A stretch of DNA of 64,000 bases from Candidatus Hebobacterum abditum (lineage in GTDB: Bacteria > Armatimonadota > Hebobacteria > Hebobacterales > Hebobacteraceae): positions 124,001 to 188,000 of the forward strand of contig JALGXW010000012.1 of NCBI GenBank assembly GCA_029821875.1, in the 5' to 3' direction. The first letter of the stretch is position 1. Every line of letters starts with the position of its first letter. Positions 1-64,000 of the stretch are shown piece by piece. A program made the position numbers and the translations under genes. Under the pieces are notes generated by a model, which worked only from the letters and a program-made list of their open reading frames with translations, had not been told where the DNA came from and did no database searches.

Positions 1-409
1 TGAGTTCGTCAAACGTCGTACGCTTCCGGATCGCCTCGGGCGCGAGCCCGTTCACGGCCTCCAGCTTCAGGAGGCTGCGGTAGCGCTCGCCGCTCTTTGG
101 TGGGCGGACCGCTCCGACGACCGTGTCGCCGGTCTTCAAAGCGAACCGCTTCACTTGAGACTGCGAAACGTAGATGTCCTGCTGGCTTGGCAGGAAGTTG
201 CGCACGCGAAGGAAGCCATACCCCTCCGGCAGAACCTCGAGTACCCCCTGGGTCCACATGAGGCCGTTCTGCTCGGCCTGTGCCTGCATGATCTGCAGAA
301 GAAGATCGCGCTTGTGCAGCTTCTCGTAGTCGTCGAGGGAGAGCTCTTTCGCGATCTCGTGGAGGTCGTCCAGCGACTTCTCTTCGAGCTTCGTCAGTTC
401 CAGAACCAT
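1..409 (-). CDS. rho: Transcription termination factor Rho, N-terminal part (cut by window edge)
   Basis: Rho is the hexameric RNA-dependent ATPase that terminates transcription. Only the first 136 residues are in the window. They show a Rho N-terminal helix bundle (about 1-45, with LTKLEEKSLDDLHEIAKEL) followed by the cold-shock-type RNA-binding fold (about 55-125), including GVLEVLPEGYGFLR, a QDIYVSQSQVKRF strand and the family sequence LLKLEAVNG. The ATPase domain lies beyond base 1. The ATG at 409-407 is chosen because the family start aligns there and a GGGGGA element lies about 8 nt upstream. It follows hpt in the same direction but has its own promoter (655-683) and a leader of about 240 nt, so it is probably a separately controlled unit. 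Identification is secure. Confidence 0.93.
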   Translation of the reverse strand, partial: MVLELTKLEEKSLDDLHEIAKELSLDDYEKLHKRDLLLQIMQAQAEQNGLMWTQGVLEVLPEGYGFLRVRNFLPSQQDIYVSQSQVKRFALKTGDTVVGAVRPPKSGERYRSLLKLEAVNGLAPEAIRKRTTFDEL

Positions 410-533
410 TTCCTCATTCCCCCTACGCGGCGCGGAAGCTGTGGCGGGTCATCCGAGGACCGGAGCATCTCTCGTTGCCGGGCTGCCCGTTCGGCGTTCG
501 GCAGCTTCGCGCTACGGCAGTGGGATAGCTACC

Positions 534-566
534 TTACATCTGGAGAATGCCGGGATGTAATTCTCC
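534..566 (-). promoter_or_regulatory. Interlocked inverted repeats in the rho leader (pseudoknot or switch candidate)
   Basis: Two perfect 7-bp complementary pairs interleave in the untranslated leader of rho: 534-540 (TTACATC) pairs with 554-560 (GATGTAA), and 542-548 (GGAGAAT) pairs with 560-566 (ATTCTCC). The order A-B-A'-B' means the RNA can form either hairpin, or both as a pseudoknot with very short connecting loops. rho of other bacteria is autoregulated through its leader; that this element does so here is inference. Confidence 0.45.
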
Positions 567-654
567 GCGTGCCGGTTCCAGCCAGCTTCTGTGCGGGGTC
601 AGACTTTGGAGTCGGGACACGGGTGCCCAGAGCAGGGCATTGAACACCAAGCGC

Positions 655-683
655 ATTATACCACAATCCCCAAGCCATGTACA
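655..683 (-). promoter_or_regulatory. Extended -10 promoter for rho
   Basis: On the minus strand the -10 box TATAAT (660-655) is preceded by TGG, giving an extended -10 (TGnTATAAT). A weak -35-like TGTACA sits 17 nt further upstream (678-683). Transcription would start near 648. The same TGTGGTATA core recurs in three other promoters of the window. Confidence 0.65.
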
Positions 684-707
684 CAGGCGAAGAGGCATTT
701 TTGCGGG

Positions 708-1277
708 CTATTCCTCGAGTTCATCGGGCGGCGTGCCGCGACCGGCGTAGATCTCCGGCTTCAAGATGCCGATCAGCGGCAGGTTGCGGTAGCCCTGGGC
801 GAAGTCGAGGCCGTAGCCAACCACGAAGGCATCCGGCACCTGGAAGCCAAGGTAATCGGCCTTTGCCTCGATGCGGCGCCTACTTGGCTTGTCCAGCAGA
901 GCAACGACCTTGACGCTCGCCGGCTTCCGTGCCCGTATGGTATCCAGCAAGTAGTGGAGTGTGAGCCCGGTGTCTATGATGTCCTCGACGATGAGAACAT
1001 GTCTGCTCTCCACATTGGTTTCCAGGTCCTTCATGATGCGGAACACGCCGCTCGATGATGTGTCCTTGCCGTAGCTGGACCAGGCGACGAAGTCGACGGT
1101 GCAGTCGAGGTCGAGCCGCCTCATCAGGTCAGCAAGGAAGACGAACGCACCGTTCAGCACGCCGACGAGCACCGGGTGCTTGTCCCGGTAGTCGCGTGAG
1201 ATCTGAGCCGCCAACTCGTCGACCTTCTCCTGGATCTGCTCCTCGCTGATGAGCACTTCCTTGATGTCGGACATCAT
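708..1277 (-). CDS. hpt: Hypoxanthine phosphoribosyltransferase
   Basis: This enzyme salvages hypoxanthine (often also guanine) with PRPP to IMP or GMP. The 189-residue type I phosphoribosyltransferase has the VGVLNGAFVFLADLMR segment (about 38-53), the PRPP-binding loop VEDIIDTG (97-104), and the LLDKPSRR and PDAFVVGYGLDF segments typical of Hpt. The ORF is open further upstream, but the ATG at 1277 (or the next codon, 1274) has a GAGG element about 9 nt away, so it is preferred over the ATGs inside the end of guaA. The gap to guaA is 11 nt, so it should be cotranscribed with guaB3 and guaA. The three genes together make and salvage guanine nucleotides. Last gene before the independent rho promoter. 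Confidence 0.93.
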   Translation of the reverse strand: MMSDIKEVLISEEQIQEKVDELAAQISRDYRDKHPVLVGVLNGAFVFLADLMRRLDLDCTVDFVAWSSYGKDTSSSGVFRIMKDLETNVESRHVLIVEDIIDTGLTLHYLLDTIRARKPASVKVVALLDKPSRRRIEAKADYLGFQVPDAFVVGYGLDFAQGYRNLPLIGILKPEIYAGRGTPPDELEE

Positions 1278-1288
1278 GGCAGAGCACC

Positions 1289-2839
1289 TCATTCCCATTC
1301 AATCGTCGCGGGTGGCTTGGAGCTTATGTCGTAGACGACGCGGTTGATCCCTGGGACCTCGTTGATGATGCGCGTGCTGATGCGCGACAGCACTTCGTAG
1401 GGAAGCTGCGCCCAGTCCGCCGTCATTGCGTCGTCGCCCGTGACAGCACGCAAGACCATCGTGCTTGCGTACGTGCGCTGATCCCCCATGACTCCCACGC
1501 TCTTTATGGGCGCGAGCACGCCGAAGCACTGGAAGAGACGGCGATACAGACCTGCCGCCATGATCTCGTCGATGACTATCGCGTCGGCCTCGCGCAGGGT
1601 GTCGAGTCTCTCCGGCGTTATCTCGCCTATCACCCGGATGGCGAGGCCGGGGCCGGGGAAGGGATGGCGCCACACGATCTCGTCTGGCAGCTCCAGCTCC
1701 TCCCCCACCGCCCTCACTTCGTCCTTGAACAGGTAACGGAGGGGCTCGACAAGCTCCAGCTTCAGCGTCTCGGGCAGGCCGCCGACATTGTGATGGGTCT
1801 TGATGCGCGCCGCCTGTCGGGTCCCACTCTCGATGACGTCGGGGTAGAGAGTCCCCTGGGCGAGGAACTGCACGTCGCCGAGCTTCCTCGCCTCCTCCTC
1901 CAGAACGTTGGCGTACTCATCCCCAATGATGCGGCGCTTCTCTTCCGGGTCAACCACATCGCTGAGCCGTGTCAGGAAGCGGTCCTGCGCCTGAACATGG
2001 ACTAGGTTCACGCGGAAGTTCTCCCCGAACGTCCGCACGACTTGATCGGCCTCGTTCTTCCGCAGGAAGCCGTGATCCATGAAGATGCACGTCAGTTGCT
2101 CGCCGACGGCCCGATGGACGAGCCCCGCCGTCACCGCGGAGTCAACGCCGCCGCTCAGAGCACAGACGACCTTCCCCTGCTCGACCTGATTCTGGATTGC
2201 CTGTACCGACGTAGTCACAACTGATTCCGCCGTCCAGGTCTCGCGGCACCCACACTGCTTGTAGAGGAAGTTGCGGAAGACTTCCACGCCCCATGGCGTA
2301 TGCACTACTTCAGGATGGAACTGGACGCCGAGCAGCCGACGCCCGCGATCCGACATCGCGGCAAGCGCGCTCGGAGTGCGAGCGGTCTCGACAAACCCCG
2401 GCGGCACCCGATCGACGCGATCCCCGTGGCTCATCCACCCGATCAAACGCGGGTTCAGCCCCTCGAAAAGGTCGTCGTGATCCAGCACTGACAGCTCGGT
2501 CTTGCCGTACTCTCGCTGCTCGCCACCCCGTACCTCTCCGCCGAGGACCTTTGCCATCAGCTGCATGCCGTAGCAGATGCCGAGGATCGGGATCCCTGCG
2601 TCGAACAGGGCCGGGTCACAGAGAGGGGCGCCGTCTTCGTACACGCTGCTCGGCCCGCCAGAGAACACGATGCCCTTCGGCCGCCTCGCGAGTATCTGCT
2701 CAGTTGGCGTATCGTGTGGCACGATCTCGCAGTAGACGTGGCACTCGCGCACCCGCCGGGCGATGAGCTGCCCGTACTGGGCGCCGAAGTCCAGGACCAG
2801 AACGAGGTCCTCTGGGTTCGCAGCGTGCTGTTGGGTCAT
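1289..2839 (-). CDS. guaA: GMP synthase (glutamine-hydrolysing)
   Basis: This enzyme converts XMP to GMP using ATP and glutamine. The 516 residues hold all three family domains. The class I glutamine amidotransferase has Cys89 in GICYGMQ and His175/Glu177 in VQFHPEV. The ATP pyrophosphatase domain has the SGGVDS P-loop at 229-234. The C-terminal dimerisation domain contains [11 protein letters not shown] and ends in PPATIEWE, the usual GuaA terminus. Length is normal. It starts 17 nt after guaB3 stops and ends 11 nt before hpt, so it is the middle gene of a guanine nucleotide operon driven by the promoter at 4257-4285. Confidence 0.96.
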
Positions 2840-2856
2840 ATGCCTGGGAGCGGCTC

Positions 2857-4014
2857 CTATTGCGTGCCTCCGACGCCCTGCGCCCGCTGCACGGCCTTCC
2901 CTTCGGTCGGCAGAGCGGGAGCGACCACGATCTCTGTCTTCTGCATCTCCAGGAGCGTTCTCGCTCCACAGGAGGCCATCGACAGGCGCAGCGCGCCGAA
3001 CAGGTTCATGGTTCCGTCATCTCGCTTCGCCGGCCCCAGCAGTATCTGTTTCATCGGGCCGGCAACACCGACACGTATCCTCGTTCCCCGGGGGAGATCG
3101 GCCGAGGAGGTGGACATTCCCCAGTGATGACCTCGGCCGGGCGCCTCCTCAGCCGCGGCCAGCGGCGATCCGATCATCACGGCGTCGGCTCCGGCCGCGA
3201 CAGCCTTCGCTATGTCGCCGCCCACGCGCATCCCGCCGTTCAGTATGATCGGCACACGTTCCCCCGTCTCCTGGAAATGGTCGTCCCGCGCGGCGGCGCA
3301 GTCAGCAGCCGCCGTGACCTGAGGGACCCCAATCCCCAGCACCCGCCGCGTCGTGCAAGCGGCGCCAGGGCCCACTCCGACCAGGACAGCGTCTGCCCCG
3401 GCCTGCATCAACTCTAGCGCGGCCTGATAGCTGACGCAGTTGCCGACGAAGACCGGCGCCTGAACCATGTCGGCCAGACGACGCAGGTCGGGGGATTCGT
3501 AGCGCGACGAGATGTGTTGAGCAGTGGTCACCGTCGCTTCCACGACGAGCGCGTCTAGCTTGCCCGATCCAATCACCTCGGCGACATGCTCTGCGGTCAT
3601 CGGGGTGGGCGAAACGGCGACCTTCGCTCCTCTGTCGCGGAGCTCCTCCACACGCCGGACGATGAGTTCGTCCTTGATCGGCTCGCGATAGGCCTCTTGG
3701 CTAACGGTGACGGCATCCTCTATCGGCGCCGAGATGATGCGGTCGAGGACTGGAGCAGGATCGCTGTACCGGCACTGCAGCCCCTCCAGGTGGAGGACTC
3801 CCAGCCCCCCGAGCTCACTGAGTACGGCGGCTGAGTTCACATCCACGACTGCGTCCATGGCCGACGCCAAGACTGGCAGCTCAAGGTGGATACCGGCCAA
3901 ATCACAACTGAGGTCTACCAGCTCGGGGTCGAGAGTAAGAGCCCCAGGTACGAGAGCGACATCGTCAAAGCCATACGTCTGCCGAGCTGTTCGGCCGCGG
4001 CCAATCTCCACCAC
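2857..4014 (-). CDS. guaB3: GuaB3-type IMP dehydrogenase-related protein
   Basis: A (beta/alpha)8 protein of the IMP dehydrogenase superfamily lacking CBS domains. The start is placed at GTG 4014 because the family begins [17 protein letters not shown] there and an AGGAGG lies 11 nt upstream; the longer open frame (to 4185) is unlike any IMPDH. Visible features are [11 protein letters not shown] (48-58) and the catalytic-loop motif GPGAACTTR with Cys220, followed by [15 protein letters not shown] and the phosphate-site [14 protein letters not shown]. The role would be IMP to XMP using NAD, upstream of GuaA in the same operon. GuaB3 proteins were long considered paralogues of uncertain activity. 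No classical GuaB is in the window, and the position directly before guaA argues it supplies XMP (inference). Confidence 0.87.
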
Positions 4015-4062
4015 TCGCTCCGTCTCCTCCTGCCTGGGTGGCGGCCCCTGGGATCGGATAGA

Positions 4063-4165
4063 CAAGCGTGCAGCCTCCGTAGGTTCGACCCCGACCCCCG
4101 CACGCTTGACCGGGAAAGACCACGGCTGTCGTCTGACAGCACCGAGGATTCCCCGTCGGCGGGGA
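4063..4165 (-). promoter_or_regulatory. Structured 5' leader of the guaB3-guaA-hpt operon
   Basis: Between the promoter and guaB3 the transcript has a leader of roughly 235 nt with three perfect stems: 4150-4155/4160-4165 (6 bp, 4-nt loop), 4125-4130/4135-4140 (6 bp, 4-nt loop) and 4063-4071/4100-4108 (CAAGCGTGC with GCACGCTTG, 9 bp, 28-nt loop). The last lies about 30 nt before the ribosome binding site. I do not recognise it as a purine, ZTP, PRPP, ppGpp or guanidine riboswitch. Confidence 0.45.
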
Positions 4166-4256
4166 GCCGGGGCGCGGCACGTCAAGCGCGATCGGCACGC
4201 CGCACGGCTGCAGCGCGTGCCCTAGTCCTGGGCCGCCTCTCCCAGATAATTGGGGA

Positions 4257-4285
4257 ATTGTAGCAGCATCGATATCCGTTGTCAA
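4257..4285 (-). promoter_or_regulatory. Consensus sigma-70-type promoter of guaB3-guaA-hpt
   Basis: On the minus strand TTGACA (4285-4280), a 17-nt spacer and TACAAT (4262-4257, preceded by TGC) form a near-perfect promoter. Start of transcription would be near 4250, giving a long leader before guaB3. This is one of the clearest promoters in the window. Confidence 0.8.
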
Positions 4286-4447
4286 ACACGAACCGACGGG
4301 GGCCGTGTGTCAGATGGCATGCGGAGAGGGTGTGAACTCCCCCGGAGTGACGAGCGATGCGTCGCTCCAAGGCACGGCCTCCGGGTATGTTCGGCTGTTG
4401 TGTTGTCAACGGACTGGGTATATCATTGGCCGCGAGTGTGTCACACC

Positions 4448-4915
4448 ATGACGAGGCCCCCGGCCCGACGGCAGAGCCTCCGACAGCCGAACGAGGACAA
4501 CCCCTGCGATGGGTGCCACGAGTGCGGCCTTCGCTGCATGGCCGGCATCCAGATGACGCAGCAGGAGTTCGGGCAGATCGTTAAGTGTCTGCAGAGCCAA
4601 GATGCGAAACAGATCCGGCGTGTCCTCGATCAGGACAAGCGCGTGGTGTGGTTCGAGGACATCGAGACCGAGCAGTGCCTCTTCTACGACGTGACGAAGC
4701 GCCGCTGCATTGTGTATCCTGCACGGCCCCTCATTTGCCGGCTCTTCGGACGCGTGGAGTGGCTTCCGTGCCCCGTGGAGAGGCCGGTGCCGATGCTGAG
4801 CGATGGCCTCGGCGTCATTCAGGCCTACGCTACGGAGAAGCGCGCTACCTTCGCCGAGTGGTGCGCCGAGGAAGGGCTCTTCGATCTCGGCCAGCTAGCT
4901 ACAGAGGAGACATAG
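4448..4915 (+). CDS. YkgJ-family cysteine-cluster protein (Zn/Fe-binding)
   Basis: A small protein (155 residues from ATG 4448) of the YkgJ/UPF0153 type, whose cysteines are thought to chelate zinc or iron. Cysteines lie at 20, 23, 26 and 30 (CDGCHECGLRC), with further ones at 77, 87 and 97 (CLFYD, RRCIVY, PLICRLFG) and 108, matching the family pattern in which CxxC is followed by a spaced C...C...CR. The open frame continues upstream to 4250 but that part has no family likeness. There is no clear ribosome binding site, and a GTG at 4436 is also possible. A weak -10 (TATCAT, 4421-4426) would give a very short leader. It is convergent with, and overlaps by 17 nt, the CvpA fusion gene. Exact role unknown. 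Confidence 0.75.
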   Translation: MTRPPARRQSLRQPNEDNPCDGCHECGLRCMAGIQMTQQEFGQIVKCLQSQDAKQIRRVLDQDKRVVWFEDIETEQCLFYDVTKRRCIVYPARPLICRLFGRVEWLPCPVERPVPMLSDGLGVIQAYATEKRATFAEWCAEEGLFDLGQLATEET

Positions 4916-5768
4916 CCACCGCCTGCTCGGGCTGCCGGAACTCCTTTTTGCAGACCGGACAGGGACCCTGGGGAACTGTCCACCATCCGTTCGTCCATAC
5001 GCCACAGTCGAACTGTATCCCCTCCCGCGCCAAAGTTGTCGGACACGCGCTATAGATCTTGTGGAAGCCCTGGAATGTCTGACAGCCGTCGCTGGTCCGG
5101 CCGCACTCAGGGCACCTGAACCTGGGCGACATGAGGGTGCCGCGGGAGAACTGGTAGCCCTCGAAGTTGACACTGTCCCTGCAGTTGATGCAAGTCGCGC
5201 CGTCCAGGCGAGTGAAGTTGATCCTGAGGAACTGCCTTCCCCGGCTGACCCCGCTGAGCTCATCCCGGTAGTCGGCCGGAAGGTTCACGAGCTTCGGGAG
5301 GGGGACCCCGACCGATTCCAGGTTCTCGTGGAGCCGCGGCACAAGGGCCGTAATCCCTGCCGCCAGACGGGAGCGTCCTATCGGCTCAGCGGCGCCCGGA
5401 AGCAGCGCCGAGGCCATCACCAGAATTGCAGCCAAGAAGATGCCGAAGGCCGCTCCGAATCCAGCGCCTCCGGCCCTGCTCGCGCGCTTGCCAACCTCGA
5501 AGCGGGAGGATAGAAACGAGAATCCCCAGCTGGCCGCGACCACCGTCAACACAGAGATGAGCACGAAGCCCAAAGCGTTCGCGGACACCTCGGAAGCTCC
5601 CGTGAGCCGCCTCAGCAGTGCCGCGCCAACCGGGTAGCTCACCGAGCCAAGGACGAGACCGAGTAGCAATGAGATTATGTCGCCGGCTGAGCTGATGAGG
5701 CCGCGACGGGCCCCCGATATCGCGCTCGCGCCAACGACGACGAGAATCAGGAAGTCAACTTGGTTCAT
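4899..5768 (-). CDS. CvpA-like membrane domain fused to a multi-cysteine zinc-ribbon tail
   Basis: Residues 1-165 look like the CvpA (colicin V production) family: a short N-terminal hydrophobic helix, the SGARRGLISS turn at 18-27, and hydrophobic segments at about 31-52, 65-88 and 101-125. Residues 185-289 are a separate soluble region with cysteines at 193/196, 219/222, 229, 242, 255 and 270/273, including CINC, CPEC and CPVC, suggesting two or three zinc ribbons. CvpA proteins are usually about 160-190 residues, so the zinc-ribbon tail is an addition. CvpA relatives are linked to envelope integrity in other bacteria. The tail might bind nucleic acid or protein on the cytoplasmic side; that is a guess. 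It lies 27 nt downstream of the isoaspartate methyltransferase gene and may be cotranscribed. Confidence 0.75.
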   Translation of the reverse strand: MNQVDFLILVVVGASAISGARRGLISSAGDIISLLLGLVLGSVSYPVGAALLRRLTGASEVSANALGFVLISVLTVVAASWGFSFLSSRFEVGKRASRAGGAGFGAAFGIFLAAILVMASALLPGAAEPIGRSRLAAGITALVPRLHENLESVGVPLPKLVNLPADYRDELSGVSRGRQFLRINFTRLDGATCINCRDSVNFEGYQFSRGTLMSPRFRCPECGRTSDGCQTFQGFHKIYSACPTTLAREGIQFDCGVWTNGWWTVPQGPCPVCKKEFRQPEQAVAMSPL

Positions 5769-5795
5769 CCGATCGGCTTGGCCCCGTGCTGGACG

Positions 5796-6512
5796 CTACG
5801 GGAGCGGTGGCTGGCAGGCCATCATGTCTACGCGAATCGGCATGATCACCTCAGAGCGCAGACGGTCGCCGCTCTTCCGCAGACAGGTAAGAGTCTGCTC
5901 TGGTCCTCTGCCCACCGGTATCACCAGGCGTCCCCCGTCCCGGAGCTGTTCGACGAGGTCCTCGGGAACGGCGTCCGCTGCGCACAACACGAGGATGGCA
6001 TCGAACGGCGCATGCTGCTCCCATCCAGAGCAGCCTTTGTCATTTCGCCACACGACCGAGGAATAGCCGAGGGCCCGAAGCCGCCTCTCGGTAATGCGGA
6101 GAACGTCACGCCTTACGTCGACAGCATACACTTTCGGAGTGATTTCACAAAGCACGGCCGTGCAGTACCCGCACCCGGCGCCGACCTGAAGTATCTTGCT
6201 GCCCGGCCTCGGGTCCAGCATCTCTATGGCTCGGGCCACTACTTGGGGCCGGTAGAGAGCTTGCTCCTTGCCTACGGGAATGTCGATCTCTTCATAGGCA
6301 CGTGCCTGGTCATCTCGCGAGGCAAACAGGTGGCGCTCCACCTTCCGCATCGCCTCCAAGACGTGCTGGTTGCTGATCCCGTTCCTACGGAGCCTCGCCA
6401 CCATCTCAGCGCGTTCTGTGGCGTAGTCCGACGCGGCATGCGCCCCGCCGAACTGGCAGACACCTGCGGCAATCGCTAGAACGACAGGCCAGAGCCCTTT
6501 GCCAGACGCCAA
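5796..6512 (-). CDS. pcm: Exported protein-L-isoaspartate O-methyltransferase-like protein
   Basis: Class I SAM-dependent methyltransferase of the PCMT family, which repairs isoaspartyl residues in aged proteins. Typical segments are RNGISNQHVLEAMRKVERHLF (45-65), IDIPVG..QALYRPQVVARAIEML (77-99), the SAM loop VGAGCGYCTAV (110-120) and the acidic SAM ribose ligand region VYAVDV (128-133). An N-terminal signal peptide is evident, with a charged start, a hydrophobic core and the cleavage-like AHA-A near residue 26, so the enzyme is predicted to be periplasmic. The TTG start at 6512 is chosen because GGGAG lies 9 nt upstream and it gives the complete signal peptide. Some bacterial PCMs do carry signal sequences. 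Substitutions in the SAM loop (Cys114, Cys117) are unusual. Confidence 0.85.
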   Translation of the reverse strand: MASGKGLWPVVLAIAAGVCQFGGAHAASDYATERAEMVARLRRNGISNQHVLEAMRKVERHLFASRDDQARAYEEIDIPVGKEQALYRPQVVARAIEMLDPRPGSKILQVGAGCGYCTAVLCEITPKVYAVDVRRDVLRITERRLRALGYSSVVWRNDKGCSGWEQHAPFDAILVLCAADAVPEDLVEQLRDGGRLVIPVGRGPEQTLTCLRKSGDRLRSEVIMPIRVDMMACQPPLP

Positions 6513-6551
6513 CTGCGTTCGCTCCCTTGTGAGGCGTTCCCCAGTGACCTG

Positions 6552-6579
6552 TTACCCAGCCAAACTGCCCCGGTACACT
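6552..6579 (+). promoter_or_regulatory. Possible promoter for the flavoprotein gene
   Basis: TTACCC (6552-6557) and TACACT (6574-6579) are separated by 16 nt, in the divergent gap between the pcm-like gene and the flavoprotein gene. The match is moderate, and the start codon follows about 100 nt later. Confidence 0.35.
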
Positions 6580-6687
6580 TTCGCACGCATGGCGGACTCT
6601 CCTGCCCCCCTCAGAAGGAGGAAGCGGGACTGGCGAGAATCACACCTCAGACGGGGCCGTGGGGGCCCCAGCGCGGAGGGCTGGAGT

Positions 6688-7692
6688 ATGGCGGACTTGG
6701 TAGTGGTGGGGGGAGGCGCAGCGGCCACGCAGGCGGCCGAGACGCTGCGCAAGCTTAGCACGGACAGCGCGATCACTCTCGTCGCCGAGGAAGAACGGCC
6801 GTTCTACATGCGACCTCTCCTTGCCGATTTCGTCGCAGGTCGCATCGCCAGCGACCGTCTGTGGCGTGGCTTCGAATCCACGGCTCAGGCGAACGGCATC
6901 GGACTCCTCACCGGCCGGACAGCCGTTGGCATCGACCGCGCTGGCAAGACGCTCCTGCTGGATGACAGTACCAGGCTCCCATACGGCAAGCTCCTCCTTG
7001 CTACGGGCGTCAAGCCGCGTCTGCCGAAGATATCGGGAATCGACCTCGACCGGGTGACGCCATTCAGCTCCCACGCCGACGCCGTGCAGCTCGCCGGCTG
7101 GATCGGTGAGGCGAGGACGGCAGTCGTCGTCGGCAGAGGCCTTCAGGGGGTGGAGCTCACGCGCGCCCTCAGTCTGAGTGGGCTGTCGGTCACAATGCTC
7201 GTGCCGGACGAAAGCCCCTGGTTCCCACAGCTCTTCCACCTCAAAGGGGAGCTTGTGGAGCGCGCGCTTGAGCAGCATGGTGTGCGGGTGATCGCGCTCG
7301 ACAGGCCGGCCGAGCTCGTCGGCAAGGAGGGTCGAGTCGTGGCTGTGAAGACCCACGAGGGGCGTGAGCTGCCGGCTGACATCGTCGGCTTTGCCATAGA
7401 CCAGCAGGCCAGCGTAGACTTCCTGGTCGGCTCCGGAATCTCGCTCGCCGATGGTGTGGTGGTGAACCGCCGACTTCAGAGCACTGACGAAAACGTCTTC
7501 GCAGCCGGCGACGTTGCACAACTGGAGGACGACGGGAAGCGGCGCCCGATCGGCTATGGGTGGCTGCGGGCCACACAGCAGGGGGAAGCCGCCGGCCGGA
7601 ACATGGCGGGAGAGGAAGTGACGGTAGAGGTCGGCGACGAATCAGAGGCGCAGTCCCTCTATGGCATGAGCCTGCTGGCGCGCTGGGGCTAA
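6688..7692 (+). CDS. FAD-dependent pyridine nucleotide-disulphide oxidoreductase family protein
   Basis: A 334-residue two-dinucleotide-domain flavoprotein of the NAD(P)H-nitrite reductase / rubredoxin reductase type. It has the FAD site DLVVVGGGAAATQAAETL at the N-terminus, the second nucleotide motif VVVGRGLQGVELTRAL (around 150), and the FAD-binding VFAAGDVAQ near 270. There is no CxxC redox pair and no C-terminal dimerisation domain, so it resembles small NADH-dependent reductases feeding rubredoxin or ferredoxin-like partners. The ATG at 6688 has GGAG upstream; the open frame before it (from 6499) shows no homology. It precedes nfnA-nfnB on the same strand, about 140 nt apart, suggesting a redox cluster. 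Substrate unknown. Confidence 0.8.
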   Translation: MADLVVVGGGAAATQAAETLRKLSTDSAITLVAEEERPFYMRPLLADFVAGRIASDRLWRGFESTAQANGIGLLTGRTAVGIDRAGKTLLLDDSTRLPYGKLLLATGVKPRLPKISGIDLDRVTPFSSHADAVQLAGWIGEARTAVVVGRGLQGVELTRALSLSGLSVTMLVPDESPWFPQLFHLKGELVERALEQHGVRVIALDRPAELVGKEGRVVAVKTHEGRELPADIVGFAIDQQASVDFLVGSGISLADGVVVNRRLQSTDENVFAAGDVAQLEDDGKRRPIGYGWLRATQQGEAAGRNMAGEEVTVEVGDESEAQSLYGMSLLARWG

Positions 7693-7833
7693 ACCCTCTG
7701 GAGGTCGGCTCGGCGCAACCCGAGGAGCGCGAGTCCGCAACGGCCGGAAGATGTCCCCGCCCCCCGTTGCGCTCTCGAGCTGACTCGTGACGCTGCGTGC
7801 CCCGAGCAGGCCGTAATCGCAAGGAGGATTGGG

Positions 7834-8703
7834 CTGGATGCTTCTTCGCGTTTCAGGATAGTATCGAAACGCACCATGGCGCCGGGGATAACGCGGCTCG
7901 AGGTTGAGGCGCCGCGCGTCGCGCGACGGTCCCGTCCGGGTCAGTTTGTCATCGTACGCGTCGACGAGCAAGGCGAGCGCGTCCCCCTCACCGTGGCCGA
8001 GAGGGACCCCAAGAAGGGCACGATAGGGTTAGTGTTCCAGGCGGTAGGCCTCTCGACTCGGCAGATGGCGGATATGGCGGTCGGTGATTCGCTGGCAGAT
8101 GTCCTCGGACCGCTTGGGCAGCCTACTGAGATACGTCGCCATGGGCGCGTCGTGTGTGTGGCCGGCGGGCTGGGCATCGCCTTCATGTTCCCTGAGATCA
8201 CTAGCTTCGCAGAGGCCGGCAATGAGATCGTGACCATCCTCGGGGCTCGCAGCCAAGACCTCCTGTTCTACGTGGACGACATTCGACAGCTCAGCTCCGA
8301 GGTCCACATCGCCACAGATGACGGATCTCTCGGACACCATGGGCTTGTAACAGACGTGTTGCGCGAGCTCCTCGATCGCGGCGAGCACTACGACTATTGC
8401 ATCGCCACCGGGCCCATCCCCATGATGAAGGCCACCGTGGCGCTAACCAAGCCTCACAATATTCCCACACTCGTCAGCCTCGATCCGATCATGGTGGACG
8501 GGACCGGGATGTGCGGAGCCTGCCGGGTCACAGTTGGCGGTGAAGTGAAGTTCGCCTGTGTTGACGGCCCGGACTTCGACGGCCATCAGGTCGACTTCGA
8601 GGAACTCGCCAAGCGAAAGCGTGCCTTTGCGGAAGAAGAGGAGATCTGTCGGCTTCAGGCAGAGGCCGACCGGCTCGAACAGCAGCGTTCGGATGGACCC
8701 TAG
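7834..8703 (+). CDS. nfnA: NfnA-type FAD/NAD(P)-binding [2Fe-2S] subunit (ferredoxin:NADP oxidoreductase small subunit)
   Basis: Small subunit of an NfnAB / sulfide dehydrogenase-like flavin-bifurcating transhydrogenase that couples NADH, NADPH and ferredoxin. Seen: the flavin-binding segment RPGQFVIVRVDEQGERVPLTV, the nucleotide-binding GGLGIAFMFPE, and the C-terminal [2Fe-2S] cysteine region DGTGMCGACRVTVGG..KFACVDGP..DGHQVDF. The first ATG (7876) would remove the conserved N-terminal strand (RFRIVSKRTMAPG), which is in frame upstream. The only plausible initiator there is CTG at 7834, 6 nt after a strong AAGGAGG (7821-7827). An ATG at 7838 is out of frame and stops after seven codons. The start is therefore unusual. 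Directly followed by nfnB. Confidence 0.87.
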   Translation: MDASSRFRIVSKRTMAPGITRLEVEAPRVARRSRPGQFVIVRVDEQGERVPLTVAERDPKKGTIGLVFQAVGLSTRQMADMAVGDSLADVLGPLGQPTEIRRHGRVVCVAGGLGIAFMFPEITSFAEAGNEIVTILGARSQDLLFYVDDIRQLSSEVHIATDDGSLGHHGLVTDVLRELLDRGEHYDYCIATGPIPMMKATVALTKPHNIPTLVSLDPIMVDGTGMCGACRVTVGGEVKFACVDGPDFDGHQVDFEELAKRKRAFAEEEEICRLQAEADRLEQQRSDGP

Positions 8704-8727
8704 GACAGGGCGAGCAAGAGGCCGGAA

Positions 8728-10185
8728 GTGACCGACGAGACTGTCGCCAACGAGAAGGGCTCCCAACGAGCGCCACGGACTCCCCTCCCCCGTCGCCCAC
8801 CACGGGACAGGAGGCAGGACTTCCAGGAGGTTGCCCTCGGTTTCGGCCGCGAGGAAGCTCTCGCAGAGGCCGAACGGTGCCTCAACTGCAAGAGGCCCAG
8901 TTGTGTCCCGGGCTGCCCGGTCGATATCGACATCCCTGGCTTCATCGTCGCCGTGCGCGAGGGGCGCACGGAGGAGGCCGTCCGGATTCTCAAGGAACGC
9001 AACAATCTGCCAGGCATCTGCGGGCGCGTCTGTCCGCAGGAGACACAGTGCGAGCAGGTATGTGTTCTTGCGAAGCTTGGCGACCCCGTGGCGATCGGGG
9101 CCTTGGAGCGATTCGTCGCCGACTGGGAGCGGGACAACATGGGCTTTCGCCTCAGGCGAGAGCCGGACCCGGATGCGCCGAAGGTGGCCGTCATCGGATC
9201 AGGTCCGGCCGGCCTGACCGGCGCCGCCGATCTGGCGCGCCACGGATACGGAGTGACCATATTCGAGTCGCTGCACGCACCCGGTGGAGTGCTGCGGTAC
9301 GGGATTCCCGAGTTCAGGCTCCCTCGCGATATCCTCGACAGGGAGATCGAGTACGTGAAGAGCCTCGGCGTCGAGATCGAGACCGATGTGCTGGTGGGGA
9401 GGACGGTGACGCTCGACGAGCTGATGAACGAAGAGGGATACAGCGCCGTCTTCATCTCCACCGGGGCCGGTCTGCCCTGGTTCCTGCACATCCCGGGCGA
9501 GAACCTTGCAGGGGTCTACTCGGCCAACGAGTTCCTCACCCGCGTCAACCTGATGCGAGCGCACAGGTTTCCGGAGTACCGCACGCCCGTTCGGGTGGGC
9601 AAGAAGACGGCTGTCATCGGCGGCGGGAACACCGCCATGGACGCCGCTCGGAGCGCGCTCCGGCTGGGTTCGGAGGTGAAGCTCCTGTATCGCCGCACAC
9701 GGGCGGAGCTCCCGGCAAGGGCGGAGGAGGTCGAGAATGCGCTCGAGGAGGGCGTGAAGCTGGAGGAGCTCACGATCCCACTGGAGATGCTGGGGGACGA
9801 CAACGGACACGTTCGGGCGCTGAAGTGTCAGCGGGCAGAGCTCGGCGAGCCGGACGAGAGCGGCCGACGGCGGCCGGTGCCCGTGCCTGACAGCGAGTTC
9901 GAGGTCGAGGCGGACACGGTGATCATCGCGGTGAGCACCTCTCCGAACCCTCTCCTCCCTCGCAGTGAACCGAAGCTGGAGACCCGCGAGGACGGTCGGC
10001 TCGTGGTGAACGAAGAGACCGGCGAGACGACGATGCCGGGCGTCTATGCCGGTGGCGATATTGCGAACGATGCGGGCACCGTCATCGCCGCGATGGGAGA
10101 CGGCAAGCGCGCGGCGCAGGCGATTCACGAGTATCTCCAAGGGAAGCGCGCAGGCGCCGGGGCGGTAGAAGAGCGCCCATCCTAG
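8728..10185 (+). CDS. nfnB: NfnB / glutamate synthase small-chain-like flavoprotein (Fe-S, FAD, NADPH)
   Basis: Large subunit partner of NfnA, or a GltA-like NADPH oxidoreductase. The N-terminal domain carries two cysteine clusters for [4Fe-4S] centres (CLNCKRPSCVPGCPVDIDI and GICGRVCPQETQCEQVC). An FAD site follows (VAVIGSGPAGLTGAADLARHG), then an NADPH site (TAVIGGGNTAMDAARSALRLG), and a C-terminal FAD motif (GVYAGGDIANDAGTVIAAMGDGKRAA). The 485 residues match the family. GTG at 8728 is used, 24 nt after nfnA, with a purine-rich GAGG before it. Adjacent nfnA makes the bifurcating transhydrogenase assignment more likely than stand-alone glutamate synthase, since no gltB large subunit is near. 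Confidence 0.9.
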   Translation: MTDETVANEKGSQRAPRTPLPRRPPRDRRQDFQEVALGFGREEALAEAERCLNCKRPSCVPGCPVDIDIPGFIVAVREGRTEEAVRILKERNNLPGICGRVCPQETQCEQVCVLAKLGDPVAIGALERFVADWERDNMGFRLRREPDPDAPKVAVIGSGPAGLTGAADLARHGYGVTIFESLHAPGGVLRYGIPEFRLPRDILDREIEYVKSLGVEIETDVLVGRTVTLDELMNEEGYSAVFISTGAGLPWFLHIPGENLAGVYSANEFLTRVNLMRAHRFPEYRTPVRVGKKTAVIGGGNTAMDAARSALRLGSEVKLLYRRTRAELPARAEEVENALEEGVKLEELTIPLEMLGDDNGHVRALKCQRAELGEPDESGRRRPVPVPDSEFEVEADTVIIAVSTSPNPLLPRSEPKLETREDGRLVVNEETGETTMPGVYAGGDIANDAGTVIAAMGDGKRAAQAIHEYLQGKRAGAGAVEERPS

Positions 10186-10218
10186 CTGGCTCCTCCCCTA
10201 CTCTCCCATCGCATCTGT

Positions 10219-10234
10219 GCCACATTCCTGTGGC
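10219..10234. terminator. Short stem-loop between convergent nfnB and nucleoside hydrolase genes
   Basis: GCCACA (10219-10224), loop TTCC and TGTGGC (10229-10234) form a perfect 6-bp hairpin between two convergent stop codons. There is no T-tract, so termination is only suggested by position. Confidence 0.3.
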
Positions 10235-10237
10235 GAC

Positions 10238-11155
10238 TCACTGGGACGCGCGCGCGAGTTTCCCAAACAGATCCCCGAAGATCGGGTCCCGGTGGACGTA
10301 CGCGGCGCCGCGGATTTGGTGCCTGGACTGATCGACACTCCAGGTGAGCTGGTCGGTGAGGATGGGGCTGGGGATGAGCTCGGCCGGCACCCACTCGGGG
10401 TTGAGACAGTAGCCGATACAGGCGATGTCCCAGATGACCTTCGACCAGGCGAAGTGGTCCTCCTGATACTCCTTGAAGATGCGCGCGAGGTAGTCACCGA
10501 TGGGCCCCTTGCCCTCGACATGGCGCTCGATCTCGGGAACGCTGGTGAGGAGGTGGGAGGCGACGCCCGTGCACGGGATGTAAACCAGCGGCACGCCGCA
10601 GTCGAAGATGAGGCGGGAGGCATGGGGGTCCTGGCGGAGGTTGAACTCCTCAGCACTGGGCCAGTGCAGGGGCTGACCGCCGAGCCAGACGACCACGGCG
10701 TGCTCGATGGTCTTCGGTTCGAGGAGGAGCGCGGAGGCAACGTTGGTGATCGCGCCGATGGCGACGATGTAGAGGGGATCGGGGCCCGACATCGTCCTCT
10801 CGATCAGGTCCGCGGCAGCAGGGCTCTCAACAGGGACATCTGGGTCGGGCAGATAGCTTGTCGAGCCGCGGTGGACGAGCCCCTCAGCGGAGACGTCAAG
10901 GCGCTCCAGCAGACGCAGAATCTCCTCGTAGCTCTTCTCCATACCGTCGCCGGGGCCGGAGGACCGCTCGTTGTGGAATGGCGCCGCGTAGAGCGCTTCG
11001 ACGTCGAGCCTATCCCGTGATAGCAGGGAGTGGACGACGGCGAACTGGTCGTCGATCTCGTTGTACGTGTCGGTGTCGAGGACCATGCGGATACGACCCG
11101 CCGGCGGCCCGAGCCGTTCGAGGCGGAGCGCCTGTGGGAGCGCGGGGAATGCCAT
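10238..11155 (-). CDS. Inosine-uridine preferring nucleoside hydrolase family protein
   Basis: Hydrolyses the N-glycosidic bond of ribonucleosides. The 305-residue protein has the calcium- and ribose-binding motif VLDTDTYNEIDDQFA near residue 24 (family pattern DTD followed by DD), YIVAIGAITNVASAL in the middle, and a C-terminal WDIACIGYCLNPEW matching the region that carries the active-site residue in the family. The ATG at 11155 is selected because GAGGAG lies 10 nt upstream; the open frame running to 11497 is not family sequence. It is transcribed alone, divergent from the por operon. It could salvage nucleosides together with hpt, or act on another N-riboside. Confidence 0.87.
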   Translation of the reverse strand: MAFPALPQALRLERLGPPAGRIRMVLDTDTYNEIDDQFAVVHSLLSRDRLDVEALYAAPFHNERSSGPGDGMEKSYEEILRLLERLDVSAEGLVHRGSTSYLPDPDVPVESPAAADLIERTMSGPDPLYIVAIGAITNVASALLLEPKTIEHAVVVWLGGQPLHWPSAEEFNLRQDPHASRLIFDCGVPLVYIPCTGVASHLLTSVPEIERHVEGKGPIGDYLARIFKEYQEDHFAWSKVIWDIACIGYCLNPEWVPAELIPSPILTDQLTWSVDQSRHQIRGAAYVHRDPIFGDLFGKLARASQ

Positions 11156-11461
11156 GATGGACTTGCTCCTCGCCTTGCGGCTGGGCGCGGAGGGCGCCCG
11201 TTCAGAGCGCTTTTCTGCCGCCCGCGCGGCAATTCCTGTCTGTCGCGGCTCGATGGCTTCGCGGGTGCCCGGCCAGGGCAGAGAGGATTGGCAGGCATGG
11301 CGGCGAAACGATGACAGGTCGGACCCTCCGGGGTGGGCAAGGCGAATGACGGAGTAGGTTCGGCGCACCGGAGTCGGGGGGTTCTCCACCGAGCCGCGGG
11401 CGGGGTCGCAGCCCCGCCTGTGGGCGCGTGTGGCCGAAGTTAGAGGTCGAGGAGCGGGCGT
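11156..11461. other. Divergent intergenic region, nucleoside hydrolase / por operon
   Basis: About 306 bp without a convincing gene. It must carry the promoters for both neighbours, but I cannot point to a good -10/-35 pair. A 7-bp GC-rich stem-loop (GGCGGGG 11399-11405 with CCCCGCC 11412-11418) lies about 45 nt before porC, followed by a clear GAGGAG ribosome binding site. Confidence 0.4.
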
Positions 11462-12010
11462 ATGATAGAGATTCGAATCCATGGGCGGGGCGGACAAGGG
11501 TCCGTGACGGCGGCCGAGCTGCTTGCCGTGGCGGCGTTCGACGACGGCAGGGAGGCACAGGCATTCCCGGCGTTTGGGGTGGAGCGCCGCGGCGCGCCGG
11601 TTCAGGCGTTCTGCCGCATCAGTGACAAGGCAATCCGGCTCAGGAGCCAGATCTACTCGCCTGACTATGTTATCGTCCAGGACCCGACCCTGCTCGAGAC
11701 GGTGGACGTGCTCGCCGGCATCAAGTCGGAGGGAACCGTTCTCATCAACTCGGAGCGATCGGCCGCCGAACTCGGCCTGGATACGAGCGCCAAAGTGGTC
11801 ACATGTCCGGCGACGCAGATAGCCCTCGAGGAACTAAGACGTCCCATCATGAACACCGCGATCATGGGGGCGTTCGCGGGGATTTCGGGTGCCATCAGCT
11901 TCGATGCAATCGAGCGAAGCATCCGCCATCGCTTTCGGGAGGAACTTGGCGACATGAATGTGAGCGCGGCGAAGCGCGCCTATGATCTCGTGAGGGAGCA
12001 GACGCAATGA
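11462..12010 (+). CDS. porC: 2-oxoacid:ferredoxin oxidoreductase, gamma subunit
   Basis: Gamma chain of a four-subunit pyruvate (or branched-chain 2-oxoacid):ferredoxin oxidoreductase, which oxidatively decarboxylates the 2-oxoacid to acyl-CoA and reduces ferredoxin. Family signatures are IRIHGRGGQGSVTAAELLA at the N-terminus, AFPAFGVERRGAPVQAFCRI, and the C-terminal NTAIMGAFAGISGAI. The 182 residues are the usual length. GAGGAG lies 7 nt upstream of the ATG. Its stop overlaps the porD start by 4 nt, so the set is translated as a coupled operon gamma-delta-alpha-beta. Substrate (pyruvate versus ketoisovalerate) cannot be decided from sequence by eye; sugar-breakdown genes downstream favour pyruvate. 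Confidence 0.92.
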   Translation: MIEIRIHGRGGQGSVTAAELLAVAAFDDGREAQAFPAFGVERRGAPVQAFCRISDKAIRLRSQIYSPDYVIVQDPTLLETVDVLAGIKSEGTVLINSERSAAELGLDTSAKVVTCPATQIALEELRRPIMNTAIMGAFAGISGAISFDAIERSIRHRFREELGDMNVSAAKRAYDLVREQTQ

Positions 12011-12294
12011 CGGCCAGCACGAAGAAGAAACGCAGGAAGCCGCCGCTTGGCATCATCACGCGGCCGGGTTCGTCGCTGCGGAACAAGACCGGCCCCTGGG
12101 GGATCCTGCGGCCGGTGTTCGACTGGGAGAAGTGCACCGGCTGCAACACCTGTGAGATCATCTGCCCCGAGGGCTGTATCAGGCACCTCGAGAAGAAACA
12201 GTACGAGGCCGACTTCGAGTACTGCAAAGGGTGTGGCATGTGCGCGGCGGCCTGCCCATTCGATGCCATCGCGATGGAAGAGGAGCACCGCTGA
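12007..12294 (+). CDS. porD: 2-oxoacid:ferredoxin oxidoreductase, delta subunit (2x[4Fe-4S])
   Basis: A 95-residue ferredoxin-like subunit. The two cysteine clusters CTGCNTCEIICPEGC (about 42-56) and CKGCGMCAAACPF (about 76-88) each fit CxxCxxCxxxC, enough for two [4Fe-4S] centres that pass electrons from the TPP-bearing beta subunit to external ferredoxin. A basic N-terminus (KKKRRKPP) precedes the family sequence TGPWGILRPVFDWEKC. It overlaps porC by 4 nt and porA by 1 nt (TGATG). Confidence 0.93.
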   Translation: MTASTKKKRRKPPLGIITRPGSSLRNKTGPWGILRPVFDWEKCTGCNTCEIICPEGCIRHLEKKQYEADFEYCKGCGMCAAACPFDAIAMEEEHR

Positions 12295-13463
12295 TGAGGA
12301 AGATGATCGAAGGCTCCCAGGCCGTTGCAGAGGCGGTGGGGCTGTGTCGCCCCGGCGTCATCTCTGCCTACCCCATCACTCCTCAGACGCACATTGTCGA
12401 GGAGCTGTCACAGATGGTGGCCGACGGAGAGATCGAAGCTGAGTATGTTCGCGTGGAGAGCGAGCACTCCGCCGCGTCCGTGTGCCTCGGCGCGGTCGCC
12501 GCTGGTTCCCGGGCCTACTCCGCCACGACCTCTCAGGGGCTCATGTTGATGGCCGAGGTGCTCTTCAACATCGCGGGCATGCGGCTGCCGATGGTCATCA
12601 CAGGTGTCAACAGGGCCCTCTCGGCTCCTCTGAGCATCTGGAACGACCAGCAGGATACGCTCGCGGTTCGCGACTCGGGATGGCTCCAGCTGTACGCGGA
12701 GAACAACCAAGAAGTTCTCGACATGCACATCCAGGCCTACAAGATCACCGAGGACGACAGGGTCTTGCTGCCGGTGATGGTGTGTATGGACGGCTTCGTC
12801 CTGACGCACACCTACGAGACGGTCGACGTGCCGACTCAGGAGGAGGTGGACGCATTTCTTCCTCCCTATGATCCGCTGTACAAGCTCGACCCGAGCGATC
12901 CGTACACTATGGGAGCCTTCGCCGGCCCCGAGCTCTACCAGGAGATTCGGTTCGAGATCCAGCGCGACGCGCTCGCGTCCAAGGATGTCGTGAAGGAGGC
13001 GGCCAGGGATTTCCAGGCCGCCTTCGGCCGCTGGATGGGCGATGTCGTCGATGCGTACCGCTGCGAGGGCGCAGACACTGTCTACGTCGCAATGGGCAGC
13101 GTTATCGGGACCCTGAAAGACTGGGTGGACATCAGGCGGGAGAAGGGCGACAAGATTGGCGTGCTCAAGGTGCGATGCTTCCGCCCCTTCCCGCTCGACG
13201 AGCTACGCGAGTCTCTGGCCAACGCGAAGCGGGTGGTCGTGCTGGAGAAAGCGGTTAGCGTAGGTGCTTACGGGATCCTTCCAGGCGAGGTCCGGGCGGC
13301 CCTCTGCGGTCAGCCGAACCAGCCCTCGGTGCATGCCGCAGTCACGGGGCTCGGCGGACGCGACATCACCTTCGACACTTTTGACGAGATGGAGGAACGG
13401 TCGCAGGCCGGCGAGATGGACTTCTTCGCCGGGCTGCGCCAGGAACTGCTGGAGGCCAGCTAG
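12294..13463 (+). CDS. porA: 2-oxoacid:ferredoxin oxidoreductase, alpha subunit
   Basis: Alpha chain (389 residues) of the ferredoxin oxidoreductase. It begins [18 protein letters not shown] with [13 protein letters not shown] and the [33 protein letters not shown] segment typical of PorA; the C-terminal part matches the transketolase-C-like domain ([15 protein letters not shown]). The ATG at 12294 overlaps the porD stop as TGATG. The frame is open to 12231 but those residues lie inside porD and are not family sequence. PorB follows after 1 nt. Confidence 0.93.
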
Positions 13464-13464
13464 C

Positions 13465-14367
13465 ATGTCGAAGACCGAGTTCACCTATGAGTTAACGCAA
13501 GGCTTCCTCCCCGGTCACAGGGCCTGTGCTGGGTGCGGGCAGGCGTCCGCCGTGCGGCTCGTAATGGAGGTCGCCGGGCCGCAGGTCGTCGCGGCCAACG
13601 CGACAGGCTGTCTGGAGGTGTTCAGCACCCCATATCCCGAGTCGGCCTGGGGTGTTCCCTGGGTCCATTCGCTCTTCGAGAACGCGGCCGCCGTCGCCGC
13701 TGGAATCGAGGCCGCGCTGAAGCATCAGGGCAAGCTGGACGACATCGGCGTGCTCGCGTTCGGAGGAGACGGGGCGACACTTGATATCGGCTTCGGGCCG
13801 CTGTCAGGTATGTTCGAGCGCGGACACGACGTGGCCTACTTCTGCATGGACAACGAGGCCTACATGAACACAGGCGTGCAGCGCTCGGGATCGACTCCCT
13901 TTGCCGCCTCCACGACCACGAGTCCGGCAGGACGGGAGTCCTTCGGCGAGGACCGCCCCAAGAAAGACCTCCCCGCGATTGCGGCCGCTCACGGCATCCC
14001 CTATGTTGCCACGGGCTCGATCTCGGTCTTCGCGGACTTGCGGCGCAAGGTAAAGAAAGCCCTGAGCATTCGGGGGCCGAAGTACGTCCAAGCTCATGTT
14101 CCCTGCCCGCCGGGCTGGGGATACGATGAGAAGCTGAGCATCGAGATGGGCCGGCTGGCGGTGGACTGCGGGCTCTACCCGTTGGTCGAGTGGGAGAACG
14201 GCGAGGTGACACGAGTTCGTAAGATCAAGCCCATACCAGTTGAGGAATACCTCAAGCCGCAGCGCCGCTTCCGCCACCTGTTCCGATCAGAGGACGGGAA
14301 GGCGCAGATCGCGAAGATCCAGGAGCTGGCCGACGCGAACATAGAGAAGTACGGTTTGCTCGAGTGA
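13465..14367 (+). CDS. porB: 2-oxoacid:ferredoxin oxidoreductase, beta subunit (TPP-binding)
   Basis: Catalytic thiamine-diphosphate subunit of the complex, 300 residues. The [4Fe-4S] ligands are CAGCGQ (Cys21, Cys24), Cys49 in NATGCLEVF and the later Cys in [11 protein letters not shown]. The TPP/Mg motif is [15 protein letters not shown] followed by DNEAYMNTG. The ATG at 13465 follows the porA stop (13461-13463) by a single base. Last gene of the four-subunit operon, followed by a 13-bp stem-loop. Acts in the cytoplasm. Confidence 0.94.
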
Positions 14368-14391
14368 GATAGGAAGAGACGTATTCTCTGG

Positions 14392-14420
14392 GAGCGCGGC
14401 CCGCTCGGCGGGCCGCGCTC
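14392..14420 (+). terminator. Strong stem-loop after porB
   Basis: GAGCGCGGCCCGC (14392-14404), loop TCG, and its perfect 13-bp complement (14408-14420). It lies 24 nt after the porB stop. There is no T-run, so it may terminate weakly or protect the por mRNA end; kdgK begins 22 nt later with its own ribosome binding site. Confidence 0.5.
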
Positions 14421-14441
14421 TGTGCCTAAGGAGAGGAAGAA

Positions 14442-15434
14442 GTGGAGCACACGCTGGATGTCGTGACGCTCGGCGAGGCGATGATCCGCCTCTCGCCTCC
14501 CTCCTTTCAGCGGTTGGAGCAGGCCACGAGTCTGGACATGCGCGTCGGCGGCGCCGAGCTCAATGTCGCCGTCGGCGGGGCTCGGCTCGGCCTCAAGACA
14601 GCCTGGGTCTCCAAACTCCCCGACAACCCTCTCGGCCGGTTCGTAGCGAACAAGGCTCGCGAGCACGGTGTCGACGTCTCCCACATCGTCTGGACGAAGG
14701 GCGAGCGCATGGGTCTCTACTTCGTCGAGTTCGGAGCGCAGCCCCGGCCTTCCTCAGTTCTCTATGATCGAGCTGATTCCGCGATCGGCCGCATGAAGCC
14801 GGGGGACTTCGACTGGCCGGCCATCTTCTCCGGGGCTCGCCTCCTTCATATATCGGGCATCACGCCGGCGCTCGGCCAGTCCTGCGCCGAGGCGTCGCTC
14901 GAGGCCGCAGAGGCGGGGCACGCCGCCGGCTGTCTCGTCAGCGTTGACGTGAACTACCGCGCGAAGCTGTGGACCGAGGCAGAGGCGAACAGCGTGATGA
15001 CGCAGCTCATGGCGCACACGGACATTCTGATCACCACCGAGGAAGACACAAGACGGGTCTTTGGGATAGAGGCCCCCGACTACCGGGATGTTGCGCGCGA
15101 GCTGCAGGCGAAGTTCGGCCTCAAGGCCGTCGCCGTGACACTGCGCGAGACGATCAGTGTCTGGCGCAACCGCTGGTCGGCCTTCGCGCTCGCCGGCGAC
15201 CAGCTCTACGAGGCCCCGTCCTACGAGGTAGAAGTTGTAGACAGGCTCGGGGCGGGGGATTCCTTCACTGCCGGCTTCCTCTGGGGATACGTACAAGGCG
15301 ATGTCGGGAAGGGCGTGGCCTATGGCACGGCGTTCTCTGCTCTCAAGCACTCGACGCCTGGCGACTTCAACTGGGGGAGCCTTGAGGAGGTCGAGGCCCT
15401 CGTGAAGGGCCAGGGCCTGCGAATCCAGCGCTGA
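14442..15434 (+). CDS. kdgK: PfkB-family sugar kinase, probable 2-dehydro-3-deoxygluconokinase
   Basis: Ribokinase/PfkB family kinase of 330 residues. N-terminal GEAMIRLSPP and the MRVGGAELNVAVGGARLGL sugar-binding segment resemble KDG kinases. The C-terminal ATP and anion-hole signature DRLGAGDSFTAGFLWGY holds the catalytic Asp. The reaction would be 2-keto-3-deoxygluconate plus ATP to KDPG, whose aldolase product is pyruvate, the substrate of the upstream oxidoreductase. GTG start at 14442 with AAGGAGAGG upstream. Substrate could also be fructose or another ketose; no KDPG aldolase is in the window. Confidence 0.82.
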   Translation: MEHTLDVVTLGEAMIRLSPPSFQRLEQATSLDMRVGGAELNVAVGGARLGLKTAWVSKLPDNPLGRFVANKAREHGVDVSHIVWTKGERMGLYFVEFGAQPRPSSVLYDRADSAIGRMKPGDFDWPAIFSGARLLHISGITPALGQSCAEASLEAAEAGHAAGCLVSVDVNYRAKLWTEAEANSVMTQLMAHTDILITTEEDTRRVFGIEAPDYRDVARELQAKFGLKAVAVTLRETISVWRNRWSAFALAGDQLYEAPSYEVEVVDRLGAGDSFTAGFLWGYVQGDVGKGVAYGTAFSALKHSTPGDFNWGSLEEVEALVKGQGLRIQR

Positions 15435-15544
15435 CACATTGTACGCCGGCGCACACCTGCCGTAGCCGTCAGGTGGAGGAGTCCGCCTGAGGCACGTCCA
15501 ATACGGAGACGCGCCGGCGACTCTCGCCCGCGTGAGGATGGTGG

Positions 15545-17527
15545 GTGATCTCCTTCGGTGCCGATGTCTGCAGAGACTGGCCACGCGCCACAAGCAAGGA
15601 GTGGCTGGAGACGAACGGCCTCGGCGGCTACGCTTCCTCGACCATAGTGGGCGCCAATACGCGCCGCTACCACGGTCTGCTGGTCGCAGCCCTGAGTCCG
15701 CCAACCCACCGCACGCTTCTCCTCTCGAAGCTCGAGGAAACGCTCGCGCTCGCCGACACTGAGTACGATTTGTCGTGCAACCAGTACCCCGGTGCGATCT
15801 ACCCCGAGGGATATCGCTACCTCCGGGAGTTTCGGCTGGACCCGTTTCCTACGTTCCTCTACGAAGTCGACGGAAGCGCGCCCGTCCAACTCGAGAAGAC
15901 GGTGGCCATGTGCCACGGCCTCAACGCGGTTGTAGTGAGGTACCGGCTCATTCGGGGTGCGGGCACGGCAAGCCTCGTCGTGCGGCCGCTGATCAACTCC
16001 CGCGACCACCACCACCTCATGCGCGAGGGCAGCGACTTCGATACCTCAGTCACAGTATCCGGCGCGAGGGATCGGATCACCGCTCGACCCTATCCTACCG
16101 TGCCGCCACTCCACATCCACCTGCAGGGCGCTTACTTCGAGCCGTGGGGCTACTGGTACCACAACTTCGAGTACGCCCAGGAGGCCGTCCGGGGTCTTGA
16201 CTGGCGGGAAGACCAATATAGCCCAGGCTACTTCGTGTGCCAGCTGGAGGCAGGCGAGACACGCTTCCTCGTCGCGTCGGCGGACTCGCCGGCAATGCTC
16301 GACCCGGGCGAATTACTTGACCGCGAACACCGCAGGCGCGCTTCCTTGACAGCTCGGCGGTCGCACTTTCCCATACAGGTGCGCGAGCTTGCTGCCGCGA
16401 CCGATACGTTCCTCGTGTCACGCTCGACCCATTCGGGACAGGCGAACCCGCGCGGCGTGATCGCCGGCTATCACTGGTTCGAAGAATGGGGCAGGGATGC
16501 GATGATCAGCCTGCCTGGCCTCGCCCTCGTCACGGGGCGCTACGATGTAGCCCGGGAGGTTCTCCTCGCCTACGCCGAGCATCGCAACGAGGGGCTGATC
16601 CCCAACCGCATCCCTGAGGTGAGTGCGCATCCTGACTACAATACCGTAGACGCGACTCTCTGGCTGTTCTGGGCGGTCCAGAAGTATCTCGAGTACACCG
16701 CCGACGAGAAGTTCGTCGCCGAGTTCCTGCCGGTCCTTGTCGATGCCGTCAACTGCCACGCACGCGGCACCCGTTACGGCATCGAAGTCGACTCGGACGG
16801 CCTGCTGAGAGCGGGCGCGGCCGACACACAGCTCACGTGGATGGATGCGAAGGTGGGCGACTGGGTCGTGACTCCGCGGCACGGAAAGCCCGTAGAGGTT
16901 AACGCGCTCTGGTACAACGCACTCAGGTTCGTGGAGGAGTTGGGTGCGGAGCATCTCGGCCCTAAGCCCGAGGAGGTCGCACAGCGCTTTGGCCTGCGGT
17001 TCTGGTGTGAGGAGCGGGGCCATCTCAATGACGTTGTCGATGGCGACGTTCCTGCGGACGCCTCATTGCGCCCGAATCAGATCCTCGCGGTCAGCCTCCC
17101 CTACCCCGCGATTGAGGGCCAGCGCGCGCGGGCCGTGGTCGAGGCCGTCGAGCGCGACCTGCTGACCCCGTATGGGCTCCGCACATTGTCGCCGCACGAT
17201 GCAAGGTATCGCGCTCGGTACGGCGGAGATCAGTGGGAGCGTGATGGGGCCTATCACCAGGGGACGGTGTGGCCGTGGCTGCTCGGCCCCTTTATCACGG
17301 CCTACGTCCGGACGGCCGACGACAAGGATGCGGCGCGAGCGACAGCGCGGGGCTGGCTGAGGGCCTTCGACGGGCACATGCAGGAGGCTGGGCTCGGCCA
17401 CGTTTCGGAGATCTTCGACGGAGACGAGCCGCACGAGCCTCGCGGGTGCATCGCTCAGGCGTGGAGTGTGGCCGAGATACTGCGAGCGGCCGTGGAGGAC
17501 GTCGGCCTGCCTGGGATGGGTCGGTGA
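15545..17527 (+). CDS. Amylo-alpha-1,6-glucosidase / glycogen debranching enzyme
   Basis: Cleaves alpha-1,6 branch points in glycogen-like glucans. The N-terminal domain has the archetypal KEWLETNGLGGYASSTIVGANTRRYHGLLVAA (residues 18-49). The catalytic (alpha/alpha)6 region includes YHWFEEWGRDAMISLPGL, then NRIPE, DATLWLFWAVQKY and the C-terminal YHQGTVWPWLLGPF. The 660 residues match bacterial and archaeal debranching enzymes. Start GTG 15545 with GAGG upstream. It is 13 nt upstream of the GH15 gene, and the two probably act together on storage glucan or imported dextrins. No signal peptide is seen, so cytoplasmic. Confidence 0.92.
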   Translation: MISFGADVCRDWPRATSKEWLETNGLGGYASSTIVGANTRRYHGLLVAALSPPTHRTLLLSKLEETLALADTEYDLSCNQYPGAIYPEGYRYLREFRLDPFPTFLYEVDGSAPVQLEKTVAMCHGLNAVVVRYRLIRGAGTASLVVRPLINSRDHHHLMREGSDFDTSVTVSGARDRITARPYPTVPPLHIHLQGAYFEPWGYWYHNFEYAQEAVRGLDWREDQYSPGYFVCQLEAGETRFLVASADSPAMLDPGELLDREHRRRASLTARRSHFPIQVRELAAATDTFLVSRSTHSGQANPRGVIAGYHWFEEWGRDAMISLPGLALVTGRYDVAREVLLAYAEHRNEGLIPNRIPEVSAHPDYNTVDATLWLFWAVQKYLEYTADEKFVAEFLPVLVDAVNCHARGTRYGIEVDSDGLLRAGAADTQLTWMDAKVGDWVVTPRHGKPVEVNALWYNALRFVEELGAEHLGPKPEEVAQRFGLRFWCEERGHLNDVVDGDVPADASLRPNQILAVSLPYPAIEGQRARAVVEAVERDLLTPYGLRTLSPHDARYRARYGGDQWERDGAYHQGTVWPWLLGPFITAYVRTADDKDAARATARGWLRAFDGHMQEAGLGHVSEIFDGDEPHEPRGCIAQAWSVAEILRAAVEDVGLPGMGR

Positions 17528-17540
17528 AGGAGAACGCTGT

Positions 17541-19511
17541 ATGCCCAGAGATCTCCCCATAGGCAACGGTATACTGCTCATCAACTTCGACCGCGACTAT
17601 CAAGTGCGGGACATCTACTATCCCCACCTCGGCCGCGAGAACCACTCGGACGGACGGCCCTTCCGCGTGGGTGTCTGGTGCGACGGCTCCTTCTCCTGGC
17701 TCGGGCCTGCCTGGGAGATGACGAGGCTTTACCGCGAGGAATCCCTCGTGACAGATGTCCAAGCCCGCAACGAGGCGCTCGGAATCGAGCTTGCCTTCGA
17801 GGATGCAGTCGACTTCCACGAGCCGGTGTTCGTGCGGCATATCAGGGTCCGGAATCTACGGGACGAGAAGCGCGAGGCGCGCGTGTTCTTCTATCACGAT
17901 TTCTGCGTGTCGGGGACTCAGACCGGGGATACGGCGTACTACGATCCCGAGCTCGAGTCCGTGGTGCACTACAAGGGAGATCGGTGGTTCGCTGCCCACA
18001 CGTGCAGCCCCACTGCCTGTGGCGTCGAGCAATGGGCGTGCGGCAGGAAGGGCCCTCACCTTGCGGGCACGTGGAAGGACGCCGAGGACGGCCGGCTCTC
18101 CGGGAACCCGATCGATCACGGCGCGGCCGACTCAGCAATCGGCACCTCGGTACAATTGACGCCGCACGGCGAAGCCGAATTCTTCTACTCGCTGCTGGCC
18201 GCCACAGACCACGAGGAGTTGACGAAGCTGAGCTCTGTGGTGCACGACAAGGGCGCGCGCGAGTTCCTCCGCCGCACACACAACTACTGGCGGCTATGGG
18301 TGAACAAGGAAGAGCGAGATTTCGGCGACCTGCCGCGCGCGGTGGTCGACCTCTTCAAGCGAAGTCTGCTCATCATCAGGACACACCTGGATAGCGGCGG
18401 GGCGTTCATCGCGGCAAGCGATTGGGACATCCGCACCTTTGCCGATGACACGTACTGCTACATGTGGCCCAGAGACGGAGCTATCGCGGCCTACGCCATG
18501 GCGCGCGCCGGCTACTCCCATGTAGCGAGGAGCTTCTTTCAGTTCTGTGCCGAGGTGATTGAGCCCGGCGGGTACTTCCTTCACAAGTACAACTCCGACG
18601 GCACGTTGGCCAGCTCGTGGCAGCCTTGGGTGCACGAAGGCAGTCCGCACTTGCCGATCCAGGAGGACGGAACCGGCCTCGTGGTCTGGGCTCTATGGGA
18701 GCACTTCTCGCTCTATCACGACATCGAGTTCATCAAGCCCTTCTACAGGCCGGTCGTCATCCGCGCGGCGGAGTTCATGTTGCGCTTCCGCAATGAGGAG
18801 ACTGGCCTTCCTCTCCCCTCCCACGACCTGTGGGAGGAACGGCTCGGAGTACACACGTATACGGTGGCAGCCGTCTGTTCGGGGCTGAACGCGGCGGCGA
18901 GCTTCGCCGATGCCTTCGGCGAGACCGAGCACGCGAGCCGCTACCGGGCGGCCGCCAGCAGGATGAGGGAGGCGCTGAGGCGTCACCTGTTCAACAGGGA
19001 GCTGGACAGGTTTGCGCGCTGCGCTACGGCAGACGAAGATGGAGTTGGACACACGTTGGATATGACGGCCGATTCGAGCGTATATGGCGCGTTGCTCCTC
19101 GGAGCCTGTGACTGCGATGATCCGGAGATGATCGACACAGCCGACGCGCTGAAGGAAGAGTTGTGGGTGCGCACCAGTGTCGGAGGGCTTGCCAGATACG
19201 CCGGCGACTACTACCACCAGGTCGAAGGGGACTCCCGTCGTGTACCAGGGAACCCATGGTTCATCTCGACGCTCTGGTACGCGCAGTACCTCGTGCTCAA
19301 GGCTTCGAGCGCTGACGAGCTGCGATCGACGGCACTGCCGATCATCGAGTGGGTGGCCGATCACGCCCTGCCTTCGGGCGTGCTGGCCGAACAGGTAGAC
19401 CCCTACACGAATGAGCCGCTGTCGGTGTCGCCACTGACGTGGAGTCACGCCAGCGTCGTGATCACGGTGCTGGACTACTTGAAGCGCATGGACGAGTTGT
19501 CCTCGGGCTGA
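17541..19511 (+). CDS. Glycoside hydrolase family 15 protein (glucoamylase-like)
   Basis: A 656-residue bacterial GH15 enzyme releasing glucose from the non-reducing ends of alpha-glucans. The N-terminal beta-sandwich begins DLPIGNGILLINFDRDYQVRD. The catalytic barrel shows YCYMWPRDGAIAAYAM (about 305-320), the general-acid region IQEDGTGLVVWALWEH, and LPSHDLWEERLGVHTYT. The ATG at 17541 has AAGGAG 8 nt upstream and follows the debranching enzyme by 13 nt. No signal peptide, so likely cytoplasmic breakdown of glycogen or maltodextrin in partnership with the upstream enzyme. Trehalase activity is an alternative seen in some GH15 proteins. Confidence 0.9.
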   Translation: MPRDLPIGNGILLINFDRDYQVRDIYYPHLGRENHSDGRPFRVGVWCDGSFSWLGPAWEMTRLYREESLVTDVQARNEALGIELAFEDAVDFHEPVFVRHIRVRNLRDEKREARVFFYHDFCVSGTQTGDTAYYDPELESVVHYKGDRWFAAHTCSPTACGVEQWACGRKGPHLAGTWKDAEDGRLSGNPIDHGAADSAIGTSVQLTPHGEAEFFYSLLAATDHEELTKLSSVVHDKGAREFLRRTHNYWRLWVNKEERDFGDLPRAVVDLFKRSLLIIRTHLDSGGAFIAASDWDIRTFADDTYCYMWPRDGAIAAYAMARAGYSHVARSFFQFCAEVIEPGGYFLHKYNSDGTLASSWQPWVHEGSPHLPIQEDGTGLVVWALWEHFSLYHDIEFIKPFYRPVVIRAAEFMLRFRNEETGLPLPSHDLWEERLGVHTYTVAAVCSGLNAAASFADAFGETEHASRYRAAASRMREALRRHLFNRELDRFARCATADEDGVGHTLDMTADSSVYGALLLGACDCDDPEMIDTADALKEELWVRTSVGGLARYAGDYYHQVEGDSRRVPGNPWFISTLWYAQYLVLKASSADELRSTALPIIEWVADHALPSGVLAEQVDPYTNEPLSVSPLTWSHASVVITVLDYLKRMDELSSG

Positions 19512-19535
19512 GATCTTACGGTCGAAGGGAGGCGC

Positions 19536-19934
19536 ATGGAGAGAATCAACATCGCAACGCGATCGCGCACGCAGGCCGTTGACATCACGGCGCAAGTGCA
19601 AGAGATCGTGTCCAGGTCGCCGACCAAGAGCGGCCTTGTGGTGGTCTGCAGTGTTCATACGACGGCGGGCGTGACGATAAACGAGAACGCCGATCCCGAC
19701 GTGATGTCAGATGTCATGGAGGCGCTCGCGCGACTGGTACCCCGCGCCGGCCCTTACGCGCACGCGGAGGGGAACTCAGACTCCCACGTCAAGAGCAGCC
19801 TGGTCGGATCGTCGGTCACGGTGCCGGTCGAGGACGGGGAACTCCAACTGGGCACATGGCAGGGCATCTACTTCTGCGAGTTCGACGGGCCGCGCCGGCG
19901 CCGAGTGCTGGTTCAGATCATACCGGGCGGATGA
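19536..19934 (+). CDS. yjbQ: YjbQ/UPF0047 family protein (secondary thiamine-phosphate synthase-like)
   Basis: A 132-residue protein of the universally distributed UPF0047 family. Signature segments are VVVCSVHTTAGVTINENADPDV (35-56), YAHAEGNSDSHVKSSLVG (74-91) and GTWQGIYFCEFDGPRRRRVLVQI near the C-terminus, with conserved histidines in the first two. Escherichia coli YjbQ has weak thiamine-phosphate synthase activity in vitro; the physiological role is unsettled. It lies 24 nt after the GH15 gene with GGAGG before the ATG. Confidence 0.9.
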   Translation: MERINIATRSRTQAVDITAQVQEIVSRSPTKSGLVVVCSVHTTAGVTINENADPDVMSDVMEALARLVPRAGPYAHAEGNSDSHVKSSLVGSSVTVPVEDGELQLGTWQGIYFCEFDGPRRRRVLVQIIPGG

Positions 19935-20069
19935 CGTCGCCAGCGACAGCCCCCAGAACTGCACAATCGCAAGTCGAGCCGCGCATAGTCTCGGTGCCTC
20001 TGTGGGATACTGATTATGGGTGTGAAGTCGTGTGGCGTCCTTCGCGGGCGCCTGAAAGGGTAGAGGCAG

Positions 20070-20666
20070 ATGCCGGTTGAGGGCGCATCCCGTATCGAGA
20101 AGATGCGCACCATCGTGTTCCTGGCGATGTGCGCTCTAATCGTCGTGTTCGCCGCTCCGGTGAGACCCGGCATCGTACTGGGCGAGTCCATGGCTCCGAC
20201 ATTTCACAGCGGCCAGGTCTTCCTGACCTCCCGCGTGGCTGGCCCGGAGAGCGTTCGGAAGGGCGATGTCGTGCTTCTGGCCGTCGATGACCAAGTGTTC
20301 CTGAAGCGCGTGTTCGCCCTCGGCGGCGAGACCGTTTGGCTGCTGGATGCTGTCCGGCATGGGCGGCAGGTACGGCGGGTGGTGCGGCCCGCGGAGGTCG
20401 CCCGGCTGCACAGGCTGGCCTCGCCCTACGGTGAGCCCGTGCAGCTCGAGCGGATCACAGTGCCGGAAGAGCACGTCTACGTGCTTGGCGACTCCGCCGC
20501 GAACTCCTACGACAGTCGGCACTTCGGCCCTGTCCCGCTTGACACAGTGCGCGGCCGGGTCGTCATCTCCCGTCTCTTCCACCTGTGGGGGCCAGATGCC
20601 GAGGGCACCTCGGTCGCGATGGCCGGGGAACGGCCGGGGCGGCGGGCGCCGTCAGGCCAGCCGTAG
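20070..20666 (+). CDS. lepB: Signal peptidase I
   Basis: Cleaves Sec and Tat signal peptides at the outer face of the cytoplasmic membrane. One N-terminal membrane helix (about 14-30) is followed by the catalytic motif GESMAPTF with Ser40. The Lys motif is VFLKRVFALGGE with Lys79, and the box VLGDSAANSYDSRHFGPVP matches SPase motif E. At 198 residues it is the compact single-helix form. It is separated from yjbQ by 135 nt with no clear promoter and is convergent with the minus-strand gene at 20671, 4 nt away. Confidence 0.92.
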   Translation: MPVEGASRIEKMRTIVFLAMCALIVVFAAPVRPGIVLGESMAPTFHSGQVFLTSRVAGPESVRKGDVVLLAVDDQVFLKRVFALGGETVWLLDAVRHGRQVRRVVRPAEVARLHRLASPYGEPVQLERITVPEEHVYVLGDSAANSYDSRHFGPVPLDTVRGRVVISRLFHLWGPDAEGTSVAMAGERPGRRAPSGQP

Positions 20667-20670
20667 GCCC

Positions 20671-21306
20671 CTAGCTGTCCGGCTCGAGACAGAGCCACCA
20701 GTGGGGATCGAGCGAGTCCAGCGCGATCTCGCGCAGTCGAAGTGGCGAGTATCTGATCCACCGTCGAGCCAGCTCGATGTACTGCGTGTACAGGTCCATT
20801 GGTTGCCCTGCCACCAGGTCGGCCCCGAGAACGCGATGATGGTGGACGATCTTGGCGGATGTGCGGAGCAGCGGCTGCCAGCTCTCCATCAGGCTGACGA
20901 AGAACGGGGCCGCCACCTCCTCCAGATCGCCGGCGCGCCAGTAGGCTCTCACGGCGCGGGCCCAGGGAGAGTACTCCCCGGAGGCCGCATCGCGCGGCTC
21001 CAGTTCCTCGTGGCGGGACAACGCCTCGATCACTATGTCATCGATGGCGTGGTCGAAGAGGGCCGCATCCACAGTGCCCGTCCGGACAACCGCCGCGAGG
21101 TCACGCAGAGTCACTGCCGGGATCGCGTTGTGTCGCCGCTTGCCGCGGCCTTCACGCGGCACAACTTCGAAGGCAGTGGCCCGAGCCGATGGCCGAAGCG
21201 CCATCAACGCTTGCACGACCGAAGCGTCGCCCTGTGGTGCGGCCACCAACACTTCGGGGCGCTCCGGCAGGTCTAACATGTCCAGCACATGATGCCAATC
21301 AGCCAA
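20671..21306 (-). CDS. Hypothetical protein, possibly Rossmann/methyltransferase-like
   Basis: I do not recognise this 211-residue protein. The N-terminal half has alternating strands and helices: RPEVLVAAPQGDASVVQALM, then RATAFEVVPREG, then a DAALFDHAIDDIVIEAL segment. That is reminiscent of a SAM-methyltransferase core without a clear GxGxG. The C-terminal half is rich in Trp, His and Arg (KIVHHHRVLGADLVAGQPMDLY, ARRWIRYSP, DPHWWLCLE). TTG at 21306 is the likely start, with GAGG 8 nt upstream; ATG 21279 is the alternative. It follows nrdJ by 39 nt on the same strand and may be cotranscribed with nrdR-nrdJ. Function unknown. Confidence 0.65.
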   Translation of the reverse strand: MADWHHVLDMLDLPERPEVLVAAPQGDASVVQALMALRPSARATAFEVVPREGRGKRRHNAIPAVTLRDLAAVVRTGTVDAALFDHAIDDIVIEALSRHEELEPRDAASGEYSPWARAVRAYWRAGDLEEVAAPFFVSLMESWQPLLRTSAKIVHHHRVLGADLVAGQPMDLYTQYIELARRWIRYSPLRLREIALDSLDPHWWLCLEPDS

Positions 21307-21345
21307 GGGATTCGCCTCGGGTTGGAGACACTGCGGCCGGACGCG

Positions 21346-23637
21346 CTACGTACACCGAGAGTACCCACAGGCGCGGCACACCACACAGCCCTCTGACAGC
21401 TCCAGCATGCTGCCGCAGTCAGGGCACTCCGGATTGTAGCCGACACTGGCGATGTCGTTCTCCGGCGGCTTCTCGAGTGCAGTCGCCCCCGCCACTTCGT
21501 TCCCGCTGGCATGTCCGTTCGAGGCGAGATACCGCTCGATGGCCTTCCCCACTGCGTCCGCGCAGGAAAGGGTGACCGAGCCTCGATCCCAGGAGGGCAT
21601 GGGGCACCGGATTCCCTTCAGCTCGTCTACGATCGACTTGGGGTCAACCCCCGATCTCAGGACGAGGGATATCATGCGCGCGGTCGCCTCGGACTGCGAT
21701 GCAGTGCACCCGCCGGACTTGCCGATGGTTGTGAAGACCTCGCACAGGCCCTGCTCGTCCTCGTTGACTGTGACGTACAGATTGCCACAACCTGTCTTGA
21801 TCTTCTCGGTGCTTCCCGCAGTGAGCGTGGGACGCGCGCGCGGGACGATTGTTGCCGCTTCGGCGATGACGGGCGCGCTTTCCTCCACCTTGGCTGGCGC
21901 TTTCGAACCGGCCGTGAGGACCTGGGAATCCCGGGAGCCGTCCCGGTACACGGTCACGCCCTTGCAGCCCAGTTCATCCGCCAGCATGTAGACGCGCTCG
22001 ATGTCCTCCCTCGTTGCTTCGTTCCGGAAATTGACGGTCTTGGATACAGCATTGTCAGTGTGCTGCTGGAATCCCCCCTGCATGCGGATGTGCCACTCGG
22101 GCGAGATATCGTATGCGGTCACGAAAAGCCGCCTGACGTCCTCGGGGATCCCATCGACATCCGCCAGCGACTTGTGATCACCTATCTCCCTCATCAACTG
22201 CTCGGAGTAGAAGCCTCGTTCGATGGCGATCTTCTCGAAGAGTGGATGGATCTCCAACATTTCCTGGCCGTCGAGAATCCGACGTGTGTAGACGACAGCG
22301 AAGAGGGGCTCTATCCCCGAGGAGCAGGCCGCGATGATCGAGAGCGTCCCGGTCGGCGCGATCGTGGTCACGGTCGCGTTCCGGAGACGCGGCCCCGCGT
22401 CGGCGAAGATGCTGTGCTCGAAGTTGGGGAACACTCCGCGCTCGCGGCCAATCTCTTCAGAGATAGCCATTCCCTGGGAGTGAATGAACCGCATCACCTC
22501 TCCGGCCGTCTCGAGCCCCTGCTCGGAATCGTAGGGGATGCCGAGCTGAATCAGCATATCAGCGAAGCCCATGACGCCGAGGCCGATCTTCCGGTTGCCT
22601 CGGGCCATTTCGTCGATCCTGTCGAGCGGATACTCGTTGACGTCTATGACATCGTCCAGGAACCGAACGGCCGTGCTGACTGCGGAGCCAAGGCGGTGGA
22701 AGTCTATCTCCGGCCGATCCCCTTGTCGCACGAAGTGAGACAGGTTGAGCGAGCCCAGATTGCAGGCCTCATAGGGAAGGAGAGGCTGTTCGCCACACGG
22801 ATTCGTGGACTCGATCTCGCCGAGCGCCGGCGTCGGGTTGGCCTCTTTGAGTCGGTCCAGGAAGACTATGCCGGGTTCTCCCGTTCCCCAGGCGCCCTCG
22901 ACGATGAGGTCGAATATCTCGCGGGCCGGCCGGCGCTCGACGACCTTCTGCGTCCGGGGGTTGACGAGATCATATTCCGCGTCGTCGCGGATCGCCTGCA
23001 TAAACTCCCCTGTCAGGCCGACCGAGATGTTGAAGTTGGTCAGGGCGGACGTGTCGCGCTTGGCGGTGATGAACTCAACTATGTCGGGATGGTCGACGCG
23101 GAGGATGGCCATGTTTGCGCCCCGCCGAGTGCCGCCCTGCTTCACGGCCTCCGTTGCCGCATTGAAGACCTTCATGAACGAGACCGGACCCGAGGCGATG
23201 CCTCCTGTCGTGCGAACGATATCGCCCTGGGGCCGCAGGCGCGAGAAGGAGAAACCGGTGCCCCCGCCAGACTGATGTATGAGCGCGGTGTCTTTGATCG
23301 TCTCGAAGATCGACTCCATCGAGTCCTCGACGGGAAGCACGAAGCAGGCCGATAGCTGCTGTAGCTCTCGGCCTGCGTTCATCAACGTCGGCGAGTTGGG
23401 CAGGAAGTCAAGCTGTGCCATCGCGCGGTAGAACTCGGTGGCCTCTGCTTCGACGTCTGCTGCCGGGTCATAGCGAGCGCTTGCCGATGCCACGTCTCTG
23501 GCCACGCGCCAGAACATCTCCCACGGCTCCTCAGTGGGTACGCCCTCCTCGTTCTTCCGAAGGTAGCGCTTGCGGAGGACCGTCAGGGCGTTCTCAGTGA
23601 ACTGGGGCAGAGGCAGATCGTGTGGCAAGCTAGACAC
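21346..23637 (-). CDS. nrdJ: Vitamin B12-dependent ribonucleotide reductase (class II)
   Basis: Reduces ribonucleotides to deoxyribonucleotides using adenosylcobalamin, with no need for oxygen. The 763 residues hold an ATP-cone-free N-terminus, FLPNSPTLMNAGRELQQLSACFVLPVEDSMESIFETI with the substrate disulphide cysteine, GGGTGFSFSRLRP, and the radical-site motif NPCGEQPLLPYEACNLGSLNLS. TVTTIAPTGTLSIIAACSSGIEPLF follows, and the C-terminus is a cysteine-rich tail (CPDCGSMLELSEGCVVCRACGYSRC) for redox relay. GTG 23637 has GAGGAG 8 nt upstream. It lies 25 nt after nrdR and is controlled by the same promoter region. No intein or truncation. Confidence 0.96.
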   Translation of the reverse strand: MSSLPHDLPLPQFTENALTVLRKRYLRKNEEGVPTEEPWEMFWRVARDVASASARYDPAADVEAEATEFYRAMAQLDFLPNSPTLMNAGRELQQLSACFVLPVEDSMESIFETIKDTALIHQSGGGTGFSFSRLRPQGDIVRTTGGIASGPVSFMKVFNAATEAVKQGGTRRGANMAILRVDHPDIVEFITAKRDTSALTNFNISVGLTGEFMQAIRDDAEYDLVNPRTQKVVERRPAREIFDLIVEGAWGTGEPGIVFLDRLKEANPTPALGEIESTNPCGEQPLLPYEACNLGSLNLSHFVRQGDRPEIDFHRLGSAVSTAVRFLDDVIDVNEYPLDRIDEMARGNRKIGLGVMGFADMLIQLGIPYDSEQGLETAGEVMRFIHSQGMAISEEIGRERGVFPNFEHSIFADAGPRLRNATVTTIAPTGTLSIIAACSSGIEPLFAVVYTRRILDGQEMLEIHPLFEKIAIERGFYSEQLMREIGDHKSLADVDGIPEDVRRLFVTAYDISPEWHIRMQGGFQQHTDNAVSKTVNFRNEATREDIERVYMLADELGCKGVTVYRDGSRDSQVLTAGSKAPAKVEESAPVIAEAATIVPRARPTLTAGSTEKIKTGCGNLYVTVNEDEQGLCEVFTTIGKSGGCTASQSEATARMISLVLRSGVDPKSIVDELKGIRCPMPSWDRGSVTLSCADAVGKAIERYLASNGHASGNEVAGATALEKPPENDIASVGYNPECPDCGSMLELSEGCVVCRACGYSRCT

Positions 23638-23662
23638 TAGTGTGGCTCCTCATGCATCGTGA

Positions 23663-24175
23663 TCATTCCTGTGACTCAAAGAGCGTCGCCTGCTCGGGGC
23701 TCTCCCTCTCCGTCGGCGGTGACGCATTCCGCACGAGTGATTCGATCTCCTTTACGAATGAGCCCGTGTCCCGGAACTCCTTGTACACAGACGCAAAGCG
23801 TACGTAGGCGACCTCGTCTAGGTGCCGCAGCGCCTCCATGACCCAAGCGCCGATCTTGGCCGATGCCACCTCCTCCGAGAGTTGATCCTTCACACGGCGC
23901 TCAATGGCATCGGCCGCCTCCTCGATGGCCTGTCGGCTGATCGGTCTCTTCTCGCAGGCCTTGCTAATGCCGGTCAGTACCTTCTCGCGATCGAAGGGCT
24001 CGCGCCCGCCATCCTTCTTGACGACGTAGACGCGCACCTCGGTCGGTCGCTCGTAAGTGGTGAACCGGCGGCCGCAATCCGGGCACTCGCGGCGACGCCT
24101 GACGACCGTGTCGTCGTCACTCGTCCGCGAGTCCACGACTCGGCTATCCCCGTGTTGACAGAACTGGCACTTCAC
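23663..24175 (-). CDS. nrdR: Transcriptional repressor NrdR
   Basis: Zinc-ribbon and ATP-cone repressor of ribonucleotide reductase genes. The zinc ribbon has CQFCQHGDSRVVDSR (3-17) and CPDCGRRFTTYERP (31-44). The ATP-cone begins VVKKDGGREPFDREKVLTGISKAC. At 170 residues it is slightly longer than usual because of a C-terminal tail rich in Ser and Glu (ASPPTERESPEQATLFESQE). It is the first gene of nrdR-nrdJ(-orphan). Autoregulation is likely, because a candidate NrdR box overlaps its promoter (24220-24235). Confidence 0.95.
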   Translation of the reverse strand: MKCQFCQHGDSRVVDSRTSDDDTVVRRRRECPDCGRRFTTYERPTEVRVYVVKKDGGREPFDREKVLTGISKACEKRPISRQAIEEAADAIERRVKDQLSEEVASAKIGAWVMEALRHLDEVAYVRFASVYKEFRDTGSFVKEIESLVRNASPPTERESPEQATLFESQE

Positions 24176-24209
24176 GCTGGCCCGACCCGCTATGTAGTAG
24201 GGGCGGAGT

Positions 24210-24238
24210 TATATACCACACCACATATAGTATGTCAA
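24210..24238 (-). promoter_or_regulatory. nrdR-nrdJ proximal promoter with overlapping candidate NrdR box
   Basis: Minus-strand TTGACA (24238-24233), a 17-nt spacer and TATATA (24215-24210, preceded by TGG) make a strong promoter about 35 nt before nrdR. The spacer contains ACATACTATATGTGGT (24235-24220), an imperfect 11/16 match to the palindromic NrdR box (acaCwAtATaTwGtgt). Binding there would block RNA polymerase. A second box at the usual helical spacing is not convincing. Confidence 0.6.
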
Positions 24239-24269
24239 CACGGAATTGAGTTACCTCGAAAGCAGCGCC

Positions 24270-24298
24270 AGAATAGCACACATCTGTTTGCATGTCAA
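24270..24298 (-). promoter_or_regulatory. nrdR-nrdJ distal promoter
   Basis: A second minus-strand promoter: TTGACA (24298-24293), 17-nt spacer, TATTCT (24275-24270), 60 nt upstream of the first. It does not overlap the candidate NrdR box, so it could give NrdR-independent expression. Confidence 0.55.
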
Positions 24299-24354
24299 GC
24301 TCCGACCCAAGGCGGGAGCGGTGCCAAAGAGGTGTATGGGAACGTTCGAGAATG

Positions 24355-25671
24355 CTACACGAGCTCACCCATGAAGCCCCATAGGTGGGCTTGGGTGAGA
24401 CGGGCCGTGACCAGGGTCCCGATCAGATGGGCATCTGCGGAGAACAGCACCTGCTTGTTTGTGCGAGTGCGGCCTGAGAGCAGGCCTTCCCCGTGGTGTG
24501 CCGTTCCGTCCACGAGCAACTCGGCCTCCTCCCCCACCTGACGTTGGTTGGCTTCGAGCGTTATCCGGTTCTGGCGTTCGATCAACCTGCCCAGACGTTC
24601 CAGTCGGGCCTTCCGAGGGATCTGATCGGTCCTGTCCGCGGCCGCCGTGTGTGGCCGCGGGGAGTAGGCAAAGGTGAAGGCCGAGTCAAACCTGATGCGT
24701 TCGTACAGTTGAAGGCTCTCCTCGAACTCCTGCTCGGTCTCCCCCGGGAACCCCACCATGATGTCTGTCGAGATGGCGATGTTCGGCACGCGGGATCGAA
24801 GCCGATCCACGAGATCCAGATAGTGCTCGGCCGTATACCCGCGGTTCATCTCTTCGAGCAGGCGGTCGGTGCCTGCCTGGATCGGCAGATGGATATGCTC
24901 GCATACCTTGCTCAGCCGCGCGATGGCCTCGACCAAGTCCTCAGTCACGTCTCGCGGGTGGCAGGTGGTGAAGCGGATGCGCCATAGTCCGCTCATGTTC
25001 TCAAGGCGCGCAAGTAGTTGATCGAACGTCGGCCCCTTTGCCAGGTCGCGCCCGTAGGCCAGCACATTCTGCCCGAGCAGTGTGACCTCCCGCGTGCCCT
25101 GCCTCACAAGCGACCTGACCTCTGCCTCGACATCCTCCGGAGGCCGGCTCGCCTCCGGTCCCCGCACGTGCGGCACTATGCAGTAGCTGCAGAAACTAGA
25201 GCAGCCGCGGATGACGGGCACGAAGGCTCGCAGCGGAGCAGTAGCAACGGCCTCCCCTTCTCGGCAACGAGATCCCGATGGGTCTTGGTCCGTAGCGACA
25301 TCGAGTATGGGGCGCTCGCCACGGGCAGCTCGCTCGGCGAGCTCCGCGATGTGGTGGAACTGGTGTGTGCCGATGACGATATCCACATGGGGGGCGCGAG
25401 CGAGGATGTGTTCGCCTGCGTGTTGGGCCATACACCCTGACACCGCGAGCACGGCCTCGGGACGGGAGAGCTTCCATCGGCGCAGCTCGCCGAGGACGCT
25501 GTAGACCTTGTGCTCAGGCCGTTCCCGCACTGAGCACGTGTTCAGCACGACCAGATTGGCCTCGTCGCGGGTCTCGGCTGGCTGCCAGCCACGTCGGTCA
25601 AGAAGGGCGGCCATGAGGTCAGAATCGGCCTTGTTCATCTGACAGCCGTAGGTGATGATGCTGTACTTCAT
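24355..25671 (-). CDS. miaB: tRNA-2-methylthio-N6-dimethylallyladenosine synthase
   Basis: Radical-SAM methylthiotransferase that modifies A37 of tRNAs reading UNN codons. The N-terminal UPF0004 domain has the three cluster cysteines (YSIITYGCQMNKADSD, NTCSVRE, AVSGCMAQHA). The radical-SAM motif is RGCSSFCSYCIVPHVRG, a variant of the family CNNFCTYC. A C-terminal TRAM domain follows (NRITLEANQRQVGEEAELLVDG). ATG 25671 (MKYSIITYGCQMN) fits the family start; GTG 25686 is an alternative, and neither has a strong ribosome binding site. Third gene after the zinc-ribbon and glycosidase genes. nrdR promoters follow immediately. Confidence 0.94.
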   Translation of the reverse strand: MKYSIITYGCQMNKADSDLMAALLDRRGWQPAETRDEANLVVLNTCSVRERPEHKVYSVLGELRRWKLSRPEAVLAVSGCMAQHAGEHILARAPHVDIVIGTHQFHHIAELAERAARGERPILDVATDQDPSGSRCREGEAVATAPLRAFVPVIRGCSSFCSYCIVPHVRGPEASRPPEDVEAEVRSLVRQGTREVTLLGQNVLAYGRDLAKGPTFDQLLARLENMSGLWRIRFTTCHPRDVTEDLVEAIARLSKVCEHIHLPIQAGTDRLLEEMNRGYTAEHYLDLVDRLRSRVPNIAISTDIMVGFPGETEQEFEESLQLYERIRFDSAFTFAYSPRPHTAAADRTDQIPRKARLERLGRLIERQNRITLEANQRQVGEEAELLVDGTAHHGEGLLSGRTRTNKQVLFSADAHLIGTLVTARLTQAHLWGFMGELV

Positions 25672-25725
25672 AGGAAGGTCTGGCACTAGGCGGCTCGACT
25701 GCCGGCGGTGGGGCCGAACGTTTGC

Positions 25726-26844
25726 CTACCAGGCATGATGTCCGGCCGTTCCCAGCTTGAAGATTCGCTCCACGCCTCCGACGGCCTTCCCCTGTTCGTC
25801 AAGGATCTCGATCCAGATGCGGTGCTTGCCAGCCTGGAGGCGAGATAGGTCGAAACCCAGCTCGGCCGGGAACTCCTCCGGGGAGGCGGTTGCCGCCACT
25901 GCATCGTCTAGGCGGACCGACACCGACCAGCCGGCCGGCAGAGGCATGTCCGCCCCAACGATCACCGACTGCTCGCCGTCCCACGCGCGGGGCAGCCACA
26001 CCGATACGCGCATATCACCCGCGGCGAAGTGCAGAACCGGGCGGGGCTGATGGCCGTTCCGCCAGTCGAGTCCTCTCGGCGGCCGCGGCGGCTCGGCGGA
26101 CGTCGGGGCATCTTTGACGTAGACGCAGATTATGTTGGTGAGGGGCCGCCTGGGGTAGACGACCATCTTCCCACGAAACCACATTGCGGCTGAGCCGCCG
26201 CCATCCAGGTTGAAGGCATAGAGGGCTCCCATCTCGCGCATTGCAGCGGCCAGCCTTCCGAGCGATGTGCCGCGCGCAGTTGTGACCAAGAGAAGGTGGT
26301 TCTCGCGGGTCACACCAATCGCTGTCCGAGGGGCGGCCCGCGCGAAGAGCGCTGGATCGCCGAACCCCTCACCACCGGGAAGCGGCTTGGCAAAACCCTC
26401 CCACACGAGAAGCGGCCCTCCGGCGATGGCCGCGCGGTGCTCGGACCAGTCCACATGCTGGCTCTTCGGGAGGCGCACGAAGTCTACGCCATCGTCTGCG
26501 AAGGCGGCCGCGGTTCCCATCCCGCCGAAGTGGGCCAGCTTGCCATCAATGACGATATCCGCGACGGGCTTGAGCGTGCGCTTATCGAAGAAAGTCCCGT
26601 TGACCGCCGCCGCGGGACGGAGGCGGCGGATGAACTGGGACAACTCCTCGCCATGGCCGACGCCTTCGGCGGGAATTGCGGGGGAGATAACGAGGCGACG
26701 GTCGTTGAGGTCAACGTCGACAACATGGAGGCTGACCCCACCCACGGTCCGCCGCTCATACGACAGGGGACCACCCGCGCCGACACGCGCTGCGCCAGAG
26801 CCGACCAGCACAAGCACGCCTGCTGTCAGGAGCCAGAGCCTCAG
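25726..26844 (-). CDS. Secreted phosphodiester glycosidase (NAGPA-domain) protein
   Basis: Exported protein with a phosphodiester glycosidase domain, related to the human uncovering enzyme and bacterial exopolysaccharide-associated proteins. Domain features include VVDVDLNDRRLVISPAIP, AAAVNGTFFDKRTLKPVADIVIDG, PRTAIGV and the signature YAFNLDGGGSAAMWFRGK. A C-terminal beta-sandwich-like region follows (about 240-360). A full signal peptide (LRLRLWLLTAGVLVLVGSGAARVGAGG, two segments) is only obtained if translation starts at CTG 26844, which overlaps the upstream stop as CTGA; the first conventional start, GTG 26817, would leave only a short uncharged N-terminus. The physiological substrate is unknown. 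Confidence 0.8.
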   Translation of the reverse strand: MRLWLLTAGVLVLVGSGAARVGAGGPLSYERRTVGGVSLHVVDVDLNDRRLVISPAIPAEGVGHGEELSQFIRRLRPAAAVNGTFFDKRTLKPVADIVIDGKLAHFGGMGTAAAFADDGVDFVRLPKSQHVDWSEHRAAIAGGPLLVWEGFAKPLPGGEGFGDPALFARAAPRTAIGVTRENHLLLVTTARGTSLGRLAAAMREMGALYAFNLDGGGSAAMWFRGKMVVYPRRPLTNIICVYVKDAPTSAEPPRPPRGLDWRNGHQPRPVLHFAAGDMRVSVWLPRAWDGEQSVIVGADMPLPAGWSVSVRLDDAVAATASPEEFPAELGFDLSRLQAGKHRIWIEILDEQGKAVGGVERIFKLGTAGHHAW

Positions 26845-27131
26845 TCTAGGATGTCCTCTCTCTTCCAGCCAAACGGCTGTGCGAAGCAGTCACCGGCCAT
26901 CTGACCCACCGGGACGGCCTCGTCGCGCTCCATACACCAGACGTGGTCCTGGGATACCACCTGTCCGGCCGGCGCAGAGATCGCTGCACGGGCACAGGTG
27001 CCGCATGTGGGGATGTACTCGAGGTCGCCCGTCGTGTTCGGCTCCCCCTGCAGGTCTCCGCCGCACTGGTAGCAGTAGTCGCGCTTCACGGAGTTCGTGT
27101 TCCCGCAGTGGGGGCAGTCCATCATCTCCAT
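26841..27131 (-). CDS. Small zinc-ribbon protein
   Basis: A 96-residue soluble protein. The N-terminus has CPHCGNTNSVKRDYCYQCGG, a zinc ribbon of the CxxC...CxxC kind; a second cysteine set lies at CGTC and in VWCMERDE..GDC. The ATG at 27131 has GGAGGAG 7 nt upstream, better than the long frame to 27212. Function not recognised; similar short double-ribbon proteins are often annotated only as hypothetical. It is the first gene of the run leading to the glycosidase and miaB, and its stop overlaps the presumed CTG start of the next gene. Confidence 0.7.
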   Translation of the reverse strand: MEMMDCPHCGNTNSVKRDYCYQCGGDLQGEPNTTGDLEYIPTCGTCARAAISAPAGQVVSQDHVWCMERDEAVPVGQMAGDCFAQPFGWKREDILD

Positions 27132-27200
27132 GCCAACGCTCCTCCCCTTCGGCAGAGCGCGTCGGCACACCCATGCCGAGAGCGAGGTCCCGCTCGCCCG

Positions 27201-27211
27201 ATTATACCACA
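27201..27211 (-). promoter_or_regulatory. Extended -10 promoter of the zinc-ribbon gene
   Basis: Minus strand TGTGGTATAAT: TATAAT at 27206-27201 preceded by TGG. No good -35 box at 16-18 nt. An imperfect hairpin with stem CGCG-CACTT/AAGTG-CGCG (27224-27246, one bulge) lies just upstream, between the two divergent promoters. Confidence 0.6.
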
Positions 27212-27306
27212 TGGCCTGTCATTCGCGCCACTTGGCGAAGTGCGCGGGACGTCGCATGCTGGGCGGCTGTGGGCGGAGAGATGTGCGCAATGAGGGGGGC
27301 AGTTGA

Positions 27307-27317
27307 TGTGGTATAGA
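27307..27317 (+). promoter_or_regulatory. Extended -10 promoter of the secreted protein gene
   Basis: ATGTGGTATAGA on the plus strand: TATAGA (27312-27317) preceded by TGG. It shares the TGTGGTATA core with the divergent promoter about 100 bp away. No clear -35. Confidence 0.45.
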
Positions 27318-27365
27318 CCAATGACGACACCGGGTGCGGATGGCGCGCCCTGGGGAGGTCATCCT

Positions 27366-28310
27366 ATGTCACGAGTCGCTGGCTTCATCGCTCTGGCCGG
27401 TCTGGCCCTGACTGTCGCAGGCGATAGTGCTACGGCCCAGGAAGGCGTCGATCTCGCCTTCAAGTTCACGCCCGGCGAGGTGATGGACTATGATATCTCG
27501 ATGTCGGGCTCTGGAGGGCTGAGAGCGCCAGACGGCGAGTCCGCGAGAATGGGACTGCAGGGGAATCTCCGTCTCAAGGTGACAGTGGCACAGGTCCTGC
27601 CTGACGGGAACGCGCGGCTCCAGCTTCTCATCCCGGACGCCGACATGAGCGTCACCATAGGCCCCCAGAGCGCCAGGCTTGCCTACTCAAATGGGCGGGT
27701 CAGGTGGTATGCCGACGGCAGGGAGCAAGCGCCGCCGGACGCGGACATCACCCAGGTTCCCCTTCTTGGCGTCCCCCTCGAGTTGGTCGCGTCTCCCAAG
27801 GGACAGATACTGGACGTTGTGCTGCCCGAGATCGCGGGTCTGGCAGGGGTGACGCAGATGGCGCCCGGCTTGAGTACGCCACAGCTCGAGCACCTCGGAG
27901 ACCCGATGTTCCCCGACCACCCTGTGGTCGTCGGCGAGACGTGGCGGCGTTCGGTGCAGGTGAGCCCGTTCGGACCGACGATGCCGATGACCGTCACGAG
28001 CTCCCGCACGCTCGATTCCTACACGGATCAAGGGGGAATCGGGCTGGCCAAGATCAGCGGCCACACGGAGGCGCGTCTCCGTGTGAGTCGCATGAGTGTC
28101 GGCCCGCCAGATTCGGGGGCCACGCTTTCCGTGCCGGAGATGAGGGAGACGATTACGTCAACAGAGTTCTTCAACCCGACCGCGGGGCAGCTCGTTCGGG
28201 CCCACTACGAGGTCGCCGTCGTAACGAGCATCAGTTTCTCGGGGGCTGAAGAGGGACCGCAGGAGGCCGGGCTGGACGCTCGGCTCCACGCCACAATTCA
28301 GGCGCGGTAG
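27366..28310 (+). CDS. Secreted protein of unknown function
   Basis: A 314-residue protein with a clear Sec signal peptide (MSRVAGFIALAGLALTVAG, cleavage near residue 24 at ATA-Q). The mature part is strand-rich: FKFTPGEVMDYDISMSGSG, then LQGNLRLKVTVAQVLPDGNARLQLLI, and a C-terminal region ending in ISFSGAEEG. That suggests a beta-sandwich or lipocalin-like envelope protein. ATG 27366 has GGGGAGG 7 nt upstream; starts further up lack this and would mask the signal peptide. It stands alone, divergent from the zinc-ribbon gene and convergent with cmk. No family recognised with confidence. Confidence 0.75.
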   Translation: MSRVAGFIALAGLALTVAGDSATAQEGVDLAFKFTPGEVMDYDISMSGSGGLRAPDGESARMGLQGNLRLKVTVAQVLPDGNARLQLLIPDADMSVTIGPQSARLAYSNGRVRWYADGREQAPPDADITQVPLLGVPLELVASPKGQILDVVLPEIAGLAGVTQMAPGLSTPQLEHLGDPMFPDHPVVVGETWRRSVQVSPFGPTMPMTVTSSRTLDSYTDQGGIGLAKISGHTEARLRVSRMSVGPPDSGATLSVPEMRETITSTEFFNPTAGQLVRAHYEVAVVTSISFSGAEEGPQEAGLDARLHATIQAR

Positions 28311-28339
28311 CGTCGGCGTTCGGTACTGCCGCCAGGCGC

Positions 28340-29125
28340 CTAGGCCGGGTCTGTCGGGCAGTGCTCACGCACGACGTCGAGCACCTTGGCTGACACCTCT
28401 TCGACGGTCAATCCGCCTGTGTCCAGGTGAACCGCGCCCGGCGCGGCCCGAAGGGGGGAATCGGATCGTGTTGAGTCGCGCTTGTCCCGCGCCTCGATAT
28501 CAGCCCTGACCGTCTCCAGATCGGCGGCGACGCCTCTGGCTCGGAGCTCGTGCCATCGGCGCTCTGCTCGCTCCTCGGCCGGCGCCGTCAGGAAGATCTT
28601 CACCTCGGCGTCTGGCAGCACGACCGTCTGGATGTCGCGCCCCTCCATCACGACCCCACCCTCCCTGGCCATCTCCTTCTGTAGTGCCACCATGCGGCGC
28701 CGAACCCGCGGGATGGCTGATAGCTTCGAGGCAAGCCTCCCGATCTCCGGCGAGCGAATCTCGGCGGTAACATCCTGGCCATCCACGAGCACCTGGTTTA
28801 TCCCATCGGGCCGCGGTCGTAGCTGAATGTTCAACTCCCCAAGCAGGTCTTCCAATCGGCTGCGGTCGTCTGCGGGAATGTCGTGACGGCGTGCCGCCCA
28901 AGCCAGCCCGCGGTAGGTCGCACCCGAGTCAACATAGGTGAAGCCGAGCTCGCGTGCCACCAGCCTGGCGATGGTGCTCTTCCCTGCTGCCACGGGACCG
29001 TCGATAGCCACGCACGGCCGCTGCCGCCGTTTCGCCGGTCGGAGGGTCTCCTCGGGCTCGACGACGCTCTCACCCGGCTCAGCAACACTCTCGGCCGGGT
29101 CCACGACGCTCTCGGCTGACTCCAC
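28340..29125 (-). CDS. cmk: Cytidylate kinase (C-terminal half of a HisI-linker-Cmk frame)
   Basis: Phosphorylates CMP and dCMP. The catalytic part (28340-29011, 223 residues) is a complete Cmk: CVAIDGPVAAGKSTIARLVAREL with the P-loop, YVDSGATYRGLAWAA, the VTAEIRSPEI segment, RDIQTVVLPDAEVKIFLTA, the lid region and the RDKRDSTRSDSPL segment. Upstream the frame is an Ala/Glu/Pro-rich linker that is open into hisI. GTG 29125, with GGAG 6 nt upstream, is the nearest plausible internal start, but it lies in repeated sequence, so the start is uncertain. With one copy of the 80-bp repeat (29152-29311) this frame joins HisI. Last gene of the fum-his operon. Confidence 0.88.
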   Translation of the reverse strand: MESAESVVDPAESVAEPGESVVEPEETLRPAKRRQRPCVAIDGPVAAGKSTIARLVARELGFTYVDSGATYRGLAWAARRHDIPADDRSRLEDLLGELNIQLRPRPDGINQVLVDGQDVTAEIRSPEIGRLASKLSAIPRVRRRMVALQKEMAREGGVVMEGRDIQTVVLPDAEVKIFLTAPAEERAERRWHELRARGVAADLETVRADIEARDKRDSTRSDSPLRAAPGAVHLDTGGLTVEEVSAKVLDVVREHCPTDPA

Positions 29126-29658
29126 CGCGCGCTCCGCTGGCTCCGCCGCGCGCTCGGGCGACTCCACCGCGCGCTCCGCTGGCTCCGCCGCGCGCTCGGG
29201 CGACTCCACCGCGCGCTCGGCCGGTTCGAATGCTCGGGCGACTCCACCGCGCGCTCCGCTGGCTCCGCCGCGCGCTCGGGCGACTCCACCGCGCGCTCGG
29301 CCGGTTCGAATACGCGCTCGCCCACGACCTCGAGGCGGTCGCCGACCGGCTTCCGGTAGAAGCACGAGCGATAACCCTCGTGGCAAGCGGCGCCGATCTG
29401 CTCGATCTTCATCACGAGCGCGTCGCCATCGCAATCCACAAGGATCTCTTTGACGAGTTGGACGTTGCCTGACGTCTCGCCTTTCATCATCACGCGACCG
29501 TGGGAACGCCGGAAGAGATAGGCCTGGCCCGTCTCGAGCGTCTTCTGGAGCGCCTCGCGATTCATATAGCCAAGGACCAGCACCTCGCTGGTTTCGTGGT
29601 CCTGGAAAACGACGGCAACGAGCCCGTTGTCGTCCCATTTGAGAGCGTCGAAGTCCAC
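28831..29658 (-). CDS. hisI: Phosphoribosyl-AMP cyclohydrolase with repeat linker; frame shifted into cmk
   Basis: Third step of histidine synthesis: opens the purine ring of PR-AMP. Residues 1-117 are a full HisI: ALKWDDNGLVAVVFQDHETSEVLVLGYMN (two stretches), GQAYLFRRSHGRVMMKGETSGN, the metal-binding LVDCDGDALVMK and the zinc-site GAACHEGYRSCFYR. GTG 29658 follows AGGAGG. After residue 117 comes the FEPAERAVESPE linker. Because of the 80-bp duplication the frame then leaves the linker (…ESPEHSNRP) and runs out of register over cmk to a stop at 28831; that tail is very unlikely to be functional. Meaningful sequence is about 29232-29658. hisE is not seen. Confidence 0.82.
   Translation of the reverse strand: MDFDALKWDDNGLVAVVFQDHETSEVLVLGYMNREALQKTLETGQAYLFRRSHGRVMMKGETSGNVQLVKEILVDCDGDALVMKIEQIGAACHEGYRSCFYRKPVGDRLEVVGERVFEPAERAVESPERAAEPAERAVESPEHSNRPSARWSRPSARRSQRSARWSRPSARRSQRSARWSQPRASWTRPRVLLSRVRASSSPRRPSDRRNGGSGRAWLSTVPWQQGRAPSPGWWHASSASPMLTRVRPTAGWLGRHAVTTFPQTTAADWKTCLGS
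29152..29311. repeat. Exact 80-bp tandem duplication in the hisI-cmk linker
   Basis: 29152-29231 and 29232-29311 are identical. Within it a 42-bp motif encoding a 14-residue EPAERAVESPERAA unit also recurs. Since 80 is not a multiple of 3, the extra copy shifts the reading frame. Removing one copy gives a continuous frame of 413 codons from GTG 29658 to the cmk stop at 28340. Confidence 0.95.
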
Positions 29659-29666
29659 TGCCCCTC

Positions 29667-31616
29667 CTAATTCACTGTTACCATGATTCCGACACCCGTC
29701 AACCATCCGACGATGATCCACAGGACGGCCCCGAGGATGTCGCCCAGGATGATGCCCATGAACAGCGGGCGGAACTGAACGTATCCGCGGAGCCCAGTAT
29801 ACCGGATGACCAGCAGCTTGAACAACCATCCGAGGAAGAGCGAGAACCAGAGGTTGAGGCTGGCCCAGGCCGTGCCCATCACGAACCCGAGGGGGTGGAT
29901 CGGCCACCACACGAAGTTCAGACGCAGCCATGAGAGGGCGGCGACGATGGCCGCACCGGAGAGCATCGAGACGTACTGGGTCGTCGAGGGCCTATCGTGC
30001 GTCTGCAGGCGCGTCGCAAGGAGCCTGAAAAACCGCGTGGGATGGCTCTCCAGCTCTACGACGTTTCCCGCCTGAAAGGCGCCGGCCTTGTAGAAGGTCA
30101 TCAGGTATGCGGGGACGCTGACAAGAACACAGACAGCAAGTGCCACCACCATCACGGGCACGATCCGCCGCGTACGTATGCCTTCGAGCTCCGCGAACCG
30201 GAAGCCGTTGAGGATGGACGGCATGAGGAACTCGCGCAGGTCCCACGTGAGCGCGCAGTCGACGAACGTGAGGACCGTGAGGTTGTTCGGACCGACGACG
30301 GTCGTTCCGCCGAAGAGGAGCAGATAGTCGACCGGGTTGAAGATGAGGTGGATCATGAGCATCCCTGCCTCGGCGATGATGCGCGTGAGCACGAGGCAGA
30401 TGGCGATGAAGAAGACGAGATGGGCGAAGGCGAAGGGGAGAGTCATCCCCGCAGCGACGAGCCAGTACAGGGCGACGCCGAATCCGCCGAGGAAGCCGAA
30501 TACGGCCCACCGATAGCTGATCGGCTCGCCTTTGTCCACCTCCGCCAGCTCTGGCGATCGAGTGAAGGCCCGCCTCACCGCTTCTGCGAGCGTGCCCCGA
30601 AGGAGCCAGAAGAGGACGAAGGCGATGGCGAGCAGACCTCCCATTTGCTGTGCGTGTGTGATCTCGCTGATGGTACCCCACCAGGCGCTCGTGCCCTCGT
30701 AGCCCAGCGCACTTAGGACGATGGCCTCAAGCTTGATGAAGAGGACGGACGCCCAGAAGCCGGCGGCGACCTCCAACGATAGGAGATAGCCAAAGCCGAC
30801 GGCCGAGAAGAAGAGGCCGAGGTACATGGGGACGACGGCGTTCCAGGGCCTGTCGGTGATGTAGGGATCGAGATTCCAGAAGGTCGGAATCTCGGGGAGG
30901 GCCGGGAACTGCTGGTGCATGCCGTTGACGAGGTGAATGAGGAAGACAGCGCCGGCGCCGATCCAGACGAGGCGCCCGGTGAAGAAGGGCGCAGACGGGC
31001 CGCGGTCGTCGCCGCGAAGGACCTCCACGGGGAACTGCACGAGAGGGAAGGCAAGACGCTCCCGATCGGCCCACTGCTTCCGCACCAAGGCGGCCATGCA
31101 GATCATTATGACCCACAGCGCGCCGAAGAAGATGGACCAGTGCGACATCATGGTCACCCATGGCCGCCAGGGAAGCGATTCCCCTGCTGGCATCCCCTCC
31201 CAGAACCAGGTGTGTGCCGCAGGATCGCTCACGGCCAGCCACACTGGTATCCGGTCCCAGAAGAGCAGCTCCCACTGGTTTCCTGCGCTGGCGTAGTAGT
31301 AGGGCACGGTACCGCAAGGAATCATGTACCGCAGCAGCCCCGACGAAGGCAATCCAGAGGTCACCATGATGATGACGTAGACGACGGCGGTCTCGCCGGG
31401 ACTGAGGAATGCTGACCCGCGGGTCCGGTAGAGCAGGAAGTTCAGCAGGGAAAGCAGGAGCAGAACTGCGACCGCGCCGACCGGGAAGTGATTGCCGGCG
31501 ATGTAGGTGTTGCCGACAACGTAGTCGTTGTAGGGTGTGATGGCGCACAGCGCCGAGGCCAGCACGAGGCCGATGAGTACGCTGCGCCAGGTTATACTTC
31601 CCCCGCCCTTCTTCAC
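29667..31616 (-). CDS. Large polytopic membrane protein (OPT-like, DUF6784/6785-like)
   Basis: A 649-residue protein with about 14 hydrophobic segments spread over its whole length, such as VLIGLVLASALCAI, VGAVAVLLLLSLLNFLLY, ETAVVYVIIMVTSGLPSSGLLRYM and IIAEAGMLMIHLIFNPVDYLLLFGG. The pattern and motifs resemble the oligopeptide-transporter-like DUF6784/DUF6785 proteins; I am not certain of the family. It sits inside the his operon, 15 nt after hisF and 8 nt before hisI. That is an odd place for a transporter and hints at a solute linked to histidine or nucleotide metabolism, or at chance. No signal peptide beyond the first membrane helix. Confidence 0.75.
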   Translation of the reverse strand: MKKGGGSITWRSVLIGLVLASALCAITPYNDYVVGNTYIAGNHFPVGAVAVLLLLSLLNFLLYRTRGSAFLSPGETAVVYVIIMVTSGLPSSGLLRYMIPCGTVPYYYASAGNQWELLFWDRIPVWLAVSDPAAHTWFWEGMPAGESLPWRPWVTMMSHWSIFFGALWVIMICMAALVRKQWADRERLAFPLVQFPVEVLRGDDRGPSAPFFTGRLVWIGAGAVFLIHLVNGMHQQFPALPEIPTFWNLDPYITDRPWNAVVPMYLGLFFSAVGFGYLLSLEVAAGFWASVLFIKLEAIVLSALGYEGTSAWWGTISEITHAQQMGGLLAIAFVLFWLLRGTLAEAVRRAFTRSPELAEVDKGEPISYRWAVFGFLGGFGVALYWLVAAGMTLPFAFAHLVFFIAICLVLTRIIAEAGMLMIHLIFNPVDYLLLFGGTTVVGPNNLTVLTFVDCALTWDLREFLMPSILNGFRFAELEGIRTRRIVPVMVVALAVCVLVSVPAYLMTFYKAGAFQAGNVVELESHPTRFFRLLATRLQTHDRPSTTQYVSMLSGAAIVAALSWLRLNFVWWPIHPLGFVMGTAWASLNLWFSLFLGWLFKLLVIRYTGLRGYVQFRPLFMGIILGDILGAVLWIIVGWLTGVGIMVTVN

Positions 31617-31631
31617 CCGCCAGGCCTCCGA

Positions 31632-32420
31632 CTACGGCGGGAACGCCGTGGGCCTGATGGGCACTCTGCGTTCCGCCAGGTAGCTCTTGATCTCAGCGAT
31701 AGGGTGAGTCGAGAAGTGTGCGATGCTGGCGACCAGCGCGGCCTCACACCGCCCCTCCGTAAGAGCGGCGTGGAGGTGTTCCGGCTTGCCAGCGCCACCG
31801 GAGGCGATGACGGGGATGCTCACAGCGTCCGCGACCGCGCGACACAGCTGGACGTCGTAACCGGCCATGGTGCCATCCGCATCGATGCTGTTGAGGACGA
31901 TCTCACCTGCCCCCAGCCCCTCCCCTCGCTGTGCCCACTCGACCACATCGACGTCTGTCGGCACTCGTCCGCCGTTGATGTAGCACTCCCACTTGGGATA
32001 GTCAGGGGACGCGTCCGTCCGGCGCTTCGCGTCCATGGAGAGGATGACACACTGGCTGCCGAAGCGCTCGGCCGCCTCCGTTATCATCTCCGGCCGCTTG
32101 AGGGCTGCGGTGTTGATCGAGACCTTGTCAGCGCCGGTCTTCAGGACGGCGCGGAAGTCGTCGATAGTGCGAATCCCGCCGCCGACCGTGAACGGGATGA
32201 ACACCTCCTCGGCCGTGCGGGCCGCGACCTCCAGCATGATGTTCCGCGCCTCATGAGAGGCCGTGATGTCATAGAACGTGAGTTCGTCGACCCCCTCGGC
32301 GTTGTAGCGACGGGCCAGCTCGACGGGATCGCCCGCATCTCGCGGGTCGAGGAACTTGATGCATTTGACGACGCGGCCGCGGTCGACGTCGAGGCAGCAG
32401 ATGATCCGCTTGGCTAGCAT
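31632..32420 (-). CDS. hisF: Imidazole glycerol phosphate synthase, cyclase subunit
   Basis: Half-barrel repeat (beta/alpha)8 cyclase that, with HisH, turns PRFAR and ammonia into imidazole glycerol phosphate and AICAR. Signature: [20 protein letters not shown] with the first catalytic Asp, [13 protein letters not shown], the phosphate site [30 protein letters not shown] (two stretches), the second catalytic Asp in [13 protein letters not shown], and [13 protein letters not shown]. The 262 residues are typical. It overlaps hisA by 7 nt. Confidence 0.96.
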
Positions 32421-33124
32421 AGGGCCTGTATGGCTTCCTTCAGATTAAGCGCGCCTGTATAGAGCGCGCGCCCCACGATAGCTCCCGCGGCACCCGCCCT
32501 ATGGGCAGCGCGCAGATCATCAATGGTTGTGATGCCCCCGGAGGCGATGACAGAGGCATCGACGGATTCAGCCATCTCTCGCAAGGCCGGGATGTTCGTG
32601 CCCTTGAGCATTCCATCACTCTGAATGTCGGTGAACACGATCCATCGGAAGCCGAGAGCGACGAGCTTCTTCGCCAAATCGGTCGAGCGGACCTCGGTCG
32701 TGTCGAGCCAGCCGCGCACAGCCACGAAGCCGTCGCGGGAGTCGATGCCGGCGGCGACGGCCTCGCCGAACTCGACGACGAAGCTTGCCGCTGCCTCCGG
32801 GTCAAGCGCGGCCGTGCCGACGATCACCCGGTCCGTGCCTGTCTCGAAGGCCCGGCGGGCGGTGGCGACATCTCTTATGCCACCGCCAAGCTGGACGGGG
32901 ATGGAGACGGCCTCGCAGATGTCCCGAACAGCGTCTAGGTTGCGAGGAGCGCCTTCCCTCGCTCCGTCGAGGTCAACGATGTGGAGACGGGGCGCTCCCA
33001 GCGACTCCCACCTGCGCGCCATCGCGGGTGGATCATCGCCGAAGACGGTCTCACGGTCGTAGTCACCCTGGACGAGGTTGACACAGCGGCCGCCGCGGAG
33101 GTCGATGGCTGGGATGACCTCCAT
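32414..33124 (-). CDS. hisA: ProFAR isomerase
   Basis: 1-(5-phosphoribosyl)-5-[(5-phosphoribosylamino)methylideneamino]imidazole-4-carboxamide isomerase, the Amadori isomerisation step before HisHF. A 236-residue barrel with EVIPAIDLRGGRCVNLVQGDY (catalytic Asp8), VQLGGGIRDVATARRAFETGTDRVIVGTAA (phosphate site, two stretches), FTDIQSDGMLKGTN with the second catalytic Asp, and VIASGGITTIDDLRA. Its start overlaps the hisH stop as TGATG, so translation is coupled. Confidence 0.96.
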   Translation of the reverse strand: MEVIPAIDLRGGRCVNLVQGDYDRETVFGDDPPAMARRWESLGAPRLHIVDLDGAREGAPRNLDAVRDICEAVSIPVQLGGGIRDVATARRAFETGTDRVIVGTAALDPEAAASFVVEFGEAVAAGIDSRDGFVAVRGWLDTTEVRSTDLAKKLVALGFRWIVFTDIQSDGMLKGTNIPALREMAESVDASVIASGGITTIDDLRAAHRAGAAGAIVGRALYTGALNLKEAIQALC

Positions 33125-33777
33125 CAGGCCGGCGCATCCACGAGATGGACGAAGTTCGTCAGCATCTGCAGACCTACATCGCCGCTCTTCTCGGGATGAA
33201 ACTGCGATGCGAACACATTACCACGGGAGACGGCAGATGTGAACTCCATCCCATGATCGGTCACCACTGTAGTCCAGTCGGCACCGTCCGGAACGCAGTA
33301 GTAGGAGTGCACGAAGTAGGCCATCGCGTCTTCAGAAATGCCGTTGACGACCGGATGGTCTCTGACGACCTTCAGCCTGTTCCACCCCATGTGCGGCACC
33401 TTCAGGCCCGGGCTGTCGCCTTGCCGCTCGTACTGTGGCCCGCGGAACCGCACCACGCGCCCTGGTACGAGGTTCAGCCCGCGCACCGGTCCGAACTCCT
33501 CGCTCTCGGTGAACAGAAGTTGCAGGCCCAGGCAGATGCCGAGAAAGGGCCGGTCGGCGGTCACCCACTCCTTCACGAGTTGGTCGAAGCCGGCTTCGGA
33601 CAGTCGCTCCATCGCCTGGCCGAACGCGCCCACCCCTGGCAACACGAGCCCCTTTGCGCCCGCGGCCGCTTCGGGTGAGTCGATGACGCCGGCCTCTGCA
33701 CCCACGCGCTGGAGCGCCTTCTCGACACTGCGCAGGTTCCCCATCCCGTAATCGATGATCGCTATCTGCGGTTTCAT
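33124..33777 (-). CDS. hisH: Imidazole glycerol phosphate synthase, glutaminase subunit
   Basis: Class I glutamine amidotransferase that feeds ammonia to HisF. IAIIDYGMGNLRSVEKAL at the N-terminus, LPGVGAFGQAMERL, the nucleophile motif FLGICLGLQLLF, PHMGWNRL, FVHSYYC, and FASQFHPEKSGDVGLQML with the catalytic His and Glu. The 217 residues are normal. The start overlaps the fumB stop as ATGA. hisG, hisD, hisB, hisC and hisE are not in the window, so the his genes are split on this chromosome. Confidence 0.96.
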   Translation of the reverse strand: MKPQIAIIDYGMGNLRSVEKALQRVGAEAGVIDSPEAAAGAKGLVLPGVGAFGQAMERLSEAGFDQLVKEWVTADRPFLGICLGLQLLFTESEEFGPVRGLNLVPGRVVRFRGPQYERQGDSPGLKVPHMGWNRLKVVRDHPVVNGISEDAMAYFVHSYYCVPDGADWTTVVTDHGMEFTSAVSRGNVFASQFHPEKSGDVGLQMLTNFVHLVDAPA

Positions 33778-34349
33778 ACTCTCTGCCAGCGGGCCCTCGC
33801 GTCCGCGTAGGCGTCTCCGCCGTAACAGTCATTGATGACGACGACCGGGAACTGATCCACCTCCAGCCGACGGATGGCCTCTGTCCCCAGGTCCTCATAC
33901 GCCACCATTTCCACTGCGGTGATCTGCCTGGCGAGGAGCGCTCCCGCGCCGCCGAGGCCTCCGAAGTAGACCGCCCTGTGCTCCTTGAGCGCCTCGCGCA
34001 CCTCCTCGGAGCGCGGGCCCTTTCCGATCATGCCCTTGAGGCCGCGCTCGATCAGTGCTGGAGTATATCCGTCCATGCGGCTTCCGCTGGTCGGCCCGGC
34101 CGCGCCAATCACACGTCCGGGAGGCGCGGGAGTTGGTCCGACATAGTAGATGACCTGCCCGCGAAGGTCAAACGGCAGCTCCTCCCCTCTCTCGAGCGCT
34201 TCAGTCATGCGCTGGTGCGCCGCATCTCGAGCTGTGTAGACCACGCCCGTGATGAGAGCCGGCTGGCCGGCGCGCAGTGCCTGCACATCCTCGTCGGACA
34301 ATGGCGTCGTCAGACGAACTAGCGTTTCGCTTGGCTCGGGGACGGACAC
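33774..34349 (-). CDS. fumB: Class I fumarase, beta (C-terminal) subunit
   Basis: Beta chain of the two-subunit, [4Fe-4S]-dependent fumarate hydratase (tartrate dehydratase beta-type). The GTG at 34349 is used: GGGAG lies 7 nt upstream and the protein begins VSVPEPSETLVRLTTPLSDEDVQALRAG (two stretches), as expected. Further motifs are VVYTARDAAHQRM, IGAAGPTSGSRMDGYTPALI and GKGPRSEEV. It has 191 residues. The longer frame to 34445 lies inside fumA. It interconverts fumarate and malate together with the alpha chain; tartrate is a less likely substrate. Confidence 0.93.
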   Translation of the reverse strand: MSVPEPSETLVRLTTPLSDEDVQALRAGQPALITGVVYTARDAAHQRMTEALERGEELPFDLRGQVIYYVGPTPAPPGRVIGAAGPTSGSRMDGYTPALIERGLKGMIGKGPRSEEVREALKEHRAVYFGGLGGAGALLARQITAVEMVAYEDLGTEAIRRLEVDQFPVVVINDCYGGDAYADARARWQRV

Positions 34350-34353
34350 GAGT

Positions 34354-35199
34354 CTACTCCCACGTATACTCGGCGTGCCTGGCCGCGTGGCACTGCAGGT
34401 TGACGGCAACCGGCATGCTTGCGATGTGGCATGGCGCCGTCTCAACCTTCAACGCCAGGGCGGTGATGCGGCCGCCAACGCCCATTGGACCGATGCCGGT
34501 GCTGTTGATGGCGTCGAGCAGGTCCGCCTCCAGCTTCGCGGCGGCCGGGTCGGAGTTGGAGTCGTGCAGCGGACGCAGCAGCGCTTTCTTCGCGATCAGA
34601 GCGCACTGCTCGAAGCTCCCACCCAGCCCGACGCCGACGATGACCGGCGGGCAGGCGCTTGCCCCAGCTCTCTCGACCGTCTCCCTGACGAACTGCTTCA
34701 CAGCGGCCTCGCCGTCGGCGGGGGCCATCATCTTCAGGCGGCTCATGTTTTCCGATCCAGCCCCCTTGGCGGCGACTGTGATCTTCAGTGTCTCCCCAGG
34801 GACGATCTCGGTGTAGATGACCGGCGGCGTGTTGTCGCCCGTGTTGCATCGCTTGAGGGGGCTGTGTACGACTGACTTACGCAGATAGCCCGTCTCGTAG
34901 CCCTGGCGCACTCCCCCGGCGATGGCATCGGGCAGATGCCCGCCAGTCGCCTTCACACCCTCGCCCATCTCCACGAAGACGACGGCCAGGCCCGTGTCCT
35001 GGCACATAGGGATGGATTCATCGGCAGCCAGGCGAGCGTTTTCCAGGAGACGTGACAGCACGTCGCGGCCAAGCTGCGACTCCTCCCGCTCGCGGGCAGA
35101 CTCTATCGCAGCCACGACATCGGGAGGAAGCACAGTGCAGGCTCGAATGCAGAGCTCAGCGACCTTGGCCGCGATCTCTGTCGCAGGTACTTCCTTCAC
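34354..35199 (-). CDS. fumA: Class I fumarase, alpha (N-terminal) subunit
   Basis: Catalytic, cluster-bearing chain of the class I fumarase. Cysteines for the labile [4Fe-4S] centre are in PMCQDTGLAVVFV, LKRCNTGDNTPPVIYTE and GGSFEQCALIAKKALLR. The 281 residues are the usual alpha-chain length. GTG 35199 follows GAGAGG with a 7-nt spacer. It opens the fum-his operon behind the extended -10 promoter at 35230-35240. The oxygen-sensitive fumarase agrees with the anaerobic outlook of the other genes. Confidence 0.94.
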   Translation of the reverse strand: MKEVPATEIAAKVAELCIRACTVLPPDVVAAIESAREREESQLGRDVLSRLLENARLAADESIPMCQDTGLAVVFVEMGEGVKATGGHLPDAIAGGVRQGYETGYLRKSVVHSPLKRCNTGDNTPPVIYTEIVPGETLKITVAAKGAGSENMSRLKMMAPADGEAAVKQFVRETVERAGASACPPVIVGVGLGGSFEQCALIAKKALLRPLHDSNSDPAAAKLEADLLDAINSTGIGPMGVGGRITALALKVETAPCHIASMPVAVNLQCHAARHAEYTWE

Positions 35200-35229
35200 A
35201 CGCGCGCCTCTCCCCTACCCCACCGCTTC

Positions 35230-35240
35230 ATTATAGCACG
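35230..35240 (-). promoter_or_regulatory. Extended -10 promoter of the fum-his operon
   Basis: Minus strand CGTGCTATAAT: TATAAT (35235-35230) preceded by TGC. A TTGACA is present at 35249-35244 but only 8 nt away, too close to serve as its -35. Start of transcription near 35223, about 24 nt before fumA. Confidence 0.65.
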
Positions 35241-35264
35241 AGGTGTCAACCGTCCTGCCCGAGC

Positions 35265-35513
35265 CTACCGAGCGTGACCGGTCCTCCCGGTCTCCAGGCT
35301 GGTTCGGCCATCCTCGCGAACAGGCTCCCAGCCGTTGGCACCGTACTGGTAGACGCTGCCAGTGAAGCGGTTGATGCGATAAGCCCGTCCGTAGTTCAGG
35401 GTGTAGACGTGCTCGTATCGCCACGGCGTCGGCCAGATGAACAGAGCAAAGGCCAGTACGAACAGAATGGCCAGGACCAACACCACCCTCCAGTACCAGC
35501 CCCAGAATGCCAT
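35265..35513 (-). CDS. Small single-pass membrane protein
   Basis: 82 residues with one strong hydrophobic helix (about 8-26, VVLVLAILFVLAFALFI) after an aromatic N-terminus (MAFWGWYWR), then a short extracytoplasmic tail with tyrosine-rich YGRAYRINRFTGSVYQYGANG. No family recognised. It starts 5 nt after the preceding gene stops, so it is the last member of the four-gene run 38914-35265. The open frame upstream of 35513 is out of register with the neighbour and is not used. Confidence 0.65.
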   Translation of the reverse strand: MAFWGWYWRVVLVLAILFVLAFALFIWPTPWRYEHVYTLNYGRAYRINRFTGSVYQYGANGWEPVREDGRTSLETGRTGHAR

Positions 35514-35518
35514 CTCTT

Positions 35519-35920
35519 CTACTCGACCTTCTCGTAGAGAAACGTCCCGGGCGGGATCGGCCCGCCGGTGTGGTTGAACATGATCCCCTCGCGGACCCAC
35601 TGGTAGCTCCCCTCGATCCTGTCGTCGCCTCGCCGCGGCATGCGCTGGAGAATACTGATGGAGATCCTGCGCTCCTCGGTGGACATGGTCCATTCCATCT
35701 CCAGGGGCCGGCTCTCGCTGGCCTGGGTGTGGTCCCAGTAGGTCACGGCGCCGGTGCCGTCGGCCCGGAACACGAGGCTGCGGGACTCCGGTTTGTCGGT
35801 GACGAGCCGCCAGGTCCCGATGAGACGGTTTCGCTGGGGCGTGGGAGCAAGCTGGTAGAAGACATAGGCGCCGGCCCCCAGGAGGACGAGAAGCAGGACT
35901 ATGATCCCCGATCGTGTCAT
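35519..35920 (-). CDS. Membrane-anchored lipocalin-like small protein
   Basis: 133 residues: an N-terminal anchor or uncleaved signal (MTRSGIIVLLLVLLGAGAYVFY) and a strand-rich body GTWRLVTDKPESRSLVFRAD..GAVTYWDHT, EMEWTMSTEERRISISIL. This resembles bacterial lipocalin-like or META-type proteins that start with G[TK]W. No exact family assigned. Gap of 5 nt to the upstream beta-helix gene and 5 nt to the next small membrane protein. Confidence 0.65.
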   Translation of the reverse strand: MTRSGIIVLLLVLLGAGAYVFYQLAPTPQRNRLIGTWRLVTDKPESRSLVFRADGTGAVTYWDHTQASESRPLEMEWTMSTEERRISISILQRMPRRGDDRIEGSYQWVREGIMFNHTGGPIPPGTFLYEKVE

Positions 35921-35925
35921 CGCCT

Positions 35926-37443
35926 CTAGTCCGCCGGCCTTTCGTGCGCGCCTCTGTCCGTCCCGCTCCCGGTCGGGACCGGATTGCCCCAGTAGTCCCG
36001 GCCGCCGTTCTCCGGGACCCTCATCCCGGAGTCAATGCACGGCGACCCCGCCTGGAGTTGATAGCCGTCCGCCGTGTCTCGCCCTGTCTCGCCAGTGCCG
36101 GGCGCCACGAGCATGGGATCGTCTGTGATCTTGTGCGGGTCGTCCGGCTCAGTGGCATCGTGATATCCGTAGAAGACGTTGTGGTCGAACACATTGTTCG
36201 TGCTCTTGCCGAGGTTGAAGCCGCTCTTGCCGAGGTTGTAGAAGACGTTGTTGTTGTAGTGGATGCTGTCCGGCCACATCCCGTCCTGGTTGTGCCAGAT
36301 CATCAAGGGATCACTCTTCCCCTCGCCGACGTAGATGGTGTTGTTGTAGATCTTGGCGTTCGTGACCTTGCCCCCTACCTGAAAGATCCGCGCTCCATCG
36401 TTCTGGCTGATGTTGTAGCGCACTATGGAGCCGTCGTTGAACCGCCGCGGGCTCGGGTCGCCCGACTCGCAGAGCAGGATGAGGCCGCCCTCGTTGTCGT
36501 GGCTGTAGTTGTACTGCACGATTGTCCGGTTCGTCATGCCGTCGATGTCATAGGCCTGACCGTCCTTGGTCGTGCGCGTGAGGTAGGCCTCATTGAACTG
36601 GATGATCGCGTCATCGGTCTCCCAGACCCAGATGGCGACATTCCACGTGTCCGACCGCGCATTGCAGCGGCTGGCGACGTTGTGCTCGATCAGCGGTGCG
36701 TCGGCCATGCAGGCGATGATGCCATCTCCGCCGATGTCGCTGAGGACATTGTTGCGGATGACGAGCTTCGTGTAGGGCGCCCACTCGCGCCTCCCACCTC
36801 GGCCCCAGTCCGTCCAAGTCTTGATGCCGCTCCTGTCGCAGCCGTGGACGTGGCAGCCCTCGATAAGGACGTCGTGGAAGTTGGTGCGGACGTCGCTGCC
36901 GATGACATCGAACAGAATCCCGGCGTTGCACTTCCCCCCATCGCGTCCATCGAGGTTGGCGCCGTTGACGTCGTGCACGTCCAGACCGCGGAGGTGGACG
37001 TGACTCAGGACGCCGGCGTTCTCGCCGAGCACTCTCACCCCGGCCCTCGGCGCGGGCCCGTCCGGTCCCAGGTTCGTGACTTCGAGATCGTTGATCTCCC
37101 AGTGCTGCTGGTTGTAGAGCCGCACTGCCTCGAAGAACTTGCCCTCGCCCTGAACGGCCGGCTTCTCTCCCTCGCCGTAGGCGTCTACAATGATCGGGCG
37201 GCCATCTTCGCCCGATCCCTTCGGCCAGAGCTGTCCCTTCCACGAACAGCCCGACTTCAGCAGGATGGTGTCGCCGGGTGCGAAGGTGGTGGCGTTGACC
37301 TTGCCGAGAGTACGCCAGGGCGACTGCTGAGTCAGGCCATCTCTGGCATCGTCACCTTGCTCCGCGTCGACGTGATACGCTGCCGCCAGGGCCACCGACC
37401 CTGCCATCCCCAACAGGACGACCACGGCGAACTGAAGTGCCAT
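35926..37443 (-). CDS. Secreted right-handed parallel beta-helix protein
   Basis: 505 residues. A signal peptide (MALQFAVVVLLGMAGSVALA) is followed by YHVDAEQGDDARDGLTQQSPWRTL, the typical entry sequence of bacterial beta-helix (pectate-lyase-like) surface proteins. Multiple turns with asparagine ladders follow (LVIRNNVLSDIGGDGI, IVQYNYSHDNEGGLIL, IVRYNISQNDGARIF, AKIYNNTIYVGEG, IHYNNNVFYNL, NVFDHNVFYG), ending in SPCIDSGMRVPENGGRDYWGNPV. Likely extracellular polysaccharide binding or cleavage; catalytic residues cannot be assigned by eye. ATG 37443 (GAGAGG 9 nt upstream) is chosen, so the gene starts inside the previous gene, overlapping it by 92 nt. Confidence 0.85.
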   Translation of the reverse strand: MALQFAVVVLLGMAGSVALAAAYHVDAEQGDDARDGLTQQSPWRTLGKVNATTFAPGDTILLKSGCSWKGQLWPKGSGEDGRPIIVDAYGEGEKPAVQGEGKFFEAVRLYNQQHWEINDLEVTNLGPDGPAPRAGVRVLGENAGVLSHVHLRGLDVHDVNGANLDGRDGGKCNAGILFDVIGSDVRTNFHDVLIEGCHVHGCDRSGIKTWTDWGRGGRREWAPYTKLVIRNNVLSDIGGDGIIACMADAPLIEHNVASRCNARSDTWNVAIWVWETDDAIIQFNEAYLTRTTKDGQAYDIDGMTNRTIVQYNYSHDNEGGLILLCESGDPSPRRFNDGSIVRYNISQNDGARIFQVGGKVTNAKIYNNTIYVGEGKSDPLMIWHNQDGMWPDSIHYNNNVFYNLGKSGFNLGKSTNNVFDHNVFYGYHDATEPDDPHKITDDPMLVAPGTGETGRDTADGYQLQAGSPCIDSGMRVPENGGRDYWGNPVPTGSGTDRGAHERPAD

Positions 37444-38914
37444 AGCGAAATCCCTCTCTGCGTTGACTCTCTGCCTCTTCTTCTGCGCGCTGCCTCTCCT
37501 GCTCCTCCCAGTCGGCCGCTCGTTCTGCTGCCTGCTCTCTCGCTCGTAGCGGGTCGCAGATGAAGGTGATGTCATAGGGGCCGTCCTCCCACGACATACC
37601 GGCTCGCGGATTGTAGGGCGTACCCTTGTTGTCGGCCATGTTCGGGCCGACGCTCCAGACGGCGAAGCTGTCGCCTTCCCTGCGGTAATGATAGGGCTTG
37701 CCGCTGAACGGGTCTGTCGGCAGCTCCCAGCCGTCGGCCGCCAGCTCGGACAGCCATTCCGGGTATCTGCCGTGCTCAGCTCGGTAGGCCTTCGCCGCGA
37801 GCGCGATCTGAGCGGCCCCTACCTGTGCTGATGCCCTCTCCATCGACAGCGCAGCACGCCTAAACACCGGCACTATCATCGATGTAAGGACATGTCGCGC
37901 GGGGTGTTCGTAGTCGAGCCGCTGCATTTCATCTCTCGATTGGGGCCAAGGCAGGTCGATTGCTTCGATGTTCGCGTTCAGGTGTCGCATGAAGGCCGCC
38001 TCGTCGAGGTTGAACAGCGGCCGCCCCAGGGTCGGGTAGAAGGAGAGCATCAGCCTCCCCGGCCCCACGTAGGGCGCAGCGTCGGGTGGATCAGAGAAAG
38101 CCCGGCCCAGGGCACCTCTGCCCGCTCGGATGTCCTCGAAGAACTGAATGCCCAACGCGCGCTCACCCATGAGGGCGCGGCGCATGGACTCTGTTTTGCT
38201 TGTTGATGCGAGCTGGTCAAACAGCGTCCTGCAGGCTTCCGGGCTTGGCTGTCCAAGGGACAGCGATTCCTCGAGTGCCATAGCGCCAATTCCCTGCACG
38301 GCATAGCCGACGAGCGCGCCGATTATAACGGGGTCGGCCTTGGCATGTTCGGCGATCCCAAAGATTGCGCCGCACGACCGCAGGGCCTCGTCGTGGTCTC
38401 CCTCGGCGGTGAGCACATACGAGTCCATGGACAGCAGCCTGGCGGCCGATCGCATCCGGCCGAAGTGAGGGAAGACGAGGGTGTGCCCCGGCGCGTTGTA
38501 GTCGATCGGCCACGCGCAGTGCGGAGTCTCCGCGGCCTCGATTAGCAGGCGAATGCTCGTGCTCTGCTGATCGATGACCTCTCTGCCGAGGTCGACGTCC
38601 GCCCGCCCGTGGTCGACGTCGAGGTCTCCCAGGGTCAGGAAGTCGAAGGCAGTCTGGTAGGTCAGGGCGGCGTTCTTCTCGTCCGGTGGCACTTCAGGGG
38701 CAAGCTCTGCCACCGTCAGGGGCTCTCCTCGGTTGCGGATCGCGTTGAGCTCCGCTTCGAGTTCCCTTCCGGTCCGAGCGGTCATCACCGCCCACAGGAT
38801 GGCCAGCAGCGCGAGAGCGATGAGCCAGAAGCGGCAGGACCACCTGAGCACCCGCCACAGCCACCGCGCGAAGCGTCGTCCCCGAGAGGCCTGATCTTGA
38901 GGTGCTTCTGTCAT
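37352..38914 (-). CDS. Membrane-anchored protein with pilin-like (GspG-type) C-terminal segment
   Basis: 520 residues with a basic N-terminus and one membrane helix (about 29-45, FWLIALALLAILWAVM), then a large helical extracytoplasmic domain. Near residue 365-440 lies AKAYRAEHGRYPEWLSELAADGWELPTDPFSGKPYHYRR (two stretches), the motif seen in the C-terminal part of type II secretion major pseudopilins and in many planctomycete/armatimonad-type secreted proteins. The last 90 residues are charged, coiled-coil-like and Arg-rich, and the 3' end overlaps the beta-helix gene. ATG 38914 has GGAGGGAGG upstream. Function unknown. Confidence 0.75.
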   Translation of the reverse strand: MTEAPQDQASRGRRFARWLWRVLRWSCRFWLIALALLAILWAVMTARTGRELEAELNAIRNRGEPLTVAELAPEVPPDEKNAALTYQTAFDFLTLGDLDVDHGRADVDLGREVIDQQSTSIRLLIEAAETPHCAWPIDYNAPGHTLVFPHFGRMRSAARLLSMDSYVLTAEGDHDEALRSCGAIFGIAEHAKADPVIIGALVGYAVQGIGAMALEESLSLGQPSPEACRTLFDQLASTSKTESMRRALMGERALGIQFFEDIRAGRGALGRAFSDPPDAAPYVGPGRLMLSFYPTLGRPLFNLDEAAFMRHLNANIEAIDLPWPQSRDEMQRLDYEHPARHVLTSMIVPVFRRAALSMERASAQVGAAQIALAAKAYRAEHGRYPEWLSELAADGWELPTDPFSGKPYHYRREGDSFAVWSVGPNMADNKGTPYNPRAGMSWEDGPYDITFICDPLRAREQAAERAADWEEQERQRAEEEAESQRREGFRYGTSVRRGRPVGDGRVGGPGGSVSRRRGAR

Positions 38915-39030
38915 TCCCTCCCTCCGGAGGTGTTAGACGCGTGCGGCAAGCGGCGAGTTCTCACAACCGATCACGACTTCCCCGATTCGCCTCTCAGAGG
39001 CGACAGACCTGGTAGTTGGCGTGGCCCGGC

Positions 39031-39059
39031 TTGACCCCCCACATGCCATATGCTATATT
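39031..39059 (+). promoter_or_regulatory. Strong promoter of the methyltransferase/QueG-like/HAD cassette
   Basis: TTGACC (39031-39036), 17-nt spacer, TATATT (39054-39059) preceded by TGC, so both -35 and extended -10 are present. Start of transcription near 39066, leaving a leader of about 178 nt. Confidence 0.7.
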
Positions 39060-39191
39060 GGCTGCGAGATGGAAGCCACAGTGGGCATTCTGAAGCGTCT
39101 TACCAGCTGGCACCATGCTGTCGGCCTTGTCGCGCGCACGCCTGTCGGTCGGCCCATCTGAAAGCCATACGGAACCAGATCGCACGCAACA

Positions 39192-39223
39192 CGACCACAG
39201 GCACAGACGAAGGCCTGTGGTCG
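39192..39223 (+). promoter_or_regulatory. Leader stem-loop before the methyltransferase gene
   Basis: CGACCACAGGC (39192-39202), 10-nt loop, GCCTGTGGTCG (39213-39223): a perfect 11-bp hairpin ending 20 nt before the start codon and close to the GGGGGA ribosome binding site. It could control translation or be an attenuator; no known riboswitch recognised. Confidence 0.5.
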
Positions 39224-39243
39224 ATGCATTCCGGGGGACACTG

Positions 39244-40017
39244 ATGCCCGACAAAGCTGACTACTCAGAGATTGCCGAGGTTTATGACGAGGTTCGGGGC
39301 GATGATCTGCCGCACATCGCTTGGTGGCAGGCGAAGATCGCTGCTGAGGGGCGACTCGGTCCAGGCAAGAGGCTGATAGACCTGGGCTGTGGCACCGGCC
39401 GTTGGACGATTCCGCTGGCGAGACGTAGCGGATGCGAGGTCGTGGGTGTCGACAGCTCGCGGGAGATGCTCCAGAAGGCACGCGAGAAGGATGTGGACGG
39501 TCGCGTGCAATGGGTCGAGGGCGATGTCGAGCGGCTGAGATTCGAACCTGACAGCTTCGACTGCGCCCTCATGGTGCTCATGCTGCATCACCTGAAGGAC
39601 CATCTCGCCACCTTCCGGGGTGTCTACAAGATCCTGCGGCCGGGCGGGGTGTTCCTGATTCGCCAGGGGACGCTGGAGCAGATCCTCAGCGACCCGATGC
39701 ACCGGTTCTTTCCCGAGGCTGTCACCATTGACCGGAAGCGCACGCCGTTCCGCATGGAAATCGAGTCGTGGCTGGCACAGGCGGGGTTCGATCCCGTGCA
39801 AGTAGAGACGCTCAAGCAGCACACCTATGCCACCAACATGCGCATGCTGGAGGAGTTCCAGAAGCGGGTGTGTTCGGCGCTGAGGATGATCGACGAAGAT
39901 GCGTACGAGGCGGGAATGGCGCGGCTGACGGAGCACCTGCGGCGGCACATCGACGATTCATCGGTGCGCGATTCGCTTTTCACACTCTTCGTTGCGAGGA
40001 AGCCGGATGACCGCTGA
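39244..40017 (+). CDS. Class I SAM-dependent methyltransferase
   Basis: 257 residues with the full Rossmann methyltransferase core: GKRLIDLGCGTGRWTIPLARR (motif I), VVGVDSSREMLQKAREK (motif II), VEGDVERLRFEPDSFDCALMVLMLHHLKD (motifs III-IV, two stretches) and ILRPGGVFLIRQGT (motif V). The C-terminal part (PFRMEIESWLAQAGFDPVQVETLKQ) resembles small-molecule methyltransferases of the Methyltransf_11 type. ATG 39244 has GGGGGA 5 nt upstream. First gene of a four-gene cassette in which each gene overlaps the next. Substrate unknown. Confidence 0.85.
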   Translation: MPDKADYSEIAEVYDEVRGDDLPHIAWWQAKIAAEGRLGPGKRLIDLGCGTGRWTIPLARRSGCEVVGVDSSREMLQKAREKDVDGRVQWVEGDVERLRFEPDSFDCALMVLMLHHLKDHLATFRGVYKILRPGGVFLIRQGTLEQILSDPMHRFFPEAVTIDRKRTPFRMEIESWLAQAGFDPVQVETLKQHTYATNMRMLEEFQKRVCSALRMIDEDAYEAGMARLTEHLRRHIDDSSVRDSLFTLFVARKPDDR

Positions 40018-40750
40018 GTCACAGAGCATGGAGGAGTTGGCGAGGAGCATCAAGGGCCTCGCGGGCGCGAGCACAGCAGACCTCGTCGGCATCGCCCCAG
40101 GCTCCGAGTTCTCAGCAGCGGAGCTGGGAGAGCTTGGGGAGGCGTTCGGCGAGGTGAAGTCGATTGTCGTGCTCGCGCAGAGGATTGTTGATCCAGTCCA
40201 AATGGTCCGCTTCTACGCAGGCCAAGCCTATCAAGAGTCGCACGTGGCGACCTCGTTTGCGGATGCGATGCTGAAGAGCACGTGTTGGCAAGTGGTCGAG
40301 GTGCTCCACCAGGCCGGCGTTCGAGCGGCCGCCCCGCGCAATCTTCGCTATGGCGACGCGGCCCCTCGGCACAGTCTGTCGTTCAAGAAGGCCGCCGTGC
40401 TGGCCGGCTTCGGCGCGTTTGGCAGGAACCAGCTCGTCATCCATCCCAAGTGGGGACCCTGGATGATGCTCCGGACTGTGGTCACGGACGCACCGCTGCC
40501 ACCCGACGCGCCAATGGACTTCGCACCGTGTGACCACTGCAGCCGGTGTCTACAGGCTTGCCCGGCTGGCGCTCTGTCAGAGAACGGAATCGACCGAGAT
40601 GCTTGCCGGGATCAGGCCGGATACGTGCGCCAGAGCTCAACTGTAATCCGCCTGTCACCGCACGGCCGAATCAACTGTGACGAATGCCTGCGGGCCTGCC
40701 CCATCGGGGCGGCCCCGCCGCGGCTCGCGCTCGCGGAGGCCGGATCATGA
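40007..40750 (+). CDS. QueG-like iron-sulfur protein
   Basis: 247 residues related to epoxyqueuosine reductase and other 4Fe-4S/corrinoid reductases. Segments include ADLVGIAPGSEFS (near residue 26), IVVLAQRI, LAGFGAFGRNQLVIHPKWGPWMMLRTVVTDAPLP (two stretches), then CDHCSRCLQACPAGAL and CDECLRACPIGAAP, which supply two [4Fe-4S] clusters. It is shorter than QueG (about 350-380) and lacks the C-terminal HEAT-like repeats, so a role other than queuosine synthesis is likely. ATG 40007 with GAGG 7 nt upstream overlaps the methyltransferase end by 11 nt; the stop overlaps the HAD gene as ATGA. Confidence 0.8.
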   Translation: MTAESQSMEELARSIKGLAGASTADLVGIAPGSEFSAAELGELGEAFGEVKSIVVLAQRIVDPVQMVRFYAGQAYQESHVATSFADAMLKSTCWQVVEVLHQAGVRAAAPRNLRYGDAAPRHSLSFKKAAVLAGFGAFGRNQLVIHPKWGPWMMLRTVVTDAPLPPDAPMDFAPCDHCSRCLQACPAGALSENGIDRDACRDQAGYVRQSSTVIRLSPHGRINCDECLRACPIGAAPPRLALAEAGS

Positions 40751-41442
40751 CCTGCCGTGCCGTTATCTTCGATCTGTTCTACACGCTCCTCTACGACGAG
40801 GGCACGGGCACCCGCGAGAAGGCCATCGAGGTGGTCAGGGCAGCGGGCATCGCGGAGGAGGACTGGCTGCGGGGCTGGCGGCTGGCCGGCGACGACGCAG
40901 CTAAGGGCGACCCAGGTACAACGCTCGGAAGAGTCCGGCGAGCGCTGGCGGCGGTAGGATACGACGGCAAAAACGAGCTTCTGGCCGACGAATTGACGGG
41001 GCTCATGTTCGTGCGACAGATACCTCAACTGTATCCCGACACGCGAGAGACACTCGCGGACCTCAGGGACCGCGGCTACCGTATGGGACTGGTCAGCAAC
41101 TGCTTTGGGAACGAGGCGCACTGGCCGGCTGAGTTCGAGTTGGACTGCTGCTTCGACGCTATGGTGCTCTCGTGCAAGGTGGGCATGGTGAAGCCGGAGC
41201 CGGGCATCTACCGGCTGGCGGCCGAACGGCTTGGCGTGTCGCCGAAGGAGTGCGCATTCGTGGACGATGTGCCGTCGTATGTAGCGGGGGCGATGGCCGC
41301 GGGCATGGCCGGGGTGCGGATCAACCGGTTCGAGTCGGAGGAACCGTACGCAGAACACGAGGATCCAGGGGTCGAACCCGACCTGAAGATCGGCGCACTG
41401 CACGAACTAGTGGAGTGGCTGGATGGACAGTCAGGAGCCTAG
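40747..41442 (+). CDS. HAD-superfamily hydrolase 1
   Basis: 231 residues with VIFDLFYTLLYDE (motif I; the second Asp of the DxD signature is replaced by Phe-Tyr), MGLVSNCFG (motif II), VGMVKPEPGIYRLAAERLG (motif III Lys) and CAFVDDVPSYVAGAMAAGM (motif IV). The missing DxD second aspartate means this may be a dehalogenase-like or non-phosphatase member, since 2-haloacid dehalogenases also have DxxGTL/Y variants. It starts in the QueG-like stop (ATGA) and overlaps the next HAD gene by 20 nt, so the two HADs are likely made together. Confidence 0.83.
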   Translation: MTCRAVIFDLFYTLLYDEGTGTREKAIEVVRAAGIAEEDWLRGWRLAGDDAAKGDPGTTLGRVRRALAAVGYDGKNELLADELTGLMFVRQIPQLYPDTRETLADLRDRGYRMGLVSNCFGNEAHWPAEFELDCCFDAMVLSCKVGMVKPEPGIYRLAAERLGVSPKECAFVDDVPSYVAGAMAAGMAGVRINRFESEEPYAEHEDPGVEPDLKIGALHELVEWLDGQSGA

Positions 41443-42196
41443 GAAGATGGCATTCCGAGCGGCACTGTTCGATCTGGGCCAGACTTTGCTGGAGTACCCT
41501 GGGAACACGCACGAGTTCTGGCGCGAGTATCTCGAGGAGCGGCTTGCCGAGATGCGAGCAACGTTCAGCGACATGGGGGCACAGGTCGAGGGGACGGTGG
41601 GCGCGTTCGTGGACCGTGCAATGGAGATCGTGTGGCCTGAGCGGAAGATCAACATGTCGGGGAAGTCCTGGCATTTCCGGGAGCGAGTGCGAGCGTTGGT
41701 GGCCGCTTACGGGCAGGAGGAGTGCACGGACGGACAGTGCGAGGCGCTGACTGACGCGTTCTACCAGCCCATCGGGGCAGCGACGAAACGTTACCCGGAG
41801 ACGCTGGAGGTGCTGGGGACGCTTCGAGAGAGCGGCTTGCGGATGGCGATCATCTCCAATGCCCCGTGGGATGTGCCGGGCCGACTGCTGCGAGCGGACA
41901 TGCGGCGGTGGGAGATCGAGCAGTTCTTCGATGCATTTGTGATCTCGGGCGATGTGCCGTGGCGAAAGCCGAACCCAGAGTTCATGTGGGCGGCGGCGCG
42001 GGAGCTGAGGGTCGAGCTGGAGGAATGTCTCGTGGTCGGCGATTCGCTGAAGGCGGACATCGCCGGGGCAAAGGCGGCGGGGATGAAGAGTGCCTGGGTC
42101 AATCGCGAGCAGGACCACCTTTCTGCCGGATCCCCGACGCCGGACTACATTCTCTCGGGTCTCGACGGGATACTGGAGGACTCGCTGGGACTGTGA
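41423..42196 (+). CDS. HAD-superfamily hydrolase 2
   Basis: 257 residues: AALFDLGQTLLEYPG (motif I, again without the second Asp), MAIISNAPWDVP (motif II), VPWRKPNPEFMWAAARELR (motif III) and CLVVGDSLKADIAGAKAAGM (motif IV). Paralogous in layout to HAD 1 but with a longer cap (about residues 25-110). Start ATG 41423 has GGAG 7 nt upstream; ATG 41447 (MAFRAALFD) with AGGAG 9 nt upstream is equally possible. Last gene of the cassette, followed 20 nt later by a 12-bp terminator hairpin. Confidence 0.83.
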   Translation: MDSQEPRKMAFRAALFDLGQTLLEYPGNTHEFWREYLEERLAEMRATFSDMGAQVEGTVGAFVDRAMEIVWPERKINMSGKSWHFRERVRALVAAYGQEECTDGQCEALTDAFYQPIGAATKRYPETLEVLGTLRESGLRMAIISNAPWDVPGRLLRADMRRWEIEQFFDAFVISGDVPWRKPNPEFMWAAARELRVELEECLVVGDSLKADIAGAKAAGMKSAWVNREQDHLSAGSPTPDYILSGLDGILEDSLGL

Positions 42197-42216
42197 GGGA
42201 GCAGGTTCACATAGTC

Positions 42217-42246
42217 GAGACCGGCGGCCGCTTAGCCGCCGGTCTC
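42217..42246. terminator. Bidirectional terminator hairpin
   Basis: GAGACCGGCGGC (42217-42228), loop CGCTTA, perfect 12-bp complement (42235-42246), between the convergent HAD 2 and trpB2 genes. There is no long T-run, but the position between two stops supports a shared terminator. Confidence 0.65.
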
Positions 42247-42278
42247 AGACACCTCCCTCCCGTATCCTACGAGGTGGC

Positions 42279-43649
42279 CTAGACTGGCTCCTGAATCTCG
42301 GGCAGGTCTTTCAGCGCGGCCTCGATCTTCTCCTGCGGGTACTCATAGTCCACGAGGTCGTCGGCCAGGTACCTCTCGTAAGCGCCGAGGTCGAAAAAGC
42401 CGTGGCCGCTGTAGCCGATCAGGATGCACTTCTCCTCGCCTGTGTCCTTGCACTTGAGGGCCTCGTCGATGCCCGCGCGAATGCAGTGGGCTGTCTCCGG
42501 AGCGGGAAGGAACCCCTCGATTCGTGTAAACGTGAGGGCCGCCTCGAAGGTTGTGAGCTGGTGGTAAGCCCGCGCCTCGATCACCTTCTGGTTCACCAAG
42601 AGGCAGAGCTGCGGCGCGTCGCCATGGTAGCGCAGGCCGCCGGCGTGAATGGGGGCCGGCACAAAGGTGTGGCCGAGTGTATACATCTTGACCAATGGAG
42701 TGAGCTGTGCGGTATCTCCGAAGTCATACTTGTACAGCCCGCGAGTCAGGGTCGGGCATGACTCCGGCTCGCAGGCGACGATGTCGATCTCCTTGCCGCT
42801 AATCTTGTCCTTCACAAAGGGGAACGCGAGTCCGGCGAAGTTCGATCCCCCGCCGACGCATCCGACGATGACGTCCGGCTCCTCGTCGACGAGCTTGAGC
42901 TGGGCCTTGGCCTCCTGCCCGACGATGGTCTGATGGAGCAGAACGTGATTCAGAACGCTCCCGAGCGAGTACTTCGTGTCATCGTGCGTCGCCGCGTCCT
43001 CCACGGCCTCGGAAATCGCGATGCCAAGACTGCCTGGGGAATCCGGGGTCTTCTCGAGGATGGACTGGCCGGCTTTGGTCAGCGTCGTGGGAGAGGGGTG
43101 AACGGTAGCACCCCACGTCTCCATGAGGACCCGTCGGTAGGGCTTCTGCTCGTAGCTCACCTTCACCATGTAGACGGTGCATTCCAGCCCGAACAGGCAG
43201 CAGCCGAAAGACAGCGCGCTGCCCCACTGTCCGGCGCCGGTCTCCGTGGCGATGCGCCGCACGCCCTCCTGCTTATTGTAGTAGGCCTGAGCGACCGCGG
43301 TGTTCGGCTTGTGGCTTCCCGGCGGGCTGAAGCTCTCGTTCTTGTAGTAGATTCGAGCGGGCGTTCCCAGGTGCTTCTCCAACCGATGCGCGCGGTAGAG
43401 GGGGCTCGGCCGCCACAGCTTGTAGATCCGCATGATGTCATCCGGGATCTCGACATAAGGCTCCATGCTGACCTCTTGCTTGATCAGCTCCATGGGGAAG
43501 AGCGGGGCCAGGTCCTCGGGCCCCAGAGGCTTGCCTGTGCCCGGATGGATAGGGGGTGCCAGCGGCGCCGGCAGATCCGAGTTGATGTTGTACCAGCGCT
43601 GCGGGATCTCGCTCTCTCTCAGGAGAATCTTCGTCTCTTCACTCGGCAT
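42279..43649 (-). CDS. trpB2: Tryptophan synthase beta chain, TrpB2 type
   Basis: PLP enzyme joining serine with indole. The 456-residue length and N-terminal [24 protein letters not shown] (two stretches) mark the TrpB2 subfamily. The PLP lysine is in [13 protein letters not shown], the active-site Glu region is [21 protein letters not shown], and the phosphate loop is [26 protein letters not shown] is also present. TrpB2 often lies away from trpA and may use free indole or O-phosphoserine; no trpA is in the window, in line with that. Monocistronic. Confidence 0.92.
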
Positions 43650-43942
43650 GGCAGACCGTCCTCCTCTGGCGCTGTGGCCCCTTGGCCGCCGTCAGCGCGC
43701 CGCCGCTCGCCTGGCGCACGGCGGCAGGGCTGTCTTCCCTGCAGACGGTGTGCGTCCTTCCGTCTCGCCTGGCGGGCGGGTGCACCCGGATCGGCGACGG
43801 GGCGCCTCGCCGACCCAGGGCGACGTCAGGTCCTCATGGGTGACTCCTTCGCCTGGGGGACACCTCCAGACAGGATTTCCCCTCTGAGTGGGCGAATATC
43901 AGGTGTGATGGCTGCACTTTCTCCGCTAAGTGAGATACACAG
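43650..43942. other. Gap between divergent trpB2 and a small membrane protein gene
   Basis: About 293 bp with no convincing gene. On the minus strand it forms a potential long trpB2 leader; a 10-bp stem with one G-T pair (GGGTCGGCGA / TCGCCGATCC, about 43788-43820) is visible. I looked for a T-box, Trp leader peptide and glycine riboswitch and could not support any. Confidence 0.35.
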
Positions 43943-44293
43943 ATGAGCCGAGCTCAGGACGACGAACCTCTGTTCGAGCCGTGGATGGTCACTAGCGCGA
44001 AGATCATCGCCCCGTTGGCAGTGCTGGGACTGCTCTACTGGCTGCTCACGTCGGTGTTCGACATTCCCCCGAAGATATTCTGGCCTGTGGTGACGGTGCT
44101 AGGTTTGTCGGGCATCATCTACTTCGGGGGGCGCTACTACAAGCCGTTCCACTACGACAAGGCAACTGGCCGGTGCACCGCTCGCGGTGCCAAGCAAAGG
44201 CTATCTTGTCGTCGCTACTTTCCTGGGGCGAGGCTTGGGGGCGGCTGCGGCCGTCAGAGAGAGGACGGTCGCTGTCGGTACGTTCACCGGTAG
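43943..44293 (+). CDS. Small two-helix membrane protein
   Basis: 116 residues. Two membrane helices (about 19-40, KIIAPLAVLGLLYWLLTSVF, and 44-62, IFWPVVTVLGLSGIIYFGG), then a basic cysteine-containing tail (GRCTARGAKQRLSCRRYF). The last 40 residues are of low complexity, and another frame is also open there, so the true C-terminus may differ. No family recognised. Ribosome binding site weak (GTGAG). Alone between trpB2 and the small minus-strand gene at 44370. Confidence 0.5.
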   Translation: MSRAQDDEPLFEPWMVTSAKIIAPLAVLGLLYWLLTSVFDIPPKIFWPVVTVLGLSGIIYFGGRYYKPFHYDKATGRCTARGAKQRLSCRRYFPGARLGGGCGRQREDGRCRYVHR

Positions 44294-44369
44294 ACCGCGC
44301 CTGGCCCCTCGCTCCCCGTCTTGCGGGCGCGCCGCAACCAGGGCTCTGAGCTCAGTTCCAGGTACTGCC

Positions 44370-44615
44370 CTAACCGGACTCCGTTACGTCCGGGTGGCCC
44401 TCCCCCTTCTGCGTGAAGTGCGCGGGCGAATCACCCGTCTCGCCCTCGAAGGCCGGCCGGTGGCTTTCGGTCTGAGCGCAGCGGACCTTCTCTGCGACGA
44501 TGTCGTTCAGGAACGTCAAGGCGTCCTGGGCGTCGCCGTCCATCAGTATCTCCTGGAGCCTGACTAGGTCCTTGGCGCCCAGGGTTATGACTGCGCGAGT
44601 CGCCTTGAATGTCAT
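44370..44615 (-). CDS. Small hypothetical protein
   Basis: 81 residues, soluble. The N-terminal half is well formed (KATRAVITLGAKDLVRLQEILMDGDAQDALTFLNDIVAEKV, two stretches), a mixture of a strand and two amphipathic helices with conserved-looking RLQEILMDGDAQDAL. The C-terminal half is polar and probably disordered. GGAGG lies 8 nt before the ATG, which supports it as a real gene rather than a shadow. I do not recognise the family. The 239 bp upstream up to 44854 show no further gene. Confidence 0.6.
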   Translation of the reverse strand: MTFKATRAVITLGAKDLVRLQEILMDGDAQDALTFLNDIVAEKVRCAQTESHRPAFEGETGDSPAHFTQKGEGHPDVTESG

Positions 44616-44854
44616 CTTGTCGACCTCCCGTCCTTCCCAACGCGCAGCCTCGCGGGGCCTGCGTGTGTCAGGAGCAAACCAGGTCCTTCATTCAATGACC
44701 ATTGGAGGTATCCTGTGACCGGGAGCTGCGGATGTGTCGCGATTACGGCCAGTCGTCTCGCCGGCCCTAGCCGCGGCCCACCGCGTCGCGGGGGCAGGAT
44801 GGGCTCCTCCCCTAGCGAATGAGTCGATTGTCTCACATGAGGAGGAGGTGCTCA

Positions 44855-45238
44855 GTGATAGCGGGGATTGCCCACCTGGCCGTCGTGACCTCTGACATCC
44901 AGCGGGCCGTGCACTTCTACACCGATGTGCTGGGCTTCCGCGAAACGCTCCGGCTCGAAACCGACCACAGCGGCACGATTGTCTTCGTGTCACTCAATGG
45001 TACCCAGCTGGAGCTCTTCGGAGGCGGCCGACCGCGAGAACCCGGCGAGGACGAGGGCAAAGTCGGCTATCCGCACGTAGCGCTCGCCGTCGATGACGTC
45101 GATGCCGAATACGATCGGCTGAGAGGCCGAGGTGTCGAGTTCGATATGCCGCCGACAGAGGCGGAGGCCGGGATTCGGCTGGCGTTCTTCCGGGACCCGG
45201 ACGGGAACCGCATAGAGATAATCAAGTTCTCCCTATAG
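44855..45238 (+). CDS. VOC (glyoxalase-like) metalloprotein
   Basis: 127 residues with the paired beta-alpha-beta-beta-beta fold of glyoxalase I / methylmalonyl-CoA epimerase / dioxygenases. GIAHLAVVTSDIQRAVHFYTDVLGF gives the first metal His, QLELFGGG a metal Glu, YPHVALAVDDVDAEYDRL the second His, and FFRDPDGNRIEIIKF the final Glu. GTG 44855 is chosen because AGGAGG lies 6 nt upstream; ATG 44819 would put the ribosome binding site inside the gene. Resembles methylmalonyl-CoA epimerase and lactoylglutathione lyase; substrate unresolved. Possibly cotranscribed with the FAH protein 15 nt on. Confidence 0.87.
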   Translation: MIAGIAHLAVVTSDIQRAVHFYTDVLGFRETLRLETDHSGTIVFVSLNGTQLELFGGGRPREPGEDEGKVGYPHVALAVDDVDAEYDRLRGRGVEFDMPPTEAEAGIRLAFFRDPDGNRIEIIKFSL

Positions 45239-45253
45239 CACCGGAGCAGTGCA

Positions 45254-46150
45254 ATGAAGGTCGTTAGTTTCGGCGTCGGCGAATACGAAGCCGTAGGCTG
45301 GCTCGAACGCGGCTCGGTCCTCGACTTCACACGTGCATACGGCCTATACTGCCTCGCGCGCGACCTGCCAGGCGCGCTGGACGGCTGCTCCGTGCTGGCG
45401 ATGCTGCGGGCCGGGATCTTCACTGTGGAGATGTTCGAGTCGGTGCGTGCTTTTGTGAAAGAGCACCGACTGGGCGAGGAGGTGACGGTCGAGGACTGCC
45501 GCCTACTGGCCCCGCTGCCGCGACCTCCTCGGATCATCGCTTTGGGGCTTAACTACGCGGCCCACGCGGTCGAGACCGGAAAAGAGCCCCCGAAGGAGCC
45601 CATCTTCTTCGTGAAGGCATCGACAGCTGTGATTGGTCCAGAGGAACCAGTTGTCTGCCCGAAGGGGATTGGCCGAGTGGACCACGAGGTGGAGTTGGCG
45701 GCGATCATCGGGAAGAGCGGCAGGAACATCTCGCGCCACAGGGCGCTCGAGCATGTCGCAGGCTACACGGTGCTCAATGACGTGACAGCTCGCGATATGC
45801 AATCGCGCGACATGGCCGCCTCCCGCCCCTGGTTCCTCAGCAAGAGCCTCGACACATTCGCGCCGATGGGGCCGTGTATCACCTTGCCCGATGAGATCCA
45901 GGAGCCCGGCGAGCTCGACCTGTCTCTGCGGGTGAACGGTGAGGGTCGTCAGAGCAGCAACACACGGGACCTCATCTTCGGCGTTTCCGAGCTCGTCTCA
46001 CGCCTGAGTAGATACCTCACTCTCGAGCCCGGCGACATCATATCGACAGGCACTCCGTCCGGCATCTCCCCCGTAGAGCCTGGGGACGTCATGGAGGCTG
46101 AGGTCGAGAAGATCGGCACCCTCAGGAATCCCGTTGTCGCCGGCAAGTAG
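45254..46150 (+). CDS. Fumarylacetoacetate hydrolase family protein
   Basis: 298 residues. The FAH catalytic fold shows IALGLNYAAHAVETGKEPPKEPIFFVK (two stretches), the metal acids in VDHEVELAAIIGKSGRNIS, GYTVLNDVTARDMQ, and ISTGTPSGISPVEPGDV. The N-terminal 80 residues are the usual accessory domain. Family members hydrolyse or decarboxylate beta-diketo acids such as acylpyruvates, oxaloacetate or 2,4-diketo-3-deoxysugar acids. The neighbouring VOC protein and the sugar kinase make a sugar-acid role possible but not shown. GGAG lies 7 nt upstream of the ATG. Confidence 0.9.
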   Translation: MKVVSFGVGEYEAVGWLERGSVLDFTRAYGLYCLARDLPGALDGCSVLAMLRAGIFTVEMFESVRAFVKEHRLGEEVTVEDCRLLAPLPRPPRIIALGLNYAAHAVETGKEPPKEPIFFVKASTAVIGPEEPVVCPKGIGRVDHEVELAAIIGKSGRNISRHRALEHVAGYTVLNDVTARDMQSRDMAASRPWFLSKSLDTFAPMGPCITLPDEIQEPGELDLSLRVNGEGRQSSNTRDLIFGVSELVSRLSRYLTLEPGDIISTGTPSGISPVEPGDVMEAEVEKIGTLRNPVVAGK

Positions 46151-46152
46151 CC

Positions 46153-47109
46153 ATGGCGACACCTCTCCTCGCGTTGGACATCGGTGGCACGAAGCTCGCC
46201 GCCGGCGTTGTATCGCCGGAAGGTGAGGTGACGGCCGAGCGCATCGCACCGACCGGCGACGACCCCACACCTGAGCAAGTCATCGAGAGGCTCTTCGATC
46301 TCTCGGAAGAGGCCCTCTCGAGGGCCGGACTTGCCCTATCAGCCCTGGCGGCGGTCGGCGTGAGCTTCGGGGGGCCCGTCGACTACGGGGCAGGGAAAGT
46401 CATCACCTGCCATCACCTGTCCGGCTGGGAGGGAGTCCCGCTGCGAGAGATCGTCGGCGAGCGCACAGGCCTGCCGGCAGTGGTCGACAACGATGCGAAC
46501 GCCGCGGCCCTGGGGGAGACGCTCTTCGGCGCCGCCTGCGGTTGCCAACATGTGATCTACATCACCGTGAGCACCGGCATCGGTGCGGGGCTTGTGCTTA
46601 GCGGACGGGTCCACCGCGGGGCCAACAGCATGGCGGGAGAGTTGGGTCACACACACTTGGTCCCATACGGGCCGCGGTGCACCTGCGGGCGCATGGGCTG
46701 TCTGGAATCCGTAGCGGCCGGCTGGGCGATCGCCGGGTCTGCGCGAGATGCTTTGGCTGGTGGGGCCGATTCGGTGTTGCGGAGCATTCCCCTGGCCGAG
46801 CTCAGCGCCGAGGATGTATGCCGAATGGCGCAGCGAGATCCTTTGGCGCGTCAGATAATAGACAGAGCTGGCGGGTACGTTGGCCTGGCTCTTGCCAGGG
46901 CCGCCAACGTGATCAACCCCGAGATCATCGTGGTGGGCGGCGGAGTAGCTGAGTCGGGAGAGGTGCTGATGGCGCCCCTGCGGTCGGCGTTCCAGCGATA
47001 CATCATGCCGGAAGTTGGTGAAGGGGCTCGTGTCGTGCAGAGCGCCCTCGGTTCTCGCTCGGGGATTCTGGGGGCGGGGGCGCTGGCCGCGGCCGAGCTA
47101 CTTGAGTGA
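46153..47109 (+). CDS. ROK-family glucokinase-like sugar kinase
   Basis: 318 residues. Phosphate-1 motif LLALDIGGTKLAAGVV (5-20), sugar site VDNDANAAALGE (catalytic Asp), HVIYITVSTGIGAGLVLSGRVHRGANSMAGELGH (two stretches), and the zinc-binding CTCGRMGCLESVAAG characteristic of ROK kinases. Likely phosphorylates glucose, which the upstream GH15/debranching pair could deliver; N-acetylmannosamine or another sugar is also possible. It starts 2 nt after the FAH gene and ends 16 nt before the polymerase gene. Confidence 0.9.
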   Translation: MATPLLALDIGGTKLAAGVVSPEGEVTAERIAPTGDDPTPEQVIERLFDLSEEALSRAGLALSALAAVGVSFGGPVDYGAGKVITCHHLSGWEGVPLREIVGERTGLPAVVDNDANAAALGETLFGAACGCQHVIYITVSTGIGAGLVLSGRVHRGANSMAGELGHTHLVPYGPRCTCGRMGCLESVAAGWAIAGSARDALAGGADSVLRSIPLAELSAEDVCRMAQRDPLARQIIDRAGGYVGLALARAANVINPEIIVVGGGVAESGEVLMAPLRSAFQRYIMPEVGEGARVVQSALGSRSGILGAGALAAAELLE

Positions 47110-47125
47110 GGTCGCCAGTCGAGTG

Positions 47126-49294
47126 ATGGAAGGAATCGACAGTACGGCGAGTTCGGGAATCGGCCGGGCTCTCTTCGGGGCCGACGGCACTGAAGGCATC
47201 GTCGCGGTGGAGGTCGATGGGGGCGAGGTCACTCTCTATCGGCGCGATGACGACGCGCTGCTGGCCGAGCAGGACAAGTTCAGACCCTGGCTGGTCGCGG
47301 AGCGGCGAGTCGATCTCACCCGGGCGGACTGGAAACCACTGGCAGGTCAGGGCTACGCCTTCCTGGCCGAGTTCTCGCGCTGGGCCGACTTCCTGAACGG
47401 CCGAGAGAAGCTGGCATCTGAGGGAGTCGAGCACTTCACGTACGCGGATCCTGTCCGACAGTATCTGCTCCGCAGCGGCCGCACCTTGTTCAAGGGGATG
47501 GACCTGTCCGACCTGCGCCGGCTCCAGGTAGACATCGAGACAGCGGGGCTCTCGCCAACGGAGGTCGATGCCCGTGTGATCCTGGTCTCTGTAGCACACG
47601 AGGGCGGGAGCGAGGTGATCGACGGCGAGGAGCCAGACATCCTGCGTCAGCTTTCCGAGGCGATTCGCCAGCGAGATCCTGACGTGATTGAGGGCCACAA
47701 CATCTTTGGCTTCGATATCCCCTATCTGGCTGCGCGCGCCAAGCAGCACGGCCTGCCACTGGACTGGGGCCGGGACGGCTCCGACCTCCGCTTCGGGCGC
47801 CAGCGCCGGTGCGCCATAGGTGGGCGGACGAGGCCGTTCGTACCTGCCTACGTCCGCGGGCGCCATATCATCGACACGATGCTGGCCGTGCAGCGCTTCG
47901 ATGCTCAGTCCGGCGAACTCGAGAGCTATGGGCTGAAGGAGGTATCGCAGCAGCTCGGCCTTGCCGAGAAGGGCCGAATAACGGTCGATCAGGCACAGAT
48001 GGCGCGAGAGTGGGCAATCGACCCGGATCGCGTGCGTGAGTACTCGCGACAGGATGTGCTGGAAACGCGGCGGCTGTCGGAGCACGTGACGCAGACCGAT
48101 TTCTACCTGACGCAGATGGTCCCCGAGACTTACCAAAGCGTAGCTGTCTCAGGCACGGGCGAGAAGATCAACACCCTGCTCGTCCGCGAGTACCTCCGTC
48201 GCGAGATGGCGCTGCCGCGGCCGCAGGTTCCTCGCCCTTTCCCTGGAGGGTACGTGGAGGTGCGCCGTCTGGGGGTCGTGTCTCCGATCGTCAAAGTGGA
48301 CGTGGAAAGCCTGTACCCAAGTATCATGCTCACCGACGGAATCGCTCCGGCCTCAGATACGCTGGGCATCTTCCTGCCGATGGTCTCTGAGCTCACGGGG
48401 CGGAGACTCGAGGCCAAAGCACGGGCCCGGGCCTCGACGGGGCCGGCACGCGTCAGATGGGAGGGTGTTCAGTCTTCATTCAAAGTCCTCATCAACTCCT
48501 TCTACGGCTACCTGGGAAGCGGCTTCCTCTTCAACGACTTCGGGGCGGCTGAGCGCGTTACGATGCGGGGCCAGGCCTTGGTCAGGCAGATTGCCGATCA
48601 GATCGAGGAGACCGGGGCCAAGGTGGTCGAGATCGACACAGATGGCGTGTACTTCGAGCCCCCGCCAGCTATCCGGAGTGAAAAGGCCGAGCTGGCCCAC
48701 GTGGAGGAGATCGGTGCAGGGTTGCCGAAGGGCATTAACTTGCAGCACGACGGCCGCTACCGCGCCATGGTCTCGCTCAAGCAGAAGAACTACGTGTGCG
48801 TGGGATACGACGGCCGGAAGCTGCTGCGCGGGGCGGCTGTTCGGTCGCGCGCGGATGAGGCCTTCGGGCGGGAGTTCCTGGCCGAAGCCGTAGATCTTCT
48901 GCTCGAAGGGGACCTGGAGGCGCTCGGACGGCGCTACCGCGGCCTTTCCGAGGCCATACTGGCAGGAGAGGTGCCCATCGAGAAGCTCGTGCGACGCGAG
49001 AGGGTGACGGAGAAGACCTTCTCGAGTCCTGCAAAGCGCCGATCGGCCGCGATTGCGGCCGACACGCCGATCGGCGACTACATGTCCGTGTATCAGCGGT
49101 CGGACGGTACGCTCGCCCGGCTGGAGGATTACGGAGGAGATGAGGACCGGGGGCACTATGCCGAGAAGCTCTACCGGTTCGCTCTGCGGCTGGAGGGCGC
49201 AATCGGATCGGAGTTTGATCGGATCTTCCCCCGTCCTTCGATTCAGGCAATGAGGCAGGCGTCGGCCGGTCAGATGGATCTTGGACTCGACTAG
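47126..49294 (+). CDS. Family-B DNA polymerase with proofreading domain
   Basis: 722 residues. The 3'-5' exonuclease has DIETAG (Exo I), EGHNIFGFDIPYLA (Exo II) and YSRQDVLET (Exo III). Polymerase motifs are KVDVESLYPSIM (region II), FKVLINSFYGYLGS (region III) and VVEIDTDGVYFE (region I, with DTDG instead of the usual DTDS), then SLKQKNYVCVGYDGRKLL (Lys-Tyr motif). The palm insertion between regions II and III is short. All catalytic acids are present, so it should be active. Unlike Escherichia coli Pol II it is compact. ATG 47126 or GTG 47123 are both possible; GAGG lies upstream. It sits between a sugar kinase and a flavodoxin rather than with repair genes, although mutS lies 3 kb on. Confidence 0.88.
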   Translation: MEGIDSTASSGIGRALFGADGTEGIVAVEVDGGEVTLYRRDDDALLAEQDKFRPWLVAERRVDLTRADWKPLAGQGYAFLAEFSRWADFLNGREKLASEGVEHFTYADPVRQYLLRSGRTLFKGMDLSDLRRLQVDIETAGLSPTEVDARVILVSVAHEGGSEVIDGEEPDILRQLSEAIRQRDPDVIEGHNIFGFDIPYLAARAKQHGLPLDWGRDGSDLRFGRQRRCAIGGRTRPFVPAYVRGRHIIDTMLAVQRFDAQSGELESYGLKEVSQQLGLAEKGRITVDQAQMAREWAIDPDRVREYSRQDVLETRRLSEHVTQTDFYLTQMVPETYQSVAVSGTGEKINTLLVREYLRREMALPRPQVPRPFPGGYVEVRRLGVVSPIVKVDVESLYPSIMLTDGIAPASDTLGIFLPMVSELTGRRLEAKARARASTGPARVRWEGVQSSFKVLINSFYGYLGSGFLFNDFGAAERVTMRGQALVRQIADQIEETGAKVVEIDTDGVYFEPPPAIRSEKAELAHVEEIGAGLPKGINLQHDGRYRAMVSLKQKNYVCVGYDGRKLLRGAAVRSRADEAFGREFLAEAVDLLLEGDLEALGRRYRGLSEAILAGEVPIEKLVRRERVTEKTFSSPAKRRSAAIAADTPIGDYMSVYQRSDGTLARLEDYGGDEDRGHYAEKLYRFALRLEGAIGSEFDRIFPRPSIQAMRQASAGQMDLGLD

Positions 49295-49326
49295 GCCGCA
49301 CGTCTGAGCCAGAGAGGAGCATAGCA

Positions 49327-49776
49327 ATGGGCCGTGTGCTTATCGTCTACCACTCTCTCGGTGGCAATACGAAGAAGATGGCCGAGGCCGTCGCGGAGGG
49401 TGCCGGGAGTGTCGCCGGTACGGAAGTGGTCCTCAAGACGGGCCTGGAGGCCGACGTAGACGATCTGCTGGTTTGTGATGCTGTGGCCCTTGGCTCGCCC
49501 GACTACTTCGGCTACATGGCGGGCGGGCTAAAGGACTTCCTGGACCGCACGTACTACCCGACTCAGGGCAAGGTGGGCGGCAGGCCGGCCGGCATCTTCG
49601 CCAGCGCCGGCGGCCCCGCGGACAAGGTCCTGGGCGTACTGCAGCAGGCGCTCCAATGGTTCAAGCTGCAGCGCGTTGCCGAGCCGGTGGGGTCATCCGG
49701 CGGCGTGTCGGCCGGGGCACTGGAGGCCTGTAAGCAGCTTGGCCGCGCGCTGGCGGAGTCCGCGGCGGGGACATAG
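49327..49776 (+). CDS. Flavodoxin-like FMN protein
   Basis: 149 residues with the flavodoxin FMN phosphate loop VLIVYHSLGGNTKKMAEAVAEG at the N-terminus, VALGSPDYFGYMAGGLKDFLDRT (isoalloxazine side, two stretches), and PAGIFASAGGPADKVLGVL near 95. It belongs to the NAD(P)H:quinone oxidoreductase / flavodoxin family rather than classic electron-carrier flavodoxin. GAGAGGAG lies upstream. Possibly part of the same operon as the polymerase (32 nt gap). Confidence 0.85.
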   Translation: MGRVLIVYHSLGGNTKKMAEAVAEGAGSVAGTEVVLKTGLEADVDDLLVCDAVALGSPDYFGYMAGGLKDFLDRTYYPTQGKVGGRPAGIFASAGGPADKVLGVLQQALQWFKLQRVAEPVGSSGGVSAGALEACKQLGRALAESAAGT

Positions 49777-49838
49777 GCAGGCTCTGCACCGACGAGCGCC
49801 CGACGGTGTCCGGACAAGACAGGACGCGATAGGCTGCT

Positions 49839-50627
49839 ATGCGATTCGGATGCTGCGTCGGCCTTGAGCTGATAGACGTGGCAGCTCAGGTCGGCTATGA
49901 CTTCGTTGAGTTGCCCAGCAGCCTGCTGCTCCAGGAAGACCCCGAGGCGTGCTTCGGCCCGGTGGCGGAGCAGCTGACGGCGGCTCCGATTGGGGCGGAG
50001 GTCTGGGAGCTCCGCCTGCCGGCTGACCTCAACGTGTGCGGTCCGGCCGTAGACTGGCCCCGCGTCAGTCGTTACGTGAATACGGTGTTCCGGCGTATTG
50101 CCGCCATAGGGGGCACCATGGTGGGTTTTCCCTGCGGTGAGTGCTGCGATGTTCCGGCGGGGACGGCCAAGGCGGATGCGCTGGGACAGCTATGTGACTT
50201 CCTGAGGGTGTGCGGCGCGGTGGCCCGCGGCCAGGGCTTGGTCATAGGCATTGAGTCGCTTCCCGGCAGCAGGCCTCATCTGGTAAACTCGATTCCTGAG
50301 GCCATGGAGTTGGCGCGCAGAATGAACACGCCTGAGATAGGAGTGCTGCCCAACTGTTCGCAGGTCGTCGGAGCCGGCCAGTCGCTGCTCGACATCGCCG
50401 ATGCCGCTGCCTGGCTGACTCACGTGCACGTTTCTGCGACCGACCTCGAGGCAGACGCGGATCAGGGTGGGCATGTGCAGGAGTTGTCTCGCGCTCTGCG
50501 CCTGGCCGATTACAGCGGTCGGATTGTCGTACAGGGCGATTGGAGCAGCCCGCGAGAGGAGATGGAGGACTCCTTGGGAGCGTTGAGACACTGGTTCCAG
50601 GACAACCAAGAGGAATGGAATGCCTGA
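49839..50627 (+). CDS. Xylose isomerase-like TIM barrel protein (sugar phosphate isomerase/epimerase family)
   Basis: 262 residues of the AP_endonuc_2/xylose-isomerase fold: MRFGCCVGLELIDVAAQVGYDFVELP at the N-terminus, VIGIESLPGSRPHLVNSIPEAMELARRM (metal Glu, two stretches), EIGVLPNCSQV, HVHVSATDLEADADQGGHVQEL (metal His, two stretches) and RIVVQGDW. Members isomerise or epimerise sugars or inositols. It overlaps the next gene by 8 nt. Substrate unknown. Confidence 0.8.
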   Translation: MRFGCCVGLELIDVAAQVGYDFVELPSSLLLQEDPEACFGPVAEQLTAAPIGAEVWELRLPADLNVCGPAVDWPRVSRYVNTVFRRIAAIGGTMVGFPCGECCDVPAGTAKADALGQLCDFLRVCGAVARGQGLVIGIESLPGSRPHLVNSIPEAMELARRMNTPEIGVLPNCSQVVGAGQSLLDIADAAAWLTHVHVSATDLEADADQGGHVQELSRALRLADYSGRIVVQGDWSSPREEMEDSLGALRHWFQDNQEEWNA

Positions 50628-51969
50628 AGACACGATGATCGTTCGGCCGTTCCGAGGTGTCCGCTATGACACGACCGAGTCGAACGATCTGTCCGATCTG
50701 ATAGCACCTCCGTACGACATCATCTCGGAGGATAGACAAGAGGAGCTGTACGCGCGTTCGGAACACAACTTCGTCCGGGTCGAGCTTCCTCGCGGCCTCG
50801 GAGAGGCGCGCTACGCGGAGGCCGCCTGCAGGCTGCGAGGATGGCTGGCGGATGGTGTTCTCACTCGGGAACTGAAGCCGGCCTTCTATGTGCTCGAGCA
50901 GGAGTTCGTCGCAGATGGGCGCACGTGGCACCGACGGGGGCTGTTCTGCCTCGTGCGTCTTCCGGAAGCAACCGGGGGGCACGTGCTTTCTCACGAAGGC
51001 ACACTTCCGGAACCCAAGGCCGACCGACTTCTGCTTACAAGATCATGCCGGGCGATGACCAGTCCGATAATGGTGATGTCGGGAGACCAAGATGGCCGTC
51101 TGCTTGAGCTGCTCGGCCATGTGCGTGGGGGGCCGACGGCCGAGGCGCGGGACCCGGACGGCACAACGCATAGACTCTGGGTCGTGCCCGAGCACTCGGA
51201 AGACGCTGACTACGCCGGGGCAGTGGGGGGTGGCCCCCTCTACATAGCGGACGGGCATCACCGGTACGAGACAGCAGTGACCTACCGAGACGAGATGAGG
51301 GACCAGTTCCCGGAAGCGCGTGCGGACGCAGCGTTTCACTACGCTCTATGCTTGGTCAACAGCGCTCGGGATGACGGCCTGAGGGTATTCCCCACCCATC
51401 GGCTCGTCTCCGGCCTTGACGAGACCGCGAGGCAGAACCTGCGCGGCTGCATGGAGCGGTACTTCGATGTCCATCAGCAGCCACTGGCCTCTGACGCAGC
51501 AGTGGACCTGTCCTGGCTCGATGAGCACCAGGTCGGAAAGCCGGTCTTCGCTGCCTATGCAGGGGAGGGCAGATTCTGTCGCCTGAGGGCAAAGGATGAG
51601 GCAGTGCCGAGCACATCGCGCGTTGTCGATAGGCTCGACGTAAGCATACTCCACGCTCGACTGATCGATCCAACGCTCGCGGGCACCGGGTGTGACATGA
51701 ATTCAGACGGCCGCGTCAGTCACGATTCGGAGGCGGCGGGGCCGACGAGGCGAGGGGCGCGGCTCACCTATGCGACCGACGCGGCGCAGGCGGTGCGAGC
51801 GGTGGACCGAGGGGACTACGACTTCGCGTTCTTCCTCAGGCCGACGCGCGTTTCGGAGGTGATGGCCGCCGCGCGCGCCGGCGAACGAATGCCTGGGAAG
51901 TCGACCTACTTCTACCCGAAGATCCCCGCAGGTCTCGTGCTGAGCGACGCCTCCGAGGAGCCCATCTGA
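50620..51969 (+). CDS. DUF1015 family protein
   Basis: 449 residues. The DUF1015 hallmarks are VRPFRGVRYD near the N-terminus, IAPPYDIISEDRQEELYARSEHNFVRVELP (two stretches), the RRGLFCLVRL strand, and the strongly conserved YIADGHHRYETAVTYRDE. The C-terminal part reads FAFFLRPTRVSEVMAAARAGERMPGKSTYFYPKIPAGLVL (two stretches). The family is widespread in anaerobes and linked to serine or phosphoserine metabolism by context in some organisms; the biochemical role is not settled. GAGG 6 nt before ATG 50620; a second ATG at 50635 (MIVRPFRG) is possible. Confidence 0.88.
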   Translation: MPEDTMIVRPFRGVRYDTTESNDLSDLIAPPYDIISEDRQEELYARSEHNFVRVELPRGLGEARYAEAACRLRGWLADGVLTRELKPAFYVLEQEFVADGRTWHRRGLFCLVRLPEATGGHVLSHEGTLPEPKADRLLLTRSCRAMTSPIMVMSGDQDGRLLELLGHVRGGPTAEARDPDGTTHRLWVVPEHSEDADYAGAVGGGPLYIADGHHRYETAVTYRDEMRDQFPEARADAAFHYALCLVNSARDDGLRVFPTHRLVSGLDETARQNLRGCMERYFDVHQQPLASDAAVDLSWLDEHQVGKPVFAAYAGEGRFCRLRAKDEAVPSTSRVVDRLDVSILHARLIDPTLAGTGCDMNSDGRVSHDSEAAGPTRRGARLTYATDAAQAVRAVDRGDYDFAFFLRPTRVSEVMAAARAGERMPGKSTYFYPKIPAGLVLSDASEEPI

Positions 51970-51982
51970 GAGCGCTTCGCCG

Positions 51983-54649
51983 ATGGAGAAGCTGACCCCG
52001 ATGCTCGCACAATACCGGGCGATCAAGCGGGAGCACCAGGATGTCATCCTGCTGTTCCGGCTCGGCGACTTCTACGAGATGTTCGGGGACGATGCGAAGC
52101 TTGCCGCGGACGCGCTCGACCTCGTGCTCACATCGCGAGAGGTCGGCAAGGGCCGGCGCATGCCAATGTGCGGCATCCCCTATCATGCAGCTGATCGCTA
52201 TCTGGCACGGCTGCTGGCCGCCGGGCACAAAGCCGCCATCTGTGAGCAAGTCGAGGACGCGAAGAAGGCCAAGGGACTAGTGAAACGAGCGGTGATCCGA
52301 ATCCTCACTCCCGGCACCGTCGTCGAGGATCACCTTCTGGAGGAGCGAGCGAACAATTATCTCGCCAGCGTTTCTTCCGTCGATGGTCGACTCGGTCTGG
52401 CGGCGGCTGACTGCTCGACGGGCGAGATGATTGTCACCGAGTTTGTTGGCGCGAATGCGGCCGACGAACTCGCAGACGAACTCTCCCGCCTCAGCCCGGC
52501 CGAGCTGCTCATTCCGGAGGGGGCGACGGCCGAGCCGGATCTGAAGCGTGTGATCGAGGGGAACTCAGTCGCGACGAGCATGTGGGGCCAGGAGGATTTC
52601 CTCGTCGATGCGCCCGAGGATATGCTGCGGCGCCACTTCGGCGTAAGCTCCCTCCGTGGCTTCGGGTGCGACGGAATGCCGGGAGCGATCGAGGCCGCGG
52701 CCGCCATTCTCGCCTACCTCAAGAGGACTCACAAGTCCGGGCTCGAGCAGATCCGCGACATGCGCACATACTCTCGCTCGGACTTCATGGTCGTGGACGG
52801 GACGACGCGGCGCAACCTGGAGTTGCTTTCCTCGCTGCGCGACGGCTCGCGCCGGCACACGCTTCTGTGGGTCCTGGACGATACGCTCACACCCATGGGT
52901 GCCCGCCTGCTGCGCCGCTGGATCACGGCTCCCCTACTCGACAAGGGCCGGATCGAGCAGCGGCTTGATGCCACGGGCGCGCTCTTTGGCGACGCTGCGC
53001 TGCGGGCGCGGACCCGAGAGGAATTGAAGCAGGTGCAAGACCTGGAGCGGCCGGTGGCCCGTGCAGCGGCCGGAACGGCCACCGGACGCGATCTAGCCGG
53101 CTTCCGTGACTCACTGCGCCGCCTGCCCGGATTTGCTGAACTGCTCGCGCGCTCGGGCCACGGGGCGCTGAGTGCTCTCGTCGCCGGCTTCGATCCAGTC
53201 TCCGACCTGTGCGAGCTGCTGGGCCGCGCGATCGAGGACAGCCCTCCAGCTACGATCCGCGAGGGAGGCGTAATCCGGCCCGGGTACTCTGCTGAGCTGG
53301 ACGAGTTGAGAGATGCACGGGCGAAGGGGAAGGAGTGGATCGCCGGGCTTCAAGAGCGGGCCCGCCGAGAGACAGGCATAAAGTCGCTCAAAGTCGGGTT
53401 CAACCAGGTCTTCGGGTACTACATCGAGGTCACTCGACCCAACCTGCACCTCGTGCCAGAGGACTACCAGCGTCGGCAGACGATGCGCAACGCCGAGCGG
53501 TTCATCACGCCGGAGCTGAAGGAGTACGAATCGAAGGTCCTCGGCGCCGAGGAGCGCATGCTGTCGGTGGAGCAGGAGCTGTTCGCCGACGTGCAGTCCA
53601 AGGTGGCCGCCGAGGCCGCCCGCGTGCAGCGGGCGAGCGACGTAGTCGCTCGGGTGGACGTGCTGGCGAGCCTCGCGGAGGTGGCGGCAAAGAACCACTA
53701 TGTCCGTCCCGAGATCGCCTCTGACGAGCAGATATCGATTCGCGCGGGCAGACACCCCGTGGTGGAGCTGACGCTTCGGGACGAGCGGTTCGTGCCGAAC
53801 GACGCACAAGTCGACTGCTCCGATCAGCAAGTTCTCATAATCACCGGTCCCAACATGGCCGGGAAGTCGACCTACCTGCGCCAGGTTGCACTCATCACAT
53901 TGATGGCCCAAATGGGCAGCTTCGTACCGGCCGAATCCGCGAGGATCGGACTCGTCGATCGCATCTTCAGCCGGGTGGGGGCCTCCGACGACCTCGCCAC
54001 CGGTCAGAGCACCTTCATGGTGGAGATGACCGAGACAGCGAACATCCTGCGCCACGCGACAAGCCAAAGCCTGATAATCTTGGACGAAATCGGTCGCGGC
54101 ACGAGCACGTTCGATGGGATGAGCATCGCGTGGGCGGTCGCGGAGTTCATCCATGACGCGCCGCGTCTCGGGGCGAAGACGCTTTTCGCGACACACTATC
54201 ACCACTTGAACGAACTTTCGGACTCGCTGGCGCGCGTGAAGAACTACCGGGTCGGAGTAAAGGAAAAGGGAGACCAGATCGTCTTCCTGCGGCAGATAGT
54301 GCCGGGCGGAACCGACCGCAGCTATGGAATCCAGGTTGCACGGCTCGCCGGACTGCCGTCTGACGTCATCGAGCGCGCCAAGCAGGTGCTATGGTCGCTG
54401 GAGGACCGGGGCGGATCACGGGAGGGGCGAGCCGAAGCGCCTCGGCCGGCAGGCGGCCTCGACCGGCCCCCGCCGGACCAGCTCGCGCTGTTCGCAGGCG
54501 GTGCCGATCCGATCGTCGAACAGATACGGCGGCTCGACCTCAACCACATCACCCCATTGGATGCGCTCAAGAAGCTGGCGGATATCCAGCAGCGGCTGCA
54601 GGAGAACTCAGGCCGGGGCACACCACGGGCGAGCGAAGAGGAGGAGTGA
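51983..54649 (+). CDS. mutS: DNA mismatch repair protein MutS
   Basis: 888 residues. The mismatch-binding domain has the FYEMF motif (DVILLFRLGDFYEMFG, about 20-35). Connector, lever and clamp follow, then the ABC ATPase with TGPNMAGKSTYLRQ (near 620, Walker A), the Q-loop, the DEIGRGTSTFDG signature (Walker B region), ATHYHHLNEL and the C-terminal helix-turn-helix. Its last 60 residues are Arg/Asp-rich with LDLNHITPLDALKKLADIQ. Full length. No mutL in the window. It lies 13 nt after the DUF1015 gene and 3 nt before the BON protein. Confidence 0.97.
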   Translation: MEKLTPMLAQYRAIKREHQDVILLFRLGDFYEMFGDDAKLAADALDLVLTSREVGKGRRMPMCGIPYHAADRYLARLLAAGHKAAICEQVEDAKKAKGLVKRAVIRILTPGTVVEDHLLEERANNYLASVSSVDGRLGLAAADCSTGEMIVTEFVGANAADELADELSRLSPAELLIPEGATAEPDLKRVIEGNSVATSMWGQEDFLVDAPEDMLRRHFGVSSLRGFGCDGMPGAIEAAAAILAYLKRTHKSGLEQIRDMRTYSRSDFMVVDGTTRRNLELLSSLRDGSRRHTLLWVLDDTLTPMGARLLRRWITAPLLDKGRIEQRLDATGALFGDAALRARTREELKQVQDLERPVARAAAGTATGRDLAGFRDSLRRLPGFAELLARSGHGALSALVAGFDPVSDLCELLGRAIEDSPPATIREGGVIRPGYSAELDELRDARAKGKEWIAGLQERARRETGIKSLKVGFNQVFGYYIEVTRPNLHLVPEDYQRRQTMRNAERFITPELKEYESKVLGAEERMLSVEQELFADVQSKVAAEAARVQRASDVVARVDVLASLAEVAAKNHYVRPEIASDEQISIRAGRHPVVELTLRDERFVPNDAQVDCSDQQVLIITGPNMAGKSTYLRQVALITLMAQMGSFVPAESARIGLVDRIFSRVGASDDLATGQSTFMVEMTETANILRHATSQSLIILDEIGRGTSTFDGMSIAWAVAEFIHDAPRLGAKTLFATHYHHLNELSDSLARVKNYRVGVKEKGDQIVFLRQIVPGGTDRSYGIQVARLAGLPSDVIERAKQVLWSLEDRGGSREGRAEAPRPAGGLDRPPPDQLALFAGGADPIVEQIRRLDLNHITPLDALKKLADIQQRLQENSGRGTPRASEEEE

Positions 54650-54652
54650 CCG

Positions 54653-54916
54653 ATGCCACAGTCCCAGAAGCTGGCGCACGCTGTCGAGGACGCTCTCGCA
54701 AAGGATGAGCGGACGGCCGACATATCTTCTCTGCACGTCAAGGCGGTGGGGCCGGCCATCTTCCTCGACGGCGAGGTGGAGACCCGAGAGCTGGCCGAGA
54801 CCGTCGAGGAGGTCACAAAGAAAGTGCAAGGCGTGGGGATGGTGCGGAACCGCCTGCAGATCAATCCGCAGGCCCGCACCGGCGGATGGAGAGAAGCGCA
54901 CCGTCACGAGGAGTAG
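54653..54916 (+). CDS. Small BON-domain protein
   Basis: 87 residues: KLAHAVEDALAKDERTADISSLHVKAVGPAIFLDGEVETRELAETVEEVTKKVQGVGMVRNRLQI (several stretches) is a single BON (OsmY/nodulation) domain, with the characteristic glycine in LDGEV and a short linker. BON domains bind phospholipid or support membrane attachment; here no signal peptide is seen, so a cytoplasmic form is predicted. GAGGAG lies 6 nt upstream of the ATG. Last gene of the plus-strand run. Confidence 0.85.
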   Translation: MPQSQKLAHAVEDALAKDERTADISSLHVKAVGPAIFLDGEVETRELAETVEEVTKKVQGVGMVRNRLQINPQARTGGWREAHRHEE

Positions 54917-54918
54917 GC

Positions 54919-56574
54919 TCAGACGGTCGGCTCTTTCTCCCTCTGCTTCTGTTGTGCCGGCATATCGCCGCTCCTGTGCTCGCCGAGGCTGCGCGTGTAG
55001 AGTGTGAGGTGGGTCAAGAGCGGGGACAGTTCCGGATGCGGCGCGGCGAAGCGCCGTGCCTCTCGGTATTGGTGGAGGAACAGCTCCCGGTCCGCGGTGG
55101 TCTCGAAGAGCTTCCCCCCTTTGAAGTGCTTGTTATCATCCACCTCGAATGAGCGCAGCACGATGTAGTCGGGCTTTAGGTCGGTCGTGATGTGCTTGAA
55201 CACGATCCCATTTGACTCCGTGCTGGCATTGAACTCGATCACGCTCGGAGTCACAAGGCCGGCCATGTCTATGACGCGGCGTTCCGAGTAGTAGCCTTGG
55301 TATCCGATGCCCTCCATGGCCACCGACGCGTCCCCCGGCGTGTGCTCCCGCAGCCACAGCCCCACGGTCCGTCGCAGGCCAACCTCATTCTCCTGGACTC
55401 GCTTCGCGCGTTCGGCGCGGCGCGGCAGGGCCCTCGCTTCGTCGACAATGCGCGGGAGCGCCGCTCCCGCGAGCGCCAAGAGACATGCCAACGCACCAAT
55501 CCTGAGCGCCGGTCTCCGCTGCCCGGAAAGCGCCCATCCGACCATATGGCCGACGCCGATGCCTATCAGAAAGAGAGAGCACAGCAGCATCGGCGCCAGG
55601 TACCAGTGGAACATGGGCGCTCTGCCAAGGTACATCACGACAGTGTAGACGGCAAGGAACGCTGGCAGCAGAAGAAGCTCCCGCCGTCGAGTGCGCAGGG
55701 CTGCGAGCACACCCAGCGCGATCAAACACAGAGATGCCGCAACGAGCCAGTCGTCCATACCCAAGGTCACGCCCGACAGATAGAAGTGGGAGAGGCGGCT
55801 GAAGTGAAGTCGCTCCATGAGGAGGTGCTCGCGGCCCGGTCGGACGACGCCCTTCGCGAGCATGCTGTTTGGCATGAGACTGCCGAAGTAGAGCCAGGAG
55901 AACAGAAGCCAGGGCGCGGCCACTGCGCCGAAGCCAAACGCCTGCCTGAGTGGCTTGCGGTAGTCTGACAGCAGCGTCACGGAGACGGCCAAGCCGCCCC
56001 ATAGCAGGCCGTCGACGCGGCAGAGCGCCAGGAAGGCGATCGCGACGGTCGCTGGAACGGCCCGCCGCTGGGCGAGGAAGTATAGGCTCAGCCCCATGAG
56101 GAACAGTACCAGGGGCGTCTCCATCCCGCCCAAGGAAGTGCGCATGACCAGCGGGTGGAGGTAGAAGAGAAGGAGGCCGATGCCTGCTCCGAGGGGAGAT
56201 GCGCCGAGCCTCCTCGCCGCCAGGAAGGCGAGAATGCCCGCCGCGATCCCGAATATGGGCATCACCACTGAGGCGACCAGCGGGATGCATTCCGGTCCGA
56301 AGACGGAGCCGAGGCCGGCGAGGAGAAGCGTCTGGAGAGGGCTAGTCGTTCCCAGCACGCGTTCGCCGACGTTGTAGACGAAGCCGTTGCCCTGAGACAG
56401 GTTCCTCGCGTAGCGGAACGTGATGTACGCATCTTCCAGCGAGATTCGCGTCGTCAGAGCGAACCACAACCACGTCGCGCACCCGACAGACGCCAGGACC
56501 CCAGCGATCAAGGCATCGCTCCGACCGGAGCGGGCTCCTCGGGCGCTCTGCGGCCGCTTCGGTTGGATCGTCAC
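54919..56574 (-). CDS. Polytopic glycosyltransferase-like membrane protein (GT-C type)
   Basis: 551 residues with about 11 membrane helices, and the loop acid motif TRISLEDAYITFRYARNLSQGNGFVYNVG (two stretches) after helix 1, whose ED resembles the metal-binding DE of GT-C glycosyltransferases such as ArnT or PMT. The C-terminal soluble domain (GYYSERRVIDMAGLVTPSVIEFN, YIVLRSFEVDDNKHF) is like the extracytoplasmic part of uncharacterised bacterial homologues. It probably transfers sugars from a polyprenyl phosphate to surface glycans or proteins. Convergent with the BON gene, 2 nt apart. Confidence 0.8.
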   Translation of the reverse strand: MTIQPKRPQSARGARSGRSDALIAGVLASVGCATWLWFALTTRISLEDAYITFRYARNLSQGNGFVYNVGERVLGTTSPLQTLLLAGLGSVFGPECIPLVASVVMPIFGIAAGILAFLAARRLGASPLGAGIGLLLFYLHPLVMRTSLGGMETPLVLFLMGLSLYFLAQRRAVPATVAIAFLALCRVDGLLWGGLAVSVTLLSDYRKPLRQAFGFGAVAAPWLLFSWLYFGSLMPNSMLAKGVVRPGREHLLMERLHFSRLSHFYLSGVTLGMDDWLVAASLCLIALGVLAALRTRRRELLLLPAFLAVYTVVMYLGRAPMFHWYLAPMLLCSLFLIGIGVGHMVGWALSGQRRPALRIGALACLLALAGAALPRIVDEARALPRRAERAKRVQENEVGLRRTVGLWLREHTPGDASVAMEGIGYQGYYSERRVIDMAGLVTPSVIEFNASTESNGIVFKHITTDLKPDYIVLRSFEVDDNKHFKGGKLFETTADRELFLHQYREARRFAAPHPELSPLLTHLTLYTRSLGEHRSGDMPAQQKQREKEPTV

Positions 56575-56657
56575 GCGACTGCCCCCTCAACAGCGGCGGC
56601 CACTGTTGGCTCCCGTGTGGTGGGCGGGCCTCAAGGCCCTTTCCTCCGCTCCTGCGC

Positions 56658-59099
56658 CTACGACTCCGGCCCCAACTCGACTACTGTGGCACCAGAATCA
56701 CCTTCATCGGCCTCGGCCAGGCGGAATGAGCGCACGAGCGGATGATCCTTCAGCCGCTCGTGCACGGCGGCCCTGACGGCGCCGGTGCCCTTGCCGTGGA
56801 CGATTCGGACCCGCTCGTGTCGCGCCACGGCCGCGCGATCCAGATACCGGTCTAGCTCGTACACGGCCGCCTCAACGCGGAGGCCCCGCAGGTGGATTTC
56901 AGTCGGGACGGGCGCAGCCGACACGCTGACGTGATCGGGCCGCGCCCGGCTGATGGTCACCGCTGGCTCTTCGACGCGCGCCAGGTCGGACACCGGAACC
57001 GAGAGCCGAAGCAGGCCGACCTGCACCTGGACCTGGCCATTCTGGTCGGGCGGTTCGAGCACGCTGCCCCTCTGCCGCACGCTCCTGACGAGCACGGTGT
57101 CGCCGCGCAGCAGATCCTCGACGGGCTCGGGTTCGAACTCTGGCTCAGACGGGGCCTCCGCTTCGGCTGCCTCCGCAGTGGCCTCCGCCGCCTCGTCGGA
57201 TATCTCAGCCAGCTCTTCCCGAGCCGCCTGGATGATCTCGGCCGGCTTCGGCGGAGCATAGCGGGCCACCTGAGCCGTCTCGCGTTCTATGGCCTCTTTG
57301 GCCTCCCGTGCCTCCTGGACCGACTGGCGCAGGAGGTTGAGCAATTCCTCGGTCCGCTGCTTCGCCCGGCTCACGATACGCCGCGCCTCCTGGCGTGCCT
57401 CCAGCAGCATGTCCCGTCGCTTCGACTTCAGATCGCTGAGCAGCTTCTCGTAGTCGGCTCTCGCAGCCTCGAGTTCCCGGCGCGCGCGCGCAGCTTCGCG
57501 GCGCTCCTGGGCGAGATCGCGCTGATCCCGCTCGGCCCGCTGGATCACCTCGTGAAGCTCGACCTGTGTCTCGCCCATCATCTCGGCTGCCTCACGCAGG
57601 AGATCTGCCGACAGGCCGAGCCGAGCGGCTATCGCAAACGCGTTACTGCTCCCGGGCGTGCCGATTCGCACCTCGAAGGTGGGCTCCAGGGTAGCTGGGT
57701 CGAACTCGACGCTGGCGTTCTCCACCTCTGGCTGAGTGTAGGCAAAAGTCTTCAGCTCTCCATAGTGAGTCGTTGCGATGACGCGGCAGCCTCGCCTCAG
57801 CAGTTCGATCATAACTGCCTTCGCCAGAGCCGAGCCTTCGGCTGGGTCCGTACCCGCGCCGATCTCATCGAGCAGGACCAGAGAGTTTCCGTCGGTGTTG
57901 CTCAACACGTTGATGATTTGCGTCATGTGCGAGGAGAAGGTGGACAGGCTTTGCTGGATGCTCTGCTCGTCCCCGATGTCCGCGAATACCTTGTCGAATA
58001 CCGCGATGCGGCTGCCCTGGGCTGCGGGGATGTGAATCCCAGACTGCGCCATCAGAGTCAGCAACCCGACCGTCTTGAGGCTCACCGTCTTCCCGCCCGT
58101 GTTCGGACCGGTGAGGACAATAGCCTTGAACTCCTCCCCTACTCGTATGCTCATGGGCACGACTCGGCCTTCCAGGAGCGGATGGCGCGCCTCAATGAGG
58201 TCGACTTCGCCGTTCGCATTGAGCTCTGGCTCGACCGCCTCCATGCTCTCTGCAAGCCCGGCCCGAGCGAAGATCAGGTCCAGTTGGGCGAGCGTGTCCA
58301 CCGTGGACAGGATTGCCTCGTTCTGCTCACCTACCATGCCGCTCAGACGTGCAAGGATCCGCCTGACCTCGCGCTCCTCAGCGGCCCGCGCCTCCCTCAC
58401 TTCGTTGTTGATCTCCACGACCGCAAATGGTTCCATGAAGACGGTGGCGCCGCTGGCAGACGAATCGTGCACGATCCCGCGGAACTCGCCCTTGAACTCA
58501 CTGCGTATCGGTATGCAATAGCGGCCACTTCGGATCGTAACGATGGGCTCTTGGATCATGCGAGTGAACCGGCCAGAATGGAGTGTGGCATTGAGTCGCT
58601 GCTCGACGTTATCCTGGAGTCGGCGGATCTTCGCTCGTATCGATCGGAGGTTGTCAGTGGCGGAGTCCATGACCTCGCCACGATTGTCGATGCTGGACTC
58701 GACGGCCTGCTCTATGTCCTCGAAGACGCCGAGATCCTTGCCCCTCGCTTGCACGAGGGGAGCGTCGACGTCAGTCTTCAGCAGGAACCCGCGCATGCGG
58801 CGCGAGGCGTAGACCGTGTCTGCGATTTCCAGCAGATCTCCCTCGGACAGCACGCCGCCGCGCGAGGCGTTGAGCACCTGCGCCCGTATGTCGTGGAGTC
58901 CTCCGAGAGGCGCGCGGCCGGCCGCGGCCAGCACGGCGCGAGCTTGCGTCGTCTCGGCCAGTAGGCGGCGGACGTCGGAGAACCCGGTTGCCGGTTCAAG
59001 CCGCTCCGCCAGCGTCTTGCCAAGCGAGGATGCCGCCGAGTCGCGTAGGCGCGTTCTTACGGCGTCGTATTCGAGTACACGTAGGGTTCGCGTGTCCAT
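56658..59099 (-). CDS. mutS2: Endonuclease MutS2
   Basis: 813 residues from ATG 59099 (the frame continues to 59138, but the family starts with MDTRTLRVLEYDAV). N-terminal core, then the ABC ATPase: VLTGPNTGGKTVSLKTVGLL (Walker A), SLVLLDEIGAGTDPAEGSALAKA, ATTHYGELKTFAY. A long coiled coil (about 510-650, AQERREAARARRELEAARADYEKLL and onwards) is followed by a KOW-like region and a C-terminal Smr nuclease domain with HLRGLRVEAAVYELDRYLD and VRIVHGKGTGAVRAAVHERLKDHP (two stretches). It suppresses recombination or splits collided ribosomes in other bacteria. Unrelated in role to mutS 2 kb away. Confidence 0.94.
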   Translation of the reverse strand: MDTRTLRVLEYDAVRTRLRDSAASSLGKTLAERLEPATGFSDVRRLLAETTQARAVLAAAGRAPLGGLHDIRAQVLNASRGGVLSEGDLLEIADTVYASRRMRGFLLKTDVDAPLVQARGKDLGVFEDIEQAVESSIDNRGEVMDSATDNLRSIRAKIRRLQDNVEQRLNATLHSGRFTRMIQEPIVTIRSGRYCIPIRSEFKGEFRGIVHDSSASGATVFMEPFAVVEINNEVREARAAEEREVRRILARLSGMVGEQNEAILSTVDTLAQLDLIFARAGLAESMEAVEPELNANGEVDLIEARHPLLEGRVVPMSIRVGEEFKAIVLTGPNTGGKTVSLKTVGLLTLMAQSGIHIPAAQGSRIAVFDKVFADIGDEQSIQQSLSTFSSHMTQIINVLSNTDGNSLVLLDEIGAGTDPAEGSALAKAVMIELLRRGCRVIATTHYGELKTFAYTQPEVENASVEFDPATLEPTFEVRIGTPGSSNAFAIAARLGLSADLLREAAEMMGETQVELHEVIQRAERDQRDLAQERREAARARRELEAARADYEKLLSDLKSKRRDMLLEARQEARRIVSRAKQRTEELLNLLRQSVQEAREAKEAIERETAQVARYAPPKPAEIIQAAREELAEISDEAAEATAEAAEAEAPSEPEFEPEPVEDLLRGDTVLVRSVRQRGSVLEPPDQNGQVQVQVGLLRLSVPVSDLARVEEPAVTISRARPDHVSVSAAPVPTEIHLRGLRVEAAVYELDRYLDRAAVARHERVRIVHGKGTGAVRAAVHERLKDHPLVRSFRLAEADEGDSGATVVELGPES

Positions 59100-59246
59100 C
59101 GCGATGGCAGGTCGTCCTGCGCTCACAGTGTAGCACATCGAAGGCGATGGGCAGAAGAGGGAAGGCGCGATGGGCTTCGGTTCCGACGAACGGACAGAGA
59201 TGCCGGCCGCTGCCTTCTCGCCTGCCGCTTCTGCCGAACCCTAGGC

Positions 59247-59684
59247 CTAGACGTCCCTATCGAAGCGAACGCCGGTCTGCCGATAGCCGAGGGCGCGGTA
59301 GAACGGGTGGGCGGTTTCAGCGCGATGGGAGGCGGTGGTGACACGGACGTACGAAGCGCCCTGGGAACGGAACCAATCCTCGGCCGACTCGACGAGCCGT
59401 CTCCCTATGCCTTGACGCTGGTATTGCGCCGCAACAACCATCCCCGAGATGCTTCCGATCCTGCCTGGGCGGCCTGGCGACAGGGCGATGTTCATCGCTG
59501 CGAACCCAACGACCGCGCCGGCCATCTCGGCCGCGAGGAACTGGTGGCCGGCAGTCTGCGCGAAGGAGCGTATCTTCACGCGCACTTCATCGGGGGAGAG
59601 AGGGTGCCCCCAAGTCTCAGTGAGTGCCGCTATGGCCTCCGCGTCGCGCTCTTCCGCGGGTCGGATGACGAGATCCTCTGTCAT
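59247..59684 (-). CDS. GNAT-family acetyltransferase
   Basis: 145 residues: VIRPAEERDAEAIAALTETW (beta1-alpha1), FLAAEMAGAVVGFAAMNIAL, the acetyl-CoA motif A SISGMVVAAQYQRQGIGRRLVESAEDWFRSQGASYVRV (two stretches; Q/R-x-x-G-x-G/A as QRQGIGRR) and HPFYRALGYRQTGVRF (motif B). ATG 59684 overlaps the stop of the solute-binding gene as ATGA. Substrate unknown; it closes the minus-strand operon. Confidence 0.88.
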   Translation of the reverse strand: MTEDLVIRPAEERDAEAIAALTETWGHPLSPDEVRVKIRSFAQTAGHQFLAAEMAGAVVGFAAMNIALSPGRPGRIGSISGMVVAAQYQRQGIGRRLVESAEDWFRSQGASYVRVTTASHRAETAHPFYRALGYRQTGVRFDRDV

Positions 59685-60937
59685 TGTCGGGGTTCTTGAA
59701 GCACCTTCGTAACCTGCGCGGCCGCTCGTCCTGTGCCCTCCTCGACGGAGACCTCGCCGATCCACATCAGGTCAAGCTGCTCCTGTATGAAGTGGCTCAC
59801 CCGGTCCCAGTCGGGGATGTTCGGCGCCTGGCAGGCGTAGTCCAGGGCGTCGACGAAGACTCGGCGGTCATATCCGACCTCTTGCTCGAGGTAGGGCCCA
59901 TTGGCTACGGACTGGCGCGAGGGCTGCTTCTCCAGCTCGCGCGCCATCCTCTCTTGGGCCTCGGGCCCCAGCAAGAATTTGAAGAGCTCCCATGCCTCCT
60001 CGGGGTGTTTCGTCCCTGCGGCTATCGCGTAGTTCTCCATTCCGAGAAGAGTCGCGTGCTGTTTCCTCTTCGGAAGCGGCGCAATGTTCCAGCGCAACGC
60101 CTTCGCCTCTTTCATCTGCTGGATATCCCAGGCCCCGGTCTGGAACATGGCCACCTGCCCGTTGACGAACATTGCGATGTTCTGTCGTCTCTCGGCCATC
60201 GTCGTTGGGGGACAGACGTGCCATCTGTGCCGCAGGTCCACCAGGAACTGCAGCGCCTCCTGCGACTCGGGAGTGTCAAGGAGGCAACGTTTGCCCTCGG
60301 CATCCAGGATCTCGCCCCCGCTCGCCCAGACCCATGGGTATATCCGCGCTCCCCAGAAGTCGATCACAGACCCGAACCGCCTGCGCTCCGGGTCTGGGTC
60401 GTCCACCGTGAGCTTCCGAGCAGCAGCCAGGTAGTCGTCCCACGTCCAGGTCCGATCCGGGTAGCCCAGTCCGGCCGCATCGAACAGATCCTCGTTGTAG
60501 AACAGGACATAGACCGAAGTATAGCGCGGCAGCGAATGGAGCTTCCCCTCGTATCGGCAGAGTTCGACGAGCTGGGGATAGAAGTCCTGCAGGTCGAAGG
60601 ATGAATCCTCCTCTATGAGCGGGTCCAAGTCCAATAGGGCCCCGTTCGCGGCCATCGGGATGAAGTAGGCCCCGTGGATGGACATCACGTCCGGCGGATT
60701 GGCCGCGGCGACCATCTGCTGGAGCTTGTCCATAGCGCGGTCGCCCGGCTCGTTGATGATCTCGACGCGGATGTTCGGGTGGTCTGCCTCGAACTGAGCG
60801 CAGAGCTCCTGATTGACCACAGCCTCTCCCGGCCGGGTCCAAGTGAACAGCGTGATCTCCACGGTCTCCCCTTCGGGGCCCCCGCACCCCGAGATCGCAA
60901 AGCCAAGCGCGAGAGCGAATATGATACCGACGCGCAT
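59681..60937 (-). CDS. Extracellular solute-binding lipoprotein (ABC sugar-uptake type)
   Basis: 418 residues. ATG 60937 (AGGAGGAGG about 8 nt upstream) gives a perfect lipoprotein signal: MRVGIIFALALGFAISGC with lipobox AISGC (Cys18). The body is a family 1 binding protein: VEITLFTWTRPGEAVVNQELCAQFEADHPNIRVEI (two stretches), LDLDPLIEEDSSFDLQDFYPQLVELCRYEGKLHSLPRY (two stretches), WTWDDYLAAARKLT, and the C-terminal HPEEAWELFKFLLGPEAQERMA. It should bind a sugar or oligosaccharide outside the membrane. No permease or ATPase gene lies in the window, so its transporter is elsewhere. Confidence 0.88.
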   Translation of the reverse strand: MRVGIIFALALGFAISGCGGPEGETVEITLFTWTRPGEAVVNQELCAQFEADHPNIRVEIINEPGDRAMDKLQQMVAAANPPDVMSIHGAYFIPMAANGALLDLDPLIEEDSSFDLQDFYPQLVELCRYEGKLHSLPRYTSVYVLFYNEDLFDAAGLGYPDRTWTWDDYLAAARKLTVDDPDPERRRFGSVIDFWGARIYPWVWASGGEILDAEGKRCLLDTPESQEALQFLVDLRHRWHVCPPTTMAERRQNIAMFVNGQVAMFQTGAWDIQQMKEAKALRWNIAPLPKRKQHATLLGMENYAIAAGTKHPEEAWELFKFLLGPEAQERMARELEKQPSRQSVANGPYLEQEVGYDRRVFVDALDYACQAPNIPDWDRVSHFIQEQLDLMWIGEVSVEEGTGRAAAQVTKVLQEPRQ

Positions 60938-60991
60938 TCGTTCAACCCTCCTCCTCATATCCCGGCCCTGGTGGGCAGGTGTCATCCGGTG

Positions 60992-62038
60992 TCACAACGT
61001 CCTCTCGCAACGGAGCCGCACAACCGGCCCTTGCTCGATAGAGAACCTCGCTCCGGCCAGCGTCTCCGCGACTTCGATTGCCGAGCGAGTATGGTCCGTC
61101 ACACTCCCCGTTGTCAATTCGGACGGGCCCTCGGCTATCGCCATCCACACTATCATCTGGTCCGCCAGATGGCTCTCCACCGCCCAGTCGCCTTTCAACT
61201 CCTCCAGCAGGGCGTCGGCCGCCTCCTGCCCAACTTGCTCCGCTCGCTTCCCACGGCGCCCCAGGGAACTGCCCCCAAACCGCCGTCCGGCCCCGCACTC
61301 GGCCCACAGGAATACCCCGCAGCCCTGGCTTGGGCCCCGCTCAACCACCTCCACGGCTATCTCGGCTTCTTCTTGGCCGGCCTTCCGGAGCCTCGCGAGC
61401 GCCGATTCCCTCATTCGTTCGGCGATATGGCTCGGCAGCCCTTGGCTGCAAGAATTGCCCTGGATTGTGAGGCCTCCACCGCGCTTCGTCCAAGAGAGTG
61501 GTCGGACTGAAGTGGCGGGAGACACCGTTACGTGGACGTCTCCTCCTCCCTTGGGGTAGAAGCCTCGGCGGCGCAACTGCGTCGTCACTTGCACACCCAG
61601 TAGTCTCAACGCAGGAACGAAGATCCGGTCGAAGTGATCGAAGGGCGGCGCGAACGGGACATCGGTGCCGCCGACCAAGGTCAGGTCCGACGGGCCATTC
61701 GCGGTCGCTAGCGCCGGCAGCAGTGATTGGAGGACCAGCATAACGCTCCCCGCCGTGCCCACGTCGAGCCGCCAGCCCCGTTTGGCTGTGATACTCCCCG
61801 GCCAGAACTCGATCTCTCTGGAACCCAGCTCCGCACCGACTAGCCGGGCACCGCTCACCTCCCCTACTGCGCGTACCGCGGTCAGGTGCTGCGGCCGCAG
61901 CCCTGGCTTGGGCCTGGCTCCTCGGATGTTCTCCACGCGGACGGGCCGGCCGCTCACCGCCGAGAGTGCGACAGCGTTTCGGAGGATCTGCCCTCCGCCG
62001 CGGGCACCGTCGATAGCTGTGACTTCCGCCATTGTCAC
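60992..62038 (-). CDS. rtcA: RNA 3'-terminal phosphate cyclase
   Basis: 348 residues. It uses ATP to convert RNA 3'-phosphate ends to 2',3'-cyclic phosphate. Motifs are IDGARGGGQILRNAVALSAVSGRPVRVENIRGARPKPGLRPQH (several stretches), FYPKGGGDV, HLADQMIVWMAIAEGPSEL and the nucleophilic His region SVTDHTRSAIEVAETL (family HxxTNIxVIExFL). No rtcB or rtcR neighbour. GTG 62038 and ATG 62032 are both possible; the distance to the aminotransferase stop is only 6 nt. Its presence between an aminotransferase and a sugar-binding protein is unusual. Confidence 0.9.
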   Translation of the reverse strand: MTMAEVTAIDGARGGGQILRNAVALSAVSGRPVRVENIRGARPKPGLRPQHLTAVRAVGEVSGARLVGAELGSREIEFWPGSITAKRGWRLDVGTAGSVMLVLQSLLPALATANGPSDLTLVGGTDVPFAPPFDHFDRIFVPALRLLGVQVTTQLRRRGFYPKGGGDVHVTVSPATSVRPLSWTKRGGGLTIQGNSCSQGLPSHIAERMRESALARLRKAGQEEAEIAVEVVERGPSQGCGVFLWAECGAGRRFGGSSLGRRGKRAEQVGQEAADALLEELKGDWAVESHLADQMIVWMAIAEGPSELTTGSVTDHTRSAIEVAETLAGARFSIEQGPVVRLRCERTL

Positions 62039-62044
62039 CGTTCG

Positions 62045-63316
62045 CTAGTCGAGCTGGGCAAGGAGACCCTTCGCCTGCTCAACCGACTCCCCCAACGCTG
62101 AAATCCCACGATCCAGATCGGCCTCGGGAATCGTGAGGGCAGGCTCTATGCGCACCACTTCCGGATTGTTGAGAGTGTAGGCCGCTATGACGCGCCGCTG
62201 AGCTAGTCCCGCGATCACCAGGGCAGCCACGTCGGCGTCTCTGAACTGCACGCCGGTAAGCAGACCGCGGCCGCGCACGTCAGCGACAACATCATTGTGG
62301 GCGGCCTGAAGCTCGCGAAGCCGATTGAGGACGCGATCGCCGAGCCGTGCAGCACGTGCTGGCAGGTCGTTCCCGGTGATCTCCTCGATGGCCGCCAGCC
62401 CCGCGGCACAGGCCAGGGGATTCCCCCCGAGCGTGGACGAGTGGAGAAGCGGATTCTCCTCCAGACAGGCCCATACTTGAGGCGTGCTCGAGAAGGCTCC
62501 AAGCGGCATGACGCCGCCGCCGAGAGCCTTCGCCAGGCAAACGATGTCAGGTACCACGTCGGAGTGCTCGCAGGCGAACATGGCGCCAGTCCGGCCGAGC
62601 CCCGTCTGGACCTCGTCCGCGATGAGGAGGGCCCCCGCGCGCTCACAGATCTCTCGAGCGGCGGGAAGGTAGTCATCGGGCGGCACGATCACCCCGCCTT
62701 CCCCCTGGATCGGCTCGACTATCACAGCGGCCGTCTCGCTGCCGACGGCTGTCGCGAGTGCGTCCCTATCGCCGAAGGGCACGTGGGCGACCTCGGGGAC
62801 AAGAGGCGCAAAGGGTGCCCTGTACACCTCGCGCCCTGAGACGCTGAGTGCCCCCAGGGTTTTCCCGTGGAAGCCTCCCTCTGTCGCCACAACGCCAGGT
62901 CTGCCCGTGTGCAGCCTGGCCAACTTGAGAGCACCTTCTACAGCTTCGGCACCGCTGTTGCAGAAGAAGGATTTCTCGATGTCGCCCGGCAGAATCGCCG
63001 CCAGTTCAGCGGCCAGGTCAGCAACTGGCTTGCTCAACAGAACGCGGGAGGAGAGAGGCATGCGGGCGAGCTGGTCTGTGACCGCGGCAACGACGGCCGC
63101 GGGCCGGTGGCCCAGGGCCAGAGCCCCGAAGCCTGCCAGGAGGTCGAGGTAGTCGCGGCCTTCGGCGTCCCATATCGTAGACCCGTCGGCCTCCCACTCG
63201 ACCGCCTCGAAGCCCATGAACTCGAAGAGCGAGGCGAGTCCCGCGTTGACATGACGCCGGTAGCGCTCGACGACCTCTCCGGCGTCCGTGCCGGGCGCGC
63301 CCTTCGGTCTACTCAC
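62045..63316 (-). CDS. Class III PLP aminotransferase
   Basis: 423 residues, the acetylornithine/putrescine/4-aminobutyrate aminotransferase family. DLLAGFGALALGHRPAAVV at the N-terminus, SFFCNSGAEAVEGALKLAR, GGFHGKTLGALSVSG, VIVEPIQGEGGVIVPP, LLIADEVQTGLGRTGAMFACEH (PLP-binding Asp, two stretches), CLAKALGGGVMPLGAF (Schiff-base Lys) and LHSSTLGGNPLACAAGL. It resembles putrescine or ornithine aminotransferases; substrate uncertain. Its start overlaps the TolC stop by 8 nt. Confidence 0.88.
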   Translation of the reverse strand: MSRPKGAPGTDAGEVVERYRRHVNAGLASLFEFMGFEAVEWEADGSTIWDAEGRDYLDLLAGFGALALGHRPAAVVAAVTDQLARMPLSSRVLLSKPVADLAAELAAILPGDIEKSFFCNSGAEAVEGALKLARLHTGRPGVVATEGGFHGKTLGALSVSGREVYRAPFAPLVPEVAHVPFGDRDALATAVGSETAAVIVEPIQGEGGVIVPPDDYLPAAREICERAGALLIADEVQTGLGRTGAMFACEHSDVVPDIVCLAKALGGGVMPLGAFSSTPQVWACLEENPLLHSSTLGGNPLACAAGLAAIEEITGNDLPARAARLGDRVLNRLRELQAAHNDVVADVRGRGLLTGVQFRDADVAALVIAGLAQRRVIAAYTLNNPEVVRIEPALTIPEADLDRGISALGESVEQAKGLLAQLD

Positions 63317-64000
63317 TCACCCCCTCCTCCGAGGCGGGCAACTCTTGAAGGAATGTGTCTCGCCCAAGAGCCAGGTCGAGTCGAGCGACGGCCAGGGCGA
63401 GGTCGAAGACGGCGCGGTTGAGGCGAGTGCGGGCGTCCTCGAGGTCAGTTTCGGCGGTGAGAAGCTCAACGCTGGTTCCGACCCCTTCCTGGTATCGGAT
63501 GGTGGAGATGCGATAGGCTTCCTCTTGCTGTGTGACCTCCTTCCGAGCGGCCTCTACCTGGGCCCGGGCGGCAGCCACGGCCAGATAGGCGGAGCGCACG
63601 TCGAGCTCGACCTGCTGGCGGAGGCTGCGTACAGCGTTTTGGGCCCGTCGCATGCGGGCCTCTGCCTCGCGGACCTCGCCCTCGACCTGTCCGCCGTTGA
63701 AGAGACTCCAGCCAATGCTCAGAGCGATGAACCCGCTGTCCTGAGAGACGACAATATCGGTTCCGGGACTGCCTATGACATCCCCGGGCACGATGACATT
63801 CTCACGGAACGTATATCCCGCGTTGGCGGCAATGAGCGGGTAGCGGCCGGCCCTGGCAACAGCGATGCGCCCGCGTTCGGCAGCAACGAGAGCCTCAGCG
63901 GTGAGCAGGTCGGGGCGCCCCACGAGCGCCTCCGCTCGCAGTGCCTCAGGCGATGTTTCGGGGATGGCGGCGGCCCTGGGTGTGGAGAGTTCTGTCCCGG
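63309..64000 (-). CDS. TolC-family outer-membrane efflux protein, C-terminal part (cut by window edge)
   Basis: The 230 codons present are the second half of a TolC-type outer-membrane channel. SPEALRAEALVGRPDLLTAEALVAAERGRIAVARAGRYPLIAANAGYTF (several stretches) is the family repeat start. Next come FIALSIGWSLFNGGQVEGEVREAEARM, long coiled-coil helices (VRSLRQQVELDVRSAYLAVAAARAQVEAARKE, two stretches) and the end YRISTIRYQEGVGTSVELLTAETDLEDARTRLNRAVFDLALAVARLDLALG (several stretches). The 5' end with its signal peptide is beyond base 64000. It exports drugs or proteins with an inner-membrane partner not seen here. First gene of the minus-strand operon in the window. Confidence 0.88.
   Translation of the reverse strand, partial: GTELSTPRAAAIPETSPEALRAEALVGRPDLLTAEALVAAERGRIAVARAGRYPLIAANAGYTFRENVIVPGDVIGSPGTDIVVSQDSGFIALSIGWSLFNGGQVEGEVREAEARMRRAQNAVRSLRQQVELDVRSAYLAVAAARAQVEAARKEVTQQEEAYRISTIRYQEGVGTSVELLTAETDLEDARTRLNRAVFDLALAVARLDLALGRDTFLQELPASEEGVSE

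Follow-up and report, generated by a model that had tools for sequence, protein, structure and literature searches.

We propose, with moderate confidence, that the window (the whole stretch of 64,000 nucleotides analysed here) carries a lineage-specific fusion of HisI to Cmk through a repeat-derived linker, and that the repeat was misassembled; the fusion comes from one genome. Both genes lie on the minus strand, with the hisI GTG start at 29658 and the end of cmk at 28340, and the sequence that joins them is an array of heptads which contains an exact 80-bp tandem duplication. The features on which this proposal rests are collected in Table 1.

Table 1. Features of the hisI-cmk locus, in window coordinates.
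Feature	Position	Strand	Evidence
hisI (phosphoribosyl-AMP cyclohydrolase)	29302..29658	-	Pfam, alignment to relatives, start context
Heptad array, Ala/Glu/Pro-rich linker, from HisI's GERVFEP towards Cmk (extra 80 bp included)	29054..29322	-	TRF, heptad listing, codon-position counts, match to HisI's heptad
Exact 80-bp tandem, copy 1	29152..29231	.	TRF; zero microhomology
Exact 80-bp tandem, copy 2	29232..29311	.	TRF; zero microhomology; one- and two-copy translations
Linker end on the Cmk side, EETLRPAKRRQ	29021..29053	-	Sequence
cmk (cytidylate kinase) domain	28340..29020	-	PF02224; sole match in genome

The window genome (4.31 Mb in 103 contigs, 95% complete) is probably a metagenome assembly from the Armatimonadota, the phylum of its nearest named relatives, one of which carries the label Candidatus Hebobacteria. 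The minus-strand gene order is hisH, hisA, hisF, a DUF6785/DUF6784 membrane protein, hisI and cmk, where hisH and hisA are what we take the respective reading frames to be. The membrane protein is encoded at 29667-31616, on the same strand between hisF and hisI. The hisI start is preceded by a strong ribosome-binding site, AGGAGGGG, and the encoded domain matches PF01502 (PRA-CH) at 1.5e-29, with 102.1 bits against a curated cut-off of 27. HisI aligns to four relatives at 74-81% and has the conserved residues common to them; the 3' end of the gene reads ...GERVFEP, with no stop. The Cmk domain matches PF02224 (Cytidylate_kin) at 4.6e-71, with 239.3 bits against a cut-off of 26, contains the P-loop GPVAAGKST, and ends at a TAG stop at 28340-28342. 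A search of the genome returned one match for HisI and one for Cmk.

The exact 80-bp repeat described in an earlier note on this DNA is real: TRF reports 29152-29311 as 2.0 copies of period 80 with 100% match and 0 indels, lying inside the 21/42-bp array. With two copies, as assembled, the hisI and cmk frames differ, and the HisI frame continues to 28831 through out-of-frame sequence; with one copy removed, HisI, linker and Cmk form a single open frame of 413 codons. Our translations recover both the joined and the split forms that the note had described. Nothing but the junction at 29231/29232 separates the HisI frame from the Cmk frame. Chance alone would yield a common frame after an 80-bp deletion in 1 of 3 cases, and the two-copy gap of 281 nt between HisI and Cmk keeps the frame offset of 2 seen in relatives. 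In the two-copy form no stop follows HisI closely, and no start with a ribosome-binding site is available to Cmk; the Cmk-frame GTG codons within the array, at 29209, 29167, 29125 and 29104, were each checked for such a site and none was found.

In the one-copy form the heptads read, from the HisI side, GERVFEP, AERAVES, PERAAEP, AERAVES, PERAAEP, AERAVES, AESVVDP, AESVAEP and GESVVEP, followed by EETLRPA. The array has a G+C content of 76% and is built of 21-bp units, mostly in 42-bp pairs; the 14-residue repeats of the earlier note occur as such pairs, but the basic unit is the 7-residue heptad. Its first heptad is HisI's own C-terminus, where the relatives have GERVFDP or a close variant. 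Of the 332 codon-register 21-mers in hisI and cmk, the one that encodes this heptad matches the array best, and it is not equalled by any of 2305 21-mers from seven neighbouring genes. At the first, second and third codon positions, the heptads require at minimum 4/3/12 changes overall (binomial P about 0.007) and the three heptads on the Cmk side 0/2/7 (binomial P about 0.008), counts that are few and not independent. This accumulation of differences at third codon positions is consistent with translation of the array in the HisI-linker-Cmk frame. A search of the window genome with an 18-mer pattern found no related array outside the HisI-Cmk gene. A match on contig C38 was rejected as a single GC-rich stretch, the frame of which presumably reads as TPR-like repeats.

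Comparison of the locus across a class set of fourteen genomes, the window's own counted in, gives insight into the state from which the array may have arisen. Five genomes of the same family (G002, G003, G005, G006 and G007) have the same two genes in the same order and on the same strand, with HisI 72-81% and Cmk 60-70% identical. The genes adjoin but are separate, with a gap of 26-71 nt between the homologous HisI and Cmk parts and a frame offset of 2. In the four of the five in which the junction was read (loci L003-L006), hisI ends in FDPKEVYG and a stop, or similar, and the GTG or TTG start of cmk overlaps the hisI stop (GTGA/TTGA); locus L116 is similarly spaced, with an offset that is again 2. 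These pairs differ from the window in their separate frames, in the overlap of cmk start and hisI stop where this was read, and in having no heptad array, which was seen in no other genome of the class set. Judged from the sequence, the hisI stop appears to have been lost in the window lineage, with the heptad array in its place.

No second genome of the class set has a fused HisI-Cmk. The congener, G001, lacks the locus; a search of it found neither hisI nor cmk, and a contig break falls at this point. Its contigs stop at about window positions 26224 and 29766, and the 3.5-kb stretch 26224-29766, hisI and cmk included, is absent between the two contig ends, as if something in this stretch also breaks assembly in the congener.

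Separate genes in all five of the same-family genomes with the locus would agree with a reading without fusion, in which the two enzymes are made apart and translation of the array gives only an N-terminal extension to Cmk. We consider this improbable, as neither form has a stop close to the end of HisI, and in the one-copy form the heptads begin at the HisI C-terminus and keep one frame throughout. The earlier note had named relatives with separate genes and their own starts as the comparison to make; the separation is indeed found, but none of these relatives bears the array. For the fusion that it suggested, the heptad array and the codon-position pattern give support, but in one genome only.

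The extra 80-bp copy is most likely an assembly error and not a genetic switch. We looked for exact tandem duplications with a period of 25 bp or more and without microhomology in 1.31 Mb of the window genome and 118 kb of the congener. The window genome has two, that of HisI-Cmk (C64:153152, 80 bp) and C64:833, which lies on the same contig as the window, and the congener has one, C163:834. The duplication at C64:833-922 (L132:833-922) is an exact 45-bp repeat in an AcrB-like gene, in frame and present as one copy in the congener, and is probably the same kind of artefact. That at C163:834-909 (L242) is an exact 38-bp repeat which breaks a DUF6785 frame and is present as one copy in the window genome. 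Each of these two begins 833-834 bp from the end of its contig, a position suggestive of joins. No duplication of this type was found in 80 control loci from other genomes (603 kb), these loci being short and drawn from a mixture of assemblies.

The junction of the 80-bp duplication shows no microhomology, and a period of 80 does not match the register of the array, for which 84 would be needed. We favour an artefact on account of this mismatch and because similar exact duplications without microhomology occur in the same contig and in the congener assembly. Miscounted repeats, as well as overlaps duplicated where sequences are joined, have been described in metagenome assemblies (PMC7111523). 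Either error could apply at this locus; however, the duplicated overlaps of that report carry Ns, and there are none at the 29231/29232 join. The possibility that 80 is the assembler's k was rejected: contig ends mostly share 114 bp, which suggests a final k-mer near 115, and a plain graph walk should then not duplicate 80 bp.

The duplication may instead be real, a recent or strain-level frameshift, in which case HisI would carry a nonsense tail and Cmk would start from a GTG in the array. We regard this as unlikely, while giving it appreciable weight. Since 80 = 84 - 4, an in-register slip of 84 bp with loss of 4 bp could produce the observed period, and a 4-base stretch is all that distinguishes the junction GAGC-ATTCG from the native GAGCGCGTATTCG. 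GTG codons in the Cmk frame do exist in the array, but they have no ribosome-binding site; hisI and cmk are single-copy housekeeping genes, and the other exact duplications suggest an assembly cause.

Slipped-strand phase variation, in which the repeat number of the array would decide, cell by cell, between fused and separate enzymes, seems to us very improbable. The array is in frame with two genes, and the copy number of the 80-bp unit, modulo 3, changes the frame. However, the exact copy does not fit the register of the array and has no microhomology, while slippage within the array would be expected to add or remove units of 21 or 42 bp and leave the frame intact; a frame shift comes from the 80-bp copy alone. 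Moreover, the array is in no other genome of the class set, and HisI and Cmk are housekeeping enzymes, each present once in the genome. Of the options offered in the earlier note, the artefact is thus the one favoured, and phase variation gains no positive support.

For the proposed misassembled fusion, we suggest the following course of events. The ancestral state in this family would have been adjacent hisI and cmk, with a cmk start codon, GTG or TTG, that overlapped the hisI stop. In the window lineage the 21-bp stretch encoding the HisI C-terminal heptad (GERVFDP in relatives) may have been tandemly amplified, with loss of the hisI stop and the overlapping cmk start. An Ala/Glu/Pro-rich linker of heptads would thereby have placed HisI and Cmk in a single frame, and we infer that the living cell carries this one-frame gene of 413 codons. 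The frame-breaking second copy would then stem from the assembly of this array of high G+C, either through retention of both copies of an overlap where two pieces were joined or through a miscounted repeat.

Cmk is known fused to other enzymes, as in PanC-Cmk of cyanobacteria. Both PanC-Cmk and the window protein join cytidylate kinase to an unrelated enzyme; here the partner is HisI, and the connection is a repeat that would have arisen from the end of that partner itself. HisIE fusions, suggested by the reading frames of L008 and L010-L012, have an extra domain at the C-terminus of HisI, as here; we take that domain to be HisE-like, whereas in the window the extra domain is a kinase that belongs to a different pathway. 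We found no published HisI-Cmk fusion in the literature searched.

The locus, if misassembled as we propose, shows how such an error in a repeat may pass for a genetic switch. The one-frame gene, if real, would clearly illustrate how two overlapping neighbour genes become one protein. The route, if true, would be that the end of the first gene was copied in tandem until its stop was gone and a linker had been made.
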